Shown here: piece after piece, positions 1 through 53,653 of the stretch | Numbering within the stretch: the stretch's first letter is position 1 | How the letters are laid out: the number at the start of each line of letters is the position of its first letter | Assembly: GCA_017554615.1 (NCBI GenBank) | Contig: JAFZHY010000017.1 | Coordinates: 1-53,653, forward strand | Source of the DNA: Clostridia bacterium | GTDB lineage: Bacteria; Bacillota; Clostridia; UMGS1840; HGM11507 | Direction of reading: 5' to 3' | DNA length: 53,653 nucleotides | Position numbers and translations under genes: made by a program | Notes under the pieces: model-generated | Seen by the model: only the letters and a program-made list of their open reading frames with translations | What the model was told of the DNA's origin: nothing | The model's database searches: none

Positions 1-1
1 A

Positions 2-634
2 GAGGCTAATCATACAAATTTCAAAAAGGGAAGAAGCGAGAAAATAAAATACATAGTTATCCATTATACAGCAAATAACGGTGATACTGCCAAAGATAAT
101 ATAGACTATTATTCCAATACTCCCAACCTTTCATCTTCTGCCCACTATTTTGTAGATAAAAACGAAGTATGTAAATCGGTAGAAGAGAAAGATACTGCAT
201 GGCATTGCGGAAGTAAAACATATAAGCATAACGAGTGCAGAAATTCCAACAGCATCGGCATTGAATTATGTTCTCTAAAAAATGAAAAAGGGGAATATTA
301 TTTTAATGAGAACACCGTAATAAATGCGGTAAGTTTAGTCAAATCCCTTATGGCAAAATATAATATCCCATTAGATAATGTTATTCGCCATTTTGATGTA
401 ACAGGCAAAATCTGCCCTGCACCAATGGTAAATAGCCCTGAGGCTTGGGATAATTTTAAGAAAAGACTCTGCAATATAGAAACTGCAAATGATATAGACT
501 ATGCCCTAAAGTGGAAATATAATATAACCTTTGACAGTGTGGAAAATGAAAAGGAATTTATATCTCTTTTAGAAAAAGAAAGAGAAAAGAAAAGTAAACT
601 CTACTGGGTTTTTTATAAACTTGCAAATAAATAG
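2..634 (+). CDS. N-acetylmuramoyl-L-alanine amidase (Amidase_2), 5' truncated by the window edge
   Basis: The reading frame is open from base 2 to the stop at 632-634, so the start lies outside the window. The translation carries the Amidase_2 fold signature: an early VIHYTAN strand whose His is a zinc ligand, then SSAHYFVD, a DTAWHCG segment, NSNSIGIEL, and a late RHFDVTGKICPAP segment with the second zinc His and the usual K-x-C-P-x-P. This enzyme class cleaves the bond between muramic acid and L-alanine of peptidoglycan. The C-terminal 60 or so residues are charged and could be a short wall-binding tail. Two small membrane-protein genes follow within 10 bases, so a phage-type endolysin is more likely than a housekeeping amidase. 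That assignment is inference; the fold call is secure. Confidence 0.88.
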   Translation, partial: EANHTNFKKGRSEKIKYIVIHYTANNGDTAKDNIDYYSNTPNLSSSAHYFVDKNEVCKSVEEKDTAWHCGSKTYKHNECRNSNSIGIELCSLKNEKGEYYFNENTVINAVSLVKSLMAKYNIPLDNVIRHFDVTGKICPAPMVNSPEAWDNFKKRLCNIETANDIDYALKWKYNITFDSVENEKEFISLLEKEREKKSKLYWVFYKLANK

Positions 635-642
635 GAGGAAAA

Positions 643-843
643 ATGATGAAAAATAAAATAAAAAAACTAATAGACTTAAAAAGTATAATCACTTTGCTTT
701 TGGTTATAACTTTAATAACAATAGTATTATTAAATACAGCAATTAAAGATGATGCGATAAGAACGCTTTTTGTATCAACAATAAGTTCCGTATTTACATA
801 TTACTTTACTAAAAACAATAAGAGAAATGAGGAAGAATTATGA
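643..843 (+). CDS. small membrane protein, possible phage holin-like
   Basis: A 66-residue protein with a strongly hydrophobic stretch at about residues 14-32, a weaker apolar stretch at about 40-56, and a charged C-terminus (KNNKRNEEEL). I do not recognise a specific family. Its size, membrane character and position between an amidase and an XhlA-like protein suggest a holin or lysis accessory protein. AGGAGG at 633-638 lies 4 bases before ATG 643 and 7 bases before a second ATG at 646, so 646 is an equally good or better start. The stop overlaps the next start as ATGA, suggesting translational coupling. Confidence 0.6.
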   Translation: MMKNKIKKLIDLKSIITLLLVITLITIVLLNTAIKDDAIRTLFVSTISSVFTYYFTKNNKRNEEEL

Positions 844-1067
844 TGGTAACTCATGAAGATATAAAAGAACTAAAAAGAGTTTTTGATGAAAGATATGTAC
901 TTATTGGAAACTGTGATAAAACACAGAAAAAAGTAAATGATAAGTTTGCAAAAGACGATAAAAGGCTTGACCTTTTAAACCTTAAAATGACAGCGTCTTT
1001 ATGGCTTGTCGGAATTATTGCAAGTGGAATTATAGCACTTGTTTTAAAGGTTTATATTGGTGGATAA
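840..1067 (+). CDS. XhlA-like small protein: coiled N-terminus plus C-terminal membrane anchor
   Basis: A 75-residue protein. The first 50 or so residues are charged and probably helical (EDIKELKRVFDERY, KDDKRLDLLNLK). They are followed by one hydrophobic segment at about residues 52-71 (SLWLVGIIASGIIALVL). This arrangement is typical of the hemolysin XhlA family encoded in phage lysis cassettes, where XhlA works with a holin and an amidase. ATG 840 overlaps the upstream stop in ATGA, and a second in-frame ATG follows at 843. It is the last gene of the cassette before a strong terminator. The family assignment rests on architecture, not on close sequence recognition. Confidence 0.6.
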   Translation: MMVTHEDIKELKRVFDERYVLIGNCDKTQKKVNDKFAKDDKRLDLLNLKMTASLWLVGIIASGIIALVLKVYIGG

Positions 1068-1072
1068 AAAAT

Positions 1073-1099
1073 AAAACCCGTAATATATTACGGGTTTTT
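1073..1099. terminator. bidirectional intrinsic terminator
   Basis: A 26-base perfect palindrome built on AAAACCCGTAAT and ATTACGGGTTTT, with U-runs available on both strands. It lies between the convergent lysis cassette and fakA and can end both. Confidence 0.88.
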
Positions 1100-1112
1100 A
1101 AATTATCTTAAT

Positions 1113-2720
1113 TTATTCTGCAGATACAATATAATAGTAGATTGGCTGTTCTCCTCTGTATGATGTTATATCGCAGGATGGGAAAATACCCTCTAATTTT
1201 TCCACAACAGTTTCCAAATCTTTATCTGTAACATCTTCACCTGCATAAAGAGTAATAACCTCTGTATCCTCGTCGGCAATTTTTCTAACAGTTTCTATAA
1301 TACCTTCTTCAACGCTTTGGGATACATCAACAACCTTGTCATTAACCAGTTGCATAATGTCGCCCTCTTTAATTTCGATATCATTAACCATAGAATCTCT
1401 TACCGCATAAGTAACCTGACCAGATTTCACAGTTGAAAGCATTTCTAAAAATCCTGCTTCAAGTTCATCCTTTTCAAGAGATTCGTCATATACCATCATA
1501 ACAGGGAATACATGAGCCATACTTGTTGTAGGGATAACTATAAGTTCTCCGTCAAAAAGGTCTTTAGCCTGTTCTGCGGCTAATATTATGTTTTTATTAT
1601 TAGGGAAAACAAAAACAGTTTCGGCATTAACTTCTTTTGCCTTGTTTAAAATATCGTCAGTAGACGGGTTCATACTCTGTCCGCCTGAAATTACGCCTTT
1701 AATTCCAAGTTCTGAATAGATAGATTTAAAGCCTTCCCCTGCAGCAACAGCAACAAAACCATACTTGGTTTTTTCTTTCTTAAGTCTTTCTTCTTCTTTC
1801 TTCTTAAGTTCTTCATTTTCATGACGCATATTGTCAATCTTAATGTTAATTAAAGAACCTATTTTAAGACCGTAACCTATTGCTTTGTCAGGGTCGTCTG
1901 TATGAACGTGAACTTTAACAATCTCATCATCTTCAACTACAACAACACAGTCGCCGATTTGTTTTAATTTATCTTTTAAAGTTTCAGCGCCTCTGTGTTC
2001 TTTAACTATAATATACTCTGTGCAGTAGCCAAAAGTAATTTCTTCAATATACTGACCTGCAGCAGACTCTTCGGCCTGTTCTCTGTTTTCTATAAGAGGC
2101 ATAATTTCATTATTGTCAAGGTAGTATTTCATACCTTCAAAAATAACCATAAGCCCCATACCGCCTGAGTCTACAACTCCTGCCTGTTTAAGTTTAGGTA
2201 AAAGTTCAGGTGTATAGTCTAAAACTTCGTTACCGTTTTTAATAACCTTTTCAAAGAAATCAACTAAAGTTTCGGTTTCTTCATATACTTTCATTGCCTC
2301 GTCGGACAGACCACGCATAACTGTTAAAATTGTACCCTCAGTAGGCTTCATAACAGCCCTGTAAGCAGATTCAGTACCCGATTTAAAAGCAGAGGCAAGA
2401 ACTTCTATTGTAATATCTTCTTTTTCCAAAAAGCCTTTGGCTATACCTCTTATAAACTGAGATAAAATAACCCCTGAATTACCTCTTGCACCTCTTAGTG
2501 AGGCAGAAGAAAGTTTCGCAGCAATTTCAGAAACTGAAGAATCCTGCATACCGCAGATTTCTTTTGTTGCTTTAGAAAAGGTAAGAGACATATTAGTCCC
2601 TGTATCTCCGTCAGGAACAGGGAATACATTAAGCCTGTTAATCTCTTCTTTTCTGTTCTCTAAATTATTAGATGCTGATACCAGCATGTTAATAAATAAA
2701 TCACTTTTTAATATATTCAT
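1113..2720 (-). CDS. fakA: fatty acid kinase ATP-binding subunit FakA (YloV/DAK2 family)
   Basis: A 535-residue protein. FakA phosphorylates fatty acids held by FakB proteins, giving acyl phosphates for phospholipid synthesis. The N-terminal DhaL-type kinase domain shows NVFPVPDGDTGTNM near residues 31-44, whose Asp residues bind Mg-ATP, and RGARGNSGVILSQ. A middle domain and a C-terminal DegV-like domain (PTTSMAHVFPVMMVYD) follow. The frame extends upstream to 2765, but I place the start at ATG 2720: family proteins begin shortly before the SGANNL-type motif (here SASNNLENRKEEIN), and this start sits 10 bases after the yloU stop. YloU-YloV adjacency is typical of Firmicutes. No FakB gene is present in the window. 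Confidence 0.92.
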   Translation of the reverse strand: MNILKSDLFINMLVSASNNLENRKEEINRLNVFPVPDGDTGTNMSLTFSKATKEICGMQDSSVSEIAAKLSSASLRGARGNSGVILSQFIRGIAKGFLEKEDITIEVLASAFKSGTESAYRAVMKPTEGTILTVMRGLSDEAMKVYEETETLVDFFEKVIKNGNEVLDYTPELLPKLKQAGVVDSGGMGLMVIFEGMKYYLDNNEIMPLIENREQAEESAAGQYIEEITFGYCTEYIIVKEHRGAETLKDKLKQIGDCVVVVEDDEIVKVHVHTDDPDKAIGYGLKIGSLINIKIDNMRHENEELKKKEEERLKKEKTKYGFVAVAAGEGFKSIYSELGIKGVISGGQSMNPSTDDILNKAKEVNAETVFVFPNNKNIILAAEQAKDLFDGELIVIPTTSMAHVFPVMMVYDESLEKDELEAGFLEMLSTVKSGQVTYAVRDSMVNDIEIKEGDIMQLVNDKVVDVSQSVEEGIIETVRKIADEDTEVITLYAGEDVTDKDLETVVEKLEGIFPSCDITSYRGEQPIYYYIVSAE

Positions 2721-2730
2721 ATTCTTGTAC

Positions 2731-3078
2731 CTACTTATCCATTCTGATTCCGTCAACATGAACATTGACTTTGTTTACTTTAAGGCCGAAAGAATCGTTT
2801 AAAGTATATGTTAATGTTTCTAAAATACTGCCGGATATAGTCTGAATGTTCATACCGTATGATACATAGATGTGAATATCTATAACTAATCCATTATTAT
2901 AACTAACCTTGATTGCTTCATTCATATTATCTTTAGTGTCAAAAAAACTCTTTTTAGTTCTTCTGTGAGCAAGACCTATAACACCGTAGCAAGAACATGC
3001 AACATGGCTTGCAATAGTTTTTATAGCCTTATCACGCACACATATCATACCAAGTTCACTCTTAGTTTTAAAAAGCAT
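2731..3078 (-). CDS. yloU: Asp23/Gls24 family envelope-associated protein (YloU)
   Basis: A 115-residue protein of the Asp23 family, recognised from IKTIASHVACSCYGVIGL and the alternating beta pattern of KVSYNNGLVIDIHIYVSYG. Asp23 proteins are alkaline-shock or cell-envelope-associated proteins of uncertain biochemical role. The start ATG at 3078 has a strong AAGGAGG eight bases upstream. The gene lies 10 bases upstream of fakA, the standard pair, and a sigma-A-like promoter is found just upstream within the end of the previous gene. Confidence 0.88.
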   Translation of the reverse strand: MLFKTKSELGMICVRDKAIKTIASHVACSCYGVIGLAHRRTKKSFFDTKDNMNEAIKVSYNNGLVIDIHIYVSYGMNIQTISGSILETLTYTLNDSFGLKVNKVNVHVDGIRMDK

Positions 3079-3109
3079 ATTGTTACCTCCTTAAAAAACT
3101 CCTTATATT

Positions 3110-3139
3110 ATTATAACCTATTTATAGTAGAGTTGGCAA
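3110..3139 (-). promoter_or_regulatory. sigma-A-type promoter for yloU-fakA
   Basis: On the minus strand TTGCCA (3134-3139), an 18-base spacer and TATAAT (3110-3115) precede the yloU ribosome binding site. It overlaps the 3' end of the upstream ATPase gene. Confidence 0.6.
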
Positions 3140-4985
3140 GTGTTAAATTAAAAATTCTTTCGTGCGAAGTAAAATAGAATATCTGCGAATTTACATTTTT
3201 TTCGATATATTGTATAATTTTTTCATACCTTTCATCATCAAAATCAAGGAAACAGTCATCAAGAATTAAAGGTATTTTTTCATTCTCTGATATAAGTTTA
3301 TAGATACTAAGACGAAGAGCAAAATAAATAAGTCCGTTTGTCCCTTTGGAGAAATTATCTTTTGGAATAATATCTGTGTTGTTTTCTCTTCTTAACTCAC
3401 AACTTAAATCATCATTTATGTTAAAATAATCAACATTCTCATCAAAAATTTCATTAAGAATATTTTTAACTTCATTGTTAAGATAAGGGATATATGACGA
3501 TTTAAAACTGTTGCTTGTAGTATTTAAAATATTATAGCAGTCTGTCGCAATTTTTGCTTCTTCCTTTAATTTGTCAATTTTATTCATTAGTTCTTCTTTT
3601 TCTAAAATGAGCAAATTATAATGAGGCATATTATTAAAAGCGTTTTTTTCCTGTTCGGAAAGAGAATTTATTAAAATGGTAGTATCAAAAAGTTCTTTTT
3701 TAATATTTTCCTTTTCTTTTTGCAAAGACTCTAAAGTGTAAGACGGTTCTTCAAAATAATGATTTAAGATACTTTCATTATAATCTTTTAAAGACAGGGT
3801 TAAAAATTCTATCCTTTGTTTTATAAGATTATTATCCCCCTCATTTTTTAAGAAGTCTTCCTTTTGTCTAATGTATTCATCAACGCTTGTAATGTTATAT
3901 TTATTAAGAAGATAAGTGTATTCTTCTTTTTTGTTTTTTATAATCTCATTTGTTTTATTCTTTCTGTAAAAGTCAATTAAAAGATAAGCGCCTATTAAAC
4001 TTAAAAAACCAAGGTATAAGTTTATAAAGGATAAAACAAAAGATAAAACTATAATACCTATCCCTGAAATTAATGAAAATAAAGTGTTTTTTCTATTGAA
4101 ATTAAAGTTTTCAAATGCCTTTAATTTTTCTAAATCAGATGGTGGTATTTCATTAAAAGAAATCTTGCTTTTTTGCGCCTTTTCCTTTAAACTTTCAATT
4201 TCTTTTCTTATATTTACCTGTTCGTTTGCATTTTTATATTCTTTATATTTTAATATGTATTCTTCCTTTTTTTCTATGTTTTTTAGTTGCTCTTTAAATG
4301 CTTGTTCGTTTTTTATAAGTTGCTCTTTTTTTTCTTTGGTACTTTTTAATGATTCCTTAATTTCGGTAAGATTATATAATGCTTCTTCTACTTCTTTAAG
4401 TCTTACTGAAAGGGGATAAATTTTGCCCGACTGTGTCTTTCTCTCAAACAAAAGAATTTCATCTTTAATTTCTTTTAAAACATCGCTTAAATCTATATCT
4501 ATAATGTTATTTTCATTCTTTGATAATGTGTCATGCACATATTCTTTGTTATGCATTATGTTTGCAATTTGTTCAGTATCTTTTATGTAGCATACCGAGT
4601 CAAACATTTCTTCCGAAATATTAAAAAAATCTTCGCCTATATTTATAGACTCTAAGTTATAAGCTTCGCCTGTATCTGAATTTATGGTTTTAATTAAAGT
4701 TTTTGCGTTGGTTTTTCCTAAAGTAACAAGGCTTTTTAAGTTAACCTTAGAATCCAAAGTATAATCTGCATCAAAAGAGCCTTTGGTTTCATTAAGTGGA
4801 ATAAAGTTCTTTTTATATTTTCCTTTTCCATTTAAATCAGCATAAAACAAGGTTTTTAAAGCAGTGGAAATTGTAGTTTTACCTGATTCATTTTTTCCCA
4901 TAAAAATATTTAAATTAGGGGAAAATAAAAATTCCTTATTTTCAAACTTACCGTATTTTTTTAAAAACAGTTTATTTATAATCAT
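3111..4985 (-). CDS. SMC/Rad50-like ATPase, YhaN type, probable partner of the adjacent nuclease
   Basis: A 624-residue ABC-type ATPase of the Rad50/SbcC/YhaN kind. The N-terminus carries Walker A (FMGKNESGKTT, near residues 29-39). The C-terminus carries the signature-like FSKGTNGLIYFALRLS and the Walker B/D-loop PLILDDCFLDFDD, followed by a switch His in TSHERIF. Between them are long charged coiled-coil segments broken by a hydrophobic hairpin at about residues 300-340, as in YhaN, which suggests membrane association. It is much shorter than Bacillus YhaN, so the coiled coils are reduced. ATG 4985 overlaps the stop of the upstream phosphoesterase (ATGA), which implies a coupled nuclease-ATPase complex in DNA repair. 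Confidence 0.85.
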   Translation of the reverse strand: MIINKLFLKKYGKFENKEFLFSPNLNIFMGKNESGKTTISTALKTLFYADLNGKGKYKKNFIPLNETKGSFDADYTLDSKVNLKSLVTLGKTNAKTLIKTINSDTGEAYNLESINIGEDFFNISEEMFDSVCYIKDTEQIANIMHNKEYVHDTLSKNENNIIDIDLSDVLKEIKDEILLFERKTQSGKIYPLSVRLKEVEEALYNLTEIKESLKSTKEKKEQLIKNEQAFKEQLKNIEKKEEYILKYKEYKNANEQVNIRKEIESLKEKAQKSKISFNEIPPSDLEKLKAFENFNFNRKNTLFSLISGIGIIVLSFVLSFINLYLGFLSLIGAYLLIDFYRKNKTNEIIKNKKEEYTYLLNKYNITSVDEYIRQKEDFLKNEGDNNLIKQRIEFLTLSLKDYNESILNHYFEEPSYTLESLQKEKENIKKELFDTTILINSLSEQEKNAFNNMPHYNLLILEKEELMNKIDKLKEEAKIATDCYNILNTTSNSFKSSYIPYLNNEVKNILNEIFDENVDYFNINDDLSCELRRENNTDIIPKDNFSKGTNGLIYFALRLSIYKLISENEKIPLILDDCFLDFDDERYEKIIQYIEKNVNSQIFYFTSHERIFNLTLANSTINRL

Positions 4986-6052
4986 AATTTCTTAACCCCG
5001 TATTCTATAACCTTCATAATATAGGAAGGGTCTTCATCCTTTAATTCTTTAAGGGCATTTCTTATAAATTCGCCCCTTATGGAATCTTCGTCTTTTAAAA
5101 GGTCTAAATTATATTTTGTAGTTAAATTAAAGTCTGATTTTATATATAAAAGGTTTTTGGAAAGTTCGCCTAAAATGTAGTCTTTATCTAAATTAAAACC
5201 GTCTTTTATATAACCTGTTATATTTATATTAAAAAGTGTTTTTGAAATATTAAAATCTGAAATTTTAGATTTAACCAAAGATATAATATCATCGTTGGTT
5301 TCAATATTATCTAAATTAACTGTAAGTTCTTTAAAAATATGCTCATAAACAGGCACTTTTTCATACTTTAAAAAGCCTTTTTCAAGTTCGCATAAGAAAA
5401 CACTCATATCGCCTGTTTCTTTAAAAGTTGTGCCCTGAGGAGTTCCTGAATATCCGAAGTAAGTCTTATCGGCTTTATTTATATCAGGGTTAAGATGAAT
5501 ATGCCCTAAAGCAACATAATCAGCCTTTGTGTTTATTATATCCTCGCTTGTTACAGGGTTATAGTAACTGTCCTTTACTAAGTCTGCATGTAATAATATA
5601 ATGTTTAACTTATCTTCATCACTTACTCTAAAATCTTTAAGAGTGTTGTCAATTTTATGATAAGAAGAAAAGGAATAACCGTAAATATCAGCATCTTTAT
5701 ATGTAACTTTTTCTATATCAGAAGAGAAAATATAAACATTTTCCCCAAAGTCTTCGTTTTCATAAATACTGTCTTTTGTTTTAGGGTCGTGGTTTCCGCA
5801 TACTATAAAAATTTTAAAATCAGCCCTGTTAAACTCACTCTTTACAAAAGAAATCAGGGAAGCGGAAACAAAGTTTGAATCAAATAAATCTCCTGCAATA
5901 AAAAGAGCATCAATTTTTTTATTTAAGCCAAGGTCAATAATATTAGAAAGAACTTTTTTGTGATTTTCATTTAAACTAAGCGCAGTGTCATCAGAAAATG
6001 AAGAACTGTATTTATATCCTAAATGTAAATCTGCAGTATGAATAAATCTCAT
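4982..6052 (-). CDS. metallophosphoesterase, SbcD/Mre11/YhaO-like DNA exonuclease
   Basis: A 356-residue protein with the full set of calcineurin-type phosphoesterase motifs in order: IHTADLHLG at the N-terminus (D and H ligands), FIAGDLFDS, IVCGNHDP, LLHADLV, and GHIHLNP near residue 180. Together they bind two metal ions for DNA-end processing by the SbcD/Mre11 family. About 150 C-terminal residues form a capping or partner-binding region. The start at 6052 has AAAGGA upstream. The gene is translationally coupled to the Rad50-like ATPase that follows, so the two are inferred to act as one complex. Confidence 0.88.
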   Translation of the reverse strand: MRFIHTADLHLGYKYSSSFSDDTALSLNENHKKVLSNIIDLGLNKKIDALFIAGDLFDSNFVSASLISFVKSEFNRADFKIFIVCGNHDPKTKDSIYENEDFGENVYIFSSDIEKVTYKDADIYGYSFSSYHKIDNTLKDFRVSDEDKLNIILLHADLVKDSYYNPVTSEDIINTKADYVALGHIHLNPDINKADKTYFGYSGTPQGTTFKETGDMSVFLCELEKGFLKYEKVPVYEHIFKELTVNLDNIETNDDIISLVKSKISDFNISKTLFNINITGYIKDGFNLDKDYILGELSKNLLYIKSDFNLTTKYNLDLLKDEDSIRGEFIRNALKELKDEDPSYIMKVIEYGVKKL

Positions 6053-6067
6053 TTAAAAAATCCTTTC

Positions 6068-6096
6068 TTGTTTTTTTAATAATTTTGGTATATAAT
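6068..6096 (+). promoter_or_regulatory. promoter for the tRNA-Arg gene
   Basis: TTGTTT (6068-6073), a 17-base spacer and a perfect TATAAT (6091-6096) lie 20 bases before the tRNA 5' end. Confidence 0.7.
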
Positions 6097-6115
6097 AGAT
6101 ATGTTATTTTAATAT

Positions 6116-6192
6116 GCGCCATTAGCTCAGTCCGGAAGAGCAATCGGCTTCGAACCGATGCGTCGGGGGTTCAAATCCCTCATGGCGTACCA
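6116..6192 (+). tRNA. tRNA-Arg (anticodon UCG)
   Basis: A complete cloverleaf can be drawn. The acceptor stem is GCGCCAT with ATGGCGT (first pair G-U), the D stem GCTC/GAGC, and the anticodon stem ATCGG/CCGAT. The anticodon loop CTTCGAA gives anticodon TCG (CGN arginine codons). The variable region is GCGTC and the T stem is GGGGG/CCCTC around TTCAAAT. The discriminator is A and the CCA tail is encoded (6190-6192). The gene stands alone with its own promoter and terminator. Confidence 0.93.
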
Positions 6193-6230
6193 AAAATCGA
6201 CATTCTTCGACAGGGGAATGTCGATTTTAC
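6193..6230 (+). terminator. terminator after tRNA-Arg
   Basis: A 13-bp stem, AAAATCGACATTC (6193-6205) with GAATGTCGATTTT (6216-6228), starts directly after the CCA. Its A/T flanks would also let it serve mrnC coming from the other side. Confidence 0.8.
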
Positions 6231-6274
6231 TTATTACCTATTCACTATTCACTTTTCCCTAAAAATACTTAGAG

Positions 6275-6682
6275 TTATTCTTCCCCCAAAACTTCATTTA
6301 AAAGTTCAAAAATTCTGTCTTTCTTTCCTGCAATATATAAATATCCGATAAGTGCTTCAAAGCCTGTTGCGCGTCTGTAATCTACAATATCTGCATTTTT
6401 TGCACTTGTGTATGAGTGAGCATTTCTTCCTCTTTTAAAAACTAAAGTTTCTTCTTCGCTAAGAAGAGGTAAAATCATTTCCATAATATCCGACTGAGCC
6501 TTTGCCTTAACAAAGCCTGTAGCCTCTTTGTGAAGTTTGTTAACCTGCATATTATTTTTTGCAACAATCATAGAACGGATATATAATTCATATACTGCAT
6601 CACCTAAGTATGCAAGTACCAATGGCGAATACTCATTTAAATTTTTAAATTCAAAATTATCTATCACTATGCTCTTCTCCAC
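6275..6682 (-). CDS. mrnC: Mini-ribonuclease 3 (mini-III), 23S rRNA maturation
   Basis: A 135-residue RNase III catalytic domain without the double-stranded RNA-binding domain, as in mini-III. This enzyme trims the ends of 23S rRNA precursors. Visible motifs are LAYLGDAVYELYIRSM, which matches the RNase III signature with acidic metal-binding residues, HKEATGFVKAKAQ, KRGRNAHSYTSAKN and YRRATGFEALIGYLY. The start is a GTG at 6682 with AGGGAG upstream. A second GTG at 6667, overlapping the cysS stop as TAGTG, is also possible and would shorten the protein by five residues. It follows cysE-cysS, the usual Firmicutes order. Confidence 0.92.
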   Translation of the reverse strand: MEKSIVIDNFEFKNLNEYSPLVLAYLGDAVYELYIRSMIVAKNNMQVNKLHKEATGFVKAKAQSDIMEMILPLLSEEETLVFKRGRNAHSYTSAKNADIVDYRRATGFEALIGYLYIAGKKDRIFELLNEVLGEE

Positions 6683-8070
6683 TTAACTCCCTGACGGGTG
6701 TCTTCTAAAATAATTCCCATATTTAAAAGTTCATCTCTTATTTCATCTGCTCTTTTAAAGTCTTTTTGTTTTCGTGCTTCCTGCCTTTTTTCAATAAGCG
6801 CTTCAACCTCTTTTGATAAATCGTCTTCCTCTAAGTTATAGTTAATTCCAAGCACATCAATAAGTTCTTCTATTAAAGCGATAGTTTTTAAAAGCAGTTC
6901 TTTTGAGTAAGAAGAGTCATTGTTAATCTTTGTATTAACATCACGAACAAGTGTAAAAATATGTGCAATAGCGTCTGCTGTGTTTAAATCGTCATCCATT
7001 GCTTCTTTGAATTTATCTTTATATGTTAAAAATGAATTGTAAATTTCTTCTTCATCCTTTGTAAAAGATAAGTCAGACGAATTTTCTAAAATAAACTTAA
7101 GATTTTTAATAGTGTTTAAAATTCTTTCCAACCCTGTTTTAGCCTGAGTTACCAAATCTTTTGAAAAATTTATAGGGCTTCTGTAATGAGCAGATAACAT
7201 AAAGAATCTTATAACAGGGTAGTCAAACTCTTTTACAATATCTCTTACTGTAAAGAAGTTGCCCTTAGATTTAGACATTTTTTCATTATCAATATTTATA
7301 AAACCGTTGTGAAGCCAGTAGTTTGCAAAAGGCTTTCCTGACAATGCTTCACTTTGTGCAATTTCGTTTTCGTGATGAGGGAAGATAAGGTCTTTTCCTC
7401 CGCTGTGAATATCAATAGTATCGCCAAGGTATTTGTTAACCATAGCAGAACATTCGATATGCCAGCCTGGTCTTCCTTGGCCCCAAGGGCTTTCCCAGTA
7501 TGGCTCTCCCTCTTTTTTATTCTTCCATAAAACAAAGTCCATAGGGTCTTCTTTATCAGTATTAACCTCTATTCTTGCACCAACTTCAAGGTCTTCTAAA
7601 GGCTGGTGTGAAAGTTTTCCGTATGCCTTAAATTTCTTTGTTCTAAAATATACATTTCCATCAACGTTATAAGCATAGCCTTTTTCTTCAAGTTTTTTAA
7701 CCGTGTCAATAATAGCATCTATATTTTCAGTTGCCTTAGGATGAATGGTAGCCTCTTTAATTCCAAGACCTTTGGCATCTATAAAATATTCTTTTATAAA
7801 TTTATCTGCAAGTTCTTTAACAGTTATCCCTTCAGCATTGGCATTTTTAATCATTTTATCGTCAATATCGGTAAAATTCTGCACAAAAGTAACTTTATAT
7901 CCCACATATTCCAAATATCTTCTTAATGTATCAAATATTATAAACGGTCTTGCGTTTCCTATATGAAAATAATTATAAACGGTAGGACCGCAGGAATACA
8001 TTTTAACCTCGTTGGGATTTATAGGCTTAAATTCTTCCTTTTTATTTGTAAGTGAATTATATACTTTCAT
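6667..8070 (-). CDS. cysS: cysteine--tRNA ligase
   Basis: A 467-residue class I aminoacyl-tRNA synthetase that charges tRNA-Cys. It has the zinc- and substrate-binding SCGPTVYNYFHIGNAR near residues 27-42, which contains the HIGH-type motif, then GWHIECSAM, HSGGKDLIFPHHENE and the KMSKS loop EKMSKSKGNFFTV. A C-terminal DALR-like helical domain and a KRADEIRDEL tail follow. The length is normal for the family. ATG 8070 has AAAGGA eight bases upstream and lies inside the 3' end of cysE (14-base overlap), indicating an operon. Confidence 0.97.
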   Translation of the reverse strand: MKVYNSLTNKKEEFKPINPNEVKMYSCGPTVYNYFHIGNARPFIIFDTLRRYLEYVGYKVTFVQNFTDIDDKMIKNANAEGITVKELADKFIKEYFIDAKGLGIKEATIHPKATENIDAIIDTVKKLEEKGYAYNVDGNVYFRTKKFKAYGKLSHQPLEDLEVGARIEVNTDKEDPMDFVLWKNKKEGEPYWESPWGQGRPGWHIECSAMVNKYLGDTIDIHSGGKDLIFPHHENEIAQSEALSGKPFANYWLHNGFINIDNEKMSKSKGNFFTVRDIVKEFDYPVIRFFMLSAHYRSPINFSKDLVTQAKTGLERILNTIKNLKFILENSSDLSFTKDEEEIYNSFLTYKDKFKEAMDDDLNTADAIAHIFTLVRDVNTKINNDSSYSKELLLKTIALIEELIDVLGINYNLEEDDLSKEVEALIEKRQEARKQKDFKRADEIRDELLNMGIILEDTRQGVKWRRA

Positions 8071-8713
8071 TATTACTATCCTTTCTTAAACTCTCTATTT
8101 CTTTTTCTAAATCTCTAACTCTGTGTAAGATTTTACATAATTCCTGACTTATAGGGTCGGGAATGTGTGTCTGGTCAAGTTCGTCTTTAACCCTTATATT
8201 GTCTACCTTGACAACTCTGGCAGGCACGCCGACACAAGTGCAGTTTGCAGGAACGTAAGAGAGCACTACTGCATTAGCAGCAATTTTAGAATTATCTCCC
8301 ACTGTAAAAGGCCCTAACACTTTAGCACCCGAGCCAATCATAACATTGTTGCCGATGGTTGGATGACGCTTTCCGACATCTTTACCGGTACCGCCTAAAG
8401 TAACCCCCTGATAAATGGTGCAGTTTTCGCCTAACTCTGCAGTTTCGCCGATAACAACCCCCATACCATGGTCGATAAAGCAACCCTTTTTGATTTTTGC
8501 TCCGGGATGTATTTCAATACCTGTAGCCGCCCTTGTAATCTGAGATATCAGACGGGCAAGAAATCTTAATTTTATATTATATAATCTGTGGGCAACTCTA
8601 TGCCAGAAAAGTGCAGCAACCGACGGATAAAGAAGGAATATTTCAAAACTGCTTCTTGCCGCAGGGTCCCTTTCCTTAACTGCTTTTATATCAGCCCTTA
8701 AGTAATCAAACAT
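8057..8713 (-). CDS. cysE: serine O-acetyltransferase
   Basis: A 218-residue protein. CysE makes O-acetylserine from serine and acetyl-CoA, the first step of cysteine synthesis. The N-terminal helical part contains RDPAARS. A left-handed beta-helix of hexapeptide repeats follows, with the active-site segments EIHPGAKIKKG, IDHGMGVVIGETAELG, TLGGTGKDVGKRHPTIG and IGSGAKVLGP. It is the first gene of cysE-cysS-mrnC, with AGAGGT before ATG 8713 and a good promoter upstream. No T-box or S-box is visible in the short leader. Confidence 0.95.
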   Translation of the reverse strand: MFDYLRADIKAVKERDPAARSSFEIFLLYPSVAALFWHRVAHRLYNIKLRFLARLISQITRAATGIEIHPGAKIKKGCFIDHGMGVVIGETAELGENCTIYQGVTLGGTGKDVGKRHPTIGNNVMIGSGAKVLGPFTVGDNSKIAANAVVLSYVPANCTCVGVPARVVKVDNIRVKDELDQTHIPDPISQELCKILHRVRDLEKEIESLRKDSNNESI

Positions 8714-8746
8714 AAATTGTACCTCTTATATATTATTTATCAATTT

Positions 8747-8775
8747 ATTATACTATATATACTAAATAAAAGCAA
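8747..8775 (-). promoter_or_regulatory. promoter for cysE-cysS-mrnC
   Basis: On the minus strand TTGCTT (8770-8775), a 17-base spacer and TATAAT (8747-8752), 33 bases before the cysE start codon. Confidence 0.72.
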
Positions 8776-8795
8776 ACATTTTTAAATACAAATCG

Positions 8796-8824
8796 TTGAT
8801 TTTTTAGGGGATTTAAAGTATAAT
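8796..8824 (+). promoter_or_regulatory. promoter for the comM-like operon
   Basis: TTGATT (8796-8801), a 17-base spacer and a perfect TATAAT (8819-8824). Confidence 0.72.
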
Positions 8825-8876
8825 GAATTAAAGTGAAAGTTGAAATTACAAACTTGAAAAAAGGGGAGGTAAGGTA

Positions 8877-10400
8877 ATGTTAGCAAGAATTCATACTTGC
8901 GCACTCTATGGGATAGACAGTTTTATTATAGATGTTGAATCGGATATCTCCAACGGAATGGCAACCTTTGAAATAGTTGGTTTAGGAGATACTGCAGTAA
9001 AAGAATCAAAGGAAAGAATAAAAGCATCTTTAAAAAGTGTTGGCAGTCATCTTTACAGAGATAAAATAGTTGTAAATCTTGCTCCTGCATCTATTAAAAA
9101 AGAGGGTTCTCATTTAGATTTGCCTATTGCTTTATCCATACTCTCAAAAGAATATAACTTTTCAAAAGAGATAATAGATTCATCGGTTTTTATAGGGGAA
9201 CTTGCTCTTAACGGAGAGTTAAGAAGTGTTGACGGGATACTTCCTATGGTAATTTCTGCTTATGAAAAAGGGTTTAAAAATGTCTTTTTATCATATGACA
9301 ACATAAAGGAAGCGGCAATAGTTAAAGATATTAATATTTATCCTGTAAAGCATATTGAAGAATGTATATTGCACCTTACTAAAAGCAGTGAAATTCCAAA
9401 ATATACGAGCGAAGAAAGTGAAATTAAAAATGAGATAGAGAATTTAGATTTTTCCGATGTTAAGGGGCAGGATGATATAAAAAGAGCGCTCTTGGTTGCC
9501 GCGTCAGGTAATCATAATTTTCTGATGGTTGGAACACCCGGCTCAGGTAAAACAATGATAGCAGAAAGAATTCCTACAATACTGCCTCCTCTTTCATTTT
9601 CGGAAGCGCTGGAAGTATCAAAGATATACAGCGTGGCAGGGCTTATAGAAAAGGACAAGCCTCTTATTACCAAACGCCCTTTCAGGCAGGTTCATCATAC
9701 AATTTCTACGGTGGGAATAACAGGCGGCGGAAGAATTCCAAAACCTGGCGAGATTACTCTTGCCCACAGGGGAGTTTTATTTCTTGATGAACTTTTGGAA
9801 TTTAAAAAGGATGCATTAGAAACTTTAAGGCAACCTGTGGAAGAGGGAAAGGTTACAGTTACAAGAGTTTCAGGCTCGGTTACATATCCTTGCAATGTAA
9901 TGCTTATAGCATCTCTTAACCCTTGTCCTTGCGGATATTATGGCTCGAATGTTAAGGAATGTACTTGCTCTGATGCCCAGATAAGAAACTATATGAAAAA
10001 AATAAGCGGACCTTTACTTGACAGAATTGATATCCAGATAGAAGTGCCTAATGTTTTATATAAAGATATATCGGACGAGAAATCTAAAATTTCAAGCAAG
10101 GTAATGGCAGAAATGGTGTTAACTGCTCGTGAAATTCAAAAAGAAAGATATAAAGATTTTGGTTTTTTAACAAATAAGGATATTCCTGCAGGGCTTATTG
10201 ATAAGTTTTGTCCGCTTGGCGAAAAGGAAAAAGCACTTATGGAAATGGCATATAATAATCTTGGACTTTCTGCCCGTGCACATTCTAAAATTTTAAAAGT
10301 AGCAAGAACTATTGCAGACTTAGAAGGGGCAAAAGATATATCTGTCAGTCATTTGGCAGAAGCAATACAATACAGAAATCTTGACAAAAAATATTTTTAA
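8877..10400 (+). CDS. YifB/ComM-family magnesium-chelatase-like AAA+ ATPase
   Basis: A 507-residue protein. The N-terminal ChlI-like domain (about 1-170; GLGDTAVKESKERIKASLKS, LAPASIKKEGSHLDLPIALS) is followed by an AAA+ module with DVKGQDDIKRAL, Walker A MVGTPGSGKTMIAERIP near residue 220, Walker B GVLFLDELLEF and the cysteine-bearing insert LNPCPCGYYG. A C-terminal Mg_chelatase_C domain ends it. In competent bacteria ComM is a branch-migration helicase for integrating transformed DNA; its role in Clostridia is less clear. The start is ATG 8877 with GGGGAGG upstream. It is followed by the PII-like gene with 16 bases between them. Confidence 0.92.
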   Translation: MLARIHTCALYGIDSFIIDVESDISNGMATFEIVGLGDTAVKESKERIKASLKSVGSHLYRDKIVVNLAPASIKKEGSHLDLPIALSILSKEYNFSKEIIDSSVFIGELALNGELRSVDGILPMVISAYEKGFKNVFLSYDNIKEAAIVKDINIYPVKHIEECILHLTKSSEIPKYTSEESEIKNEIENLDFSDVKGQDDIKRALLVAASGNHNFLMVGTPGSGKTMIAERIPTILPPLSFSEALEVSKIYSVAGLIEKDKPLITKRPFRQVHHTISTVGITGGGRIPKPGEITLAHRGVLFLDELLEFKKDALETLRQPVEEGKVTVTRVSGSVTYPCNVMLIASLNPCPCGYYGSNVKECTCSDAQIRNYMKKISGPLLDRIDIQIEVPNVLYKDISDEKSKISSKVMAEMVLTAREIQKERYKDFGFLTNKDIPAGLIDKFCPLGEKEKALMEMAYNNLGLSARAHSKILKVARTIADLEGAKDISVSHLAEAIQYRNLDKKYF

Positions 10401-10416
10401 AAAAGGGGGAATAAAT

Positions 10417-10761
10417 ATGCAACTGTTTGCACTGATTTTAAAGAAAACAGAACTTGTGGATATTCTTATGAAAGAACTTTTTGAAGCGGGAATAAAAGGC
10501 GGAACACTAATTAACGGAGAGGGAATGGCAAAAGCACTTAATAATTTTGATGATATTCCAGTGTTCGGCATTTTAAGACGCGCATGGGACGAGCCTGACA
10601 GAGAAATGGTTAAAACTCTTCTTCTTGTATTAAAAGACGAGCAGGTTCAGGTAGCAATAGATACCGTTAAAAAAGTAATAGGTGATTTAAACGAGCCAAA
10701 CACAGGAATTATGTTCACTATGCCTGTCAATATTGTTGAAGGGTTTGGTGGAAATGCTTAG
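10417..10761 (+). CDS. PII-like signalling protein, probable regulator of the adjacent antiporter
   Basis: A 114-residue protein. MQLFALILKKTELVDILMKE, followed by LFEAGIKGGTLINGEGM, resembles the beta1-alpha1-beta2 start of PII proteins. The C-terminal half (VKTLLLVLKDEQVQVAIDTV, then GIMFTMPVNIVEGF) fits their beta3-alpha2-beta4 pattern. The T-loop region (KALNNFDDIPVFGILRRAWD) does not look like GlnB, so this is a PII-like branch rather than a classic nitrogen regulator. The frame is open from 10381, but ATG 10417 has AAAAGGGGGA before it and matches the fold start. The stop lies inside the next gene (8-base overlap). PII-like proteins often gate transporters, so control of the antiporter by a small ligand is inferred. 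Confidence 0.7.
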   Translation: MQLFALILKKTELVDILMKELFEAGIKGGTLINGEGMAKALNNFDDIPVFGILRRAWDEPDREMVKTLLLVLKDEQVQVAIDTVKKVIGDLNEPNTGIMFTMPVNIVEGFGGNA

Positions 10762-11935
10762 TCTTAATATGCTTACATATCTTGCAATCGCAATTTTTAC
10801 AGGTCTTCTTGCTGGTAAACTTATGAAAGTTTTTAAACTTCCCAATGTTACAGGCTATATTATTTTCGGGCTTATAATAGGCCCATATGTTTTAGGAATA
10901 CTTCCTAAAGATATTGTTCACTCTATGTCTATAATTTCAGATGTGGCACTTGGTTTTATAGCCTTTTCAATAGGTTCGGAATTTAAACTTTCCTATCTTA
11001 AAAAAATAGGCAAATCTCCACTTGTTATTGCCTTTTGCGAAGGCTTTGGCGCAACAATTTTAGTAGACCTTATATTATATTTAATAACAAAAGATATAAA
11101 ATTCTCACTTGTGCTTGGTGCTATTGCATCGGCAACAGCACCTGCAGCAACTATTATGGTTGTAAAGCAGTATAAAGCAAAAGGCCCTGTTACTGACACA
11201 TTACTTCCTGTTGTTGCAATAGATGACGCAGTTGCACTAATAGCGTTCGGAATTTCCGTTGCTATCGCTAAAATTATAGGAAGCACAGGGGATGTTAATC
11301 TATTGGAAACAATAATGAGCCCTGTTATAGAAATTGTGGGCGGACTTTTATTTGGTGGAATACTGGGGATAACATTTACTGCGCTTATCAAATGGTTTAC
11401 AGGAAGAGGGAACCGTCTTGCAGTTGCTATCGGTATGGTTTGCCTTTGTGTAGGAGTATCCTCTCTTTGCTCCTTTTCTTCACTTTTAGCATGTATGGCA
11501 ATGGGTGCAGTTTTAATTAACACATCTACAAAATATACAGAACTTTTCGCACTTACTGATAGATTTACTCCACCTTTATTTTTATTGTTCTTTGTAGTGT
11601 CAGGAGCAGAACTTAATATCGGTATTCTTCCGTCGGTAGGAATAATCGGTGCTGTATACATAATCGTAAGAGTTATAGGTAAAATGAGCGGAGCATCTTT
11701 TGGCGCAGTAATAAGCCAGGCACCAATAAATGTAAGAAAATATCTTGGCCCGACGTTAATACCTCAGGCAGGAGTTGCTATCGGTCTTTCAATGGCTGCG
11801 ATGACAGTAGTTCCCGAATACGGTTCAAAAATAAGAGCAATTATACTTTGTGCAACAATAGTTTATGAACTTGTAGGCCCTGTTATAACAAAAATTACAC
11901 TTAAAAAAGCAGGGGAAATATCCGAAGACTTATAA
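10754..11935 (+). CDS. monovalent cation:proton antiporter (CPA2 / Na_H_Exchanger family)
   Basis: A 393-residue, almost wholly hydrophobic protein with roughly 12 membrane segments. The N-terminal LPNVTGYIIFGLIIGPYVLG, the SDVALGFIAFSIGSEF segment and the glycine-rich ASATAPAATIMVVKQYKAKG followed by VVAIDDAVALIAFG are typical of the CPA2 Na_H_Exchanger fold. The DD pair in AIDDA corresponds to the ion-binding acidic site. No C-terminal TrkA-N (KTN) domain is present, unlike KefB/C. ATG 10754 has GGTGGA upstream and overlaps the PII-like gene, so the two are co-translated. It moves Na+ or K+ against H+ across the membrane; the ion is not predictable from sequence. Confidence 0.87.
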   Translation: MLSLNMLTYLAIAIFTGLLAGKLMKVFKLPNVTGYIIFGLIIGPYVLGILPKDIVHSMSIISDVALGFIAFSIGSEFKLSYLKKIGKSPLVIAFCEGFGATILVDLILYLITKDIKFSLVLGAIASATAPAATIMVVKQYKAKGPVTDTLLPVVAIDDAVALIAFGISVAIAKIIGSTGDVNLLETIMSPVIEIVGGLLFGGILGITFTALIKWFTGRGNRLAVAIGMVCLCVGVSSLCSFSSLLACMAMGAVLINTSTKYTELFALTDRFTPPLFLLFFVVSGAELNIGILPSVGIIGAVYIIVRVIGKMSGASFGAVISQAPINVRKYLGPTLIPQAGVAIGLSMAAMTVVPEYGSKIRAIILCATIVYELVGPVITKITLKKAGEISEDL

Positions 11936-12083
11936 TAGGGATGTTAAAAATGCCTGGAACGCAAAAAGTTAATTATATTAAGCATTTAAATATTCATAAT
12001 ATATAAAGGTAATGGTAAAAAGGTAAAGATTTTTAAGAAACTTAAAAATCTTTGTAATTTAAAACTTTTTGCTATGAACAAAC

Positions 12084-12363
12084 ATAACCATTAAAGTATT
12101 ATACGAACACGCCTTAAAACCTTTAAAACTGGCTTTTTCTTCGTTGTCAATTTCGATATACCTCGTATTATCGAAATCTTTCGCCTTGAAAAATCTTATT
12201 TTTAAAGGTTTATAAGGTTCAAAGAATTTTAGAATTAACAAATTTTTAGATAGAATTAGGCAAAAGCCTTGGGAATATTTTTATATTCTCAAGGCTTTTA
12301 ACGACATAATATCAGAAATTTGTAATTCCAAAACGAGTTTGTATAATACTTTAATGGTTACAC
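12084..12363. mobile_element. nested MITE-like insertion with perfect 20-bp terminal inverted repeats
   Basis: TAACCATTAAAGTATTATAC at 12085-12104 is exactly the reverse complement of 12341-12360. This segment is absent from the second copy of the host repeat, where GAACAAAC continues through CTTAGCCGC into TCGACGTACC; here it interrupts those sequences. The interior is AT-rich and holds further hairpins, including TTCGATAATACG/TATCGAA around 12150-12175. No convincing gene is present: a 60-codon minus-strand frame crosses the element boundary and is rejected. Exact insertion points are uncertain by a few bases because the host junction is altered. Confidence 0.78.
12262..12301. terminator. 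terminator-like hairpin inside the nested element
   Basis: AAAAGCCTTGGGAATAT pairs with ATATTCTCAAGGCTTTT with a small internal mismatch. It is a plausible transcription stop downstream of the antiporter gene, in either direction. Confidence 0.6.
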
Positions 12364-12457
12364 ACTCGACGTACCTTTGTACGCCTTCGGGTAACCCAAA
12401 GCAAAGCTTTGGCTAAGTTTGTCCATTCCAAACATTTTTTCCTATCCCTTAAAAAGC

Positions 12458-12480
12458 AGGGATGTTAAAAATACTTGGAA
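12458..12480 (+). repeat. solo left end of the palindromic repeat
   Basis: AGGGATGTTAAAAATACTTGGAA repeats the left terminus at 11937-11959 with only two differences, eight bases beyond the right end of copy A. The rest of an element does not follow, so it looks like a relic end or a failed tandem copy. Confidence 0.65.
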
Positions 12481-12502
12481 ATTAAAAACTTAAAGATTAA
12501 AA

Positions 12503-12542
12503 AAAGGCGTTATCAGAAAGTTTGACTTTCTGATAACGCCTT
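12503..12542 (-). terminator. terminator of the nfnAB operon
   Basis: A 17-bp stem (AAGGCGTTATCAGAAAG with CTTTCTGATAACGCCTT), followed on the minus strand by a run of seven T, 19 bases after the nfnB stop. Confidence 0.88.
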
Positions 12543-12560
12543 ATATTTTAACATAAAAAC

Positions 12561-13958
12561 TTATTTACTTTTAATATATTCATCAATAGCCTTAGCAGCA
12601 GCCTTTCCTGCACCCATAGCAAGAATAACAGTTGCTGCGCCTGTAACAGCATCTCCACCGGCATATACGCCAGGAATACTTGTTGCGCCTGTTTTTTCGT
12701 CTGTGATAATTCCGCCCCAACTCTGAGTGTCTAACCCTTTGGTTGTGTTTTTAATAAGTGGGTTAGGGGACTGGCCGATAGCGATAACAACAGTGTCCAT
12801 AGGAAGAACATATTCGGAGTTTTCTTTAACAACCGGTCTTCTTCTTCCTGACTGATCAGGTTCGCCAAGTTCCATTTCAACACATTTAAGGCCTGTTACC
12901 CATCCGTCTTCATTTCCAACAACTTCGATTGGATTTGTAAGCATTTTAAAGATTATGCCTTCTTCTTTTGCGTGATGCACTTCTTCAAGTCTTGCAGGCA
13001 TTTCTTCTTCACTTCTTCTGTAAACTATATAAACATTATCTGCGCCAAGACGTTTTGCACATCTTGCAGCATCCATAGCAACATTACCACCACCCACAAT
13101 GGCAACATTTTTGCCTATTGTAATAGGTGTATCTGCTTCAGGCCAACGGTAAGCATTCATAAGATTGATTCTTGTTAAGAATTCATTTGCAGAATATACT
13201 CCGTTTAAGTTTTCGCCAGGCATATTCATAAACTTAGGAAGACCTGCACCAGAACCGATAAATACAGCACTGAAGCCTTCTTCGTTCATAAGTTCGTCAA
13301 TATTTATTGATTTACCGATAACAACGTTTAATTCAATTTTAACGCCTAATTCTTTTAATTTATCAATTTCTTTTTGCACAATTTCTTTCTTTGGAAGACG
13401 GAATTCAGGAATACCGTAAACCAAAACGCCTCCTGCCTTATGGAAGGCTTCAAAAACTGTAACATCATATCCTAATTTAGCAAGGTCTCCTGCACAGGTT
13501 AAAGATGCAGGACCAGCACCGACAATCGCTACTTTTTTACCGTTAGGCTCAGGTTTTTTAAGTTCATTTTTAGAATTTTCCATAGCCCAGTCCGCAGCAA
13601 ATCTCTCAAGTCTTCCTATACCTACGCTTTCGCCTTTAATACCTCTTACGCAGTGTTTTTCACACTGATTTTCCTGAGGGCAAACTCTTCCGCAGATAGC
13701 AGGTAAAGCACTTGTTTCTGAAATTTTATCATACGCTCCCTGGAAATCTCCCTCTTTTATAAGCGATATAAAATCAGGAATCTGAACATTAACAGGGCAA
13801 CCGTTAACACAAGGTTTGTTTTTACAGTTTAAGCATCTTTCCGCTTCTTCCATTGCCATTTCTTTAGTGTATCCTAAAGCAACTTCTTTAAAGTTTTTAT
13901 TTCTTATATTCGGGTCTTGTTCAGGCATTTTAACCTTTTGTAAAGACATATTAGCCAT
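12561..13958 (-). CDS. nfnB: NADPH-binding flavoprotein of the GltA/NfnB type (glutamate synthase small-subunit homologue)
   Basis: A 465-residue protein. The N-terminal region has the double Cys cluster CLNCKNKPCVNGCPVNV and CGRVCPQENQCEKHC for two [4Fe-4S] clusters. A FAD-binding GxGPA motif follows (KKVAIVGAGPASLTCAGDLA, near residue 145), then the NADP-binding VAIVGGGNVAMDAARCAKR. The GDAVTGAATVILAMGAGKAA tail closes the FAD site. With the adjacent ferredoxin-reductase-like subunit this is the NfnAB arrangement, an electron-bifurcating transhydrogenase of anaerobes, although databases often label it homotetrameric glutamate synthase. The start at 13958 overlaps the nfnA stop by one base (TAATG) and has GAGAGGTG upstream. 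Confidence 0.88.
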   Translation of the reverse strand: MANMSLQKVKMPEQDPNIRNKNFKEVALGYTKEMAMEEAERCLNCKNKPCVNGCPVNVQIPDFISLIKEGDFQGAYDKISETSALPAICGRVCPQENQCEKHCVRGIKGESVGIGRLERFAADWAMENSKNELKKPEPNGKKVAIVGAGPASLTCAGDLAKLGYDVTVFEAFHKAGGVLVYGIPEFRLPKKEIVQKEIDKLKELGVKIELNVVIGKSINIDELMNEEGFSAVFIGSGAGLPKFMNMPGENLNGVYSANEFLTRINLMNAYRWPEADTPITIGKNVAIVGGGNVAMDAARCAKRLGADNVYIVYRRSEEEMPARLEEVHHAKEEGIIFKMLTNPIEVVGNEDGWVTGLKCVEMELGEPDQSGRRRPVVKENSEYVLPMDTVVIAIGQSPNPLIKNTTKGLDTQSWGGIITDEKTGATSIPGVYAGGDAVTGAATVILAMGAGKAAAKAIDEYIKSK

Positions 13959-14791
13959 TATTTTGCACCTCTCATTCTACAATCATCACAAGCCTTTTTC
14001 TCCTGAGTTTTAAACATAGCCTGTCTTCTTATAGCGCCATCAAAATCAACTAAATGGCCGTCAAAGTCAGGTCCGTCAACACAAGCAAACTTAGTTTCTC
14101 CGCCAACGGTAACACGGCATCCGCCGCACATTCCTGTACCGTCAATCATAACAGGGTTCATGCTGACAATAGTTTTAATTCCATATTCTTTTGTAAGATT
14201 ACATACAAATTTCATCATCATTAAAGGACCGATAGCGATAACCAAATCGTACTCATTGCCATTTTCAATAAGTTCTTTTAACATATCGGTAACAAAGCCT
14301 TTTCTTCCGTTAGAGCCATCGTCAGTTGTGATATATAAGTTATCACATACTTTAGAAAGTTCATCTTCTAAGATAATTAAATCTTTATTTCTAAAACCTG
14401 CTATAAGGTCAACCTTTGCACCTTTATTAAACAATGCTTTTGCAGAAGGGTAAGCAATAGCAGTACCAAGACCACCGCCGATAACAGCAGCCTTTTTAAC
14501 ATTGTCTAAATGAGTAGCAACTCCAAGAGGGCCTACAAAGTCTAAAATATGCTCTCCCTCATTAAGTCTGCCAAGTTCAATAGTAGATTTTCCGATTTCC
14601 TGAAAAATTATTGTAACCGAGCCTTTTTCTCTGTCATAATCTGCAACTGTAAGAGGCACTCTTTCGCCCATTTCAGATACTCTTAATATGATGAACTGAC
14701 CGGCTTCAACTTTTCTTGCAACATAAGGAGCATGAACTTCCATTAAAGTAATCTGCTCATTAAGTTTTTCTTTTCTTAAAATTTTGTACAT
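13958..14791 (-). CDS. nfnA: FAD/NAD-binding ferredoxin reductase-like subunit NfnA
   Basis: A 277-residue protein of the ferredoxin-NADP reductase fold, with a flavin segment (ERVPLTVADYD), a GP(L)GVATHL loop, the NAD-binding VIGGGLGTAIAYPSAKAL, and a C-terminal [2Fe-2S] cluster in MCGGCRVTVGGETKFACVDG. This is the order of NfnA and of dihydroorotate dehydrogenase electron-transfer subunits; the adjacent NfnB-like gene decides for NfnA. Together they should couple ferredoxin and NADH oxidation to NADP+ reduction. ATG 14791 has CGGAGG nine bases upstream. Confidence 0.88.
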   Translation of the reverse strand: MYKILRKEKLNEQITLMEVHAPYVARKVEAGQFIILRVSEMGERVPLTVADYDREKGSVTIIFQEIGKSTIELGRLNEGEHILDFVGPLGVATHLDNVKKAAVIGGGLGTAIAYPSAKALFNKGAKVDLIAGFRNKDLIILEDELSKVCDNLYITTDDGSNGRKGFVTDMLKELIENGNEYDLVIAIGPLMMMKFVCNLTKEYGIKTIVSMNPVMIDGTGMCGGCRVTVGGETKFACVDGPDFDGHLVDFDGAIRRQAMFKTQEKKACDDCRMRGAK

Positions 14792-14828
14792 ATATATAAC
14801 CTCCGTAATTATTTTTAGAGCACATTGT

Positions 14829-14857
14829 ATTTTAACATATATTTATTTTTAAGTAAA
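14829..14857 (-). promoter_or_regulatory. promoter for nfnAB
   Basis: On the minus strand TTTACT (14852-14857), a 17-base spacer and TAAAAT (14829-14834). Confidence 0.62.
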
Positions 14858-14882
14858 GTATAAATATTTAGTAAAATAACTT

Positions 14883-16253
14883 CTAAATTTTTTTATTTAA
14901 AAGATTTTCGCCTATTTTATAAACATCTCCTGCACCGACTGTGAGAATAAGGTCATTCGGTTTTATGATATTTAAAAGATAATCTTCAATTTCTGTGAAA
15001 GTTGATAAGTATAGAGCGTTTGGAATTTTATCGGCAAGGTCTTTTGAAGAAATATTTAGTGTGTTAACCTCTCTTGCCGCATAAATATCTGCTATTATAA
15101 CATTATCCGATGTTTTTAGGATATTAACAAAATCGTCAAATAATGCTTTCGTTCTCGTATAAGTATGAGGCTGAAAAATTATATATAAATTGTTATATTC
15201 CTTTTTCTTTGCAGATTTAATAGTTGTTTCAATTTCGGTAGGGTGATGAGCATAATCGTCGTAAATATATGCTCCCTTAAAAGTGCCTTTATATTCAAAA
15301 CGCCTTTTTGCACCGTTAAAGTTTTCCAAGCCCTTTTTAATGCTTAAAAAATCAATGTTAAATAAAAGGGCAGTAAGGATAACCGAAAGAGCATTTAAAA
15401 CATTGTGTTCTCCGTAAACTCCAAGTTGAATTTCGCCCATAAATTTATCTTTGTAATAAACACTAAATTTTGGTTTTCCGTCAATGTATTCTATATCTTT
15501 TGCATAGCAGTCAGCGTTACCTGATAAACCGAAAGTATATACTTTAACTTTAATGTCATCGGCAATTTCCATACATTCTTTATCTTCACAGTTTAAAACA
15601 ACAAAACCGTCTTTATCTGTAAGATTTGCAAATTTTAAGAAAGAACTCTTGATATGATTTATATCTTTAAAATAATCAAGATGGTCTTCTTCGATATTTA
15701 AAATAACTGATGCATACGGATAAAATTTTAAGAAACTTTCAACATATTCACATGCTTCGCAGATGAAATAATCTTTTTTGCCTATGTTTAAGTTTCCGCC
15801 TATTTTGTCGAAATCTCCGCCAATGGAGATGGTAGGCTCTTTGTTCCCCTCTAAAAATACTGATGCCATCATAGAGGTTGTAGTCGTTTTCCCGTGAGTT
15901 CCGCAAATGTTAATAGGAAAATTATATCCTCTCATAATCTCGCCTAAAAGGTCGCATCTTTCTATTGTAAGAATATTTTTTTCTTCCCCCGAAATAAGTT
16001 CAGGGTTATCTTTCTTAACTGCGGCAGTATAAACAATCATCTGAGGGTTCTTAACATTTTCACTTTTATGGCCGATAGAAACTTCGGCACCCATATCGAT
16101 AAGTTCTTTAACATTTTTTGACAAACCGATATCCGAACCTGAAATTTTATGCCCGTCAGCAAGGAGAAGTTTTGCAAGTGAACTCATGCTGACTCCGCCT
16201 ATCCCTATAAAGTGAATGTGAGAATTTTTATCTTCTAAAACGCTTCTTATCAT
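14883..16253 (-). CDS. murC: UDP-N-acetylmuramate--L-alanine ligase
   Basis: A 456-residue Mur ligase that adds L-alanine to UDP-MurNAc in cytoplasmic peptidoglycan precursor synthesis. Motifs in order are HFIGIGGVSMSSLAKLL (nucleotide-sugar site), the P-loop NICGTHGKTTTTSMMA, LNIEEDHLDYF, GEHNVLNALSV, and the C-terminal YDDYAHHPTEIETTIKS. ATG 16253 is preferred; a GTG at 16265 in the same frame would add four residues. The gene stands apart from other division genes, divergent from spoVG. Confidence 0.95.
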   Translation of the reverse strand: MIRSVLEDKNSHIHFIGIGGVSMSSLAKLLLADGHKISGSDIGLSKNVKELIDMGAEVSIGHKSENVKNPQMIVYTAAVKKDNPELISGEEKNILTIERCDLLGEIMRGYNFPINICGTHGKTTTTSMMASVFLEGNKEPTISIGGDFDKIGGNLNIGKKDYFICEACEYVESFLKFYPYASVILNIEEDHLDYFKDINHIKSSFLKFANLTDKDGFVVLNCEDKECMEIADDIKVKVYTFGLSGNADCYAKDIEYIDGKPKFSVYYKDKFMGEIQLGVYGEHNVLNALSVILTALLFNIDFLSIKKGLENFNGAKRRFEYKGTFKGAYIYDDYAHHPTEIETTIKSAKKKEYNNLYIIFQPHTYTRTKALFDDFVNILKTSDNVIIADIYAAREVNTLNISSKDLADKIPNALYLSTFTEIEDYLLNIIKPNDLILTVGAGDVYKIGENLLNKKI

Positions 16254-16346
16254 AAAAGCAAACACTTCCCATTTTGAAATATATATTTATTATATAAAAC
16301 TTAATATTATATAGTCAATATTTTTTATAAAAAAATAAAAAAACAT

Positions 16347-16375
16347 TTTACAAATGGAAATACTTGTTGTATAAT
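16347..16375 (+). promoter_or_regulatory. promoter for spoVG
   Basis: TTTACA (16347-16352), a 17-base spacer and a perfect TATAAT (16370-16375), about 80 bases before the spoVG start. Confidence 0.72.
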
Positions 16376-16457
16376 AATATCGTACATATCTAATGTCAAA
16401 ATTTTTTACACTAAGGGGTTTAGACAGTGTGAAAAAAGAAAGGGGAGGTGTCGGATT

Positions 16458-16736
16458 ATGAATATCACAGATATCCGTGTTCGTAAGGTTAACTCTGTTG
16501 TTGGCAAAATGAAAGCAGTTGTTTCCATTACAATTGATGATTCCTTCGTAGTACATGATATTAAAGTTATCGAAGGGCAGGAAAAACTCTTTATCGCTAT
16601 GCCTAGCAGAAAAACTCCGGATGGAGAATTTAAAGACATAGCACATCCGATTAACGCTGCTACAAGAGAAAGTTTAGAGCAGTTAATTCTTAACGAATAC
16701 GAAAAAGTTATGGCTGAAGAAGAATCGGAAGAATAA
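16458..16736 (+). CDS. spoVG: SpoVG, RNA-binding septation/sporulation regulator
   Basis: A 92-residue protein with the SpoVG pattern throughout: [12 protein letters not shown] at the start, [40 protein letters not shown] and a C-terminal acidic tail. SpoVG proteins bind RNA and influence septation, sporulation and virulence in Firmicutes. ATG 16458 has GGGGAGG upstream. The Bacillus order spoVG-glmU-prs-pth-mfd is kept here except that glmU is missing. Confidence 0.96.
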
Positions 16737-16744
16737 TACGCGCC

Positions 16745-16860
16745 TTTTATGATTTTACCTTTTTGGGTTAAATCAGATTGTTTTTGTTGTATTGGTTTAC
16801 AGTAAAATCTGGAGAGCGAGTCAGTCTTGCTTTCCATATTTTATTGTATGGTTTTTACAT
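16745..16860 (+). other. structured leader between spoVG and prs
   Basis: GATTTTAC near 16754 can pair with GTAAAATC ending at about 16809. Directly after it GGAGAGCGAG (16811-16820) pairs with CTTGCTTTCC (16826-16835), a 10-bp hairpin with a 5-base loop followed by a T-rich tract. It could be a weak terminator, an attenuator or an uncharacterised 5' leader of prs. It matches no riboswitch class that I recognise. Confidence 0.4.
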
Positions 16861-16900
16861 AAGAAAAAATTTAAATAGATAAATCAGGAGGAAAATTAAA

Positions 16901-17854
16901 ATGATTAGTCACGGAAAGGATATTAAAATTTTCTCAGGAAACTCAAACCCTGAATTAGCAAAGGCTATTGCTAACATTTTAGGGCTTGAAGTTGGTCAGG
17001 CAACTGTTACAAAATTTTCTGACGGAGAAATTTCAGTTAACATTTATGAAACAGTCAGAGGTTCAGACGTGTTTGTTGTTCAGTCTACCTGCTCACCTGT
17101 TAATGATAATTTAATGGAACTTCTTATTATGATAGACGCATTCAAACGTGCATCTGCAGGAAGAATTACAGCAGTGCTTCCATATTTCGGATATGCAAGA
17201 CAGGACCGTAAAGCAAAAGCGAGAGACCCTATCACAGCAAAATTATGCGCAGACCTTTTAACAGCAGCAGGTGCTGACAGGGTTTTAACAATGGACCTTC
17301 ACGCGTCTCAGATTCAGGGATTTTTTGATATACCTGTTGACCATCTTTTAGGTTCTGCAGTTCTTTGTCCGTTCTTTGAAGAAAAATACCGTGGCAATGA
17401 TAATGTTGTTATCGTTTCTCCTGACTTAGGAAGTGTTACAAGAGCAAGATTTTATGCTCAGAAACTTGACGCTCCTATTGCTATTATAGATAAACGCCGT
17501 CCTAAAGCGAATGTTTCCGAAGTTATGAATATTATCGGCGATGTTTCTGGAAAAGACGTTATTTTAATTGACGACCTTATTGACACAGCAGGTACTATTG
17601 CAAACGCTGCAAAAGCCCTTAAAGAAAGAGGCGCAAAGAGTATTGTTTCTGCTTGTACACATGCAGTTTTATCAGGTCCGGCTATTGATAGACTTAATGA
17701 TGCTCCGATTGACGAACTTATCTGCCTTGATACAATAAAACTTACAGACGATAAAAAATTCGGCAAGGAAAAAGTGCTTTCTGTTGCTCCTGTTTTTGCA
17801 GAAGCCATTGAAAGAATTTATGAAGATATTTCTGTAAGTACATTATTTGTATAA
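16901..17854 (+). CDS. prs: ribose-phosphate pyrophosphokinase
   Basis: A 317-residue enzyme making PRPP from ribose 5-phosphate and ATP for purine, pyrimidine, histidine and NAD synthesis. Visible motifs are the N-terminal [25 protein letters not shown], the ATP site [20 protein letters not shown], the metal site [18 protein letters not shown] and the PRPP loop [19 protein letters not shown]. The length is normal. ATG 16901 has AGGAGG nine bases upstream. pth begins two bases after its stop, so prs and pth share a transcript. Confidence 0.97.
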
Positions 17855-17855
17855 T

Positions 17856-18434
17856 ATGAAACTTATAGTTGGTTTAGGAAATCCCGGTGTTAAGTATGAA
17901 ACTACAAGGCATAATGCCGGGTTTTTAATTCTTGATTACTATGCTAATAAAAATGGCATAGAAATTAAGAAAATAAAGAATAAAGCACTTGTTGGTGAGG
18001 CTATAATAAACGGAGAAAAGGTTATATTTATAAAGCCTCAAACCTTTATGAATTTAAGCGGAGACAGTGTTCTTTCGGTTGCAGAGTATTACGGGATAGA
18101 TAATGAAGATATCTTTATTATCTATGATGATATTTCCCTTCCTCTTGGTAAAATAAGAATAAGAGCAAAGGGCAGTGCCGGAGGACATAACGGAATAAAG
18201 GACATTATCTTAAAACTTGACGGAGACGATTTTGCCCGTCTTAAAATAGGGGTTTCTTCCAACGGTGATAAAGACCTTGTTGACTATGTGCTTGGCAATT
18301 TTTCCAAAAAGGAATTTGACATCTTAAAAAAAGTTGCCGAAAAAAGTGCAGAGATAATTGACAGCTTTGTTAAATACGGAGTTAAACATTGTATGAATGA
18401 ATATAATTCATTTGTAGTATCCGAGGAGAATTAA
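17856..18434 (+). CDS. pth: peptidyl-tRNA hydrolase
   Basis: A 192-residue enzyme that releases tRNA from dropped-off peptidyl-tRNA. It shows MKLIVGLGNPGVKYETTRHN with the catalytic His and its partner Asn, KPQTFMNLSGDSV, FIIYDDISLPLGKIRIRAKG and GSAGGHNGIKDII. The frame is open from 17847, but ATG 17856 matches the family start. No strong ribosome binding site is seen, which suggests coupling to prs two bases upstream. Confidence 0.96.
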   Translation: MKLIVGLGNPGVKYETTRHNAGFLILDYYANKNGIEIKKIKNKALVGEAIINGEKVIFIKPQTFMNLSGDSVLSVAEYYGIDNEDIFIIYDDISLPLGKIRIRAKGSAGGHNGIKDIILKLDGDDFARLKIGVSSNGDKDLVDYVLGNFSKKEFDILKKVAEKSAEIIDSFVKYGVKHCMNEYNSFVVSEEN

Positions 18435-18435
18435 A

Positions 18436-18738
18436 ATGATAAATCATACAGTATTATGGACATTAAAAGATGAAGCATTGGGCAATAAAAAAGAAGAAAA
18501 TCTTATTTTAATGAAAGAGAAACTTCTTGTCCTTAAAGACAAAATTGATGAAATTATAGAAATCAGTGTGGGGATAAATTCGGTTGAAACACCAAGTTCA
18601 TATGATTTTATCTTAAATGTTCTTTTTGAAAACAAAGACGACCTTGATTCTTATATTGTAAATAAGTATCATAAGGAAGTAGGAACTTTTGTAAGAGAAG
18701 TTGTTGATAAAAGAGTCAGCATTGATTATGAGGTTTAA
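18436..18738 (+). CDS. Dabb (stress-responsive A/B barrel) domain protein
   Basis: A 100-residue protein starting MINHTVLWTLKDEALG, the typical first strand of Dabb proteins (ferredoxin-like dimeric alpha/beta barrel). It continues with VGINSVETPSSYDFILNVLF and ends with a YIVNKYHKEVGTFVREVV helix, where a conserved His is usual. Its biochemical role is unknown. It is inserted between pth and mfd, one base after the pth stop, and its own stop overlaps the mfd start (TAATG). Confidence 0.82.
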   Translation: MINHTVLWTLKDEALGNKKEENLILMKEKLLVLKDKIDEIIEISVGINSVETPSSYDFILNVLFENKDDLDSYIVNKYHKEVGTFVREVVDKRVSIDYEV

Positions 18739-21700
18739 TGAAAGATTTATTTTTAAATTTATTTAACCGTACAAAAGAGTATCAGGAAGTTTTAAAAAAT
18801 CTTGATAACAATATAATAAATTTGACAGGGCTTACCGATACCGCTAAGCCCCATTTTTTATATGGACTTTTAAAGAATACGAATAAAAATATACTTGTGA
18901 TAGCAAAGAATGAGACTTATTTAAAAAGTCTTAACAATATGCTGTCATTTTTTAATGTAAACTCCCATATTTTCTGGGAAAGAGAGTTTAACTTTTTTTA
19001 ATATTGACGCTAAAAGCACTGATATATTTGTATCAAGAATAAATACACTCTCATCTGTTAAAGGAATCACCCCACAGATTTTTATAACCACATTTGACGC
19101 TCTCACTCAGCCTGTTATACCGTATTGCGTGCTAAATGATATGACTCTAAACTTAGAGTGTGGACAAGAAATTTCAATCGATAAATTATCCGAGTCCCTT
19201 GTTATAATGGGGTATCAGAAAGAGAGTATGGTAGAATTTAAGGGGCAGTTTTCTGTAAGGGGAGGAGTAGTTGACATATTCTCTCCTTTGTGCGACTTTC
19301 CGTACAGAATTGAGTTTTTCGGCGACGAGATAGACTCTATAAGGCTCTTTGACGAAAAAACTCAGAAATCGGTAGAAAATCTTGATAAAATAGATATAAC
19401 CATTGCAAAAGAGGTTGTATTTAAGGACGAAACAAAAGAAGAACTTTTAAAAGAATTAAAAGGTATTTTAAAAACTTTAAAAGGCGATTTAAAAGAAGAA
19501 GTTAAAAGTGATATAGAAAAAATTGAAAATCAAAGATATTTTTATTCCATTGATAAATATATCACATCTATCTATAAAGAGAAAAACACATTTTTAGATT
19601 ATTTTGATAAAGAGAATACTCTTATTGTAATTGACGAGCCTCAAAGGCTTAATGAGAAAAAAGAAGCCTTAAAACTTGAAAGGCGAGAGCAGTTTTTAAA
19701 CCTTGCCGAAAAAAATATCTTAATACCTAAGAATTTTGTATATAAAGATGAGGAAGAAGTATTAAATTTAGTATTATCCTATCCGTTAATAGGTATAATG
19801 AATATTTTAACCTCCAATGAACTTTACAGGCAGACTATGAATATAAATATCACGGTTTCTGACACACCGGGGTATTACGGAAAGATAAATCTTTTTTCAG
19901 AAGACCTTTTAAATTATAAAAATAAAGGCTATACAGTAGTTATCCCTGTTTCTGAAAATAAAACAGAAAATATCAGAAACTATCTTAATTCTCTTCAGAT
20001 TTTTCCTTTGGTTATAGATGAAAGCGAAAATATAAGCGAGGGAGTATATCTTTTAAAGAAAAAAGGGGTAATGGGTTTTCATTATCCTGAGAATAAATTT
20101 ATTCTTCTTTATGACGGGTCAATCTTTGGCGAATATAAACCAAAGAAAAAGAAGAAAAACAAGGATAATGATATTCTATCATTTTCTGACTTAAATGTGG
20201 GAGATTATGTTGTTCATAGTGTTCACGGTATAGGTCAGTATCTTGGCACAAAGAAAATGGAAGTTGACTCTGTTAAGAGAGACTTTTTAAAAATCAAATA
20301 TTATGGCACAGATATATTATATGTTCCTGTAAACCAACTTGATAATCTTAGTAAGTATATAGGAGCAGGGGACAGAAGCGTTAAACTTAACCGTTTAGGC
20401 GGTCAGGAGTTTAACAGGATAAAGGAAAGAGTGCGTCATGCGTGTTCTGACCTTGCTGATAAACTTATAAATCTATATGCCGAAAGAGAAAATACCAAAG
20501 GGCATCAGTATATGAAAGATACTGACCTTCAGGCGCTTTTTGAACAGACTTTTCCTTATGAAGAAACTGAAGACCAGTTAAGAAGTATAGAAGAAGTTAA
20601 AAAGGATATGGAATCTTCCCGTCCGATGGACAGACTTCTTTGCGGAGATGTTGGATATGGTAAAACAGAAGTTGCAATGAGGGCTGCTTTTAAATGTGCA
20701 TCGGAAGGAAAACAGACTGCATATCTTGCATCTACCACAGTTCTTGCTCAGCAGCATTATAATTCCTTTAAAGCAAGAATGGAAGATTTTCCTGTTAAAG
20801 TGGAAATGCTCTCAAGATTTAAATCTAAAAAAGAGCAGGAACAGGTTATTAAAAAATTAAAAACAGGCGAAATTGATATAGTTATAGGCACACACAGGCT
20901 TCTGTCAAAGGATGTTTCCTTTAAAGATTTAGGGCTTTTAATTGTAGACGAAGAGCAAAGGTTCGGAGTAGAGCATAAGGAAAGACTAAAGGAAATGAAA
21001 AATACTATTGAAGTTTTAACCTTAAGTGCAACCCCTATTCCAAGAACTCTTAATATGTCTATGCTTGGAATAAGGGATATGAGCGTTTTAAAAGAACCCC
21101 CTCTTGACAGATTCCCTGTTCAGACTTATGTATTGGAATTTAACGAGCAGATTATAAAAAACGCAATAGATAAAGAAATTTCAAGGGGTGGGCAGGTGTT
21201 TTACCTTTATAATAATGTTGAAGGTATAAACACAGTGGCAAATAAAATTTTAAGTTTATGCCCTGGAATAAATGTAAAAGTGGTTCATGGCAAAATGAGC
21301 GAAACACTAATTGAAAAAACATTTTTAGAAATGTTAAACGGGCAAATTGATGTTTTGGTGTGTACAACCATTATAGAAACAGGAATTGATATTGCAAACG
21401 CCAATACAATTATTGTTGAGAATGCCGACAGATTAGGGTTATCCCAACTTTATCAGTTAAGAGGCAGGGTAGGAAGAAGTAATAAACTTGCTTATTGCTA
21501 CCTAACCTATCAAAAGAATAAAGCCATTAACGAACAGGCAGAAAGCCGTCTTAAAACCATAAAGGAATTTACAGAGTTTGGCTCAGGGTTTAAAATTGCC
21601 TTAAGAGATTTAGAGATAAGAGGCGCAGGGAATGTACTGGGAATAGAACAGCATGGGCATATGGACCTTGTAGGCTATGATATGTATATGCGTATTTTAG

Positions 21701-22185
21701 ACGAAGTTATTAAACTTAAAAAGGGAGAAAAAATTACAGAGGATATTAACTGTAAGGTGGATATTAAAGAAAATGCGTTCATTCCTGACGGATATATTGA
21801 AAATCACGATTTAAGAATGGATATGTATAAAAAAATTGCCTCAATAAAAACGGATGAAGATTTGCAAGAGATAGAAGACGAAATCACAGACAGATTTTCC
21901 GATATGCCCGAACCCGTTGAAAATCTTTGTAAAATTGCTCATATTAAAGCATTGGCAGAGAGTGTTGGCATATGTGAAGTAACTGATTTTAACTTTAAGA
22001 TAACCTTTAAATATCAAAGTCAGGAAAGTTTTGATTTTGAGAAAATATCAAAGATAAGCGAAGAATATCCTGACAGAATAATGGTGTCTAATTCCTCTTC
22101 GGTAGCATTCACTTATAAGATGTATAAACACGAGGCAAAAGATAAACTTTTAAATATTAAAAAAATATTACAATTATTAAAATAA
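18738..22185 (+). pseudogene. mfd: mfd, transcription-repair coupling factor, split by a one-base frameshift
   Basis: Mfd removes stalled RNA polymerase from DNA damage and recruits UvrA. The 5' part (18738-19001) ends at TAA after a run of seven T at 18993-18999. The rest continues in the next frame (NIDAKSTDIFVSRINTLSS and onward) to 22185. Removing one T would give about 1148 residues, the normal Mfd length. The second part carries the UvrB-interaction region, the RNAP-binding VGDYVVHSVHGIGQYLG, Walker A CGDVGYGKTEVAMRAAF, DEEQRFG and the motif VI region QLRGRVGRSNKLAYCYL. All motifs look intact, so a homopolymer sequencing or assembly error or a very recent mutation is more likely than decay. 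Internal starts from 19129 would give a 1018-residue protein. Confidence 0.88.
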
Positions 22186-22246
22186 TCTTTGCAAAAAATA
22201 AAATTATTGTATAATTAAATTATACAATGTTGAAAGGAATGATAAT

Positions 22247-23227
22247 ATGAAAAAAATTATAATTTTTGCATTACTTATTTCAGTTTTAATATCATTTGCA
22301 GGATGTGGAAAGGTTGCACAGAATGTTTTAACCATTGAGGGCGAAAATGCATCAATGAATGAATACAACTTTTTTTACAACACTCAGATTTTAATGGCAG
22401 GTCAAATGGGGCTTAATAATGAAGAATACTGGAATGCTGAAACTGACGGTAAGAAAAACTTTGAGCTTGTAAAAGAAAGTGCTTTAAATCAACTTGTGGA
22501 ATTATATGTTGTGGCCCAAAAAGCAAAACAGGCAGGTTTAATATATGACGATGCTCTTTTAGATGCGGCAAATCAGTATAAATCATATTTTACAGGTTCT
22601 TTTAATAATATCTACAGCGAACTTAAAATTGATAAAGAAGCATTAGAAAAAATTTGTAAACTTTATGCAATAAATGATGCATATGACCAGAAACTTATCG
22701 AAGAAGGCACTATCAACCTTGGCGAAGATGTTTTAAAAGATGTGTTTTCTAATAATTACTTAAAGGCTCAGCATATTCTTTTACTTACAACTGACGAATC
22801 AGGCGCTCCTTTAGGCGAAGATGAAAAAGCAAAGGTTAAAGAAGAAATTGAGTCTATCTTAAAAAGAGCAAAATCAGGTGAAAACTTTACAAATTTAGCA
22901 AACGAATTTTCTAAAGACCCAGGTCAGCAGACAAGCCCTGAAGGATATGTATTTACCGATGGGGAAATGGTTTTGGAATTTGAACAGGCTACAAAGGCAC
23001 TAAAACCTAATGAAATTTCTGATATAGTTGAAACATCATACGGTTATCACATTATTAAAAGATTGCCTTTATCTATCGAAAAAGATTTTGTGTCTGACTC
23101 AGGAGATTTTGAAGCAATTATCCGTAACAGAATAATCACAGAATTCAGACAAGCAAACATCGAAAACTGGAAAAAAGAATTTAATATTACTGTAAATAAT
23201 AAAGTTATTGATAAATTAAAATTCTAA
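22247..23227 (+). CDS. PrsA-like lipoprotein foldase (parvulin peptidyl-prolyl isomerase)
   Basis: A 326-residue exported lipoprotein. A short basic start and hydrophobic stretch end in the lipobox ISFAGC (Cys at about residue 20). A SurA/PrsA-type N-terminal helical region follows, then a parvulin domain: KAQHILLLTTDESG, FTNLANEFSKDPGQQTSPEG, LKPNEISDIVETSYGYHIIK. Such proteins fold secreted proteins outside the membrane. ATG 22247 has GAAAGGAATG upstream. It sits between mfd and rodA. Confidence 0.88.
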   Translation: MKKIIIFALLISVLISFAGCGKVAQNVLTIEGENASMNEYNFFYNTQILMAGQMGLNNEEYWNAETDGKKNFELVKESALNQLVELYVVAQKAKQAGLIYDDALLDAANQYKSYFTGSFNNIYSELKIDKEALEKICKLYAINDAYDQKLIEEGTINLGEDVLKDVFSNNYLKAQHILLLTTDESGAPLGEDEKAKVKEEIESILKRAKSGENFTNLANEFSKDPGQQTSPEGYVFTDGEMVLEFEQATKALKPNEISDIVETSYGYHIIKRLPLSIEKDFVSDSGDFEAIIRNRIITEFRQANIENWKKEFNITVNNKVIDKLKF

Positions 23228-23257
23228 GTTTAAAAAGCAGGAGGGCAAAAGAAATCA

Positions 23258-24367
23258 ATGGTTAAAAAAATCAAAGAAAACTTAAAAAACTTTGATACCC
23301 CTCTTTTCTTTGCGTGTGTAATTCTTGCAATAATCGGTTTGGTATTGGTTTTTAGCGCCTCTAAAAGTTATGGCTCTTTAAGAATTATCTTAGTTCAGTC
23401 AGTGGCGTTTATAGCAGGAGTTTTTATATGTCTTGTTATGGCGTTTTGGGACTATGAGTTTTTATCTACTAAGTGGCTATATATCTTTGGTGCTAATATA
23501 TTCCTACTTGTTCTTGTGCTGCTTATCGGTATCGGAGCAGAGGAAGTTGGCGGAAACAGTTGGATTGACCTTGGAGTTATTAAATTTCAACCGTCTGAAA
23601 TAGTAAAAATAGGATATATTATCTGTTTTGCTGTTCAGCTTGATTACTTTCGCGAAGATATAAATAACATAAAGAATATTCTTCTTTTTATATTGCATTT
23701 TGCAATAATTATTGGGCTTATACTTTTGCAACCCGATTTTGGAACAGCCATGGTCTTTGTTGCCATATTTACAGGAATGGTATTTGTTGCAGGTATTAAC
23801 TATAAATATATTCTCTCAGCGATAGGGCTTGGCGTAGTTTCTGCTCCGCTTTTGTGGTTTTTCTTCCTTTCTGAATACCAGAAAGACAGAATAAGGGTTT
23901 TTCTAAATCCTGAACTTGACCCGTTAAGAAGCGGATATCAGGTTATCCAGTCTAAACTTGCAGTCGGCTCGGGTGAAATTGCAGGAAGCGGCCTGTTACA
24001 AGGTGTGCAAACCCAACTTGGCTATCTTCCCGCAAAGCATACAGATTTTATATTCTCTGTTGCAGGTGAAGAATTCGGGTTTATCGGCGCATTTTTAATT
24101 GTCGCTTTAATAGTATTTATTATAATAAGATGTTTTCATATAGCATATAATGCAAGAAATCCGTTAGGCACATATATTGCAACAGGTATAGGAATGATGT
24201 TTCTTGCACAGTCTTTTGAAAATATCTGTATGACTATCGGGCTTATGCCTGTAACAGGGATAACTCTTCCGTTTTTAAGTTACGGTGGCTCATCCTTGCT
24301 TACTACATTTATAGCCATTGGAATAGTTTTAAATATTAAAATAAGGCATAGAGTAATAAATTTTTAG
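23258..24367 (+). CDS. rodA: RodA/FtsW/SpoVE-family peptidoglycan polymerase
   Basis: A 369-residue polytopic SEDS protein with about ten membrane segments, which polymerises lipid II together with a class B PBP. Typical motifs are FQPSEIVKIGYIICFA, LQPDFGTAMVFVAIF (the catalytic Asp lies in a later extracellular loop) and the C-terminal GLMPVTGITLPFLSYGGSSL. The unusually short loops and YQVIQSKLAVGSG favour RodA over FtsW, but the branch is not certain. AGGAGG lies 13 bases before ATG 23258, a long spacing. A strong terminator follows. Confidence 0.88.
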   Translation: MVKKIKENLKNFDTPLFFACVILAIIGLVLVFSASKSYGSLRIILVQSVAFIAGVFICLVMAFWDYEFLSTKWLYIFGANIFLLVLVLLIGIGAEEVGGNSWIDLGVIKFQPSEIVKIGYIICFAVQLDYFREDINNIKNILLFILHFAIIIGLILLQPDFGTAMVFVAIFTGMVFVAGINYKYILSAIGLGVVSAPLLWFFFLSEYQKDRIRVFLNPELDPLRSGYQVIQSKLAVGSGEIAGSGLLQGVQTQLGYLPAKHTDFIFSVAGEEFGFIGAFLIVALIVFIIIRCFHIAYNARNPLGTYIATGIGMMFLAQSFENICMTIGLMPVTGITLPFLSYGGSSLLTTFIAIGIVLNIKIRHRVINF

Positions 24368-24386
24368 AGAAGACTTATAAAAATTT

Positions 24387-24424
24387 AAAGGCTTTGATGG
24401 ATATACTCCATCAAAGCCTTTTTA
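24387..24424. terminator. bidirectional terminator between rodA and the SDR gene
   Basis: A 15-bp stem, AAAGGCTTTGATGGA (24387-24401) with TCCATCAAAGCCTTT (24407-24421), a 5-base loop and a T-run on each strand. Confidence 0.9.
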
Positions 24425-24439
24425 ATCTAAAAAGTAATG

Positions 24440-25198
24440 TTATTTACAAAGGTATCCACCGTCAACAGGTATAATAGCACCGCAAAGATAATCACTTGCT
24501 CTTGATGCTAAAAACAATGTTGCACCTTTCATATCATCTTTCGTCCCCCATCTTCCTTTTGGTATTCTTTTTGTAATTTCATTATATCTTTCGTTGTTTT
24601 CTCTTATAGCCTTGGTCATATCGGTTGCCATATATCCTGGAGCAATAGCGTTAACATTTATTCCTTTACCTGCCCAGTCATTGGAAAGGGCTTTTGTAAG
24701 TTGCATAACTGCTCCTTTGGTTGCAGAGTAGGCAGGAACAGTCTGCCCACCAAAATAAGAACACATAGAGGCAACATTTATAATTTTACCGTACCCTTTT
24801 TTTAACATTATTTTTCCTGCCTCTTTGCAGAAAATAAATGTGGAATTTAAATTTAAGTTAATTGTTTTTTCCCATTCGTCAAGTGGGAATTCATCAGATA
24901 TATGCCTTGTAATCATTCCTGCAGCGCATACTAAAATATCAATATCCCCAAGATAAGATATAGCCTCATTAAATGCCCTGAAGTTTTCTTCTTTTATGCT
25001 TAAATCTGCTTTTACAGGATATACGATATATCCTTTTTCTTTCCAGTTATCTGCCGCATCAAAAATCTTATCGGTTGATCCTATAACTGCCACTTCGCAT
25101 CCTGCATCCATTAGTGCCTCAGCCATACTAAAGCCAAGACCTTTTGTTCCACCTGTTACTATTGATTTTTTACCTTTTATATTAAATAAATCATTCAT
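24440..25198 (-). CDS. short-chain dehydrogenase/reductase (KduD/gluconate 5-dehydrogenase-like)
   Basis: A 252-residue classical SDR. The Rossmann nucleotide motif is TGGTKGLGFSMAEAL near residues 16-30, CAAG supports the cofactor site, and the catalytic set is N-S-Y-K, with the active site in VPAYSATKGAVMQLTKAL. The NAIAPGYMATDMTKA segment and the C-terminal GAIIPVDGGYLCK are typical of KduD and gluconate 5-dehydrogenases acting on sugar acids. The substrate cannot be fixed from sequence. It is a single-gene unit, with GGAG before ATG 25198, and has no sugar-acid pathway neighbours. Confidence 0.85.
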   Translation of the reverse strand: MNDLFNIKGKKSIVTGGTKGLGFSMAEALMDAGCEVAVIGSTDKIFDAADNWKEKGYIVYPVKADLSIKEENFRAFNEAISYLGDIDILVCAAGMITRHISDEFPLDEWEKTINLNLNSTFIFCKEAGKIMLKKGYGKIINVASMCSYFGGQTVPAYSATKGAVMQLTKALSNDWAGKGINVNAIAPGYMATDMTKAIRENNERYNEITKRIPKGRWGTKDDMKGATLFLASRASDYLCGAIIPVDGGYLCK

Positions 25199-25306
25199 AA
25201 TTTATTCTCCTTTTTTAATTATGTATAAATTATATCATATAAAAATACAATATTAAAGCCATTTTTGTATAATATATCCAAATTTATCAAAAGAGTAAAA
25301 AATATG

Positions 25307-25336
25307 TTTACATCTTTAAAAGTGGTATGATATAAT
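25307..25336 (+). promoter_or_regulatory. promoter for the Na/Pi cotransporter gene
   Basis: TTTACA (25307-25312), an 18-base spacer and a perfect TATAAT (25331-25336). Confidence 0.68.
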
Positions 25337-25403
25337 GTAAACTGAGAAAACTTAAAAAAGAATAAAAAATACATAAATAAACAGACAAAAGAAAGGGGAT
25401 ATT

Positions 25404-27149
25404 ATGGATTTTTTTGATGTTCTAACGTTAATTGGAGGGCTTTGTTTATTTTTATTCGGTATGAGTGTTATGGGCGATTCACTAGAACGCCGTGCCGGAG
25501 ATAAATTAAGCGAAATTATTGGAAAACTTACAACTAATAAAATTGCAGGTTTTTTAACAGGTTTAGGGGTAACAGCCCTTATCCAGAGTTCATCTGCTAC
25601 AACAGTTATGGCAGTTGGTTTTGTTAACTCAGGGCTTATGAACTTAAAACAGGCAATAAGTATAATTATGGGTGCCAACATCGGTACAACAGTTACATCG
25701 TGGATTTTAAGCCTTGGAGGAATAGAGGGCAGTAACTTTATTGTTCAGATGTTTAAACCTATGTCATTTACTCCGATTCTTGCACTTATTGGTATTGCAT
25801 TTTTTATGTTTGGTAAAACCAATAAGAAAAAGGATACAGGAACAATATTTCTTGGGTTTGCAGTTTTAATGTTTGGTATGGATATAATGTCTGGTGCTGT
25901 TGCAGGGTTAAGAGATGTTCCTGCTTTTAGAGAACTTTTTGTAGCGTTTAAAAACCCTATTCTTGGTGTTATTGCAGGTGCTGTGCTTACAGCAATTATT
26001 CAGTCATCATCTGCTTCTGTCGGTATACTTCAGGCACTTACAGTAACAGGGCAGATTTCATATGGTGCAGCCTTTCCTATTATAATGGGGCAGAATATCG
26101 GTACTTGTATAACTGCTATTTTATCAAGTTTTGGTACTAACCGTAATGCAAAGCGTGTTGCTTTTGCACATCTTTCGTTTAATATAATAGGTACTGTTGT
26201 TGTACTTATAGGATTATATATTGTAAAAGGTGTGTTTAACCCTGCAATTCTTGATGTAAACGCAACCCACTTAGGAATTGCAATAAGCCACTCTATATTT
26301 AATATAATCTGTACAATAATTCTTCTTCCAATGTCATCTCTTTTAGAAAAATTTGTTTGCAAACTTGTTCCTGATGCCAAGCGTGAAGAAGAAACAACCG
26401 AACTTGACGAAAGACTTTTACAAACTCCTGCAGTTGCGCTTGTTACCAGCAGAAATTACGCATTGAAGATGGCAAACTGTGCAGTAACTGCGCTTAAAGA
26501 AAGTATTTTATCTCTTACCGATTACAGCGAAGAAAAAGCCAATAAAATTAAAGAAATGGAAGAAAAGACTGACCATTATGAAGATATAATAGGCGACTAT
26601 CTTTTAAAACTATCTCATCACCGTATAAATGAAGATGAGAGTGCTGAAGCGGCAAAACTTTTAAGAATAATAGGCGATTTTGAAAGAATGTCTGACCATG
26701 CAGTTAATATATTAGAATCTGCACAAGAAATGAGAGATAAGAAAATTAAGTTTACAGAGTTTGCAACCAAAGAACTTTTGGTTATATCAAATGCAGTAAA
26801 CGAAATTGTAGATTTATCTCTTAGTGCATTTGAAAACAACGATTTAAGTGTGGCATTTGATATTGAATCTTTAGAAGAAGTTATTGATGTATTAAAAGAC
26901 GAGTTAAGAACAAGTCATATAAGAAGACTTCAAAAAGGTCAATGTACTATTGAAGCAGGGTTTATATGGGCTGACCTTCTTACCAACTTTGAAAGAGCAT
27001 CCGACCATTGTTCAAATATTGCAGGATGTATTATTGAAACATCAAATCATCATCTTAATATGCATGAAGGCTTAAGAACATTAAAAACTGAAAATGAAGA
27101 ATTTAAGTCCAAATATAAAATTTATTCTGAAAAATATTTAGTAAAATAA
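25404..27149 (+). CDS. Na/Pi cotransporter family protein with PhoU-like C-terminal domain
   Basis: A 581-residue protein. The first 320 or so residues hold two repeats of the Na/Pi-II fold, each with a glutamine-serine signature (GVTALIQSSSATTVMAVGF and GAVLTAIIQSSSASVGILQA) followed by IIMGANIGTTVTS and IIMGQNIGTCITA. The C-terminal 230 residues form PhoU-like helical bundles (ERMSDHAVNILESA, NFERASDHCSNIAGCI). It is expected to take up phosphate with sodium, or in this bacterial branch to manage phosphate efflux, with the PhoU part regulatory. ATG 25404 has AAAGGGG upstream. It is monocistronic. Confidence 0.92.
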   Translation: MDFFDVLTLIGGLCLFLFGMSVMGDSLERRAGDKLSEIIGKLTTNKIAGFLTGLGVTALIQSSSATTVMAVGFVNSGLMNLKQAISIIMGANIGTTVTSWILSLGGIEGSNFIVQMFKPMSFTPILALIGIAFFMFGKTNKKKDTGTIFLGFAVLMFGMDIMSGAVAGLRDVPAFRELFVAFKNPILGVIAGAVLTAIIQSSSASVGILQALTVTGQISYGAAFPIIMGQNIGTCITAILSSFGTNRNAKRVAFAHLSFNIIGTVVVLIGLYIVKGVFNPAILDVNATHLGIAISHSIFNIICTIILLPMSSLLEKFVCKLVPDAKREEETTELDERLLQTPAVALVTSRNYALKMANCAVTALKESILSLTDYSEEKANKIKEMEEKTDHYEDIIGDYLLKLSHHRINEDESAEAAKLLRIIGDFERMSDHAVNILESAQEMRDKKIKFTEFATKELLVISNAVNEIVDLSLSAFENNDLSVAFDIESLEEVIDVLKDELRTSHIRRLQKGQCTIEAGFIWADLLTNFERASDHCSNIAGCIIETSNHHLNMHEGLRTLKTENEEFKSKYKIYSEKYLVK

Positions 27150-27157
27150 AAAACACA

Positions 27158-27188
27158 TAAAAAGCCGATAGTTCATATCGGCTTTTTT
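27158..27188. terminator. bidirectional terminator
   Basis: AAAAAGCCGATA pairs with TATCGGCTTTTT around a GTTCA loop, between the convergent Na/Pi gene and the cobalamin operon. Confidence 0.9.
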
Positions 27189-27199
27189 AATATCATAAG

Positions 27200-27706
27200 T
27201 TAATATTCTATTCCAAGTCTTGCACCTGTTCCACTGTCGAATGGGTGCTTTTCTTTTTTAAAATATGTAATATAATCTGCCAGATTTAAAATATCGTCTG
27301 ACGGATTTCTCCCTGTTAAAATAATTTCGGTTGTTTCTCTTTTTTTAATAAGAAAATCTATAAGTTTTTTTTCGTCTATTATATTAAGATAAACTGCATC
27401 AAGAATTTCGTCCATAATAAGTAAGTCTAAGCAGGTTGTATCTTCTAAAGTAGAAAATAAATCGTTTTGCTCTTTTATAACCTCTGCCTTTTCTTTGTCA
27501 TTAAGTTGTGGGAAAAAGCCATGTTTATTTTTGCATATTTTAACATCTAATAATTTATCTAACACTTTTATCTCGCAGGAGGAATCACTTTTTAAAAATT
27601 GAGAAAACACAACTTTTTTATCTGCTCCCAAAGCCCTTATGGCAATGCCGACAGATGCAGTAGTTTTTCCTTTTCCGTCTCCGTGGTATATATGAATCAT
27701 TTTCAT
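27200..27706 (-). CDS. cobO: cob(I)yrinic acid a,c-diamide adenosyltransferase (CobA/CobO/BtuR type)
   Basis: A 168-residue P-loop ATP:corrinoid adenosyltransferase that adds the adenosyl ligand to cob(I)alamin or precursors. The P-loop is HGDGKGKTTASVG near residue 8. FSQFLKSD, LLIMDEILDAVYLNII and ILTGRNPSDDILNLADYIT follow, and the family-typical GTGARLGIEY ends the protein. ATG 27706 has AAGGAG six bases upstream; ATG 27700 is an alternative. It is the last gene of the riboswitch-controlled ECF operon, so imported corrinoid can be converted to the coenzyme on entry. Confidence 0.93.
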   Translation of the reverse strand: MKMIHIYHGDGKGKTTASVGIAIRALGADKKVVFSQFLKSDSSCEIKVLDKLLDVKICKNKHGFFPQLNDKEKAEVIKEQNDLFSTLEDTTCLDLLIMDEILDAVYLNIIDEKKLIDFLIKKRETTEIILTGRNPSDDILNLADYITYFKKEKHPFDSGTGARLGIEY

Positions 27707-27716
27707 AAATTTCTCC

Positions 27717-28634
27717 TTACTTAAGTCCGTATTTTGTCTTTACTCTCTCTAATTTTAAAATGAGTGGCTCAGATATAAAATATAAGAAAAAGGCAGTAGA
27801 AACTGCATGAACCAAATCAAATATAAATCCACTTACCATAGATGCAATAAAGAGTTCATAAAAAGTAGGGTTTGGTAAATATAAAAGAGCAGAAGACGGG
27901 TTTAAAATTCCAGCATAAATAATTAAAATTGCAAAAAAACCAAATATACTAAGTGATAATCTTGATGTTTTAATAAACCCTTTATTAAATATAATTCCTC
28001 CAACAAACCCAACCAAGCCTAAGGCAAACATCTGCCATGGTGTCCAAGGCCCTTGCATAAAATAAAAGTTTGATACAAAGCCTGAAACAGCGCCCACTAA
28101 AAAGCCTGTTTCTGCCCCAAAACAAACCCCTGCAATTATAACAGTTGCAACTATTGGTTTAAATTGTGGCAGTGAAGCAAAAACAATTCTTCCAGAAACT
28201 GCAACAGCACAAAGAACGCTTATTATAATAAGTTCTCTTGCCTGAGGTTTCTTTTCTTCAAAGTTAATAATAAAAGGAACAAAAATTTCAAGTATTATAA
28301 GAAGACTTATTATATAAAACTTTTTATTATCTAATAGATAGATGCCTGAAAATATTGTAACAGGTACTAAAATTAAAATAAAAAATGTTGCAATAAGTGT
28401 TCTTTTTGAAAGTTTATTAGTTTTTATCTTGCTTATTTCTTCTCTTTTTTTATAAGGCAATATAAACATAAGAAATAAAGAAAAGAAAACAATAGATATT
28501 ATATTTAAAATCTGTTCGTTTATAAATTTTAAAAAAACTATGTCGATTACCTTAAACTGATAAAGAAATATCAGCATAAATAATATAAAGAACGCTACGC
28601 CGAATATGTAAGAAACAGAACTTTTTTTATTCAT
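27717..28634 (-). CDS. ECF transporter substrate-binding (S) component, predicted cobamide uptake
   Basis: A 305-residue hydrophobic protein. The C-terminal 180 or so residues look like an ECF S component (SVLCAVAVSGRIVFASLPQF, KPIVATVIIAGVCFGAETGF, VGAVSGFVSNFYFMQGPWTP, WQMFALGLVGFVGGIIFNKG). The N-terminal 110 or so residues add roughly four more membrane segments, so the protein is longer than ordinary S components. The cobalamin riboswitch and the adenosyltransferase in the same operon point to vitamin B12 or another corrinoid as substrate. ATG 28634 overlaps the upstream ATPase gene by 8 bases and has GGGGGG before it. Confidence 0.82.
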   Translation of the reverse strand: MNKKSSVSYIFGVAFFILFMLIFLYQFKVIDIVFLKFINEQILNIISIVFFSLFLMFILPYKKREEISKIKTNKLSKRTLIATFFILILVPVTIFSGIYLLDNKKFYIISLLIILEIFVPFIINFEEKKPQARELIIISVLCAVAVSGRIVFASLPQFKPIVATVIIAGVCFGAETGFLVGAVSGFVSNFYFMQGPWTPWQMFALGLVGFVGGIIFNKGFIKTSRLSLSIFGFFAILIIYAGILNPSSALLYLPNPTFYELFIASMVSGFIFDLVHAVSTAFFLYFISEPLILKLERVKTKYGLK

Positions 28635-30255
28635 TTATAATACCCCCCAGTATTTTAATAATATCTTCGTCTGTAACAGCATCATCCAATATACCCCTTG
28701 CCATTTTATTGGCAGAAGTGGTGTAAAAACTATTTCCCATAAAGAATTTTTCACTTCTTTGAACAGTTGTAAAAATACCGTCAAACATAAGTGCGCACCT
28801 TGTAGAAACACTTGCGCAAAACTCTATATCGTGAGAAACCATAATAACAGTTATATTTTTATCTGTAAGATTTTTTAAAATCTCTTTAAACATTTCTTTA
28901 AAGGAAGCATCAAGCCCCTTTGTAGGCTCGTCAAGCAGTAGAATATCAGGCTCGTTTAAAAGCACTTTAGAAAGTGCTACTCTTTGTTGTTCGCCGCCTG
29001 ATAAATCGTATGGATGAAAGTCCATAACAGAGTCTATTTTACAAAGAGTGCATACTTTTTTTATCCTGTCTTTTTTTTTTTCTTCGCTTAGTTTTTTATC
29101 CAGTATATCTTCTAAATCTAAATAAACTGTATTTTTTACAAAAAGTTCCTGAGGGTTTTGAGGAAGATATGAAACCTTAAGCCCCTCTTTTACTGATATT
29201 TTCCCGTAAAAAGGCTTGTTAAGGGAAGAAATTAAAGAAAGAAGTGTAGTTTTTCCTGCACCGTTTCCTCCAAGGATAGAAAATATTTCTTTTTCATATA
29301 TTTTTTCGTTTAACCCTTTTAATATAAAAGGAGAGTTTTTATCATATTTAAAATAAACATCCTTTAAGGTTATAACAGGGTTTTTGAAATTAAAATTATC
29401 CCTTGATATCTTTCTTTTATCTTTATCCTTGCAAAATTCTTTTAACCATTTCTTACCCTCTCTTATTGTAACAGGGAAGTCGGCTCCACTATCTAATTTT
29501 AAATAAACACGCATAGGAGAGGGCAGGGAATATATCAAATCGTTTGATGTGCCTTTTAAAAATTCGCCTGTTTCTTTAGGTGTGCCTGTAAAGATAATTT
29601 TTCCGTCTTCAAGCACTGCGACTCTGTCAGAAATAGGGAATACATCTTCTAATCTATGCTCACTGATAATAACTGTTGTGCCAAACTCTTGGTTTATTTT
29701 TTCTAATATCTTTAAAAATTCATTTGCAGAAATTGGGTCTAACTGGCTTGTAGGCTCGTCCAATACCAGAACATCAGGTTGCATTACCATAATAGATGCA
29801 AGGTTTAAAATCTGCTTTTGTCCGCCTGATAATTCATCACATTTTTTATAAAACCAATCTTCTATTCCAAAAAATGATGCCATTTCAGAAACCTTAAGGC
29901 GTATTTCGTTTTGAGATAAGCCTAAATTTTCAAGCCCGAATGCAAGTTCATGCCATACCTTGTCCGTAACAATCTGATTATCAGGGTTTTGCATAACAAA
30001 ACCGATAGAGGTTGCACTTTCTTTTTTAGATAAATTTAAAACGGAACAATTTTTATAAAGTATTTCTCCCTCCAAATTTCCAAAAGGAGCAATTAAAGGT
30101 TTTAAAAGTCTTAAAAGTGTGGTTTTCCCGCACCCTGATTTTCCAATAACAGTTAAAAATTCTCCCTCATAAACAGAAAGGGAAATATCCTTAAGTGTCT
30201 TATCCTGTCTTTCGGGATAGGTAAAATTTAAATTTTTGATTTTAATAATTTCCAT
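28627..30255 (-). CDS. ECF transporter ATPase, two ABC domains fused in one chain
   Basis: A 542-residue protein with two complete ABC ATPase domains. The first has VIGKSGCGKTTLLRLL near residue 37, LSGGQKQILNLASIM and VLVLDEPTSQLD. The second, after about residue 290, has ILGGNGAGKTTLLSLI, LSGGEQQRVALSKVLL and ILLLDEPTKGLD. In most ECF systems these are the separate EcfA1 and EcfA2 proteins. ATG 30255 lies 28 bases inside ecfT and has GGGAGG seven bases upstream. The gene order T-A-S-cobO suggests a dedicated transporter rather than a shared group II module. Confidence 0.92.
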   Translation of the reverse strand: MEIIKIKNLNFTYPERQDKTLKDISLSVYEGEFLTVIGKSGCGKTTLLRLLKPLIAPFGNLEGEILYKNCSVLNLSKKESATSIGFVMQNPDNQIVTDKVWHELAFGLENLGLSQNEIRLKVSEMASFFGIEDWFYKKCDELSGGQKQILNLASIMVMQPDVLVLDEPTSQLDPISANEFLKILEKINQEFGTTVIISEHRLEDVFPISDRVAVLEDGKIIFTGTPKETGEFLKGTSNDLIYSLPSPMRVYLKLDSGADFPVTIREGKKWLKEFCKDKDKRKISRDNFNFKNPVITLKDVYFKYDKNSPFILKGLNEKIYEKEIFSILGGNGAGKTTLLSLISSLNKPFYGKISVKEGLKVSYLPQNPQELFVKNTVYLDLEDILDKKLSEEKKKDRIKKVCTLCKIDSVMDFHPYDLSGGEQQRVALSKVLLNEPDILLLDEPTKGLDASFKEMFKEILKNLTDKNITVIMVSHDIEFCASVSTRCALMFDGIFTTVQRSEKFFMGNSFYTTSANKMARGILDDAVTDEDIIKILGGIINE

Positions 30256-31103
30256 TTTAATACCTCCCAGATTTCTGAAATTGACGGAATAAGAATAAGT
30301 AAAAAGTAAAATACAAAAGAAATAATGCCTGATAAATCATATGACGGATAAATGATTTTCGGAAAGAAAACCATTGAGGCACTATTTATAAAATTCTCTA
30401 TAAATATAAAACCTGCAAATATTAAAATTAAAAAAAGAACAAGTGCATCATTTTTAGTAAATTTATAAATGGAATAGTTAGTTCTTTTAAAAAGTCCGTA
30501 ACCTCTTGCTCTCATACTATCTGATGTTTCGATGGCATTTTCAAATGCCCAGGTAATAGTTGCAGAAAATACTGACAGTGATGTTTTTAATTTTTGAGTA
30601 AACGATTTTTGGCTCTTTATCCCTTTTTGCGCCCTTAAAACTTTTTTTAAGTGCCTTATAAATGACGGAATAAATTTAAGAGTCATACAAAATATAAGTG
30701 CGAAAGATGGGGTAATTTTACCGAATAGATAGTTTATTTTATCATCATCTATTATTTCATTAAATGAAGAAAACCATAAAATAACACAAATAATCATAAC
30801 TGCCGATAAGGCGCCAAAAAGTATTGCCTCTTTCGTAATCGGTCTTCCCTCGGCTAAATGGAATAAAACAGTCTCTCCGCTTGTATTAACCAAAGGGTTA
30901 ATAATTAGCATAAATAAGGCCATAGGAAGAAAATATATAAGTGTTTTTATGCTCTTTTTTCCTTTTATCATAAGAGAATATGTAAGGGATAAAAGAAAGG
31001 AAATAATAACATAATGAGGATTTAGAATAAACATAGAATATCCTATAACAAATAAAAAATATAAAAAACTTACTAACGGATGAAAATTTTTCATTTGTTT
31101 CAT
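30228..31103 (-). CDS. ecfT: ECF transporter transmembrane component EcfT (CbiQ family)
   Basis: A 291-residue membrane protein of the CbiQ/EcfT family. Hydrophobic segments at the N-terminus are followed by the coupling-helix region, with SDSMRARGYGLFKRTNYS carrying the family-typical A-R-G motif near residue 200, and by further C-terminal membrane segments. EcfT links the S component to the ATPases. The frame extends to 31133, but that start would lie beside the riboswitch terminator; ATG 31103 has GGGGGG five bases upstream and is chosen. It is the first gene under the cobalamin riboswitch. Confidence 0.9.
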   Translation of the reverse strand: MKQMKNFHPLVSFLYFLFVIGYSMFILNPHYVIISFLLSLTYSLMIKGKKSIKTLIYFLPMALFMLIINPLVNTSGETVLFHLAEGRPITKEAILFGALSAVMIICVILWFSSFNEIIDDDKINYLFGKITPSFALIFCMTLKFIPSFIRHLKKVLRAQKGIKSQKSFTQKLKTSLSVFSATITWAFENAIETSDSMRARGYGLFKRTNYSIYKFTKNDALVLFLILIFAGFIFIENFINSASMVFFPKIIYPSYDLSGIISFVFYFLLILIPSISEIWEVLKWKLLKSKI

Positions 31104-31130
31104 ATTATCCCCCCTTACTACTACACTAAA

Positions 31131-31164
31131 CAAAAAACTGTGGTAATTTTAAAAATTACCACAG
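31131..31164 (-). terminator. riboswitch-associated intrinsic terminator
   Basis: CTGTGGTAATTTT and AAAATTACCACAG form a long stem. On the minus strand a run of six T follows, between the cobalamin aptamer and ecfT. It is the likely expression platform. Confidence 0.85.
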
Positions 31165-31209
31165 CCTGAGTTTTTCTGTGAAAATACGCATTACTAAAAA
31201 GTAAAAATT

Positions 31210-31432
31210 GCCCTATGTATAAGGCAAAGCCAAAGCAGGTCTTGTGACTTTTCGTCTTTAGTTTGCACTGCTCCCTAAAACCCTGCCTTCTCAGTTTCCC
31301 AATGACCGGCTTTCGCCAACGGATTTTAAAGCATAAGACGTATACACCGACAGTTTACGCAGAGGAATCACACCTCATTCCCTTTTCACCGGCCCTATCT
31401 GTTACCAATAAGGCCAACACTTTGTACGCCAA
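31210..31432 (-). promoter_or_regulatory. cobalamin riboswitch
   Basis: Read on the minus strand, the leader shows the conserved cobalamin aptamer blocks in order: GGCCGGTGAAAAGGGAATGA, GGTGTGATTCCTCTGCGTAA with ACTGT, the J6 region GCCGGTCATTGGGAAACTGA then GAAGGC, and the B12 box AGTCACAAGACCTGC. The terminator at 31131-31164 follows. It should shut off the ECF/cobO operon when adenosylcobalamin or a related cobamide is abundant. Confidence 0.9.
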
Positions 31433-31438
31433 TCTTTA

Positions 31439-31468
31439 ATTATATTTAAATTCTACTACCTTTTACAA
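31439..31468 (-). promoter_or_regulatory. promoter for the riboswitch operon
   Basis: On the minus strand TTGTAA (31463-31468), an 18-base spacer and TATAAT (31439-31444), just upstream of the aptamer. Confidence 0.55.
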
Positions 31469-31486
31469 AAAAAGTCAAAATATTTT

Positions 31487-33148
31487 TTAACCAAGTATTA
31501 TGTCTAATTGATTTTTATAGAAATTAACTTTTTCTTCTGACTCTTTATTTGTATCAGCCTTAACCATAATATACCCTTTGATTTTAGGCTCTGTTCCTGA
31601 TGCTCTTATATAAATTGTAGTATCATCTTCAAGTTCAAATCTTAATACATCTGCTTTAGGAAGAGAGTCAACTCCGTTTAAGTAATCAATGGTTTTTACA
31701 ATTTTAAATTCTCCGATTTTTTCAGGGGTGTTATTTCTTAGATTATAAATAATGTTTTTAATTTTTTCCATTCCCTCTAAACCTGAGAAAGATTTTGATA
31801 CAACATGTTCTTTAAAGTAACCGTATTTTTCATAAAGATTTTCCATTGCATCATAAAGAGTCATACCTTTTTCATTGTAGTATGCAGCCATTTCAGCAAT
31901 AAGCATAGAAGCGTTAACACCGTCTTTATCTCTTGCGTGTGTTCCGCTTAAGTATCCGTAACTTTCTTCAAAGCCGAATAGGAAAGTATGCTCATTTGTT
32001 TTTTCGTATTCTTTAATTTTTTCGCCGATATATTTAAAGCCTGTTAAAATATCCACCATTTTAACATTGAAATCTTCGCAGATATAATTTACCATTTTGG
32101 TAGAAACAATAGATTTTATAACTGCTCCGTCAGAAGGTAACTTACCTTGCTCTTTTAAGCCCTCTAAAATATAGTGAGCAAGTAAAACACCAACCTGATT
32201 TCCTGTCATACATACAAATTCACCGTTTTTATTAAGAACAACTATTCCCACTCTGTCGCAGTCAGGGTCAGTTCCTAAAATTAGGTTGGCATTATGTTTT
32301 TTCGCATATTCCATCGCAATATTAAAGCCCTCTTTATCTTCAGGGTTAGGCGATTTAACAGTAGAAAACATAGGGTCAGGCATTTCCTGTTCAGAAACTG
32401 TAATAACATTATTAAACCCTGCTCTTTTTAATACTTCTCTTACAGGTATGTTACCTGCTCCGTGGAAAGGAGTATATATTATTTTTATGTCTTTATTAAC
32501 ATCTTTTCTAATTCTTAATTTTAAAACTTCTTCATAAAAGGCTTCGTCAATTTCTTTGCCTATTATGTTTATTAAAGGGTTAGATAATTCTGCTCTCTTA
32601 ACATCAAATATAGAGATTTTTTCCATATTTTCAAATACTTTTTTAGCCTCGTCCGGTGGAAGTTGTGAGCCGTCTTCCCAGTATGCTTTGTATCCGTTAT
32701 ACTGATATGGGTTATGACTTGCAGTGATAACAACTCCTGCAATAGTTTTTAAATATCTTATTGCAAATGAAAGTTCAGGAACAGGGCGCAGACTATCAAA
32801 AAGATAAACTTTAATTCCGTTTGCCGCAAATACCTTTGCTGCTTCCTTGGCAAAAAGGTCGGAGTTTTTTCTGGAATCGTATGCGATAACAACCCCTCTT
32901 TCTTCCCCACCTGCATTTTTTATAACATTACTTAATCCCTGAGTTGCAAGGCCGACTACAAATCTGTTCATTCTGTTTGTTCCTGCGCCGATTATACCTC
33001 TTAAACCTGCTGTACCAAATTCTAAAAGTTTTATAAATCTTTCTTTTATTTCCTTATCGTCTCCGGTAATATTAACAAGTTCTTCTTTAAGTTCTTGGTC
33101 AAGAAAGTCATAGCCTTTCCATTTTTCATATTCGTTTAAGTAATTCAT
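31487..33148 (-). CDS. alpha-phosphoglucomutase/phosphomannomutase (PgcA-like)
   Basis: A 553-residue enzyme of the alpha-D-phosphohexomutase family that interconverts glucose 1- and 6-phosphate for cell-wall and polysaccharide precursors. The phosphoserine loop is ITASHNPYQYNGYK near residue 140, the metal loop is GTDPDCDRVGIVV, the sugar loop is FGFEESYGYLSGT, and the C-terminal phosphate loop is RASGTEPKIKGYI. ATG 33160 overlaps the upstream stop (ATGA), but ATG 33148 aligns with the start of Bacillus PgcA-type proteins (EYEKWK near residue 6) and is preferred. Confidence 0.93.
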   Translation of the reverse strand: MNYLNEYEKWKGYDFLDQELKEELVNITGDDKEIKERFIKLLEFGTAGLRGIIGAGTNRMNRFVVGLATQGLSNVIKNAGGEERGVVIAYDSRKNSDLFAKEAAKVFAANGIKVYLFDSLRPVPELSFAIRYLKTIAGVVITASHNPYQYNGYKAYWEDGSQLPPDEAKKVFENMEKISIFDVKRAELSNPLINIIGKEIDEAFYEEVLKLRIRKDVNKDIKIIYTPFHGAGNIPVREVLKRAGFNNVITVSEQEMPDPMFSTVKSPNPEDKEGFNIAMEYAKKHNANLILGTDPDCDRVGIVVLNKNGEFVCMTGNQVGVLLAHYILEGLKEQGKLPSDGAVIKSIVSTKMVNYICEDFNVKMVDILTGFKYIGEKIKEYEKTNEHTFLFGFEESYGYLSGTHARDKDGVNASMLIAEMAAYYNEKGMTLYDAMENLYEKYGYFKEHVVSKSFSGLEGMEKIKNIIYNLRNNTPEKIGEFKIVKTIDYLNGVDSLPKADVLRFELEDDTTIYIRASGTEPKIKGYIMVKADTNKESEEKVNFYKNQLDIILG

Positions 33149-33156
33149 ACTCCACC

Positions 33157-34365
33157 TCATATTTTGTTATTTATTATTTCATTCATAAGTGTATGCCCTC
33201 TGTCAAAATATATGCCCGACTTTTCGGCATCAGCCTCTGAATAAATATAATCATTTTTAATTTCTTTGTCAGTATTTTTAATCAGCACAAAAGGAACAGG
33301 GTCGCAAGTGTGTGTTTTAAGAGATATCGGTGTAGGATGGTCAGGAAGAACAAGCATCCTAAATTCTTCGCCTGATGATACTAAATATTCGTAAATAGGT
33401 TTAATAACTTTTTCGTCTATAAGTTCAATAGATTTTATCTTATCACTAAGGCTTCCCTGATGACCGCTTTCGTCTGCTGCCTCAATATGAAGATAAATGT
33501 ATTCATCTCCGTTTTTTATAGCATCTATTGCCGCCTTTGTCTTCCCGTCAAAATTAGTATGCACATTTCCAGTTGCACCAGGTACGTCAACCGATTTTAG
33601 TCCGCTTAAAATTGCAATTCCTTTAATTAAGTCAACAGCAGAAATAACTGTACCTGTAATGCCGAACTTCTCTTTGTAGTTTTCAAGTTTCGGTTTTGTG
33701 CCTTCCCCCCATACCCATATAGAGTTTGCAGGGTTTTTGCCCTCTTTAATTCTCTTTATGTTAACTGGGTGGTCTTTTAAAATTTCATAACTTTTTTCCA
33801 TAAGGTCTAAAATCATTTTATCTTCAGGAAGAAAGTCTTTTACAGGTTTGCCTGAAATATCGTGTGGGGGAGTAAGTGAACCTGCCTTTTTCATATCCTT
33901 TCTTAAAAGAAGATGACGGTAACTTATCCCTGCAAAAAATGAAAATATTTCATTCCCCAATTTTTGAGAAACTGTTTTAATAATCTCTCTTGCTTCCTTG
34001 GTTGATATTTCTCCTGCACTGTAATCTATCATTTTCTTATCAGAATAATTTTCTTCGTCTGATAAGGTTACAATGTTTGCTCTGTATGTAATGTCAGTAT
34101 CAGATAACTCAACACCGATACTTGCCGCCTCAAGTGGAGAACGCCCACTGTAATTAGAACTTGGGTCAAACCCCATAACGCAAAGATTTGCAACATCACT
34201 TCCTGGTTTTAAACCTTCATAGACAGTTCTTATCTTTCCCATAACTCCCATTTTAGCAAATTTGTCCATATATGGTTTATGTGCCACTTCAAGAGGAGTT
34301 TTGTTATCTATTTTTGGAAGTGGTAAATCTGCCATACCGTCTCCCAAAATTACAATATATCTCAT
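33157..34365 (-). CDS. ApgM-family phosphotransferase; proposed homoserine kinase or cofactor-independent phosphoglycerate mutase
   Basis: A 402-residue alkaline-phosphatase-superfamily protein: RYIVILGDGMADLPLPKI at the N-terminus (metal site), GLKPGSDVANLCVMGFDP carrying the usual catalytic serine, YSGRSPLEAASIGV, IEAADESGHQGS, LPDHPTPISLKTH and a late FDRGHTLM with metal ligands. This matches both archaeal-type phosphoglycerate mutase and the related proposed homoserine kinase subfamily. The gene is divergent from hom and lysC and no thrB is visible, which favours the homoserine kinase reading (inference). A GTG at 34374 is in frame, but ATG 34365 with AAAGGTGA upstream fits the family. 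Confidence 0.85.
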   Translation of the reverse strand: MRYIVILGDGMADLPLPKIDNKTPLEVAHKPYMDKFAKMGVMGKIRTVYEGLKPGSDVANLCVMGFDPSSNYSGRSPLEAASIGVELSDTDITYRANIVTLSDEENYSDKKMIDYSAGEISTKEAREIIKTVSQKLGNEIFSFFAGISYRHLLLRKDMKKAGSLTPPHDISGKPVKDFLPEDKMILDLMEKSYEILKDHPVNIKRIKEGKNPANSIWVWGEGTKPKLENYKEKFGITGTVISAVDLIKGIAILSGLKSVDVPGATGNVHTNFDGKTKAAIDAIKNGDEYIYLHIEAADESGHQGSLSDKIKSIELIDEKVIKPIYEYLVSSGEEFRMLVLPDHPTPISLKTHTCDPVPFVLIKNTDKEIKNDYIYSEADAEKSGIYFDRGHTLMNEIINNKI

Positions 34366-34397
34366 ATCTATCACCTTTACTGTTAGTTCTTTATTCC

Positions 34398-34426
34398 ATT
34401 ATAACCCATATTATTTTTTTATTCAA
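34398..34426 (-). promoter_or_regulatory. promoter for the apgM-like gene and pgm
   Basis: On the minus strand TTGAAT (34421-34426), a 17-base spacer and a perfect TATAAT (34398-34403). Confidence 0.7.
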
Positions 34427-34503
34427 GTTAATTTTAATGGCTAAGTGCAAAATATATGTATATTTATATATATGTTTGTATGAAATATACAAAAATACAA
34501 AAC

Positions 34504-34538
34504 AAAGAAAATTAAAGAAAATCAAAGAAAATTAAAGG
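34504..34538 (+). repeat. three tandem A-rich decamers upstream of the hom operon
   Basis: AAAGAAAATT, AAAGAAAATC and AAAGAAAATT follow each other without a gap and end in AAAGG. Two units of the same decamer occur at 39041-39060, upstream of the groESL promoter. The phased A tracts could bend DNA or act as a promoter upstream element. Confidence 0.5.
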
Positions 34539-34578
34539 AAAAAAGCGATATATGTGAAAAATAGCCTTTTAACGCCCC

Positions 34579-34607
34579 TTGTTATTGGTTCTGTTATATG
34601 ATATAGT
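34579..34607 (+). promoter_or_regulatory. promoter for the ACT-hom-lysC operon
   Basis: TTGTTA (34579-34584), a 17-base spacer and TATAGT (34602-34607), 40 bases before the first start codon. No T-box or lysine riboswitch is visible in the short leader. Confidence 0.62.
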
Positions 34608-34646
34608 ATGAAAATAAACAAATGTATATGTGGGGTGAACAACAAA

Positions 34647-35093
34647 ATGCCCGGACGAGATAAACTCTATGTAGTATCAAAAGAAGCACTTTCATCGGTT
34701 TTATTAAAAACATTACACGCCAAAGAACTTCTTGAAACCAAAAAGGTTTCGAGCATAACAGAGGCTATAGAAAAAGCGCAACTTTCGAGGGGTGCTTTTT
34801 ATAAGTATAAAGACCTGATAATGCCTTTTTACGATATGCAGTCTGAAAAAAAGATTACTTTTTTAATGGTTTTGGAAGATGTTAAAGGAGTTTTGTCTAA
34901 AATCTTAAATATTATGGCAAAATATAATGTAAATGTTATTACCATAAATCAGAATGTGCCTATCAATAAGGTTGCAAATGTTACTATCACTGTTGATACA
35001 TTTGATACAAAAATCAAAACCAAAGATTTAGTTACAAAAATTGAGGGTATTGACGGTGTTAAAAAAATAGATATTATTTCCAGTGGAACATAA
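34647..35093 (+). CDS. ACT domain-containing protein (PheB/UPF0735 family)
   Basis: A 148-residue protein. The first 70 or so residues resemble a small helical DNA-binding-like region (SITEAIEKAQLSRGAFYKYK). The C-terminal half is an ACT domain (ITFLMVLEDVKGVLSKILNI, then YNVNVITINQNVPINKVANV) that would bind an amino acid. Members are often encoded in front of homoserine dehydrogenase and are sometimes called PheB. A regulatory role in aspartate-family synthesis is likely but unproven. ATG 34647 has GGGGTGA upstream; the frame itself is open from 34608. Confidence 0.85.
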   Translation: MPGRDKLYVVSKEALSSVLLKTLHAKELLETKKVSSITEAIEKAQLSRGAFYKYKDLIMPFYDMQSEKKITFLMVLEDVKGVLSKILNIMAKYNVNVITINQNVPINKVANVTITVDTFDTKIKTKDLVTKIEGIDGVKKIDIISSGT

Positions 35094-35118
35094 AATAATA
35101 GAGAGGATGTATAAGAAT

Positions 35119-36324
35119 ATGGCTAAAGTTGCAGTAATGGGTTACGGAGTAGTTGGTTCAGGCGTAGTTGAAGTGCTTGATATGAATAAAAACTCTATTG
35201 CAAAAAAAGTATCGGAAAATGTTGATGTAAAATATATACTTGATATAAGGGAATTTAAGGATGACCCTTTCGGCCATCTTGTGATTTCTGATTTTGAGAA
35301 AATATTAGGCGACGAAGAAATATCAGTTGTTGCAGAAGTTATGGGTGGGCTTAACCCTGCTTACGATTTTACCAAAAGGCTTCTTATGGCAGGTAAAAGC
35401 GTTGTTACATCAAATAAAGAACTTGTGGCAACACACGGAACAGAACTTTTACAGATTGCAAAGGAAAATAAGGTTAATTATCTTTTTGAAGCAAGTGTTG
35501 GAGGAGGAATTCCTGTTATAAGACCGTTGTACCAATGCTTATGTGCAAATGAAATTACATCAATTAAGGGAATTTTAAACGGTACAACAAATTATATTTT
35601 AACCAAGATGTTTAAAGAGGGCGTAAGTTTTGATAAAGCTCTATCCGATGCTCAGGAAAAAGGCTATGCCGAAAGAAACCCTGCAGCAGATGTTGAAGGC
35701 CATGATGCCTGTAGAAAAATAGCAATTTTAACATCATTAGTTTACGGGAAAAATGTTGACTATGCTAAAATCAACACAAAGGGTATTACAGATATCACTG
35801 AAACAGATGTTAAATATGCAGAAGTTATGGATGGCGTTATTAAACTTATCGGCGCTTCCGAAATTATTTCGGGTAAGGTTTATTCTTCTGTTGAACCGTC
35901 TATATTATATTGCGACCATCCTTTAGCAGGAATTGACGGTGTGTTTAACGGTGTAATGGTTAATGGCAATGCAGTAGACGATGTTTTATTCTACGGAAGA
36001 GGAGCAGGTAAACTTCCAACTGCAAGTGCTGTTGTTGCGGATATTTTAGATGCTGTAAGAAATAAATCAAAATCTGAAAAATATTTCTGGGAAGCGGCAG
36101 ATTCTGATTTTATCGCGTCATATGATGAAAACCGTGCATCATATCTTGTAAGAATAAAGGGTGAGCCTGATAAAGTTCAGATAGAAAAAATATTCGGTGA
36201 TGTGGAAATAATCGAGGCAGTAGATAACGAGTTCGGTATTATCACACCGTGTATTGTAACAGGGGAATTAGAGAGCATTTTAAAAGATATGCCTGTAATA
36301 AAGAAAATAAAGGTAATTAAATAA
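35119..36324 (+). CDS. hom: homoserine dehydrogenase
   Basis: A 401-residue NAD(P)-dependent enzyme converting aspartate semialdehyde to homoserine. The Rossmann start is AKVAVMGYGVVGSGVVEVL. VVTSNKELVATHG, FEASVGGGIPVIRPL, GILNGTTNYILTKM and AERNPAADVEGHDACRKIAI (catalytic Lys region) follow. The canonical C-terminal ACT domain found in longer homologues is reduced to about 70 residues (SYLVRIKGEPDKVQIEKIFG). The frame starts at 35083, but ATG 35119 with GAGAGGA upstream matches the family. It lies between the ACT protein and aspartokinase, 11 bases before lysC. Confidence 0.95.
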   Translation: MAKVAVMGYGVVGSGVVEVLDMNKNSIAKKVSENVDVKYILDIREFKDDPFGHLVISDFEKILGDEEISVVAEVMGGLNPAYDFTKRLLMAGKSVVTSNKELVATHGTELLQIAKENKVNYLFEASVGGGIPVIRPLYQCLCANEITSIKGILNGTTNYILTKMFKEGVSFDKALSDAQEKGYAERNPAADVEGHDACRKIAILTSLVYGKNVDYAKINTKGITDITETDVKYAEVMDGVIKLIGASEIISGKVYSSVEPSILYCDHPLAGIDGVFNGVMVNGNAVDDVLFYGRGAGKLPTASAVVADILDAVRNKSKSEKYFWEAADSDFIASYDENRASYLVRIKGEPDKVQIEKIFGDVEIIEAVDNEFGIITPCIVTGELESILKDMPVIKKIKVIK

Positions 36325-36335
36325 GGAGGATTTAA

Positions 36336-37544
36336 ATGGGAATTGTAGTTCAGAAATTCGGTGGTTCATCCGTTGCCGACGCAAAGAAAATATTTAATGT
36401 TGCCGGCAGAATTGCAGACACATATAACGAAGGCAATGATGTTGTAGTTGTTGTTTCTGCTATGGGCGATACAACTGATGATTTAATAGAAAAAGCAAGA
36501 GAAATCAACGATAAAGCCTCAAGAAGAGAAATGGACGTTCTTTTATCAACAGGTGAACAGATAACTATTTCATTACTTGCAATGGCTTTGGAAAAAATGG
36601 GTTATCCTGTAATATCACTTACAGGTTGGCAGGTTGCCATGATTACTGACAGTAACAACCAGAAAGCAAGGCTTAAAAATATTCAGACAGAAAGAATCTT
36701 AAGCGAACTTGACAAGAAGAAAATTGTAGTTGTAGCAGGTTTCCAGGGTGTTAATGAATATAACGATATCACAACTTTGGGAAGAGGCGGTTCAGACACA
36801 ACAGCAGTTGCAATAGCAGCAGCAATCAAAGCAGATGTATGCGAAATTTATACAGATGTTGACGGTGTGTATACCACCGACCCAAGAATAGTTAAAAACG
36901 CTAAGAAACTTAATGATATATCATATGATGAAATGCTTGAACTTGCATCGCTTGGTGCAAATGTTCTGCATAACCGTTCGGTAGAACTTGCAAAAAAATA
37001 CAATGTTAATATGGAAGTTAAATCAAGTTTTGAAAAAGTAGATGGAACCAAGGTTAAGGAGGTTGGGCTTGTGGAAAAGATGTTAGTTAGAGGTGTAGCG
37101 AGAGATAATGATGTTGCAAGAATATCTATTATGGGTATTCCTGATGAACCGGGGAAAGCATACAGAGTGTTTGACCTTCTTGCAAAAAACAATATAAGCG
37201 TTGATATAATTTTACAGTCAATAGGAAGAGATAATACAAAGGATATTTCCTTTACAGTATGTATGGACCAACTTGACGAAGCAGTTAAAGTAATAAACGA
37301 AAATCTTGAACTTTTAGGTGCAAAAGAAGTTAAATCAAGAAGCGATATTTCAAAAGTTTCTATCGTTGGCGCAGGTATGGCTTCAAACCCTGGCGTTGCC
37401 GCAAAAATGTTTGAAGCATTATACGATGCCCAGATAAATATCCATATGATTTCAACATCTGAAATCAAAGTAAGTGTTTTAATCAATGAAAAGAATGCCG
37501 AAAAAGCAGTTGAAGTAATTCACGATAAGTTTTTTAATAACTAA
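36336..37544 (+). CDS. lysC: aspartate kinase
   Basis: A 402-residue enzyme phosphorylating aspartate at the head of the lysine, threonine and methionine pathway. Catalytic-domain motifs are VVQKFGGSSVADAKKI, TGEQITISLLAMAL, TLGRGGSDTTAVAIAAAI and EIYTDVDGVYTTDPRIV. Two C-terminal ACT domains (from about residue 265: VARISIMGIPDEPGKAYRVF; then VSIVGAGMASNPGVAAKMF) bind the feedback amino acid. Start ATG 36336 has AAGGAGG seven bases upstream. It is the last gene of the ACT-hom-lysC operon, followed by a terminator. Confidence 0.97.
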   Translation: MGIVVQKFGGSSVADAKKIFNVAGRIADTYNEGNDVVVVVSAMGDTTDDLIEKAREINDKASRREMDVLLSTGEQITISLLAMALEKMGYPVISLTGWQVAMITDSNNQKARLKNIQTERILSELDKKKIVVVAGFQGVNEYNDITTLGRGGSDTTAVAIAAAIKADVCEIYTDVDGVYTTDPRIVKNAKKLNDISYDEMLELASLGANVLHNRSVELAKKYNVNMEVKSSFEKVDGTKVKEVGLVEKMLVRGVARDNDVARISIMGIPDEPGKAYRVFDLLAKNNISVDIILQSIGRDNTKDISFTVCMDQLDEAVKVINENLELLGAKEVKSRSDISKVSIVGAGMASNPGVAAKMFEALYDAQINIHMISTSEIKVSVLINEKNAEKAVEVIHDKFFNN

Positions 37545-37551
37545 AAGTTAA

Positions 37552-37593
37552 AAAAAAGGGAACTTAACTTTTAATGTTTAAGTTCCTTTTTTT
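37552..37593 (+). terminator. terminator of the hom-lysC operon
   Basis: GGAACTTAA pairs with TTAAGTTCC (extended by flanking A and T runs), followed by eight T. Confidence 0.88.
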
Positions 37594-37594
37594 G

Positions 37595-37623
37595 TTGAAA
37601 AAATGCTTAAAATACTGTATAAT
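37595..37623 (+). promoter_or_regulatory. promoter for ymdB and the nitroreductase gene
   Basis: TTGAAA (37595-37600), a 17-base spacer and a perfect TATAAT (37618-37623), directly after the lysC terminator. Confidence 0.75.
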
Positions 37624-37655
37624 AAATTAAAAAAATACTAAGAAAGAAGAAAGAA

Positions 37656-38444
37656 ATGAAAAATATACTTGTAATAGGCGACGTGGTTGGCAGATGCGGA
37701 AGAGAACTTATATTTTCCCATTTGGAAGCATTAAAAAAAGAATATAATATTGATTTTACAATAGTGAATGCAGAAAATGCTACAACGGGTAACGGTATAA
37801 CCGAAAAGTATGCGTATATGCTTCTTGACGCAGGGGCAGACTGTTTAACTTTAGGAAACCACGCATTTGATAAAAAAGATTTATATAATATGCTTGAATG
37901 TTCTAAAAAAATTGTAAGACCTCTTAATTTTAACCCTGACTTACCTGGGGACGGGGTTACAGTTATTGAAAAGGACGATTTTAAAATTGCAGTTATAAAC
38001 ATAATGGGAAATGTATATATAGAAAAGGAAGTCTCAAACCCTTTTATTGTTTTAAAAAAAGCAGTTGACAACATTAAAAGAAAGTATGACACTTTAAATA
38101 TAATTGTCGATTTTCATGCAGAAGCAACAAGCGAGAAACAAGCATTGGCGTATTATATGGACGCAGAGATTACAGCCCTTTTTGGCACACATACTCACGT
38201 GCAGACTAATGACTTAAGAATTTTAAAAGGCGGAACAGGGTATATAACTGATGTCGGTATGACAGGGGCAGAAAACTCTGTTATAGGCCTTGAAAAAGAA
38301 ATAGCCATAGCAAGGTTTAAAGACGGAGAAAAAGGGAAATTCTCATGGTCTGATATTTCTCCTATGATAAACGGATGTGTATTTACTATCGATGAGAAAA
38401 GTGGTAAAACCATTGATGTAAAATCAGTTTATAAAAGATATTAA
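37656..38444 (+). CDS. ymdB: YmdB-family metallophosphoesterase (cyclic nucleotide phosphodiesterase)
   Basis: A 262-residue protein of the TIGR00282/YmdB family, whose Bacillus member hydrolyses cyclic nucleotides and influences biofilm and motility decisions. Motifs in order are NILVIGDVVGRCGRE, the metal ligand region IVNAENATTGNGIT, LTLGNHAFDKKDL, VDFHAEATSEKQALAYYMD, GTHTHVQTND and TDVGMTGAENSVIG. The length is normal. ATG 37656 follows AAGAAGAAAG. The nitroreductase gene follows after 12 bases. Confidence 0.93.
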   Translation: MKNILVIGDVVGRCGRELIFSHLEALKKEYNIDFTIVNAENATTGNGITEKYAYMLLDAGADCLTLGNHAFDKKDLYNMLECSKKIVRPLNFNPDLPGDGVTVIEKDDFKIAVINIMGNVYIEKEVSNPFIVLKKAVDNIKRKYDTLNIIVDFHAEATSEKQALAYYMDAEITALFGTHTHVQTNDLRILKGGTGYITDVGMTGAENSVIGLEKEIAIARFKDGEKGKFSWSDISPMINGCVFTIDEKSGKTIDVKSVYKRY

Positions 38445-38456
38445 GAGGTATAAAAA

Positions 38457-39023
38457 ATGGAAATTTTTGATATAATTAAAAGACGAAGAACTATAAGAAG
38501 TTTTAAAAATATACCTGTTGAAAGAGAAAAACTTAAGTTGATGGTTGAGGCAGGGCGTCTTGCTCCGTCAGGAGGGAATCTTCAGCCTGTTAAATTTATA
38601 GTGGTTGATTCTTCCAAATTCTGCGACCTTTTGTTCCCTCATTTAAGGTGGGCAGGGTATACAACACCGTATGGTGTGCCAACTAAAGAGGATGCTCCAA
38701 GAGCATATATAATCGTTCTTACTGATTTAAATATAAGAAAAGATGCAGATAATGACGCTTCATATGCTGAAGAAAATATTGTGCTTTTAGCAGAAAGTAT
38801 GGGTATTTCATCTTGTATTATAGGCTCTGTTTTAAGAGAAGAAGTAGAAAAAATATTTAACATTCCCGATACTATGAAAATTCATACAGTTATAGCCTTA
38901 GGCTATCCTAATCAGGAGTCGTTCGTGTTTGATATGGAGGATAGTGTTAAGTATTATCTTGATGAAAATAATAATTTTCATGTGCCAAAGAGAAAAACAG
39001 AAGATATAGTTAAGTATTTTTAA
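38457..39023 (+). CDS. nitroreductase family FMN-dependent oxidoreductase
   Basis: A 188-residue protein of the nitroreductase fold: FDIIKRRRTIRSFKNIPVER at the N-terminus (FMN phosphate contacts), LAPSGGNLQPVKFIVVDS, YAEENIVLLAESMGISSCI, and the C-terminal VIALGYPNQE. It should bind FMN and reduce nitro compounds, quinones or flavins with NAD(P)H, but the physiological substrate is unknown. Co-transcribed with ymdB. Confidence 0.9.
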   Translation: MEIFDIIKRRRTIRSFKNIPVEREKLKLMVEAGRLAPSGGNLQPVKFIVVDSSKFCDLLFPHLRWAGYTTPYGVPTKEDAPRAYIIVLTDLNIRKDADNDASYAEENIVLLAESMGISSCIIGSVLREEVEKIFNIPDTMKIHTVIALGYPNQESFVFDMEDSVKYYLDENNNFHVPKRKTEDIVKYF

Positions 39024-39114
39024 GAAAATGAGAGTTTTTAAAAGAAAATGAAAGAAAATCAAGGGTAATTTTAAAAAAATAAAGATTATTAAAACATACC
39101 CTTATTTTTACACC

Positions 39115-39143
39115 TTGAAATAGTGGTAAATATTGGGTATTAT
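39115..39143 (+). promoter_or_regulatory. promoter for groESL
   Basis: TTGAAA (39115-39120), a 17-base spacer and TATTAT (39138-39143), immediately upstream of the CIRCE operator. Confidence 0.72.
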
Positions 39144-39148
39144 ATATA

Positions 39149-39175
39149 TTGGCACTCGTAACAAAAGAGTGCTAA
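39149..39175 (+). promoter_or_regulatory. CIRCE operator (HrcA binding site)
   Basis: TTGGCACTC, nine bases, GAGTGCTAA. This is the canonical CIRCE inverted repeat with one change (TTAGCACTC to TTGGCACTC), placed just after the promoter and before groES. Repression by HrcA with relief on heat shock is expected. Confidence 0.95.
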
Positions 39176-39218
39176 AAATTTAAAAATAATTATTTATATA
39201 CAATAGGAGGCATTGATT

Positions 39219-39509
39219 ATGAAAACATTAAAACCATATCTTGATAAGGTTGTTATTAAGATGGTAGAAACAGAAGAAACAACACAAAGCGGAATTGTTT
39301 TACCAGGAAACGCAAAGGAAAAGCCACAAATGGCAGAAGTAATTGCAGTAGGTCCTGGCGGAATAGTAGACGGAAAAGAAGTAACAATGTTTGTTGAAGT
39401 TGGCGATAAAGTTATTATCAACAAATATGCAGGAACAGAAGTTAAACTTGACAAAGAAGAATATACTATTGTTAAACAGTCTGATATATTAGCAAAAGTG
39501 GAATTTTAA
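39219..39509 (+). CDS. groES: co-chaperonin GroES
   Basis: A 96-residue GroES: KTLKPYLDKVVIKMVETEET, the mobile loop QSGIVLPGNAKEKPQMAEVI, VGDKVIINKYAGTEVK and the C-terminal YTIVKQSDILAKVEF. It caps the GroEL ring. ATG 39219 has AGGAGG nine bases upstream; an in-frame TTG at 39213 is not needed. The operon with groEL is under CIRCE. Confidence 0.97.
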   Translation: MKTLKPYLDKVVIKMVETEETTQSGIVLPGNAKEKPQMAEVIAVGPGGIVDGKEVTMFVEVGDKVIINKYAGTEVKLDKEEYTIVKQSDILAKVEF

Positions 39510-39522
39510 AAGGAGGTATTAA

Positions 39523-41151
<1,629 letters not shown>

Positions 41152-41205
41152 AACTTAGTTTTATTTGCAGTTATATTGCCTTTGGCAGTTTGTGGATAAA
41201 AACAA

Positions 41206-41241
41206 AAAAGCCTGAAACGAGTTTAATCGTTTCAGGCTTTT
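41206..41241. terminator. bidirectional terminator between groEL and rubrerythrin
   Basis: A 14-bp stem, AAAAGCCTGAAACG (41206-41219) with CGTTTCAGGCTTTT (41228-41241). Confidence 0.9.
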
Positions 41242-41252
41242 GTTAATTTTAA

Positions 41253-41792
41253 TTAGTAGTTTTCTGCGTGAATTTCAAAATATGCTTTAGGGTGGTCGCA
41301 TGTAGGGCAGATTTCAGGAGCTTCTGTTCCAACTATGATATGTCCGCAGTTTCTGCATTCCCATACTTTTACTTCGCTCTTTTTAAATACTTCCTGCATT
41401 TCTACATTTTTAAGAAGTGCTCTGTATCTTTCTTCGTGATGCTTTTCAATAGCAGCAACAAGACGGAATTTATGAGCAAGTTCTTTAAACCCTTCTTTTT
41501 CTGCAGTTTCTGCAAAACCTGCATACATATCTGTCCATTCATAATTTTCGCCATTGGCAGCTTCAACTAAGTTTTCGGCAGTGTTTCCAATGCCTTCTAA
41601 TTCTTTAAACCACATTTTAGCGTGTTCTTTTTCATTTTCTGCAGTTTTTAAGAATAATGCAGCAATTTGTTCGAAGCCTTCTTTTTTTGCTTTAGAAGCA
41701 AAATATGTATATTTGTTTCTTGCCTGAGACTCGCCGCTAAATGCAGCCTCAAGATTTTTTTCAGTTTGTGTACCGGCATATTTGTTAGCCAT
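41253..41792 (-). CDS. rbr: rubrerythrin
   Basis: A 179-residue non-haem iron protein that reduces hydrogen peroxide in anaerobes. The N-terminal ferritin-like domain carries paired E-x-x-H di-iron motifs ([37 protein letters not shown]). The C-terminal rubredoxin-like domain has [10 protein letters not shown] and [14 protein letters not shown] 41792 with TGGAGG upstream is the start; the open frame from 41807 is longer but has no support. Single-gene unit with its own promoter. Confidence 0.96.
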
Positions 41793-41825
41793 AGTAAATA
41801 CCTCCATTAACTTTTTTATAGGAAT

Positions 41826-41854
41826 ATTTTACCTTTTTTTTATGAAAAAGTCAA
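41826..41854 (-). promoter_or_regulatory. promoter for rubrerythrin
   Basis: On the minus strand TTGACT (41849-41854), a 17-base spacer and TAAAAT (41826-41831). Confidence 0.7.
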
Positions 41855-41874
41855 TAAGTTTTTATATAACACAA

Positions 41875-41905
41875 AAAAGGCGTGTCAATTACTTACACGC
41901 CTTAG
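41875..41905 (-). terminator. terminator of rpsT
   Basis: AAGGCGTGT and ACACGCCTT form the stem; on the minus strand it is followed by six T. Confidence 0.85.
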
Positions 41906-41923
41906 AAATCATATAGATAAAGA

Positions 41924-42190
41924 TTAAACAGACATCTTGTTAAGCTTACATGCTAACTGAGATTTTTTTCTGCTTGCAGTATTTTTCTTTAAAATACCTT
42001 TTGCAACTGCCTGGTCAATTCTTTTAACCGCTGCTTTCAATGCTTCAGTTGCTTTAGCTTTATCGTTACCGTTAACAGCAACTTCAAACTTTTTGATAAT
42101 AGTTTTTAAGTTTGATTTAAGCATCTGATTTCTAAGTGTTTTAGTTTCAATAACTTTAACTCTTTTTTTAGCTGATTTAATGTTTGGCAA
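41924..42190 (-). CDS. rpsT: 30S ribosomal protein S20
   Basis: An 88-residue basic protein that binds 16S rRNA. It begins (M)PNIKSAKKRVKVIETK and ends KKNTASRKKSQLACKLNKM, typical of S20. The frame is open to a GTG at 42199, but that codon directly abuts the GGAGG. A TTG at 42190 lies 8 bases after GGAGG and gives exactly the family N-terminus and length, so a TTG start is chosen. The gene is divergent from gpr, a common clostridial arrangement. Confidence 0.93.
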   Translation of the reverse strand: MPNIKSAKKRVKVIETKTLRNQMLKSNLKTIIKKFEVAVNGNDKAKATEALKAAVKRIDQAVAKGILKKNTASRKKSQLACKLNKMSV

Positions 42191-42229
42191 ATTACTCACC
42201 TCCGACTATCCGATAAACTTGCAAAGACT

Positions 42230-42258
42230 ATTATAATATCAAACTATTAAAATGTCAA
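42230..42258 (-). promoter_or_regulatory. promoter for rpsT
   Basis: On the minus strand a perfect TTGACA (42253-42258), a 17-base spacer and a perfect TATAAT (42230-42235). Confidence 0.88.
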
Positions 42259-42359
42259 GTTTTTTCTATCAATTTTTTTATATTTTTTACTAAAAGAAGA
42301 CAAAATATGATTATTAAAGGTTAATTGATAATTCTATTATTTATTTCGGAGGTTTCTTT

Positions 42360-43220
42360 ATGAGTATGCGAACAGACTTAGCATTAGAGGCAAGGGAATT
42401 GTTTTTAAAAAGCGCTGATATAAAAGATAAAATATTATCTTCAAAGAACAAAAAGGATAATATAATTATACAAAGCGTAGAAATTTTAGACGAAAGAACA
42501 TCCCAGGTTATAAAAAAACCTGTTGGGAAATATATTACCTTAGAGAGCGAAGATTTTAAACTTTCTGACCCTGCTCTTATAAAAAACGCAAGTTATGTAT
42601 TAAAAGAAGAACTTTTGAATATTTTAAAAACTATATCGTATAAAACAATCTTAATAGTAGGTCTTGGAAACAGGAATATAACCTCTGATGCATTAGGCCC
42701 TCAGGTTATATCAAAAGTTATGGTAACAAGGCACTTAAAAGAATATATGCCTGAGCATATTGATGATGATATTATGCCTGTAAGTGCTATTTCTCCAAGT
42801 GTTTTAGGTATAACAGGAATAGAAACAAACGATATAATATCTGCAGTTTGTAAAAAGGTAAATCCTGATTTAGTGTTTGTAATAGATGCTCTTGCATCAT
42901 CTTCGCCTAAAAGAATTGCAACAACTATACAGATTACCGATACAGGCATAAACCCCGGCTCAGGGGTGGGGAATAACCGTAAGGAAATTAGTAAAAACAG
43001 TCTGGGAATTCCTGTTATAGCCATTGGTGTTCCAACTGTTGTAGACCTTGTATCAGTCGTTTCTCCCAGTGATAAAAATAATTTTGAAAAAGACTTTTTT
43101 GTAACGCCGAAAGAAATAGATCGACTTATTGAAAACTTATCAAAAATCATTGCAAACGGAATAAATCTTTCTCTTCATAATAATATAGATTTAGAATATA
43201 TTGAAGCATTTATCGGTTGA
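42360..43220 (+). CDS. gpr: GPR germination protease (spore endopeptidase)
   Basis: A 286-residue aspartic-type peptidase (family A25) that degrades small acid-soluble spore proteins at germination. It begins MRTDLALEARELF and has the conserved ILIVGLGNRNITSDALGPQV near residue 98, SAISPSVLGITGIET, DLVFVIDALASSSPKRIATT, and the INPGSGVGNNRKEISK segment. GGAGG lies 8 bases before ATG 42360. It shows that the organism is, or descends from, an endospore former. No clear sigma-G promoter could be drawn by eye. Confidence 0.95.
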   Translation: MSMRTDLALEARELFLKSADIKDKILSSKNKKDNIIIQSVEILDERTSQVIKKPVGKYITLESEDFKLSDPALIKNASYVLKEELLNILKTISYKTILIVGLGNRNITSDALGPQVISKVMVTRHLKEYMPEHIDDDIMPVSAISPSVLGITGIETNDIISAVCKKVNPDLVFVIDALASSSPKRIATTIQITDTGINPGSGVGNNRKEISKNSLGIPVIAIGVPTVVDLVSVVSPSDKNNFEKDFFVTPKEIDRLIENLSKIIANGINLSLHNNIDLEYIEAFIG

Positions 43221-43277
43221 CTATTTTAAGTTATTGGTATATAATGTAAAAAGTTATTTTTTTAAGGGTTGAATAAA

Positions 43278-43835
43278 ATGAGTTTATTTGAATTTTTCAT
43301 AATAGGTATAGCCTTATCAATGGATGCCTTTGCAGTATCAGTCTGCAAAGGGTTATCTATTAAAAAATTAAATATTAAAGCACCTGTGATTGTGGGCCTT
43401 TATTTTGGAAGTTTCCAAGCGCTTATGCCTTTTGTTGGGTACCTGCTCGGCAATGCTTTTAAAGGGTACATAATGGCTTTTGACCATTGGGTTGCATTTA
43501 TACTTCTTTCGCTTATAGGTATAAATATGATTAAAGAATCAAAGGAAAACGAGTGTGAAAACGATTCTTCGCTGTCATTTAAAAATATGCTTGTTTTAGC
43601 AATAGCAACAAGTATTGATGCTCTGGCTGTAGGCGTTACATTTTCATTTTTAGATGTAAAAATTATTCCTGCAATAACCATAATCGGCGTAACCACATTT
43701 GTATTATCTATGTTTGGCGTTAAAATAGGTAATATTTTTGGAATAAAATATAAGTCAAAAGCAGAAATTTTCGGTGGAATTATTTTAGTGGTTATGGGGC
43801 TTAAAATACTTATTGAGCATTTATTTTTTGAATAG
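43278..43835 (+). CDS. mntP: MntP-family manganese efflux pump
   Basis: A 185-residue protein with six predicted membrane segments in two related halves, each with an acidic-residue motif: [20 protein letters not shown] near the start and [19 protein letters not shown] in the second half. These Asp residues are typical of MntP. It exports Mn2+ to prevent toxicity. ATG 43278 has AAGGG upstream; the frame is open from 43269. A yybP-ykoY riboswitch was looked for in the 57-base gap after gpr and is not there. Confidence 0.92.
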
Positions 43836-43846
43836 AATTTAAAAAT

Positions 43847-43903
43847 GCCTTTCTTTAAATAATCAAGATTTTTATATCCTGTTTATTAAAAGAAAGGCTT
43901 TTT
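43847..43903. terminator. terminator between mntP and the convergent exporter
   Basis: GCCTTTCTTT pairs with AAAGAAAGGC across a longer AT-rich loop region, ending in a T-run on the plus strand. Confidence 0.75.
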
Positions 43904-44758
43904 TTATAAAAGAATTTGTATTAAAAGACCGCTGAATGCACCTATTAAGTAAAGAACAAGGGTAATTTTAATATTTTCTGTTAAATTTTTATTTCGTTTA
44001 TAAAGAACTAAAAGACCTACCCCAGCACCAGAGGCTAGCCCTGCTATCAAAGAGCCGAAACTTATTGCACCTTCTAAAAAACTCTTGGTTAAAATAACTG
44101 ACGCCGCACAGTTTGGAATAAGACCTATAAGTGAAGAAATAAAAGGCTGAAGATAGGAATTTTTTAATAAAAGATAGGAAAACTTATCTTCGCCGAAAAT
44201 TTCAATTATGTATGTTAAAACAAAGGTTGCAACAAATAAGAAAATAAATATTTTAATTGTGTGGATAAAGGCAGTTTTTAAAATTCCACCCTGGCAATCT
44301 TCACAGTTTCCGTGAAAATGATGGTGATGGTCTTTTTCTTCGCAGATGTTTTTATCCTTTTTATTTAATATAAAATCAATCAATGTTCCAAAGATAATAG
44401 CAATTATAACTTTAATTAAAATAACTAAGATAACAAAATGTGCTTTTGAAGGCTCGGATAGAATGATAGGAATTGCCTCATCACTTGTTGCAATAAAAAT
44501 TGCAAGCATTGTTCCTAAAGTTATTGCCCTTTTTGAATATAAATCAGATGCAATAACGGAAAAACCGCATTGGGGTATGCTTCCGAGTATTCCGCCAAAA
44601 ACTCCTCCAAGTTTTCCTGACTTCATAAGAGTATGGCTTAAATGGGTGTTGTTTTTATGCTCAATATATTCTATAATTAAATAAACAAGAAAAATAAACG
44701 GAAGTATTTTAACTGAGTCTATAAAAGAATGCTCTAAAATGTGAATGAAAATATGCAT
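43904..44758 (-). CDS. putative 10-TM heavy-metal or arsenic exporter (ArsP_2-like) with His-rich loop
   Basis: A 284-residue membrane protein with two homologous halves, each containing a P-x-C-x-x-S motif: GGILGSIPQCGFSVIASDLY and LIGLIPNCAASVILTKSF. A cytoplasmic loop between them holds EEKDHHHHFHGNCEDCQGG, a probable metal-binding patch. This fits the putative 10TM heavy-metal exporter family (ArsP_2), which databases also label a putative manganese transporter. ATG 44758 has AGGAGG upstream; the longer open frame from 44791 has no ribosome binding site. It is convergent with mntP, so two metal exporters are neighbours. Confidence 0.82.
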   Translation of the reverse strand: MHIFIHILEHSFIDSVKILPFIFLVYLIIEYIEHKNNTHLSHTLMKSGKLGGVFGGILGSIPQCGFSVIASDLYSKRAITLGTMLAIFIATSDEAIPIILSEPSKAHFVILVILIKVIIAIIFGTLIDFILNKKDKNICEEKDHHHHFHGNCEDCQGGILKTAFIHTIKIFIFLFVATFVLTYIIEIFGEDKFSYLLLKNSYLQPFISSLIGLIPNCAASVILTKSFLEGAISFGSLIAGLASGAGVGLLVLYKRNKNLTENIKITLVLYLIGAFSGLLIQILL

Positions 44759-44835
44759 AAATAATGCCTCCTTAATTTCATTATAACACATAAATTAAAA
44801 TAATAAAATACTATAATATAAAAAAGGTGGTTAAT

Positions 44836-45279
44836 ATGATAAAAATATTGTTTGTATGTCATGGAAATATCTGCAGAAGCCCAATGGCTGAATTTATAAT
44901 GAAGAATCTTGTAAAAGATTTTAAAGAAGATTTTTATATTGAATCAAGGGCAACCAGCAGTGAAGAAATAGGAAACCCTGTCTATCCCCCTGCAAAAAGA
45001 AAATTAAAAGAACACGGTATTTTATGCGACTTAAAAACTGCAAGAAAGATGACAAAGGAAGATTATAAAAATTTTGATTATATAATATTAATGGATAAAA
45101 ACAATTTAAGAAACATTAAATATATCATAGAAGAGGATACGGATAATAAAATATCACTCCTTTTAAATTGGGCAGGGGAGGATAAGGAAGTTTCTGACCC
45201 ATGGTATACGGGAGATTTTGATACCTGTTATAATGATATTTTAAGAGGTTGTAAAGGAGTTTTAAAGAAAATCAGATAA
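44836..45279 (+). CDS. low-molecular-weight protein tyrosine phosphatase
   Basis: A 147-residue phosphatase with the CX5R catalytic loop VCHGNICRSPMAEFIMK near residues 7-20 and the general-acid DPWYTGDFDTCY near residue 120, the standard LMW-PTP set. It dephosphorylates tyrosine or possibly arginine residues of proteins. ATG 44836 has AAAGGTGG upstream; the frame is open from 44827. It is a single gene, divergent from the exporter. Confidence 0.93.
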   Translation: MIKILFVCHGNICRSPMAEFIMKNLVKDFKEDFYIESRATSSEEIGNPVYPPAKRKLKEHGILCDLKTARKMTKEDYKNFDYIILMDKNNLRNIKYIIEEDTDNKISLLLNWAGEDKEVSDPWYTGDFDTCYNDILRGCKGVLKKIR

Positions 45280-45287
45280 CAATAAAT

Positions 45288-45323
45288 GGGCTGTTTAAAA
45301 TTTGTTAACTTTTTAAACAGCCC
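45288..45323 (+). terminator. terminator after the phosphatase gene
   Basis: GGGCTGTTTAAAA (45288-45300) pairs with TTTTAAACAGCCC (45311-45323), followed by a short T-rich tract. Confidence 0.8.
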
Positions 45324-45338
45324 TTAGTTTCTTTCTTG

Positions 45339-45574
45339 AGAGATAGGTAAAAATGTTTGGAATGGACAAACTTAGCCAAAGCTTTGCTTTGGGTTACCCG
45401 AAGGCGTACAAAGGTACGTCGAGCGGCTAAGTTTGTTCATAGCAAAAAGTTTTAAATATCAAAGATTTTTATTTTTAAAAATCTTTACCTTGTTAATATC
45501 ATTTCAATAGATTATAAGTATTGAAATAATTGCTATTATTAACTTTTTGCGTTCCAGACTTTTTTAACATCTCT
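45339..45574. repeat. palindromic repeat element, copy B (uninterrupted), MITE-like
   Basis: 236 bases, inverted relative to copy A at 11937-12449. The terminal inverted repeats read AGAGATAGGTAAAAATGTTTGGAA on the plus strand at the left end and AGAGATGTTAAAAAAGTCTGGAA on the minus strand at the right end. Internal hairpins include ATTTCAATA/TATTGAAAT, the AAAGATTTTTATTTTTAAAAATCTTT stem, and AAACTTAGCC/GGCTAAGTTT around the GTACC segment. The right end stops 8 bases from the stop codon of the synthetase gene, so it may also act as that gene's transcription stop. Confidence 0.82.
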
Positions 45575-45582
45575 TCTGCTAA

Positions 45583-47874
45583 TTATTTCTGTAAATCTTT
45601 ATTTCTTATTTCTACACGCCTTACTTTACCGCTTATAGTTTTTGGAAGTTCATCTACAAATTCTACAATTCTTGGATATTTGTAAGGAGCAGTATGAGTC
45701 TTAACATATTCCTGAATTTCTTTTTTAAGTTCATCAGACGGTGTATTTCCTTTAGTAAGAACTATTGTGGCTTTAACAATCTGACCTCTTACTTCGTCAG
45801 GAACAGGAGTTATGGCACATTCTAAAACATATGGAAGTTCCATAATTACGCTTTCTATTTCAAACGGGCCGATACGGTAGCCTGATGATTTAATAACATC
45901 ATCAATACGGCCTACATACCAAAGGTATCCGTCTTCGTCCATTGTTGCCTGATCCCCTGTGTGATAATATCCGTCGTGCCAAGCTTCGTTTGTTTTTTCT
46001 TCATCTAAGTAATATCCTGTAAAGAGTCCGCATGGTGCACCGTCTTTTGTGCGTATGCAGATTTCCCCTGTATCACCAGTTTTACATTCGTTACCGTCAG
46101 CATCTAATAAAACTACGTCATAAAGTGGGCTTGGTCTTCCCATTGAGCCGATTTTTGGTTTTGAGCCTACAAAGTTTGCAATAGAAAGAGTAGTTTCAGT
46201 CTGCCCGAAACCTTCCATAATTGTTAGTCCTGTGGCTTTTTTGAACTGATTAAACACTTCAGGGTTTAATGCTTCTCCTGCAGTTGTAGCATATTCTATT
46301 GAAGATAAATCGTATTTTGATAAATCTTCTTTAATAAAGAATCTGTACATAGTAGGCGGAGCGCAGAATGTTGTTATATTATATTTTTTAAATAAAGGTA
46401 AAATATCTTCTGAACTAAATCTGTCAAAATCATATGTAAATATTCCTGCTTCACATAGCCATTGACCGTAAAGTTTACCCCATAGCGCTTTACCCCAGCC
46501 TGTATCAGAGATGGTAAAGTGAAGACCGTCGCGTTTTACATTGTGCCAATGTTTAGCAGTAGGGTAGTGGCCTAACGCATATTTATATGAATGTGTCGCA
46601 ATACGCGGATAACCTGTTGTGCCTGATGTAAATATCATAAGCATAGGGTCATCGCCGCAAGGAGTGTTTTCATTTCTTTTATAATGAGTGCTGAAACGTT
46701 CCATTTCAGTATTATAATCATTCCATCCGTCTCTTTGTCCGCCAACAAGAATCTTAATCATAGAGTCAAATTCTTTTGATGCCTTTTCTGCCTCGTATGA
46801 AACATCTCCGTCAGCAGTACAAACAATCGCTTTAACCCCTGCAGCCTTGTATCTGTAAGAAAAATCGTGTTCTACCAACTGATTTGTTGCAGGAATAGCA
46901 ATAGCACCTATTTTATGAAGTGCAAGCATACAGAACCAGAACTGATAATGGCGTTTTAATACAAGCATTACTTTATCGCCTTTTTTAATACCGAGCGATT
47001 CAAAATAGTTTGCAGTTTTTGCAGAGTATTTCTTCATATCGCTGAAAGTAAATTTTCTGTCTGATTTATCATTTGCAACCCACATCATTGCTAACTTATC
47101 AGGGTTTTTCTTTGCAATAGCATCAACACAGTCAAAAGCAAAGTTGAATTTATCTTCATTTTTAAATTTAACTCCGTTAAATACACCTTTTTTATCATAG
47201 AAAGATTCTATAAAATTATCAGCAACAGTATGAGATGAGTTTTCTTTAACTTCTGTTTTGGTTTCAATATAAGGAGTTTCAGGATATTCTTCGCTAAAAT
47301 GTCCGTCCTGAGGGTTTAAAACAACTGCGTGAAATTCACATCCGCCCTCGCTTACTGCAATCATACCGTGAGGAATAATACTGTTGTAAAAAATAGAGTC
47401 GCCCTCGTTTAAAATATCAATATGGTCTCCAACCTGCACTTTAAGTGAACCCTTAACGATAACATCAAATTCCTGACCGTTATGAGAACTTAGTTTTATA
47501 GGAGCATTTTGTTCTTCGGCGATATAAGGGAATTTAACTAAGAAAGGTTCTGCAAGTTTTTCTTTGAATTTAGGCGCTAAGTTGTTATACACAACGCCAT
47601 GGCTTTTTAAAATTTTAAGACCTTCTCCTTTTCTTGTAATAGCAAAAGAAGTAAGTGTTGAACTTGTTCCCTCTAAAATATCAACAACTTCAACATTACA
47701 TGCTTTGGCACATTTATAAATAAATGTAAAACTAAAATCAGTTTCTCCCTGCTCTAATACAAGGTAGTCTTCCAAAGACACGCCTGTTAGTTTTGCAAGT
47801 TCTTCTGGGGAGTATCCTTTAGCCTCTCTTAAGTCTTTAATTCTTCCTGCAACCTCTTTTAAACTGTATTCCAT
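45583..47874 (-). CDS. fusion protein: XRE helix-turn-helix, cupin and AMP-forming acyl-CoA synthetase
   Basis: A 763-residue three-part protein. Residues 1-60 look like an XRE-type helix-turn-helix (RIKDLREAKGYSPEELAKLT, GVSLEDYLVLEQGE). Residues about 95-215 look like a cupin barrel (SSHNGQEFDVIVKGSLKVQ, EGDSIFYNSIIPHGM). From about 240 there is a complete acyl-CoA synthetase of the medium-chain/acetate type: IFTSGTTGYPRIATHS (A3), EGFGQTETTLS (A5), YYHTGDQATMDEDGY (A7), GRIDDVIKSSGYRIGPFEIE (A8) and the lysine-bearing KTISGKVRRVEIR (A10). It should activate a carboxylic acid to its CoA thioester; the HTH-cupin part may sense the acid and bind DNA or regulate the enzyme. A T-box leader with its own promoter precedes it. 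Confidence 0.88.
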   Translation of the reverse strand: MEYSLKEVAGRIKDLREAKGYSPEELAKLTGVSLEDYLVLEQGETDFSFTFIYKCAKACNVEVVDILEGTSSTLTSFAITRKGEGLKILKSHGVVYNNLAPKFKEKLAEPFLVKFPYIAEEQNAPIKLSSHNGQEFDVIVKGSLKVQVGDHIDILNEGDSIFYNSIIPHGMIAVSEGGCEFHAVVLNPQDGHFSEEYPETPYIETKTEVKENSSHTVADNFIESFYDKKGVFNGVKFKNEDKFNFAFDCVDAIAKKNPDKLAMMWVANDKSDRKFTFSDMKKYSAKTANYFESLGIKKGDKVMLVLKRHYQFWFCMLALHKIGAIAIPATNQLVEHDFSYRYKAAGVKAIVCTADGDVSYEAEKASKEFDSMIKILVGGQRDGWNDYNTEMERFSTHYKRNENTPCGDDPMLMIFTSGTTGYPRIATHSYKYALGHYPTAKHWHNVKRDGLHFTISDTGWGKALWGKLYGQWLCEAGIFTYDFDRFSSEDILPLFKKYNITTFCAPPTMYRFFIKEDLSKYDLSSIEYATTAGEALNPEVFNQFKKATGLTIMEGFGQTETTLSIANFVGSKPKIGSMGRPSPLYDVVLLDADGNECKTGDTGEICIRTKDGAPCGLFTGYYLDEEKTNEAWHDGYYHTGDQATMDEDGYLWYVGRIDDVIKSSGYRIGPFEIESVIMELPYVLECAITPVPDEVRGQIVKATIVLTKGNTPSDELKKEIQEYVKTHTAPYKYPRIVEFVDELPKTISGKVRRVEIRNKDLQK

Positions 47875-47916
47875 TTATTTTACAACTCCTTTTTAAAAAA
47901 AGATTATAAACTTTAT

Positions 47917-48200
47917 TAAAAAAACCCGTCTCAAATTACTTTGAGACGAGTTGATAAAACCCGCGGTACCACTCAAATTACGGAAAAATTTATCCGTCGC
48001 TTACCGGACTCTGTCAAGCCCTTTGCCTTTACGCAGCAATACGGAAGGAGTCTACTTGCATCCTTTGCTTTCGGTCCTTCGACTCAGAAGTGATAAGTCA
48101 TTGGAAAGTTCTGCTATTGCCTTGCACCAATCGGCAACTCTCTGTAAGCATTACTGCCCGACCGTCTTCGTCACAGTCTTTTTTTGAGATATTCAAATTC
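47917..48200 (-). promoter_or_regulatory. T-box leader 1, upstream of the HTH-cupin-synthetase gene
   Basis: On the minus strand the T-box core AGTGGTACCGCGGG lies at 47958-47973, followed by a terminator stem (CGTCTCAAA with TTTGAGACG) and seven T at 47917-47924. Upstream stem I shows the AGTAA strand, AGAGAG and GGTG elements, and GAACTTTCC as the specifier-side strand. The specifier is probably CUU (Leu) by alignment with leader 2, but the base after it is not the usual purine, and UUU (Phe) in a shifted reading cannot be ruled out. Confidence 0.85.
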
Positions 48201-48206
48201 AGTAGT

Positions 48207-48235
48207 ATTATACTCTTTATAAAAAAATATGTCAA
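48207..48235 (-). promoter_or_regulatory. strong promoter for T-box leader 1
   Basis: On the minus strand a perfect TTGACA (48230-48235), a 17-base spacer and a perfect TATAAT (48207-48212). It lies 23 bases beyond the stop of the upstream ligase gene. Confidence 0.9.
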
Positions 48236-48257
48236 TACTTTTTTAAAATTAAATATA

Positions 48258-50717
48258 TTATTTTTTTAGTCCTAATATTTCTACCGATTCATCGCGCATT
48301 TTATATTTTAGAATTTTTCCTGCAGCATTCATAGGGAACTCTTTTACGAAAACAAAGTATTTAGGAACTTTATGTCTTGCAATAGACATATTACCAAATT
48401 CTTTCATTTCATTTTCGTCGGCAGTCTCTCCTTTGTGAAGTATTATCCAGGCGCAACATTCCTCTCCGTATCTTTCGTCAGGAACGCCTACTACCTGAAC
48501 ATCTTTTACCTTAGGGTTAGTTAAGTAAAATTCTTCAATTTCACGAGGATATAAGTTTTCTCCGCCACGGATAATCATATCCTTTAATCTTCCTGTTACC
48601 TTGTAATAACCGTCAGAAGTTCTAAGACAGATATCCCCTGAATGAAGCCAACCGTCTTTATCAATAGCCTGACTTGTTGCTTCAGGCATTTTGTAATACC
48701 CCTTCATTATGTTAAAGCCTCTTGCTACAAACTCTCCACTTTCTCCGTCAGGCATCTCTTCTCCTGTTTCAGGGTCAATAACCTTACATTCAACACCAGG
48801 GAACGGGCTTCCGACAGTTTCAACACGGTGGTCAATATCTTCATTTACTTCGCCCATTGTACAGCCGGGGGAAGCCTCTGTCTGACCGTAAACCGAAATA
48901 ATCTCTTTCATATTCATTTCGTCGGCAGCGCGTCTCATAAGGTCAGCAGGGCAGTTTGCACCTGCCATAATTCCTGTTCTCATATATGAAAAATCAGTTT
49001 TACTAAAATCAGGATGAGCAAACATTGCAATAAACATGGTAGGAACTCCGTTAAAACAGGTAATATGCTCATCATTAACACAAGACAGGGAAGACTTAGG
49101 CGAGAAATACGGAATAGGGCAAAGAGTACCCCCGTGAGTCATCATTGATGTCATAGATAAAACCATTCCGAAACAGTGGAACATAGGCACCTGAATCATC
49201 ATACGGTCTGCAGTTGATAAGTCCATTCTGTCGCCGATTATTTTACCGTTGTTTACAATATTTCTGTGGGTAAGCATAACCCCTTTAGGAAAGCCTGTTG
49301 TTCCTGATGTATACTGCATATTACATACATCATCAGGTTTAACAAGTGATGCTCTTCTTCTTACTTCTTCTCTTGGAATAAGTGATGCGCGTGAAAGCAT
49401 CTTTTCCCATGTTAAGCATCCATCCATTGAAAACCCTGCAGTAACAACATTTCTTAAAAACGGAAGATTTTTAGAATATAAAGGTTTTCCAGGAGTTAAG
49501 TTTTTAAGTTCAGGACACAAGGTCTGTATAATTTCTTTATAGTTAATATCTTTACAGTACTCTATCATTATAAGAGTATGAGTATCTGACTGTTTTAATA
49601 AATATTCTATTTCGTGAATTTTATAAGCAGTATTTACAGTTACTAAAACTGCTCCGATTTTTGTAGTTGCCCAGAATGTAATAAACCATTCAGGAATATT
49701 GGTAGCCCATACTGCAACATGGTCTCCTGCCTTTACTCCAAGAGAGATAAGCGCAGCAGCACATTCGTCAACATCGCGTCTGAACTGTTCATATGTTCTT
49801 GTGTAATCCAAAGTCGGATATTTAAATGCATATTGGTCAGGATAATTTTCTGCCATAGTATCTAAAACATCTGAAAATGTTGCATCAACAAGGTCATATT
49901 TTTTCCAGACATATGTTCCTGTTTTTGCACGGTTAAAATATGCATGGTCAAAATTTTTCTTTTCCCTTTTAAGTGATGAAATATAATTTGCAAAGTGTGT
50001 AAGAACTATATCTGCATCATTGATTTCTTCGTTCCATGCAGCACAGATAAACCCTTCGTAGTTAAGAGAAGAAAGAGCGTTTATAAGTTTTTCAACAGGT
50101 AATTCTCCCTCGCCGATAAGAACTGTTTTTGAATCTTTCATATCTCCAAGTCTTACATATTTAATATATGCGCCAAGAGTTTTTATAGTGGTTTCTGCAG
50201 TTTCCAAAGCATCAAAATATGTACCTCTTAAATTCCAGGATACGCCTATTGCAGCGCTGGAAAAATAGTTTATAATATCAAGCACCTTTTCGGTGTTTGC
50301 AAGAAAACCTACTGTTTCAAAAAGAATTAAAACATCCTGATTTTCTGCTTTTTTAATAGCAGGGGATAACTTTTCTGATAATATTTCAAAAGGAGTGTCT
50401 TCCATAACTCTTACTATAACATTTGGAATACCTGATTCCTTTGCCATATCCACATATTTTGAAATAAGCGAAGATGTTGTATTCTCATCTTCAACAGGGC
50501 AAGGCATACGAAGAGCGCTAACATGAATGTTTCTGTTGATAAGTTTTCTTCTTGCATCGGCAACACGGTCTCTTCTTAAGATACTGTCGTGATGCTGAGT
50601 GCGTTCCTTAATGGCATCATATATTTCAAACCCTGCAAAACCGTATTCATATGCATACTGGCATACATCAAGAAAAGATGCACGGTTTACATTTTTTGTT
50701 GAAAATACAATTTTCAT
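48258..50717 (-). CDS. fusion protein: AP-endonuclease/sugar-isomerase-type TIM barrel plus AMP-forming acyl-CoA ligase
   Basis: An 819-residue protein. Residues 1 to about 255 resemble the xylose-isomerase-like TIM barrel (AP_endonuc_2): KIVFSTKNVNRASFLDVCQY, YGFAGFEIYDA, LILFETVGFLANTEKVLD, YIKYVRLGDMKDSKTVLIGE, GEGELPVEKLINALSSLNYE. Residues about 270-819 are a full fatty-acid-type CoA ligase: MQYTSGTTGFPKGVMLTHRN (A3), SVYGQTEASPGC (A5), WLHSGDICLRT (A7), GRLKDMIIRGGENLYPREIE (A8), NAAGKILKYKMRDE (A10). The ligase should make an acyl-CoA; the barrel's role is unknown. ATG 50717 lies one base after the LeuA-like stop, with AGGAGG inside that gene, so the two are tightly co-translated. Confidence 0.88.
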   Translation of the reverse strand: MKIVFSTKNVNRASFLDVCQYAYEYGFAGFEIYDAIKERTQHHDSILRRDRVADARRKLINRNIHVSALRMPCPVEDENTTSSLISKYVDMAKESGIPNVIVRVMEDTPFEILSEKLSPAIKKAENQDVLILFETVGFLANTEKVLDIINYFSSAAIGVSWNLRGTYFDALETAETTIKTLGAYIKYVRLGDMKDSKTVLIGEGELPVEKLINALSSLNYEGFICAAWNEEINDADIVLTHFANYISSLKREKKNFDHAYFNRAKTGTYVWKKYDLVDATFSDVLDTMAENYPDQYAFKYPTLDYTRTYEQFRRDVDECAAALISLGVKAGDHVAVWATNIPEWFITFWATTKIGAVLVTVNTAYKIHEIEYLLKQSDTHTLIMIEYCKDINYKEIIQTLCPELKNLTPGKPLYSKNLPFLRNVVTAGFSMDGCLTWEKMLSRASLIPREEVRRRASLVKPDDVCNMQYTSGTTGFPKGVMLTHRNIVNNGKIIGDRMDLSTADRMMIQVPMFHCFGMVLSMTSMMTHGGTLCPIPYFSPKSSLSCVNDEHITCFNGVPTMFIAMFAHPDFSKTDFSYMRTGIMAGANCPADLMRRAADEMNMKEIISVYGQTEASPGCTMGEVNEDIDHRVETVGSPFPGVECKVIDPETGEEMPDGESGEFVARGFNIMKGYYKMPEATSQAIDKDGWLHSGDICLRTSDGYYKVTGRLKDMIIRGGENLYPREIEEFYLTNPKVKDVQVVGVPDERYGEECCAWIILHKGETADENEMKEFGNMSIARHKVPKYFVFVKEFPMNAAGKILKYKMRDESVEILGLKK

Positions 50718-50718
50718 T

Positions 50719-52107
50719 TTATGCCTCCTCAAATACTATCTTGTTAAGAGCGTTGATATATGCTCTTATACTTGCAGCAACAATATCGTCAGAAATACCG
50801 TTTCCTGAATATAATTTTCCGTTATTTCTAAGTCTTACAAGGGCAGAGCCTAACGCTTCTTTACCCTCTGTTACAGAATGAACTTCAAAATCGTCAAGTT
50901 CGTAATGATGGCCCACGCATTGTTCAATAGCACGAAAAGCCGAATCAATAGGTCCGTCGCCAACACTTACGCCACACATAACCTCATCGCCACTCTTTAG
51001 AGTAACCTGAGTCATTGAGCCTGTAATGTTTCCACTTGTTGTAGTATAGTTTTCAAGATGATATGAACTTGGTGCCTGCATAGCATATCCTGCAATCAAC
51101 GCTTCAAGTTCTTTTGCTCCTACTGCATCTTTCTTTTCTAAAACCTTCATAAGTGCTTTATGCACATTCCCACAGTCATATTCAGAAAGGTCGTAACCTA
51201 AAATGCGTGTAGCATGGGTAACTTCTTTAAGTGTACTGTCAGCATCAAGTAAAATCTTTTTCTTTTCACTGACTTCATTTTTTATTTCATAAACTTCACT
51301 TTTTATTGATGAAAGCATATCTTCTATGCTTGAGTGAATTTTAGTGTTGTTAAGGTTAGTTTTTAAATCAAGTTGAGATGAGCAAACATTTATAGCATCT
51401 GCAATTTCGCCTGTAAGCATTATATCATTTCCTGCCATAGCGCATTTAAGACCGTCTGCACCGTTTGTAATTGCGCATATACCTGATGCAACACCCATAT
51501 TGATACGGTCTGATACCTGAACATATAGCGGTATTGATATTTCGCTTTTAATCTTTTTAGTAAGGCTTCCTATTTCTTCAGGAAGAGAAATTCCGGCATC
51601 GTCGCACAGTGTAACTAATGTGGCACCGTTATTTTCTGCTTCTTTTACTGCACTGATAAGAAAGTCAATATCTGCTCTTGTAGCATCAAGTGCGCAAAAT
51701 TCAACATCATCACAAAATTCTTTGGCGCATTTTACAAGTTCGCCGATTTTTAAAGTCATCTTATCTGCTTTTATATGATATGTATATTCCATCTGTACGG
51801 TTGATACAGGAAGTTCAATCTGCAAACGTGGTTTTTTAGCATCTTTTATACATTCCCAGGCATTTTTAATTTCTTCCGAAGAAAAACCTGCAGGAATGGC
51901 AAGATGAGCGTTTTCAACATTATTTGCAATGGTTTTATAAATAATAGTATCTTCTCTTAAATTTTTAATTGGCGCAAGTTCTATAACGTCTGCACCGATA
52001 CTGTCTGCACAGGCTGCAACACTGGTTTTTTCACGAAATAAAAGAGAAACTTCTCTTTCATAAGAAAGTTTTTTAAGTGTAATATCAGAAATATTAATGT
52101 TTTTCAT
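50719..52107 (-). CDS. LeuA-like (HMGL/2-isopropylmalate synthase) protein with degenerate active site and intact C-terminal regulatory domain
   Basis: A 462-residue protein. The C-terminal 130 or so residues match the LeuA dimer/regulatory domain that binds leucine in 2-isopropylmalate synthase (NITGSMTQVTLKSGDEVMCG, VGDGPIDSAFRAIEQC). The N-terminal two thirds look like an HMGL-type TIM barrel, but the DTTLRDGEQ motif reads SDITLKKLSYERE near residue 8, and the metal-binding H-x-H-N-D segment reads VQVSDRIN at about residues 196-203. The usual metal ligands therefore seem lost. ATG 52107 with GAGAGGAG upstream is chosen; the frame from 52188 runs into the T-box terminator. First gene of a leucine-type T-box unit. 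It may be a catalytically inactive sensor or a diverged enzyme. Confidence 0.8.
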   Translation of the reverse strand: MKNINISDITLKKLSYEREVSLLFREKTSVAACADSIGADVIELAPIKNLREDTIIYKTIANNVENAHLAIPAGFSSEEIKNAWECIKDAKKPRLQIELPVSTVQMEYTYHIKADKMTLKIGELVKCAKEFCDDVEFCALDATRADIDFLISAVKEAENNGATLVTLCDDAGISLPEEIGSLTKKIKSEISIPLYVQVSDRINMGVASGICAITNGADGLKCAMAGNDIMLTGEIADAINVCSSQLDLKTNLNNTKIHSSIEDMLSSIKSEVYEIKNEVSEKKKILLDADSTLKEVTHATRILGYDLSEYDCGNVHKALMKVLEKKDAVGAKELEALIAGYAMQAPSSYHLENYTTTSGNITGSMTQVTLKSGDEVMCGVSVGDGPIDSAFRAIEQCVGHHYELDDFEVHSVTEGKEALGSALVRLRNNGKLYSGNGISDDIVAASIRAYINALNKIVFEEA

Positions 52108-52154
52108 TTTGATAAAACTCCTCTCAAAATTATATGTATATAAGTGGTATAAAA

Positions 52155-52438
52155 CAAAAAAACGCTCCCGTCTCTCTGCTTTATTCAAAGAGACGAAAAC
52201 GCAAAGTTCTCCTTCGTTTCCGCGGTACCACTCTTCTTCATCCTAAGGGATGCACTTTAGATGCCAACACATCTTAACTCTGTTACGGGAGTGCCCGTCT
52301 GCCACTACTAATAAATTCACAGCAGCCGCTCCGCGGTGAGTTCAGTAAAACTTTTTTAATGCTTTCCACCAAACAGCATCTCTCTTTAAAAAAAGAATTC
52401 ACTTACTATTCCGCCTCTTAGCGTTTTTAACTTATCGA
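52155..52438 (-). promoter_or_regulatory. T-box leader 2, upstream of the LeuA-like gene, probable leucine specifier
   Basis: On the minus strand stem I opens with GGCGGAATAGTAAGTGAA. It has AGAGAGATGC and GGTGG elements and returns through ACTGAACTCACCGCGG, where GCGG pairs with CCGC and the specifier loop reads GAA-CUC-A, a leucine codon. The T-box core AGAGTGGTACCGCGGAA lies at about 52218-52234, and the terminator is CGTTTTCGTCTCT with AGAGAGACGGGAGCG followed by seven T at 52157-52202. It should permit transcription when tRNA-Leu is uncharged. Confidence 0.87.
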
Positions 52439-52440
52439 TT

Positions 52441-52470
52441 ATTTTAACATATAAACTTATATATTGTCAA
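52441..52470 (-). promoter_or_regulatory. promoter for T-box leader 2
   Basis: On the minus strand a perfect TTGACA (52465-52470), an 18-base spacer and TAAAAT (52441-52446). Confidence 0.8.
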
Positions 52471-52535
52471 TGGTTTTTAAAAAATTTGTTATTGTTTCTT
52501 CGTCATAATATTCGTATATTTTATAAAATTCTATG

Positions 52536-52564
52536 TTGAATTATTTTTATATAATTGATATTAT
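52536..52564 (+). promoter_or_regulatory. promoter for the CDF exporter gene
   Basis: TTGAAT (52536-52541), a 17-base spacer and TATTAT (52559-52564). The 66-base span between the two divergent promoters holds nothing else that I recognise. Confidence 0.55.
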
Positions 52565-52606
52565 AAAACTAAACAGGGTTTATATGTTAAAAAACAAGGA
52601 GGATAT

Positions 52607-53494
52607 ATGAAAGAAGTAAAAAATATTTTTACAGCATTTATATTAAACCTGATATTTTCAGTTTTTGAGTTTTTCGGGGGGATATATACGGGAAGTGTTG
52701 CTGTTATATCAGATTCTGTTCATGATTTAGGGGATGCACTAAGCATCGGTTTATCCTATTTTCTTGAAAAAAAGAGCAGAAAACAGCCTGATGAAAAGTA
52801 CACTTACGGATATTTAAGATATTCGCTTTTAGGAGGGCTTATTACTACTTTAATACTTATACAAGGCTCAGTTATAGTTATAATAAATGCAGGTTTAAGA
52901 TTAGTATACCCTAAAGAAATAAACTATGAGGGAATGATTATTTTTGCTGTTATCGGTCTGATAGTAAACGCTGCCGGTGCGTTTGTTACCCATGGGGGAA
53001 GTTCTCTTAATCAAAGGGCAGTAAATCTTCATATGTTAGAGGATGTGTCAGGCTGGGCAGTGGTGCTAATCGGTGCAGTTATAATGAAGTTTACAAAAAT
53101 TACAGTTTTAGACCCTTTAATGTCCATAGGGGTTGCAGTTTTTATATTCTATAATTCCATAAAAAGTTTTAAAAAGATAATAGAGGTATTTTTAGAAAAA
53201 ACACCTCATAATTTAGAATGTGAAAATATAAGAAAAGAAATTTTGGAAATTAACGGAGTTATTAATGTTCATCATATGCACATATGGAGTATGGACGGAG
53301 TAAATAACTATGCTACCATGCATATAGTTACATCAAATGATTTTAAAGTTATAAAAAAAGAAGTAAAAGAAAAACTTTATCAATATGATATACACCATGC
53401 AACTTTAGAACTTGAAGATGAAAATGAAGAGTGTTTATCAAAAGAATGTAAGACAAAGGATAATAAATGTTCTCACTGTCATCATCATCACTAA
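52607..53494 (+). CDS. cation diffusion facilitator (CDF) family metal exporter
   Basis: A 295-residue protein with six predicted membrane segments and a cytoplasmic C-terminal domain. The transport site is visible as SDSVHDLGDALSIGLSYF in segment 2 (H and D ligands) and NLHMLEDVSGWAVVLIGAV in segment 5, the CzcD/ZitB type of zinc and cobalt exporters. The C-terminal domain has VINVHHMHIWSMDGVNNYA, and the protein ends in a metal-binding tail CSHCHHHH. ATG 52607 has AAGGAGG five bases upstream. Export of Zn2+ is most likely; the metal is not certain. Confidence 0.93.
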   Translation: MKEVKNIFTAFILNLIFSVFEFFGGIYTGSVAVISDSVHDLGDALSIGLSYFLEKKSRKQPDEKYTYGYLRYSLLGGLITTLILIQGSVIVIINAGLRLVYPKEINYEGMIIFAVIGLIVNAAGAFVTHGGSSLNQRAVNLHMLEDVSGWAVVLIGAVIMKFTKITVLDPLMSIGVAVFIFYNSIKSFKKIIEVFLEKTPHNLECENIRKEILEINGVINVHHMHIWSMDGVNNYATMHIVTSNDFKVIKKEVKEKLYQYDIHHATLELEDENEECLSKECKTKDNKCSHCHHHH

Positions 53495-53653
53495 ACTCTA
53501 AAAATATTTTGGTTAGTGCAGTAGTACTCGAACACCATATGGTTTTAAAATATAAATTATGTTTCATATTGCAGAAATCTCTTCAGATATACAAAAGTAT
53601 TATCCTTGATATTTCTTTATCTGAAACAAAATTTCTTGTTTTAAAACTCTTCG
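53495..53653. other. window end, no supported gene
   Basis: This stretch is AT-rich. On the minus strand a short frame is open from the window edge to a stop at about 53600 (ending FQIKKYQG). It could be the last 17 codons of a gene entering from the right, but it is too short to call. Confidence 0.25.

Follow-up and report, generated by a model that had tools for sequence, protein, structure and literature searches.

A catalytically degenerate LeuA homologue as the probable leucine-sensing partner of an acyl-CoA ligase in Clostridia

What is the function of a LeuA-like protein that has retained a regulatory domain of the leucine-binding type but has lost the residues on which catalysis by 2-isopropylmalate synthases depends? 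This question is raised by a gene, referred to here as pseudo-LeuA, in the 53,653-nucleotide stretch of contig JAFZHY010000017.1 from a Clostridia bacterium that we analyzed in silico (the window). The first-pass annotation of this DNA viewed the encoded protein as a pseudoenzyme turned leucine sensor or, alternatively, as an enzyme with a new metal-free reaction. As reported below, the former reading is the one that is best supported by the data.

Pseudo-LeuA and its degenerate active site

The gene span that had originally been proposed was confirmed: the reading frame starts with an ATG at position 52107, its stop codon lies inside 50719-52107, and its features are the following.

50719..52107, minus strand: pseudo-LeuA, 462 aa, a degenerate HMGL-like/DRE-TIM barrel plus a LeuA_dimer regulatory domain (Pfam, NCBIfam, alignment)
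52060..52086, minus strand: dead motif 1, D-I-T-L-K-K-L-S-Y replacing DTTLRDGEQ, with loss of the catalytic Arg and of the metal-binding Asp (alignment)
51505..51519, minus strand: dead motif 2, Q-V-S-D-R replacing H-x-H-N-D, with loss of both metal-binding His residues (alignment)
50737..51117, minus strand: LeuA_dimer regulatory (leucine-binding-type) domain, residues 331-457 (PF08502, 109.6 bits; cut-off 24.9)

Pseudo-LeuA is a LeuA homologue by descent and belongs to the HMGL-like/DRE-TIM barrel superfamily; Pfam recognizes both its HMGL-like part (1.3e-28) and its LeuA_dimer domain (1.4e-31). Its scores against the NCBIfam LeuA models, whose equivalog cut-offs range from 517 to 748 bits, are far under all of these thresholds (best score 242.8 bits vs. 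a cut-off of 532; TIGR00973, 224.2 vs. 598.7). Each of the three stretches highlighted in the first-pass annotation is present in the protein: SDITLKKLSYERE is found at the position of the LeuA motif DTTLRDGEQ, VQVSDRIN occupies that of H-x-H-N-D, and VGDGPIDSAFRAIEQ is conserved in the C-terminal regulatory region. The window's protein thus carries Lys for the catalytic Arg, Lys for the metal-binding Asp, and Gln and Ser for the two residues of His-x-His; the Asn of GERAGN is absent as well. Its LeuA_dimer domain was rightly described as well kept, as judged from the PF08502 score and from the retention of GDGPIDSAF, TEGKEALG, and DIVAAS in the alignment.

We aligned 21 divergent members of the pseudo-LeuA family with seven catalytically intact homologues as controls, six of them LeuA proteins (three from same-order genomes) and one a citramalate-synthase-like protein. 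The loss of the metal site proved to be a property of the whole family: the Asp is gone in 20 of the 21 members, both His ligands and the Asn of GERAGN are gone in all 21, and the catalytic His/Tyr sub-domain (sub-domain I, ESGIHQHG...TYEIM) is deleted in every one of them, while the metal ligands are present in 7/7 controls. The former active-site position D14 varies freely within the family (K, E, N, Q, R, A, or V). The suggested loss of the catalytic Arg holds for the window, where the residue is Lys, but this is a conservative exchange found in 12/21 members, and Arg itself persists in 7/21; the telling losses are therefore those of the metal ligands and of the deleted sub-domain. The polar residues that pseudo-LeuA has kept are for the most part ones that it has in common with LeuA outside the metal site; in the barrel, the LeuA-shared polar residues D8, E43, D141, R144, and D169 persist. 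In the regulatory part, the motifs GDGPIDAAF, TEG-EALG, and STDI-ASI-AY-NALNK are kept among the 21 members. Judged by these residues, the assignment of pseudo-LeuA as a pseudoenzyme is well supported, and since the defining catalytic features were looked for and are missing, the name 2-isopropylmalate synthase should not be applied to the protein.

The superposition on LeuA that had been suggested as a check gave a matching barrel fold: in the AF2 model of pseudo-LeuA (pLDDT 80.6), the barrel aligns to LeuA 3ewb with a Z-score of 36.6 and 1.9 Å over 262 residues. Comparison of the full-length model with the leucine-bound LeuA protein from M. tuberculosis (3fig) yielded an rmsd of 17.2 Å, a value that reflects a different placement of the domains; the case for the regulatory domain therefore rests on sequence evidence. 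This part of the model is of moderate confidence (block-mean pLDDT 44-84), and no useful match was obtained when the C-terminal domain was compared by itself with the sequences of the PDB.

The adjacent ligase fusion and the T-box leaders

The genetic surroundings of pseudo-LeuA add to the first-pass annotation two T-box leaders, a pathway context, and a second, apparently degenerate barrel in the adjacent ligase.

52186..52428, minus strand: T-box leader 5' of pseudo-LeuA (RF00230, 141.4 bits; gathering threshold 93)
52338..52340, minus strand: specifier codon CUC (leucine) of this leader (leader inspection and homologous leaders)
48258..50717, minus strand: TIM-barrel/acyl-CoA ligase fusion, 819 aa from the ATG at 50717, co-directional with pseudo-LeuA (Pfam, NCBIfam)
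49893..50717, minus strand: N-terminal xylose-isomerase-like (AP_endonuc_2) barrel of the fusion (Pfam; AF2 model, pLDDT 88.9)
47939..48183, minus strand: second T-box leader, specifier AUC (isoleucine) at 48094-48092 (RF00230, 97.6 bits vs. 93)
45583..47874, minus strand: XRE-cupin-acyl-CoA ligase, the next gene after the fusion (Pfam, NCBIfam, PDB match)

The T-box sequence of the pseudo-LeuA leader is located at 52233-52220. Among 67 homologous leaders, the specifier is CUC in 63 and CUG in one, with the other three left without a call; these counts include by-eye overrulings from the listed candidates, since in some leaders the triplet chosen automatically as the specifier was wrong. A pattern search detected no T-box at the Spirochaete copies of pseudo-LeuA.

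The gene for the fusion protein starts just past the stop codon of pseudo-LeuA, and the ligase motifs TSGTTGFPK, YGQTE, SGD, GRLKD, and GKILK are intact in it. Pseudo-LeuA is followed by the barrel-ligase fusion in the examined loci wherever the contig reaches that far, including the most divergent ones and those of the Spirochaetales. From the leucine-specific T-box and the genetic context, the substrate of this ligase would be isovalerate. The N-terminal barrel of the fusion is modelled as a relative of sugar isomerases and epimerases (Z-scores of 25.5-26.9). When the Glu/Asp/His/Glu metal site of these enzymes was mapped by eye onto sequence motifs, E134 was found to be kept, with W161, R189, and W228 at the likely positions of the other ligands; these three residues are conserved in 91/91, 82/91, and 89/91 of the fusion barrels, respectively, again with positions assigned by motif and not by coordinates. 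Three of the four metal ligands thus appear to be replaced, and a second dead barrel is likely, not proven, because the mapping relies on motifs rather than on superposed coordinates.

The stretch 45583-48183 carries an XRE-cupin-MACS-type ligase under the control of an isoleucine T-box, and distant paralogues in related bacteria possess valine or isoleucine specifiers. The leaders of close XRE-cupin ligase genes read AUC in 14/14 cases, and those of the distant paralogues AUC or GUA (Val) where a specifier could be read. The best matches of the ligase domain are MacsMa (3etc; 8.7e-208) and NCBIfam MbcS; it differs from them by its fusion to XRE and cupin domains, and it is not the partner of pseudo-LeuA. 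MacsMa prefers 2-methylbutyrate as its substrate (PMC10455477), a preference that fits the isoleucine specifier of the sister ligase, which is probably a 2-methylbutyrate ligase serving isoleucine synthesis. This arrangement suggests one ligand-sensing XRE-cupin fusion per branched-chain acid. Collectively, the T-box specifiers in the cluster assign candidate genes to the three branched-chain acids.

Genes for a carboxylation route to leucine

It has been known since the 1960s that rumen anaerobes use branched-chain volatile fatty acids to make the branched-chain amino acids, and the carboxylation of isovalerate to leucine is established rumen biochemistry (Allison 1962 and 1966, as cited in PMC7356843). 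Like the route predicted here from genes, this biochemically known route would rely on a ligase, a 2-oxoacid:ferredoxin oxidoreductase, and an aminotransferase. Neither a regulatory subunit nor a T-box nor a dead LeuA is named in the literature found on it, and we did not find the committed ligases of the rumen carboxylation routes, or their control, named in the open-access literature.

The genome from which the window derives (1.28 Mb; 98.7% complete) encodes VorB (557 bits; cut-off 399), a VOR beta subunit, IorA, and a type II IlvE; the VOR and IlvE genes are located on other contigs than pseudo-LeuA. In this genome, we detected no IlvC, no LeuA_dimer protein besides pseudo-LeuA, and no LeuC-sized member of the aconitase family, the single representative of which is aconitase-sized (756 aa frame). 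Its second HMGL-like protein, considered as a possible LeuA, is by sequence inspection oxaloacetate-decarboxylase-alpha-like and has a sodium-pump beta-like neighbour.

This gene complement is typical of the carriers of pseudo-LeuA, most of which lack LeuA, LeuC, and IlvC and possess a 2-ketoisovalerate:ferredoxin oxidoreductase (VOR) together with the aminotransferase IlvE. IlvC is absent in 47 of 53 carrier genomes and present in 14/14 control genomes; a second LeuA_dimer protein is absent in 44/53 carriers and present in 9/53. In an even draw of 393 genomes of the class (31 carriers, 362 non-carriers), IlvC was found in 5/31 carriers vs. 220/362 non-carriers (p = 1.6e-6) and VorB in 28/31 vs. 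208/362 (p = 1.9e-4), with p-values that ignore the relatedness of the genomes. The link to the pathway is not universal, given the few carriers with IlvC or a second LeuA and the genome G363, in which IlvC is present and VorB does not exceed the cut-off. VorB also does not score above the cut-off in G390 and G443, whose genomes are 91-93% complete.

The strongest evidence for the pathway is provided by gene clusters that include VorB, Vor-beta, and IlvE. In 22 of 92 loci, the pseudo-LeuA/ligase pair has genes for VorB/Vor-beta and/or IlvE at a distance of no more than about 9 kb, and several different arrangements occur. One locus (L132) has the order VorB - Vor-beta - IlvE - T-box - pseudo-LeuA - ligase, and in three others (L015, L046, L048) the order is XRE-cupin-ligase - VorB - Vor-beta - IlvE - Leu T-box - pseudo-LeuA - ligase. 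The route from isovalerate via isovaleryl-CoA and 2-ketoisocaproate to leucine is well supported as the pathway of this cluster. At a separate site of the window's own genome (L095, contig C22), an acyl-CoA ligase gene is positioned directly upstream of IorA, an arrangement that suggests a parallel route by which aromatic amino acids are formed through the carboxylation of arylacetates.

Proposed role of pseudo-LeuA and its alternatives

Taken together, the dead active site, the retained leucine-binding tail, and the location in a leucine-controlled isovalerate cluster make it probable that pseudo-LeuA is a catalytically dead LeuA that senses leucine and regulates its partner, the adjacent isovalerate-CoA ligase. 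With LeuA (3ewb, 3rmj, 3fig) it shares the barrel fold and the C-terminal LeuA_dimer domain, which in LeuA binds leucine at the dimer interface (PMC11057210); unlike LeuA, it has neither metal ligands nor the catalytic sub-domain, and a CoA ligase takes the place of leuBCD as its partner. In the proposed scheme, the ligase would form isovaleryl-CoA from isovalerate, VOR would reductively carboxylate it to 2-ketoisocaproate, and IlvE would aminate the latter to leucine, so that the enzyme on which leucine usually exerts its feedback, isopropylmalate synthase, would be bypassed. The regulatory domain of LeuA would have been retained on an inactive barrel and would have acquired a new target in the ligase, the new committed enzyme. 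Pseudo-LeuA probably docks on the degenerate N-terminal barrel of the fusion, and its leucine-bound form would inhibit the ligase; uncharged tRNA-Leu would act through the T-box as a separate transcriptional switch of the gene pair. Leucine binding, the physical complex with the ligase, and the sign of the regulation are features that we infer.

A precedent for such a division of labor is HisZ, a catalytically inactive paralogue of aminoacyl-tRNA synthetases. This regulatory protein mediates the inhibition of HisG by histidine and thereby carries end-product control to its partner enzyme (PMC9734150). By analogy, pseudo-LeuA most likely works like a HisZ-type regulatory subunit: in both cases end-product inhibition would be passed to a separate enzyme, the short-form ATP phosphoribosyltransferase HisG in the case of HisZ. 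The two proteins differ in fold, ligand, and target, and the complex that is predicted for pseudo-LeuA has been proven in the case of HisZ. The wider picture, in which the dead LeuA and the dead sugar-isomerase barrel form a leucine-sensing complex on the isovalerate-CoA ligase, with the XRE-cupin ligases as parallels for isoleucine and valine, is put forward tentatively, as a proposal whose chances fall slightly short of even. If true, the carboxylation route to leucine would be subject to feedback at the level of both the protein and the T-box, and the cluster offers an account of how feedback could persist once LeuA has been bypassed.

LeuA_dimer domains are able to bind isoleucine as well, as in citramalate synthases. 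The dead LeuA might be a subunit that serves the ligase in a structural or activating role without responding to leucine, or might sense 2-ketoisocaproate, isovaleryl-CoA, isoleucine, or another ligand of the pathway. Its conserved pairing with the ligase fusion fits such a role, and since several LeuA-shared polar residues are kept in the barrel, a ligand bound there is conceivable; we nevertheless regard this possibility as unlikely, since conservation within the protein is highest in the regulatory domain and both the T-box and the pathway point to leucine.

Conversion of pseudo-LeuA into an enzyme whose new reaction in branched-chain metabolism needs no metal would agree with the retained LeuA-like barrel fold and with the selection that maintains the gene. 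This second proposal of the first-pass annotation found no positive support: the sub-domain and the metal ligands are gone across the 21 aligned members, the old active-site positions vary freely, most of the remaining polar residues also occur in LeuA outside the metal site, and the pathway is complete without a further step, all of which renders it quite improbable. Marginally less probable still is a leucine-responsive transcriptional or other regulator whose target is not the adjacent ligase. The leucine-binding-type domain and the leucine-controlled expression would suit such a protein, but Pfam detected no nucleic-acid-binding domain in pseudo-LeuA, and the position of its gene next to the ligase fusion is fixed even in the Spirochaetales without a detected T-box.

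A decaying leuA pseudogene or a mis-assembly, to which the loss of catalytic residues might point, was rejected as practically untenable in view of the conserved context, reading frames that are intact in dozens of independent assemblies, and a pN far below pS (0.15 vs. 0.68 for the window's gene against that of L003; 0.033 vs. 0.36 between L028 and L021), which indicates purifying selection. Matches to LeuA of the pseudo-LeuA type do not equal classical leucine synthesis, a point that affects auxotrophy predictions from gut metagenomes.

No description of pseudo-LeuA or its cluster was found in searches of the open-access full-text literature. Among the plasmid records listed, matches were only at the level of ordinary LeuA (identity up to 27.5%). 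Three proteins with 280-bit hits in the class (G127, G073, G303) were considered as possible intermediates and turned out to be ordinary LeuA, with DTTLRDGEQ, HxHND, and the sub-domain intact. In the same-order genus g4, one genome (G006) has only pseudo-LeuA and three (G004, G005, G007) have only ordinary LeuA, an either/or distribution by which the two proteins appear to replace each other. The pseudo-LeuA family is monophyletic (support 100/100) and spans Clostridia and Spirochaetales. The Spirochaetales rumen genomes with the pseudo-LeuA/ligase pair (L073-L081) are nested inside the clostridial family tree, which suggests a transfer between phyla.
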